This document shows, one piece after another, positions 1 to 7,701 of a DNA stretch of 7,701 bases. The position numbers and the translations under genes were made by a program. This stretch comes from Oscillospiraceae bacterium (GTDB lineage: Bacteria > Bacillota_A > Clostridia > Oscillospirales > Ruminococcaceae), in the NCBI GenBank assembly GCA_018109965.1, contig JAGBFE010000282.1, positions 1 to 7,701 on the forward strand. Direction: 5' to 3'. Under the pieces are notes generated by a model. The model had not been told where the DNA came from. It did not search any database and worked only from the letters and a program-made list of their open reading frames with translations. Within the stretch, counting starts at the first letter, position 1. Each line of letters starts with the position of its first letter.

Positions 1-1
1 A

Positions 2-850
2 CATCTCAATGTATTCGAAAACATTGCTTTTCCGCTCAGAGAAAAGAAAGTTCCAAAAGCAGAAATTGAAGAAAAGGTTAAAGAAATGCTCAAGCTTGTT
101 ATGCTTACAGGCTTTGAAAAACGCAATGTGACAAGTCTTTCGGGTGGTCAGCAGCAGCGTGTTGCAATTGCCCGTGCGCTTATCAATCATCCAAAAGTTC
201 TTCTCCTTGATGAGCCGCTCAGTGCACTTGATCTTAAACTGCGCAAGGATATGCAGCAGGAGCTCAAAAAAATTCAGAAATCCACAGGTATCACTTTTGT
301 ATTTGTAACACACGACCAGGAAGAAGCCCTCAGTATGTCAGATACAATTGTTGTTATGAGCGAGGGCAAAATTCAGCAGATAGGTACACCTGTTGATATT
401 TACAACGAACCTGAAAACGCTTTTGTTGCTGACTTTATCGGTGAAAGTAACATCATTGACGGTGTAATGCTGGAAGACGGCAAGGCAAGATTTTCCGGTC
501 ATACATTTGACTGCCTTGACAGCGGTTTTGAAAAAAGAGAGCCTGTTGATATCGTAATCCGCCCTGAAGACGTTGATATCGTGCCTGTGGAAAAAGGTAT
601 GCTTGAGGGCGTTGTAACATCTGTTACATTTATGGGTGTTCATTACGAAATCATTGTTGACGTTAAAGGCTTCAAATGGATGATTCAGACAACTGATTTT
701 GTTGATGTTGATGAACACATCGGTATCTATCTTGAACCTGATACAATCCACGTTATGAAAAAATCCAAATACTCAGGTATGTTTGGTGACTATTCATCCT
801 TCTCTGACGAAATGGACGAGCTTTCCAATGCAGGAGGCGATGAAGAATAA
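2..850 (+). CDS. potA: Polyamine ABC transporter ATP-binding protein PotA, 5' end cut off by the window
   Basis: This is the ATPase subunit that powers spermidine/putrescine import from the cytoplasmic face. The reading frame is open from base 2, so 282 residues are visible. PotA proteins run about 350-380 residues, so roughly the first 70-90 are missing, including Walker A and the Q-loop glutamine. Numbering from base 2, the sequence begins with [12 protein letters not shown], which normally follows the Q-loop. It then shows the ABC signature LSGGQQQR (46-53), Walker B VLLLDE (66-71), the D-loop SALD and the H-loop histidine (104, in THDQEEA). A TOBE-type C-terminal domain follows from about residue 150, with an IRPEDV motif, and the protein ends in an acidic tail. 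The stop codon overlaps the potB start by one base (TAATG), indicating translational coupling. The polyamine assignment rests largely on the adjacent permeases and binding protein; the ATPase alone would fit the wider PotA/CysA/MalK group. Confidence 0.93.
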
Positions 851-1731
851 TGAAAAAAAGCCTTACAAAAGGCAACAGCACCACAAGAATGCTGCTGACA
901 CCATATTCCATATGGGCAGTAATATTTATTCTTGTTCCGCTGTTGTTTATTGCGTACTACGCATTTACAGACAACAACTTTAATTTTACGCTTGATAACA
1001 TTGCAAGATTTTTCACCGCAACAAGCGAAATGACAGCGGACGACGGCACTGTGAGGGAAGTTAGAACATATCTTCTCATCTTTGGTCGTTCTCTCAAGCT
1101 GGCAATCATCTCGACTGTAATCTGTCTGATTATGGGTTATCCGCTTGCTTACATTATGGCAAGGGCAGAGGAAAGAAAACAGCGTATGATGATGACACTC
1201 ATCATGATTCCTATGTGGATGAACTTCCTTATCCGTACCTATGCATGGATGACAATCCTGCAGGATACAGGTATTTTAAACGGCATTCTTGATATGCTCG
1301 GACTGCCTGCAATCCACATTATCGGTACCGAAGCTGCTGTTATCATCGGTATGGTATACGACTATTTCCCATATATGGTGCTTCCAATCTATTCCATTAT
1401 GGCAAAAATGGATATCCGCCTTATTGAAGCGGCACACGACCTTGGCTGCAACAGCATTTCAACTTTGCGCCGTGTAATCTTTCCGCTAAGTCTCCCGGGT
1501 GTTATGAGCGGCATCACAATGGTTCTGATTCCGTCAATCAGTACCTTCTATATTTCACAGAAACTCGGTAACGGCAAATTCTTCCTTATCGGTGACGCTA
1601 TCGAAGGTCAGTATGTGGCAAACAACCTGCACTTTGCAGCAGCAATTGCATTTATCCTTATGATAATTCTGCTGGTATGTATGGGAATTGCAAACTACTT
1701 TACCTCAAAACGTGTATATGGAGGTAAATAG
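850..1731 (+). CDS. potB: Polyamine ABC transporter permease PotB
   Basis: This is one of the two membrane permeases of the spermidine/putrescine importer. The 293-residue protein has about six hydrophobic segments, near residues 17-40, 75-103, 113-137, 158-184, 208-235 and 260-284. It carries the cytoplasmic EAA loop that docks on the ATPase, EAAHDLGCNSISTLRRVIFP, starting at residue 193. The length is close to that of known PotB proteins. The ATG at 850 is the only sensible start, because an in-frame TGA lies just upstream at 841. It overlaps the potA stop and is served by AGGAGG at 832-837, a rather long 12-base spacing that fits coupled translation. The fused potCD gene follows two bases after the stop. 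Family membership is clear; substrate choice is inferred from the operon. Confidence 0.93.
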   Translation: MKKSLTKGNSTTRMLLTPYSIWAVIFILVPLLFIAYYAFTDNNFNFTLDNIARFFTATSEMTADDGTVREVRTYLLIFGRSLKLAIISTVICLIMGYPLAYIMARAEERKQRMMMTLIMIPMWMNFLIRTYAWMTILQDTGILNGILDMLGLPAIHIIGTEAAVIIGMVYDYFPYMVLPIYSIMAKMDIRLIEAAHDLGCNSISTLRRVIFPLSLPGVMSGITMVLIPSISTFYISQKLGNGKFFLIGDAIEGQYVANNLHFAAAIAFILMIILLVCMGIANYFTSKRVYGGK

Positions 1732-1733
1732 TT

Positions 1734-3695
1734 ATGAGAAAAAATGCATCTAAAATTTATACAGCAATTATCTTCATATTCCTGTTTGCACCTATAGCAA
1801 TTTTGCTTGTTTTTTCCTTCAATGACGGCAAAAGCCTTTCTGTTTTCAGCGGCTTTTCACTGAGATGGTACAAGGAACTGCTCAACGACCGCAATACACT
1901 TGAGGCACTCAAAAACTCACTTGTGCTTGCGTTTTCTGCAACAGCAATTTCTGCTGTTCTCGGTACAGCAGCATCTGTTGGCATCAACAAGCTGCGTTCC
2001 AAATGGTACAGAACAGCAATCGATACAGTTACAAACATTCCAATGACCAACCCTGATATCATCACAGGTATTTCATTGATGCTTATGTTTGTGTTTGTGG
2101 GCAGACTGTTCGGGGCTTCCACAAGCCTCAACTTTATGACAATGCTCATAGCCCACGTTACATTCTGTCTGCCGTATGTTATTCTGCAAGTACTGCCAAA
2201 ACTGCAGCAGATGGACAAATCTCTTCCGGAAGCAGCAATGGACCTTGGGTGTCCGCCTTTGCGTGCATTCTTCAAAGTTGAATTGCCGGAAATTATGCCT
2301 GGTATCATCACAGGTGCAATTATGGCATTTACAATGTCCCTTGACGACTTTGTAATCAGTTATTTTACAGCAGGCAACGGCTTCCAGACATTGCCAATCC
2401 GCATTTACGGTATGACCAAAAAGACAGTTACACCAAAGATGTATGCTCTGGCAACAATTATCTTTTTTGTAACCCTCAGTCTTTTACTTATCAACAATAT
2501 TGTTGATAACGAAGACAGCCGCAAACTTGCGGAAGCCAAAAAGGCGGCAAAAGGCGAAAAACCTGATGGTGACTACAACCCTAACAAACGCAACGCGGCA
2601 CTTGCACTTGCAGCAGTTATTGTTGTTGTGCTCAGTGTTGGTGCCTTCAAAGGCTCAGCAGGAGCATTGGAACTCAATGTTTACAACTGGGGCGAATATA
2701 TCTCCGATGGCAGCGAAGGCAGTTTTGATACCATAAAAGAATTTGAAAACTGGTACGAAGAAACCTACGGCCAAAAGGTTGTGGTTAACTACGATACTTT
2801 TGCATCCAATGAGGATATGTACAACAAGATTTCGGGCGGCGCAGTGAGCTATGATATTATCATTCCGTCCGACTATATGATTGCTCGTATGGCAAACGAA
2901 GGTCTGCTGCAGCCGCTGGATTTTGAAAATATCCCTAACTACAGCAATATTGACGATACTTTCCACGGTCTGTACTATGACCCGGACAATCAGTATACAG
3001 TGCCTTACACATACGGCATTGTGGGTATCATCTACGATGCAAATGTGGTTGACGAAGCCGACACAGGCAGATGGGACTTGCTGTGGAACGAAAAATATTC
3101 CAACAAAATTGTTCAGTTCAACAACTCCCGTGATGCATTCGGCACAGCAATGTACAAGCTTGGCATTGATGTAAACACAAAAGATGCTGCATTGTGGGAT
3201 AAAGCACACGCAGAACTTATGAAACAGCGTCCGTTGGTTTACAGCTTTGTAATGGACGAAATTTTCAACATTATGCAGTCGGGCGAAGCTTCAATCGGTG
3301 CATACTATGCAGGTGACTATTTCACAATGATGGAAGACCAGGCTGACAATGTTGACCTGCAGTTCTACTATCCTGAACACACAAATATGTTTATCGATGC
3401 AATGTGCATTCCAACCTGTGCACAGAACAAGGAACTTGCTGAAATATTTATCAACTATATGCTCAGCGAAGATGCTGCAATTGCAAATGCAGAGTACACA
3501 TATTACGCTTCACCTAACAAACTGGTATATGAAAACGAAACATATATCGAAGATATGGGCGAAGATGTTGTGGAAATTCTTTATCCGGAAATCGGTGACT
3601 TTGCATCAGAATATAACCAGTACGCATACCGCACCCTTGACAGGGAAATGCTGGACTATATGAACAATCTGTGGGAAACAGTAAAAATCAACTAA
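1734..3695 (+). CDS. potCD: Fused polyamine permease and substrate-binding protein (PotC-PotD)
   Basis: One continuous 653-residue frame joins two normally separate subunits. Residues 1-256 are a PotC-type permease with six hydrophobic segments (about 8-29, 60-84, 108-127, 133-157, 190-212, 236-256) and the EAA loop EAAMDLG at 166-172. Residues 257-286 form a charged linker, presumably cytoplasmic. A seventh hydrophobic segment follows (about 287-305) and would cross outward. Residues 312-653 are a PotD/PotF-like periplasmic-binding-protein fold, opening with LNVYNWGEY. Likely ligand-pocket residues by comparison with PotD/PotF are W319, Y322, D467 (E. coli PotD E171 position), Y525 and D528 in YYAGD, and D555 in FIDAM. 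There is no lipobox cysteine before the binding domain, so tethering is by helix, not lipid. The start ATG has GGAGGT at 1720-1725, eight bases upstream. Binding-protein fusions to permeases are known in other ABC families. Confidence in both domains is high; exact polyamine preference is open. Confidence 0.94.
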   Translation: MRKNASKIYTAIIFIFLFAPIAILLVFSFNDGKSLSVFSGFSLRWYKELLNDRNTLEALKNSLVLAFSATAISAVLGTAASVGINKLRSKWYRTAIDTVTNIPMTNPDIITGISLMLMFVFVGRLFGASTSLNFMTMLIAHVTFCLPYVILQVLPKLQQMDKSLPEAAMDLGCPPLRAFFKVELPEIMPGIITGAIMAFTMSLDDFVISYFTAGNGFQTLPIRIYGMTKKTVTPKMYALATIIFFVTLSLLLINNIVDNEDSRKLAEAKKAAKGEKPDGDYNPNKRNAALALAAVIVVVLSVGAFKGSAGALELNVYNWGEYISDGSEGSFDTIKEFENWYEETYGQKVVVNYDTFASNEDMYNKISGGAVSYDIIIPSDYMIARMANEGLLQPLDFENIPNYSNIDDTFHGLYYDPDNQYTVPYTYGIVGIIYDANVVDEADTGRWDLLWNEKYSNKIVQFNNSRDAFGTAMYKLGIDVNTKDAALWDKAHAELMKQRPLVYSFVMDEIFNIMQSGEASIGAYYAGDYFTMMEDQADNVDLQFYYPEHTNMFIDAMCIPTCAQNKELAEIFINYMLSEDAAIANAEYTYYASPNKLVYENETYIEDMGEDVVEILYPEIGDFASEYNQYAYRTLDREMLDYMNNLWETVKIN

Positions 3696-3702
3696 TAAAG
3701 CA

Positions 3703-3733
3703 AAAAAAGAGCAGGAATTTCTTGCTCTTTTTT
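3703..3733 (+). terminator. Rho-independent terminator after potCD
   Basis: An A-rich left arm at 3703-3713 (ending GAGCA) pairs with TGCTC followed by six T at 3723-3733. An inner G-T and G-C pair extend the stem to about 13 pairs around an AATTT loop. It starts seven bases after the potCD stop, and its T-run forms the 3' arm. The A-run on the left makes it potentially active in both directions. It ends the polyamine operon and separates it from hemW. Confidence 0.88.
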
Positions 3734-3795
3734 ATTGCGTGTAATATCATTGTAATAATGTAATAATAAGTATTAAACATATAAAGGAAAAATAA

Positions 3796-4869
3796 ATGAC
3801 ATCGGGTTTGTACATCCACATTCCGTTTTGTGTAAAAAAATGCAACTACTGCGATTTTTACTCGATAGGCGGCAAAAATACAGCAGCTGACGAGTATATC
3901 ACTGCTGTAAAAAAAGAAATAAAAAAATATGATAATGTGCAGTGGAAAACTGTTTATTTCGGTGGCGGCACACCAAGCCTGCTAACTCCACAACAGGTGG
4001 CAGATATTCTCTCAGGACTGAACATTGTTCCAAATGCCGAAATCACCCTTGAAGCCAATCCCGAAACCGTTACTTTGGAAAAACTGCAAGGTTACCGCAA
4101 GGCAGGCGTAAACCGCATTTCCTTTGGTGTGCAGACGGCAAAGCAGCAAAGCCTTGAAACACTGGGGCGCATACACTCCAATCAAAAGGTGACCGAAGCT
4201 TTTGAAAATGCAAAAAAAGCAGGCTTTGAAAACATCAGCGGTGATGTAATGCTTGGCCTGCCTGATTACAGCAACAAAGAGCTTGATGATACAGTGCAGC
4301 TGCTGTCTGACCTTGGCGCAACCCATATTTCTGCATATATGCTCAAGATAGAACAGGGCACCCCATTTGCAAAAAACATTCCGAAAAATCTGCCCGATGA
4401 AGATGCAATGAGCGATTTTTATCTCTACGCCTGCGAAAAGATTGAAAGTATGGGATACAGACAGTACGAAATTTCCAACTTTGCAAAGGACGGCTGTCAG
4501 TCACAGCACAACAATATCTATTGGAAACTGGAAAATTATGTCGGCATAGGCCCGTCAGCTCACAGCTGCTTTAATGGCAAGCGTTTTTATTATCCGAGAG
4601 ATATAAAGCAGTTTATCGAAAATCCGCAGACAATACCTGACGGAGAAGTTGACATTGATGAATATATTATGTTGTCTCTGCGCCTCAAAAGCGGCTTAAA
4701 CCTTGCAGAATTAAAGGAAAAATGGAACAAGGAACTTACACCCTTGCAACTTAAAAAGCTGGAAATGCTCGAAAAACAAGGGCTAATAACCTTTGAAAAC
4801 AACACGGTTTCACTTACACCAAAAGGCTTTCTTGTGGAAAATGCAATCGCCTGCGAAATTATGATGTGA
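3796..4869 (+). CDS. hemW: Radical SAM heme chaperone HemW (formerly HemN-like)
   Basis: This 357-residue radical SAM protein binds a [4Fe-4S] cluster through C12, C16 and C19 (CxxxCxxC near the N terminus). It has the GGGTP SAM-binding motif at 56-60 and a HemN_C-type winged domain from about 285 to 350. Two traits point to HemW and not the oxygen-independent coproporphyrinogen oxidase HemN: the CxC fourth cysteine is replaced by F21, and an HNxxYW motif is present (HNNIYW, 238-243). HemW inserts heme into respiratory or other hemoproteins in bacteria studied so far; whether this organism makes or scavenges heme cannot be seen here. AAAGGA at 3783-3788 lies seven bases before the ATG. A promoter probably sits in the AT-rich 3735-3780 stretch, but no pair of boxes is convincing. 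The GNAT gene follows 11 bases after the stop, so the two are probably cotranscribed. Confidence 0.95.
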   Translation: MTSGLYIHIPFCVKKCNYCDFYSIGGKNTAADEYITAVKKEIKKYDNVQWKTVYFGGGTPSLLTPQQVADILSGLNIVPNAEITLEANPETVTLEKLQGYRKAGVNRISFGVQTAKQQSLETLGRIHSNQKVTEAFENAKKAGFENISGDVMLGLPDYSNKELDDTVQLLSDLGATHISAYMLKIEQGTPFAKNIPKNLPDEDAMSDFYLYACEKIESMGYRQYEISNFAKDGCQSQHNNIYWKLENYVGIGPSAHSCFNGKRFYYPRDIKQFIENPQTIPDGEVDIDEYIMLSLRLKSGLNLAELKEKWNKELTPLQLKKLEMLEKQGLITFENNTVSLTPKGFLVENAIACEIMM

Positions 4870-4880
4870 CAGGAGAAATA

Positions 4881-5348
4881 ATGATAAAATTTATAACAGA
4901 CAATGGACTGAAAGCTGAAATAGCAGCAGAAATTCTTTATAACCTTACAGAATGGTTCGGCTTGCCGGACAGCACAAAGGAATACATTGTAAACAGCGGG
5001 GAAATGCCGTTTTGGGCATATTATGTTGAAGATAAAGCTGTAGGTTTTATTGCTTTAAAGCAGACATCGCCGTCAACTGCCGAAATTTATGTTATGGGTA
5101 TTCTCAAAGAATATCACAGACAGGGAATAGGGAAGGTTTTGTACAGTGCTTTTGAAACATATGCACAGGCCTGCGGCTATGACTTTGCACAGGTTAAAAC
5201 TGTTCAAAAAGGCAGGTATGAAAGCTATGATATAACCAACAGGTTTTATGAAAAACTGGGTTTTAAAGAACTTGAATGTTTTCCAACTCTTTGGGATGAG
5301 TGGAACCCATGCCAGTTATATGTAAAATATATCGGTAAAGGTATATAA
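4881..5348 (+). CDS. GNAT family N-acetyltransferase
   Basis: This 155-residue protein has the single-domain GNAT fold, which transfers an acetyl group from acetyl-CoA to an amine. The acetyl-CoA pyrophosphate-binding motif A is clear: a beta strand EIYVMGI (68-74) followed by YHRQGIGK (78-85). Downstream is the typical FYEKLGF strand-helix motif of the family. The substrate cannot be told from sequence; small molecules, peptides and ribosomal proteins are all possible. The frame can be extended to a GTG at 4866 overlapping the hemW stop. However, AGGAG at 4871-4875 lies five bases before the ATG at 4881, and the extra residues would be encoded by the ribosome binding site itself, so 4881 is preferred. 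The gene is probably in one transcript with hemW, but no functional link to heme is implied. Confidence 0.9.
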   Translation: MIKFITDNGLKAEIAAEILYNLTEWFGLPDSTKEYIVNSGEMPFWAYYVEDKAVGFIALKQTSPSTAEIYVMGILKEYHRQGIGKVLYSAFETYAQACGYDFAQVKTVQKGRYESYDITNRFYEKLGFKELECFPTLWDEWNPCQLYVKYIGKGI

Positions 5349-5357
5349 TTTTGCACT

Positions 5358-5372
5358 GCAACCAAAGGTTGC
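5358..5372. promoter_or_regulatory. Perfect inverted repeat GCAACC-AAA-GGTTGC, possible sixth copy of the S24-repressor operator
   Basis: The 15-base site GCAACCAAAGGTTGC has the same CAAC-N5-GTTG architecture, and most of the same core, as the five operators at 6986-7140. It sits between a possible -35 TTGCAC (5351-5356) and a weak -10 GATAGT (5375-5380, 18-base spacer). This resembles the promoter of the small membrane protein gene, where an operator fills the spacer. As RNA it would instead fold into a tight hairpin with a three-base loop. There is no T-run, so it is not a terminator. The operator reading is inference from similarity. Confidence 0.45.
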
Positions 5373-5396
5373 CCGATAGTTGCTGGCAGCAACCGG
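5373..5396 (+). repeat. Second imperfect hairpin in the gap upstream of the membrane-anchored XRE gene
   Basis: GTTGCT at 5379-5384 pairs with AGCAAC at 5388-5393 around the loop GGC. CCG at 5373-5375 pairs with CGG at 5394-5396 across a three-base bulge (ATA). It directly follows the 5358-5372 inverted repeat. GGTTGC at 5367-5372 could also pair with GCAACC at 5389-5394, so the two halves can form mutually exclusive structures. No T-run follows. No known riboswitch class was recognised. Confidence 0.5.
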
Positions 5397-5438
5397 ACAA
5401 ATAATGTAAAATATTTAAAAAACACGGAGGGAAAATAT

Positions 5439-5798
5439 ATGGCAATGGCAAGTTTGTTTGGTGGGGCAACAATACTTTTTATCTTATTGTTTTATGGACT
5501 GATGTTTGGTCTGACAGTATACATATTGATGCTGATTATCCGAGCACTCAAAAAATACATTAACTCAAACAATACAAAGGAGAATATAATAATTCAGCAG
5601 TCATTGGGTGAAAGTATCAAAAATCATCGTATGAGATGCAATATGACACAGGAGTTTGTGGCAGAAAAGCTGGGTGTAAGCCGTCAGGCAGTGTCCAAAT
5701 GGGAGAGCGGAAAATCTGACCCAAGCACAGCAAATCTTATTGCTCTTGCAAAACTGTATGGTATCTCGATAGAAGAACTGCTTAAAAATATTCAATAA
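5439..5798 (+). CDS. Small XRE-family helix-turn-helix protein with an N-terminal membrane anchor
   Basis: This 119-residue protein has two parts. Residues 1-35 contain one long hydrophobic stretch (about 11-34) followed by basic RALKKY, which by the positive-inside rule places the rest in the cytoplasm. Residues 57-117 are an XRE/Cro-CI HTH domain: a GESIKNHRMRCNMTQEFVAEKLGVS-type first half, RQAVSKWESGKSDPS across the recognition helix, and LAKLYGISIEEL at the end. It is therefore likely a membrane-bound DNA-binding regulator; its target and signal are unknown. GGAGGG at 5426-5431, seven bases before the ATG, is a strong ribosome binding site and fixes the start. A 90-base gap with inverted repeats lies upstream, and a shared terminator follows immediately downstream. 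In most XRE proteins with membrane segments that I know, the HTH comes first, so the order here is unusual. Confidence 0.88.
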   Translation: MAMASLFGGATILFILLFYGLMFGLTVYILMLIIRALKKYINSNNTKENIIIQQSLGESIKNHRMRCNMTQEFVAEKLGVSRQAVSKWESGKSDPSTANLIALAKLYGISIEELLKNIQ

Positions 5799-5802
5799 AA
5801 AA

Positions 5803-5835
5803 TTAACCCGTCAGAAAATAACTCTGACGGGTTAA
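5803..5835. terminator. Bidirectional terminator between convergent genes
   Basis: TTAACCCGTCAGA (5803-5815) pairs perfectly with TCTGACGGGTTAA (5823-5835), a 13-pair stem with a seven-base loop. On the - strand the stem is followed by a run of six T (complement of 5797-5802), a strong terminator for the Nudix gene. On the + strand the following CTGTTTATATATTT is moderately T-rich and would serve the XRE gene. It begins four bases after the XRE stop and ends four bases short of the Nudix stop. Confidence 0.93.
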
Positions 5836-5839
5836 CTGT

Positions 5840-6265
5840 TTATATATTTAAAACTTCTCTGATTTTTGCAGTCAGTTTTGGCTGTATAGCGTAATAAGTC
5901 CATGTATCAGGTTCCTGCGGCAGTTCATCAAAAAATTCAATATTCTCAATTTCAAGCTGCGGTAATGGTTCAAACTCAAATATTTCAGCAAAATACAGCA
6001 TACCAAAGGTCTCTGTCTTTTCATCAACTACAGAATAAACACAAACAGGGAATAGATTATATTTTATTGCTCCTGTTTCTTCCCACAGTTCACGCTTGGC
6101 ACAGTCCAATATAGTTTCATCTGGTTCTCTGTGTCCGCCAGGCCATTCGTATGTATTGCGGTTTTTATGTCTGCATAAAACCCATCTGCCGTTATGGCGC
6201 GAAACCATAACGGCAAATTTCAGCAGACTGTCTTCCACCTTGTCGTAAAAATTTATGGTTACCAT
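5840..6265 (-). CDS. Nudix hydrolase
   Basis: This 141-residue single-domain Nudix protein hydrolyses a nucleoside-diphosphate-linked substrate using Mg2+ or Mn2+. The Nudix box is complete: G44-x5-E50-x7-R58-E59-L60-x-E62-E63-x-G65-A66, matching GX5EX7REUXEEXGU with the metal-binding glutamates intact. Preceding residues include FAVMVSRHNGRWVLCRHK, as in MutT/ADP-ribose-type members. The substrate (8-oxo-dGTP, other NTPs, ADP-ribose) cannot be decided from sequence. The frame extends to a TTG at 6277, but GAGG at 6275-6272 lies six bases before the ATG at 6265, so that ATG is preferred. It lies 90 bases downstream of the S24 repressor on the same strand, with a palindrome in between. It could have its own promoter there: TTGTGA at 6355-6350 and AATAAT at 6332-6327 with a 17-base spacer, seen but weak. 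Confidence 0.93.
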   Translation of the reverse strand: MVTINFYDKVEDSLLKFAVMVSRHNGRWVLCRHKNRNTYEWPGGHREPDETILDCAKRELWEETGAIKYNLFPVCVYSVVDEKTETFGMLYFAEIFEFEPLPQLEIENIEFFDELPQEPDTWTYYAIQPKLTAKIREVLNI

Positions 6266-6299
6266 AACATACCTCAAAATATTGTCAGTTATGATATCA

Positions 6300-6325
6300 A
6301 TGGACTATCTGTACGGATAGTCCAT
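6300..6325. repeat. 26-bp near-perfect palindrome between the S24 repressor and Nudix genes
   Basis: ATGGACTATC (6300-6309) is the exact reverse complement of GATAGTCCAT (6316-6325). The centre, TGTACG, breaks the symmetry at one pair only. As RNA from the - strand it would form a stable hairpin 30 bases after the repressor stop, so it may end or attenuate that transcript. It has only a weak T-rich tail (TTGATATCAT), so termination is not certain. A DNA dyad for a regulator of the Nudix gene is an alternative. Confidence 0.7.
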
Positions 6326-6355
6326 CATTATTGTTATTAAAATATAAAATCACAA

Positions 6356-6979
6356 TTACCACTTGGTTTTTGTTTCAACAACTTTACCTGCAATGTAAAC
6401 ATTGTTCAGGTCCTCGCCGCTGATGATTTTTGGTTCATAATCAGGGTTGAAAGGTGAAAGAATTATAGTGTTGCCGCGGCGGCTGAACTTTTTCAGTGTG
6501 CCTTCGTTATCTCCGTAAACAATAACACCAAGGTCACCGTCGTTGAGCGTAGGCTGTTTGTGCACAAGGGCAAGGTCGCCGTCTTTGATGCGGGGTTCCA
6601 TGCTGTCACCGCGCACGATGAGATAAAAATATTCATCTGGGTTTCTCACGTTGGCGTATTCATAACCATAATCGTCATTGTATGCCAAAGCATTGTAACC
6701 TGCACGAACAGTACCGATAACGGGGATGCCAAAGCCCTCATCTTCGTATTCCACTTCAAAAGGAAATACATCAGCAATGGAAGGCACTTCTCTGCCTAAA
6801 AGAAAGTCAACGCTTGTCTGGAAAATTTCAGCAAGCTTTGAAAGCGTATCGGTATCAGGCGTGCTTTTGCCTGTTTCCCATTTGCCGATTGCCTGCTGGG
6901 TAACCTTTAACTGCTTTGCAAGCTCTGCCTGACTCATTTTATTGTCTTTTCTTAATTTCTTAATCTGCTGGCCGAACAT
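6356..6979 (-). CDS. XRE-HTH / peptidase S24 self-cleaving repressor (LexA/HdiR/CI-like)
   Basis: This 207-residue repressor has an N-terminal XRE HTH (about 3-62, with MSQAELAKQLKVTQQAIGKW at the core) and a C-terminal S24 autoprotease. The cleavage site is A93-G94 in GTVRAG. The catalytic dyad is S126 in RGDSMEP and K163 in GTLKKF, matching S119 and K156 of E. coli LexA. All parts needed for self-cleavage, probably stimulated by RecA filaments or other stress, are present. It differs from true LexA, which has a winged helix and not an XRE domain; HdiR of Lactococcus is a closer design. The frame could extend to 7048, but AGGTGG at 6992-6987 is seven bases before the ATG at 6979, and the extension would run through the promoter. 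An operator copy overlaps this ribosome binding site and another abuts the -35, so it likely represses itself. It also probably represses the divergent small membrane protein. Confidence 0.94.
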   Translation of the reverse strand: MFGQQIKKLRKDNKMSQAELAKQLKVTQQAIGKWETGKSTPDTDTLSKLAEIFQTSVDFLLGREVPSIADVFPFEVEYEDEGFGIPVIGTVRAGYNALAYNDDYGYEYANVRNPDEYFYLIVRGDSMEPRIKDGDLALVHKQPTLNDGDLGVIVYGDNEGTLKKFSRRGNTIILSPFNPDYEPKIISGEDLNNVYIAGKVVETKTKW

Positions 6980-6985
6980 ACATTC

Positions 6986-7000
6986 ACCACCTATAGTTGT
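6986..7000. promoter_or_regulatory. Operator copy 1, overlapping the repressor ribosome binding site
   Basis: ACCACCTATAGTTGT matches the ACAAC-N5-GTTGT consensus with one mismatch. Its left end, read on the - strand, is GGTGGT, part of the repressor's Shine-Dalgarno. It lies downstream of the predicted repressor transcription start (near 7006), so bound repressor would block early elongation or promoter escape. Confidence 0.72.
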
Positions 7001-7012
7001 TATTTTACATAC

Positions 7013-7041
7013 ATTATACAACATAAATTTGTATTTGTAAA
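7013..7041 (-). promoter_or_regulatory. Promoter of the S24 repressor gene
   Basis: On the - strand, -35 TTTACA (7041-7036) and -10 TATAAT (7018-7013) are separated by exactly 17 bases. The -10 is a perfect match and the -35 matches five of six. The predicted start is near 7006, about 27 bases before the ATG. The -35 abuts operator copy 2, and copy 1 lies just downstream, which supports autoregulation. Confidence 0.85.
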
Positions 7042-7055
7042 CAACCAAAAGTAGT
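7041..7055. promoter_or_regulatory. Operator copy 2, next to the repressor -35 box
   Basis: ACAACCAAAAGTAGT has a perfect left half (ACAAC) and a right half with one mismatch (GTAGT for GTTGT). It shares one base with the -35 box of the repressor promoter and extends upstream of it. Confidence 0.72.
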
Positions 7056-7071
7056 AAAATTTATAAAAAAT

Positions 7072-7086
7072 ACAACCAAAAGTGTT
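7072..7086. promoter_or_regulatory. Operator copy 3, overlapping the -35 of the small membrane protein gene
   Basis: ACAACCAAAAGTGTT has a perfect left half and a degenerate right half. Its core CAACCAAAAG is identical to that of copy 2. It overlaps the first two bases of the TTGACA -35 at 7085-7090. Confidence 0.65.
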
Positions 7087-7113
7087 GACAACAACCGATA
7101 GTTGTGATATCCT
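7085..7113 (+). promoter_or_regulatory. Promoter of the small membrane protein gene
   Basis: The consensus -35 TTGACA (7085-7090) and the -10 TATCCT (7108-7113, four of six) are spaced by exactly 17 bases. The predicted start is near 7120. Operator copy 4 fills 15 of the 17 spacer bases, copy 3 overlaps the -35 and copy 5 lies just downstream. This is a strong -35 under dense repression, typical of inducible promoters. Confidence 0.85.
7091..7105. promoter_or_regulatory. Operator copy 4, inside the promoter spacer
   Basis: ACAACCGATAGTTGT has perfect ACAAC and GTTGT arms around five bases. It starts directly after the TTGACA box and ends two bases before the -10, so bound repressor would exclude RNA polymerase. 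Confidence 0.85.
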
Positions 7114-7125
7114 TTAATCAAAGGA

Positions 7126-7140
7126 ACAACCAATAGTTGT
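7126..7140. promoter_or_regulatory. Operator copy 5, downstream of the small-gene transcription start
   Basis: ACAACCAATAGTTGT has perfect arms, and one flanking base on each side extends the symmetry (AACAAC/GTTGTT). It differs from copy 4 only at the variable sixth-plus-one base (A for G). A lone half site GTTGT follows at 7146-7150. Confidence 0.85.
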
Positions 7141-7164
7141 TACAGGTTGTTAAAGGTGAAGGTT

Positions 7165-7437
7165 ATGAAAAAACAGAGCAGAATTACAATAGCAAACGGT
7201 ATGACAGTTATTGCAGCATTTGCAACATTTATGTGTCTTTTTGCAATTAACGGCATCACATTGCAGACAGCAGTTGCTTTGGTTGCGGCTATGGGATGTG
7301 CTTATCTTACAGCTTGTTTTTTCAAAGTTGAAAATCTGCTCAGAAAACAGAGAGCAGCACAGATAAAGGCAAACCGTCAGAGACAGGCACGTCAGCAGCT
7401 TAAAGTGGTGCGCAAGGCAGATATCAAAGTTGCTTGA
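7165..7437 (+). CDS. Small two-helix membrane protein with a basic tail, controlled by the S24 repressor
   Basis: I do not recognise this 90-residue protein. Two hydrophobic segments (about 12-30 and 33-53) form a hairpin with a very short turn at N29-G30. The remaining 37 residues are rich in Arg, Lys and Gln (including NRQRQARQQLKVVRK), probably a cytoplasmic amphipathic helix able to touch membrane lipids, nucleic acid or an acidic partner. AAGGTG at 7153-7158, six bases before the ATG, sets the start. A TTG at 7147 in the same frame would overlap this site and is rejected. Its promoter carries three copies of the repressor's operator, so it is likely silent until the repressor cleaves itself. 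By position it recalls yneA, the SOS division inhibitor divergent from lexA in Bacillus, but no LysM domain is present. A division inhibitor, toxin or stress-response membrane factor are all open; none is shown. Confidence 0.82.
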   Translation: MKKQSRITIANGMTVIAAFATFMCLFAINGITLQTAVALVAAMGCAYLTACFFKVENLLRKQRAAQIKANRQRQARQQLKVVRKADIKVA

Positions 7438-7532
7438 TTTTATTGACATAAAAATATTATCTGTATGTTTGGTAATATTATTTTGTGATTATATATCGAT
7501 TATATAGCAATAGCGTCATAAATTAACCATTT

Positions 7533-7563
7533 AAACAGGTGATTGGCAGCGATCACCTGTTTT
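7533..7563 (+). terminator. Rho-independent terminator of the small membrane protein gene
   Basis: AAACAGGTGAT (7533-7543) pairs with ATCACCTGTTT (7552-7562). An inner T-G and G-C pair leave a GCAG loop. The stem is followed by a T-rich tail (TTTTGTTGTGTTTG from 7560). It lies about 95 bases after the stop, giving the small gene an unusually long 3' untranslated region. Confidence 0.9.
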
Positions 7564-7569
7564 GTTGTG

Positions 7570-7581
7570 TTTGTGCACAAA
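7570..7581. repeat. 12-bp perfect palindrome TTTGTGCACAAA
   Basis: TTTGTGCACAAA is fully self-complementary. It lies between the terminator and a strong rightward promoter, about 40 bases upstream of the -35. It could be a binding site for a dimeric regulator of the gene to the right, but a chance palindrome of this length in AT-rich DNA is possible. Confidence 0.35.
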
Positions 7582-7621
7582 AATACGTTTGAATGTTTAG
7601 TGAATTTGTCATGAATTGTAC

Positions 7622-7650
7622 TTGATTTTATACACAAACAGGCGTATACT
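7622..7650 (+). promoter_or_regulatory. Rightward promoter for a gene beyond the window
   Basis: -35 TTGATT (7622-7627) and -10 TATACT (7645-7650, five of six) are spaced by 17 bases, with a predicted start near 7657. The rest of 7566-7701 is AT-rich and holds no gene I can support. An ATG at 7663 stays open to the end of the window but has no ribosome binding site. The promoter probably drives the next gene to the right. Confidence 0.65.
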
Positions 7651-7701
7651 GATAAGCCGAAAATGATAAAACAATATAATTACAGTCAATTGATTATGTT
7701 G

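What the first reader, a model, noticed from the sequence alone, without database searches (positions are those of the whole stretch)
6356..7565. Self-cleaving repressor, five operators and an unknown small membrane protein form one inducible module
An XRE-S24 repressor with intact cleavage site and catalytic dyad is divergent from a 90-residue two-helix membrane protein with a very basic tail. Five copies of one operator (consensus ACAACCNAWAGTTGT) lie between them, three around the small gene's promoter. The plan matches lexA-yneA of Bacillus (damage-induced division inhibitor beside its repressor), but neither the repressor type, the operator nor the effector is the same. No phage or integrative-element genes are visible nearby, so it may be a resident stress switch. 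The operators and the dyad are seen; induction and effector function are inferred.
Basis: partly seen in the sequence, partly recalled or inferred. Interest (0 to 1): 0.75.

Follow-up and report, generated by a model that had tools for sequence, protein, structure and literature searches.

The report
LexA stand-in and its membrane partner
Some gut bacteria of the Ruminococcaceae seem to run their DNA-damage (SOS) response with a phage-type self-cleaving repressor instead of LexA, and beside it sits a small membrane protein that looks made to appear only under damage and then be destroyed quickly.

Summary
In detail: a 207-aa XRE-S24 repressor (A93-G94, S126/K163) divergent from a 90-aa two-helix membrane protein. 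Four operators between them are conserved in register in seven relatives (ACAACYNNNRGTTGT); the fifth (7072) is not.

The reading changes: the repressor most likely is the LexA of its lineage, not a side switch. Exact operators occur 43 times in 7 genomes (reversed control 0), at recA, radA, a DNA-repair radical-SAM gene, a Y-family polymerase and phage-type regulators. Canonical LexA (PF01726) is absent from 7 of 7 close genomes; in a 197-genome family draw it occurs with 0 of 30 strong orthologues of the repressor, against 114 of the other 167. Exact boxes precede recA in 15 of 28 orthologue-bearing genomes examined; 11 have none.

The small protein accompanies this repressor (fixed rule: 30 of 36 loci), not canonical lexA (0 of 30). 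Median pairwise identity is 18%, yet 30 of 30 end in [AVST]-Ala, like an ssrA degron. I infer a short-lived SOS membrane effector, perhaps a division brake. Binding, cleavage, induction and function are untested. The kind is known (non-canonical LexA; lexA-sosA/yneA layout); lineage, box and effector appear new.

The parts
6356..6979 (-). XRE-S24 repressor, 207 aa; HTH residues 1-60, cleavage site A93-G94, dyad S126/K163; proposed SOS master repressor
6986..7000 (.). operator O1, ACCACCTATAGTTGT, just before the repressor's start codon
7013..7041 (-). predicted repressor promoter, TTTACA - 17 - TATAAT
7041..7055 (.). operator O2, ACAACCAAAAGTAGT, abutting the repressor's -35
7072..7086 (.). 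weak operator-like site, not conserved beyond the window and L001
7085..7113 (+). predicted promoter of the small gene, TTGACA - 17 - TATCCT; TTGACAACAAC motif present at 27 of 36 loci
7091..7105 (.). operator O3, exact, between -35 and -10 of the small gene
7126..7140 (.). operator O4, exact, 35 bp after O3 in the window and the seven close relatives
7165..7437 (+). 90-aa two-helix membrane protein with basic tail ending in -KVA; proposed short-lived SOS effector
7533..7562 (+). intrinsic-terminator-like site after the small gene

Best explanation
The repressor is the functional LexA (SOS master repressor) of a lineage of gut Oscillospiraceae/Ruminococcaceae that lacks canonical LexA. It binds the 15-bp palindrome ACAACYNNNRGTTGT as a dimer (inferred from conservation): between -35 and -10 and again just past the start of the small gene, and beside the -35 and before the start codon of its own gene. 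DNA damage loads RecA on single-stranded DNA, the S24 domain cuts itself at A93-G94 (inferred), and the genes it holds down are released: its own gene, recA-recX, radA, a DNA-repair radical-SAM gene, in one genome a Y-family polymerase, phage-type regulators, and the small membrane protein. The small protein is a two-helix hairpin whose basic tail probably lies in the cytoplasm; its ssrA-like C-terminal -[AVST]A would hand it to a cytoplasmic protease such as ClpXP, so it lasts only while it is being made (inferred). By position its most likely job is to hold back cell division until repair is done (inferred, about even odds).
For: 43 exact operators in 7 genomes, reversed control 0, at recA 7 of 7, radical-SAM repair gene 7 of 7, radA 5 of 7, the pair itself 7 of 7, phage-type regulators and one Y-family polymerase (one representative of each named by profile). 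PF01726 in 0 of 7 close genomes but over its cut-off in 136 of 197 of the order. Family draw: PF01726 (E<=1e-6) with 0 of 30 strong orthologues against 114 of the other 167, Fisher 1.4e-13, not corrected for kinship. Exact box upstream of recA in 15 of 28 orthologue-bearing genomes, control palindrome 0 of 28. Exact box at 30 of 35 repressor loci and 0 of 30 canonical lexA loci. Cleavage and recognition-helix residues invariant in 36 of 36. Small gene at 30 of 36 repressor loci and 0 of 30 lexA loci by a fixed rule; C-terminal [AVST]A in 30 of 30 complete proteins against 2 of 415 background proteins, median identity 18%.
Against: No experiment. 11 of 28 orthologue-bearing genomes have no box within one mismatch upstream of recA; 5 of 35 repressor loci have no exact box, and these 5 also lack the small gene. 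At weaker thresholds LexA and the repressor overlap: 6 of 38 (E<=1e-45 with PF01726 E<=1e-6), 16 of 38 with PF01726 at E<=1e-3. The second repressor B is more LexA-like by profile (95.7 bits, against 69.5 for this one; cut-off 110.95). A polymerase box was seen in 1 of 7 genomes only. The small protein lacks the LysM domain and predicted topology of known division inhibitors.
Confidence: 0.72

Rival explanations
1. The second XRE-S24 repressor (B, e.g. L048:2061-2660) is the SOS master and binds the boxes; the window's repressor is one of its targets.
For: B has an exact box beside it in 6 of 7 close genomes and scores higher against the LexA profile (95.7 bits).
Against: B was not found in G004, which keeps its 5 boxes; matches of 70% identity or more occur in 6 of 37 genomes, all in the close group, and the best full-length match in the 30 family genomes is 51%, although boxes at recA and at the window-type repressor persist there. 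B lies next to a phage-type regulator (PHROG 36) and, at L050, a terminase (PHROG 979). It has one box, the window-type repressor four conserved ones.
Confidence: 0.08
2. The repressor is the SOS regulator, but the small protein is not a division inhibitor: it damages or depolarises the membrane like SOS-induced small toxins, or tunes a transporter or sensor.
For: Very basic hydrophobic hairpin; large sequence drift (median identity 18%) suggests action on lipid or a loosely defined partner. TisB and Hok as comparisons are recalled, from no call.
Against: Divergent placement beside the SOS repressor is the layout of SosA (PMC6851548, passages read). No antisense RNA was looked for.
Confidence: 0.4
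3. The module is a local stress switch or captured phage immunity region without a wider role.
For: The repressor is of phage type (PHROG 4, E 7.2e-50).
Against: Regulon of repair genes and exclusion of canonical LexA. Of 797 phage records with a match all are below 60% identity; the best, 58.7%, is an unannotated 4.6-kb scaffold called Bacteriophage sp. and the next of the ten listed is 41%.
Confidence: 0.07

Closest known systems
Non-canonical LexA of Bacteroidetes (PMC8565304; passages and section 18 read)
   Same: Phage-type HTH_3 plus S24 protein in place of LexA, autoregulated, palindromic box, regulon with recA and error-prone polymerases
   Different: Other phylum; its boxes are reported as GGA-N5-TCC (GGA-N5-TTC in section 18) and CTAA-N5-TTAG; the paper reports no matches outside Bacteroidetes. 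No membrane effector partner was looked up there.
HdiR of Streptococcaceae (described in PMC8565304, passages)
   Same: XRE-S24 stand-in for LexA in Firmicutes; in S. thermophilus reported to control cinA-recA and umuC
   Different: Reported regulons mainly polymerases; orthology with the window's repressor not tested
FddR of Francisella (PMC13148647; abstract and discussion read)
   Same: S24 repressor of phage type divergent from a gene of unknown function, damage-induced
   Different: Small network, canonical SOS genes not induced; box GTG-N11-CAC
SosA / lexA-sosA of staphylococci (PMC6851548; passages and section 10 read)
   Same: Small membrane protein divergent from the SOS repressor; its extreme C-terminus governs turnover
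   Different: 77 aa, one membrane segment, extracellular C-terminus, turnover linked to CtpA; here two segments and a tail predicted cytoplasmic
YneA of Bacillus subtilis (PMC13396833; passages read)
   Same: Short-lived SOS-induced membrane protein
   Different: One membrane segment plus extracellular LysM domain, degraded by CtpA and DdcP; no LysM here

Membership tests
Canonical LexA (TIGR00498 / PF01726) | LexA winged-helix DNA-binding domain PF01726 | tested here: not met
   No PF01726 in the repressor; TIGR00498 69.5 bits against a cut-off of 110.95, matching the S24 part only
Non-canonical (S24, phage-type HTH) SOS master repressors | HTH_3 plus S24 domains with Ala-Gly and Ser-Lys residues | tested here: met
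Non-canonical (S24, phage-type HTH) SOS master repressors | Canonical LexA absent from the genome | tested here: met
   0 of 7 close genomes; 0 of 30 strong orthologues in the family draw. The window's own genome is not held
Non-canonical (S24, phage-type HTH) SOS master repressors | Own palindromic box at its gene and at SOS genes | tested here: met
Non-canonical (S24, phage-type HTH) SOS master repressors | RecA-dependent self-cleavage, box binding, damage induction | not testable with these tools
   needs bench work
HdiR | Orthology with lactococcal/streptococcal HdiR | not tested
   No HdiR sequence was fetched
YneA/SosA-type SOS division inhibitors | Gene divergent from the SOS repressor gene | tested here: met
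   30 of 36 repressor loci
YneA/SosA-type SOS division inhibitors | One membrane segment with extracellular C-terminal part (LysM in YneA) | tested here: not met
   Two segments in 31 of 31, no LysM; the topology is a prediction by hydropathy and charge
YneA/SosA-type SOS division inhibitors | Blocks cell division | not testable with these tools
   needs expression and microscopy

The most novel reading that the evidence does not exclude
A lineage of gut Clostridia lost LexA and rebuilt the SOS response around a captured phage-type repressor with its own SOS box. The repressor carries with it a new family of SOS effectors: two-helix membrane hairpins that drift widely in sequence but keep a built-in ssrA-like C-terminal degron, so that their action ends by itself when transcription stops. 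Prophages of the lineage have adopted the same box to sense damage.
Probability: 0.55. Interest if true: 0.75.

Novelty: new variant of a known kind. Interest (0 to 1): 0.64.

Why it matters
If right, it is another independent replacement of LexA by a phage-type repressor, here within Clostridia and with both states present in one family, so the switch can be traced. It gives a concrete SOS box for gut bacteria in which a search with LexA motifs would look in the wrong place, which bears on predicting prophage induction and damage-induced mutagenesis in the gut. The small protein would be a new kind of damage effector whose lifetime is written in its last two residues, directly testable in a laboratory strain.

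Tried and rejected
Mobile-element origin: see the third rival; no relative of either protein was confirmed in viral contigs (those scans reach close relatives only). B as master regulator: see the first rival. The fifth operator (7072): not conserved. GAAC-N4-GTTC, the Gram-positive LexA box as I recall it, served as a control motif: it was found at 0 of 30 canonical lexA loci as well, so it says nothing either way. Rfam and tRNA scans of the window: nothing. Solved structures: the repressor matches LexA, UmuD and CI chains over its S24 part or HTH; the small protein has no useful match. Searches for this regulator in print (effectors and degrons) listed nothing that describes it, judged from titles, abstracts' starts and the passages read. 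The library holds open-licence papers only. The gut SOS meta-regulon paper (PMC3998124, passages) used a Gram-positive LexA motif and holds none of the words Ruminococc-, Faecalibacterium, Clostridia or ACAAC.

Choices and dropped rows: the small ORF at each locus was first chosen by eye by start site and membrane segments; one search repeats it with a fixed rule. L123 duplicates L006 and was left out of the family set. The family search returned 38 genomes with an orthologue but loci for 30 of them at most, so 28 family loci besides L001-L007 and the window were analysed. One search took 30 of the 36 orthologue-bearing family genomes other than G001 and G006; recA was not found in 2 of the 30. 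In one search three of 30 lexA loci were not parsed; one search covers all 30 but allows a slightly wider distance there. The 415 background proteins contain related proteins and are at least 150 aa long, so that comparison is rough. E-values and counts across genomes are not corrected for kinship. Completeness of the genomes is not stated by the tool, so single absences (such as B in G004) are weak.

Full report
What is in the window. The window comes from a relative of gut Oscillospiraceae (Ruminococcaceae): its repressor is 99% identical to one in MAG SIG523 (L001). The window's own genome is not held. The repressor (6356-6979, minus strand, 207 aa) has an N-terminal HTH_3 and a C-terminal S24 domain. 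It is divergent from a 90-aa protein (7165-7437, plus strand) with two hydrophobic segments and a basic tail. Two operators between them are exact, two have one mismatch, and a further site at 7072 has two. In an alignment with seven relatives four operators stay in register and 7072 does not.

The regulon. The operator is a palindrome, ACAACYNNNRGTTGT. In the seven genomes that hold L001-L007 it occurs exactly 43 times (5 to 7 per genome); the pattern read backwards occurs 0 times. I read the surroundings of the sites. They lie at the repressor/small-gene pair (14 sites), recA (7 of 7 genomes), a radical-SAM DNA-repair gene (7 of 7), radA/sms (5 of 7), a second S24 repressor (B) with a divergent phage-type regulator (6 of 7), a Y-family polymerase (1 genome) and another phage-type regulator read by eye (1 genome). 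Two sites remain unclear: L051 at 119, near a contig end and on the side where radA lies in other genomes, and L052 at 2078, between genes that I read by eye as polC and a small VOC-family protein. One representative each of RecA (TIGR02012), RecX, RadA (TIGR00416), the radical-SAM protein (TIGR03916) with its downstream neighbour TIGR03915, and the polymerase (DNA polymerase IV/V models, below their cut-offs) was named by profile; the other copies I recognised by sequence. In 197 genomes drawn from the order, 50 have any exact match, none but G001 has more than 2, and the reversed control is of similar size. So the dense use of the box belongs to this lineage.

Loss of LexA. PF01726 is found in 0 of 7 close genomes; the same search finds it over the cut-off in 136 of 197 genomes of the order. 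In a draw of 197 from the family, orthologues of the repressor at E<=1e-45 occur in 38 and PF01726 at E<=1e-3 in 134, over the cut-off in 123. Strong orthologues (E<=1e-70, 30 genomes) never coincide with PF01726 at E<=1e-6, while 114 of the other 167 genomes have it (Fisher 1.4e-13, kinship not corrected). The exclusion softens with the thresholds: 6 of 38 against 108 of 159 for E<=1e-45 with E<=1e-6, and 16 of 38 against 118 of 159 with PF01726 at E<=1e-3. Among S24 matches in the seven close genomes the window-type repressor is the only full-length one present in all seven.

The box follows the repressor. Of 30 orthologue-bearing family genomes searched, 28 gave recA. Of these, 15 have an exact ACAAC-N5-GTTGT within 300 bp upstream and 2 more have one mismatch; 11 have nothing closer than two mismatches. 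A control palindrome reaches one mismatch or better in 0 of 28. At the repressor gene 30 of 35 loci have an exact box; 30 canonical lexA loci from sister genomes have none. TTGACAACAAC, which puts the box directly behind the -35 of the small gene, is present at 27 of 36 loci. Residues Q28, Q29 and K33 of the recognition helix and A93, G94, S126 and K163 of the cleavage machinery are invariant in 36 of 36.

Why not the second repressor. B (L048:2061-2660) lies beside a phage-type regulator (PHROG 36), and at L050 a terminase follows (PHROG 979); at L054 the genes after it do not look phage-like. It was not found in G004, where 5 boxes remain. Matches of 70% identity or more are confined to 6 of the 37 genomes searched, all in the close group; the best full-length match in the 30 family genomes is 51%. 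By profile B is the more LexA-like protein (95.7 against 69.5 bits), which speaks for it, but the boxes persist without it. It most likely belongs to a prophage or prophage remnant that uses the host's SOS box.

The small protein. A fixed rule (ATG, closed ORF of 60-120 aa, at least two hydrophobic segments, start within 300 bp on the divergent side) finds it at 30 of 36 repressor loci and, with a slightly wider distance, at 0 of 30 canonical lexA loci. Of the six loci missed, L146 carries one that runs off the contig end. At L131 a 402-aa ORF that reads like a transposase follows instead, L134 has two tRNA-Ser genes upstream, and L147, L149 and L150 have other ORFs. These five also lack an exact box at the repressor. 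The sequences differ widely (median pairwise identity 18%), yet all 30 complete proteins end in Ala preceded by Ala, Val, Ser or Thr (20 in Ala-Ala), against 2 of 415 background proteins. All 11 protein clusters found by homology end likewise; some are near copies of the same proteins. That a C-terminal Ala-Ala is the core of ssrA-type ClpXP signals is established knowledge, recalled here; the tmRNA tag of these genomes was not examined. AlphaFold2 gives two helices (2-29, 33-89) at moderate confidence (mean pLDDT 70, pTM 0.37).

How it most likely works. Shown by sequence: anatomy, operators, regulon, absence of LexA from the close genomes, invariant cleavage residues, conserved C-terminus. 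Inferred: binding, RecA-driven cleavage, induction by damage, degradation and arrest of division. There is precedent for the regulator: phage-type S24 proteins run the SOS response in Bacteroidetes (PMC8565304), and HdiR, UmuDAb and FddR run smaller networks (PMC8565304 and PMC13148647). There is precedent for the layout: SosA is divergent from lexA and its last ten residues affect turnover, with CtpA as the likely protease (PMC6851548); YneA is a further short-lived membrane inhibitor (PMC13396833). The present protein differs in predicted topology and probably in the protease that removes it. Named homologues of the repressor at about 62-64% identity come from Gemmiger, Pygmaiobacter and Ruthenibacterium.

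Verdict. Observation confirmed with one operator fewer; interpretation raised for the regulator (SOS master, not a side switch) and left open for the effector. New variant of a known kind.

Noticed in passing
L048, L050, L054, L022, L033, L041; also L044:1501 (G007): An exact host SOS box precedes phage-type regulators beside a second XRE-S24 repressor in 6 of 7 close genomes, and near another phage-type regulator in G007; prophages may tap the host's damage signal through the new box.
   Followed up: partly
1734-3695 (+): One ORF of 653 aa joins a transport permease domain and an extracellular solute-binding domain (PotC-PotD-like fusion by my reading; domains).
   Followed up: no
5439-5798 (+): 119-aa protein with an N-terminal hydrophobic stretch and a C-terminal XRE helix-turn-helix (domain).
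   Followed up: no
5358-5372 (+): GCAACCAAAGGTTGC, a palindrome close to the operator (3 mismatches), lies upstream of the small XRE gene; relation to the operators unknown.
   Followed up: no
L179-L208: 30 canonical lexA loci of sister genomes have neither the new box nor GAAC-N4-GTTC upstream, so the box of the family's canonical LexA is itself unclear.
   Followed up: no
L229 (MT839076.1) 309-929: An unannotated 4.6-kb record called Bacteriophage sp. encodes a 58.7% relative of the repressor without an exact box; possibly bacterial DNA in a phage collection.
   Followed up: partly
L052:2078 (G005): One exact box lies between a polC-like and a small VOC-family-like gene (read by eye): a possible extra target or chance.
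   Followed up: no
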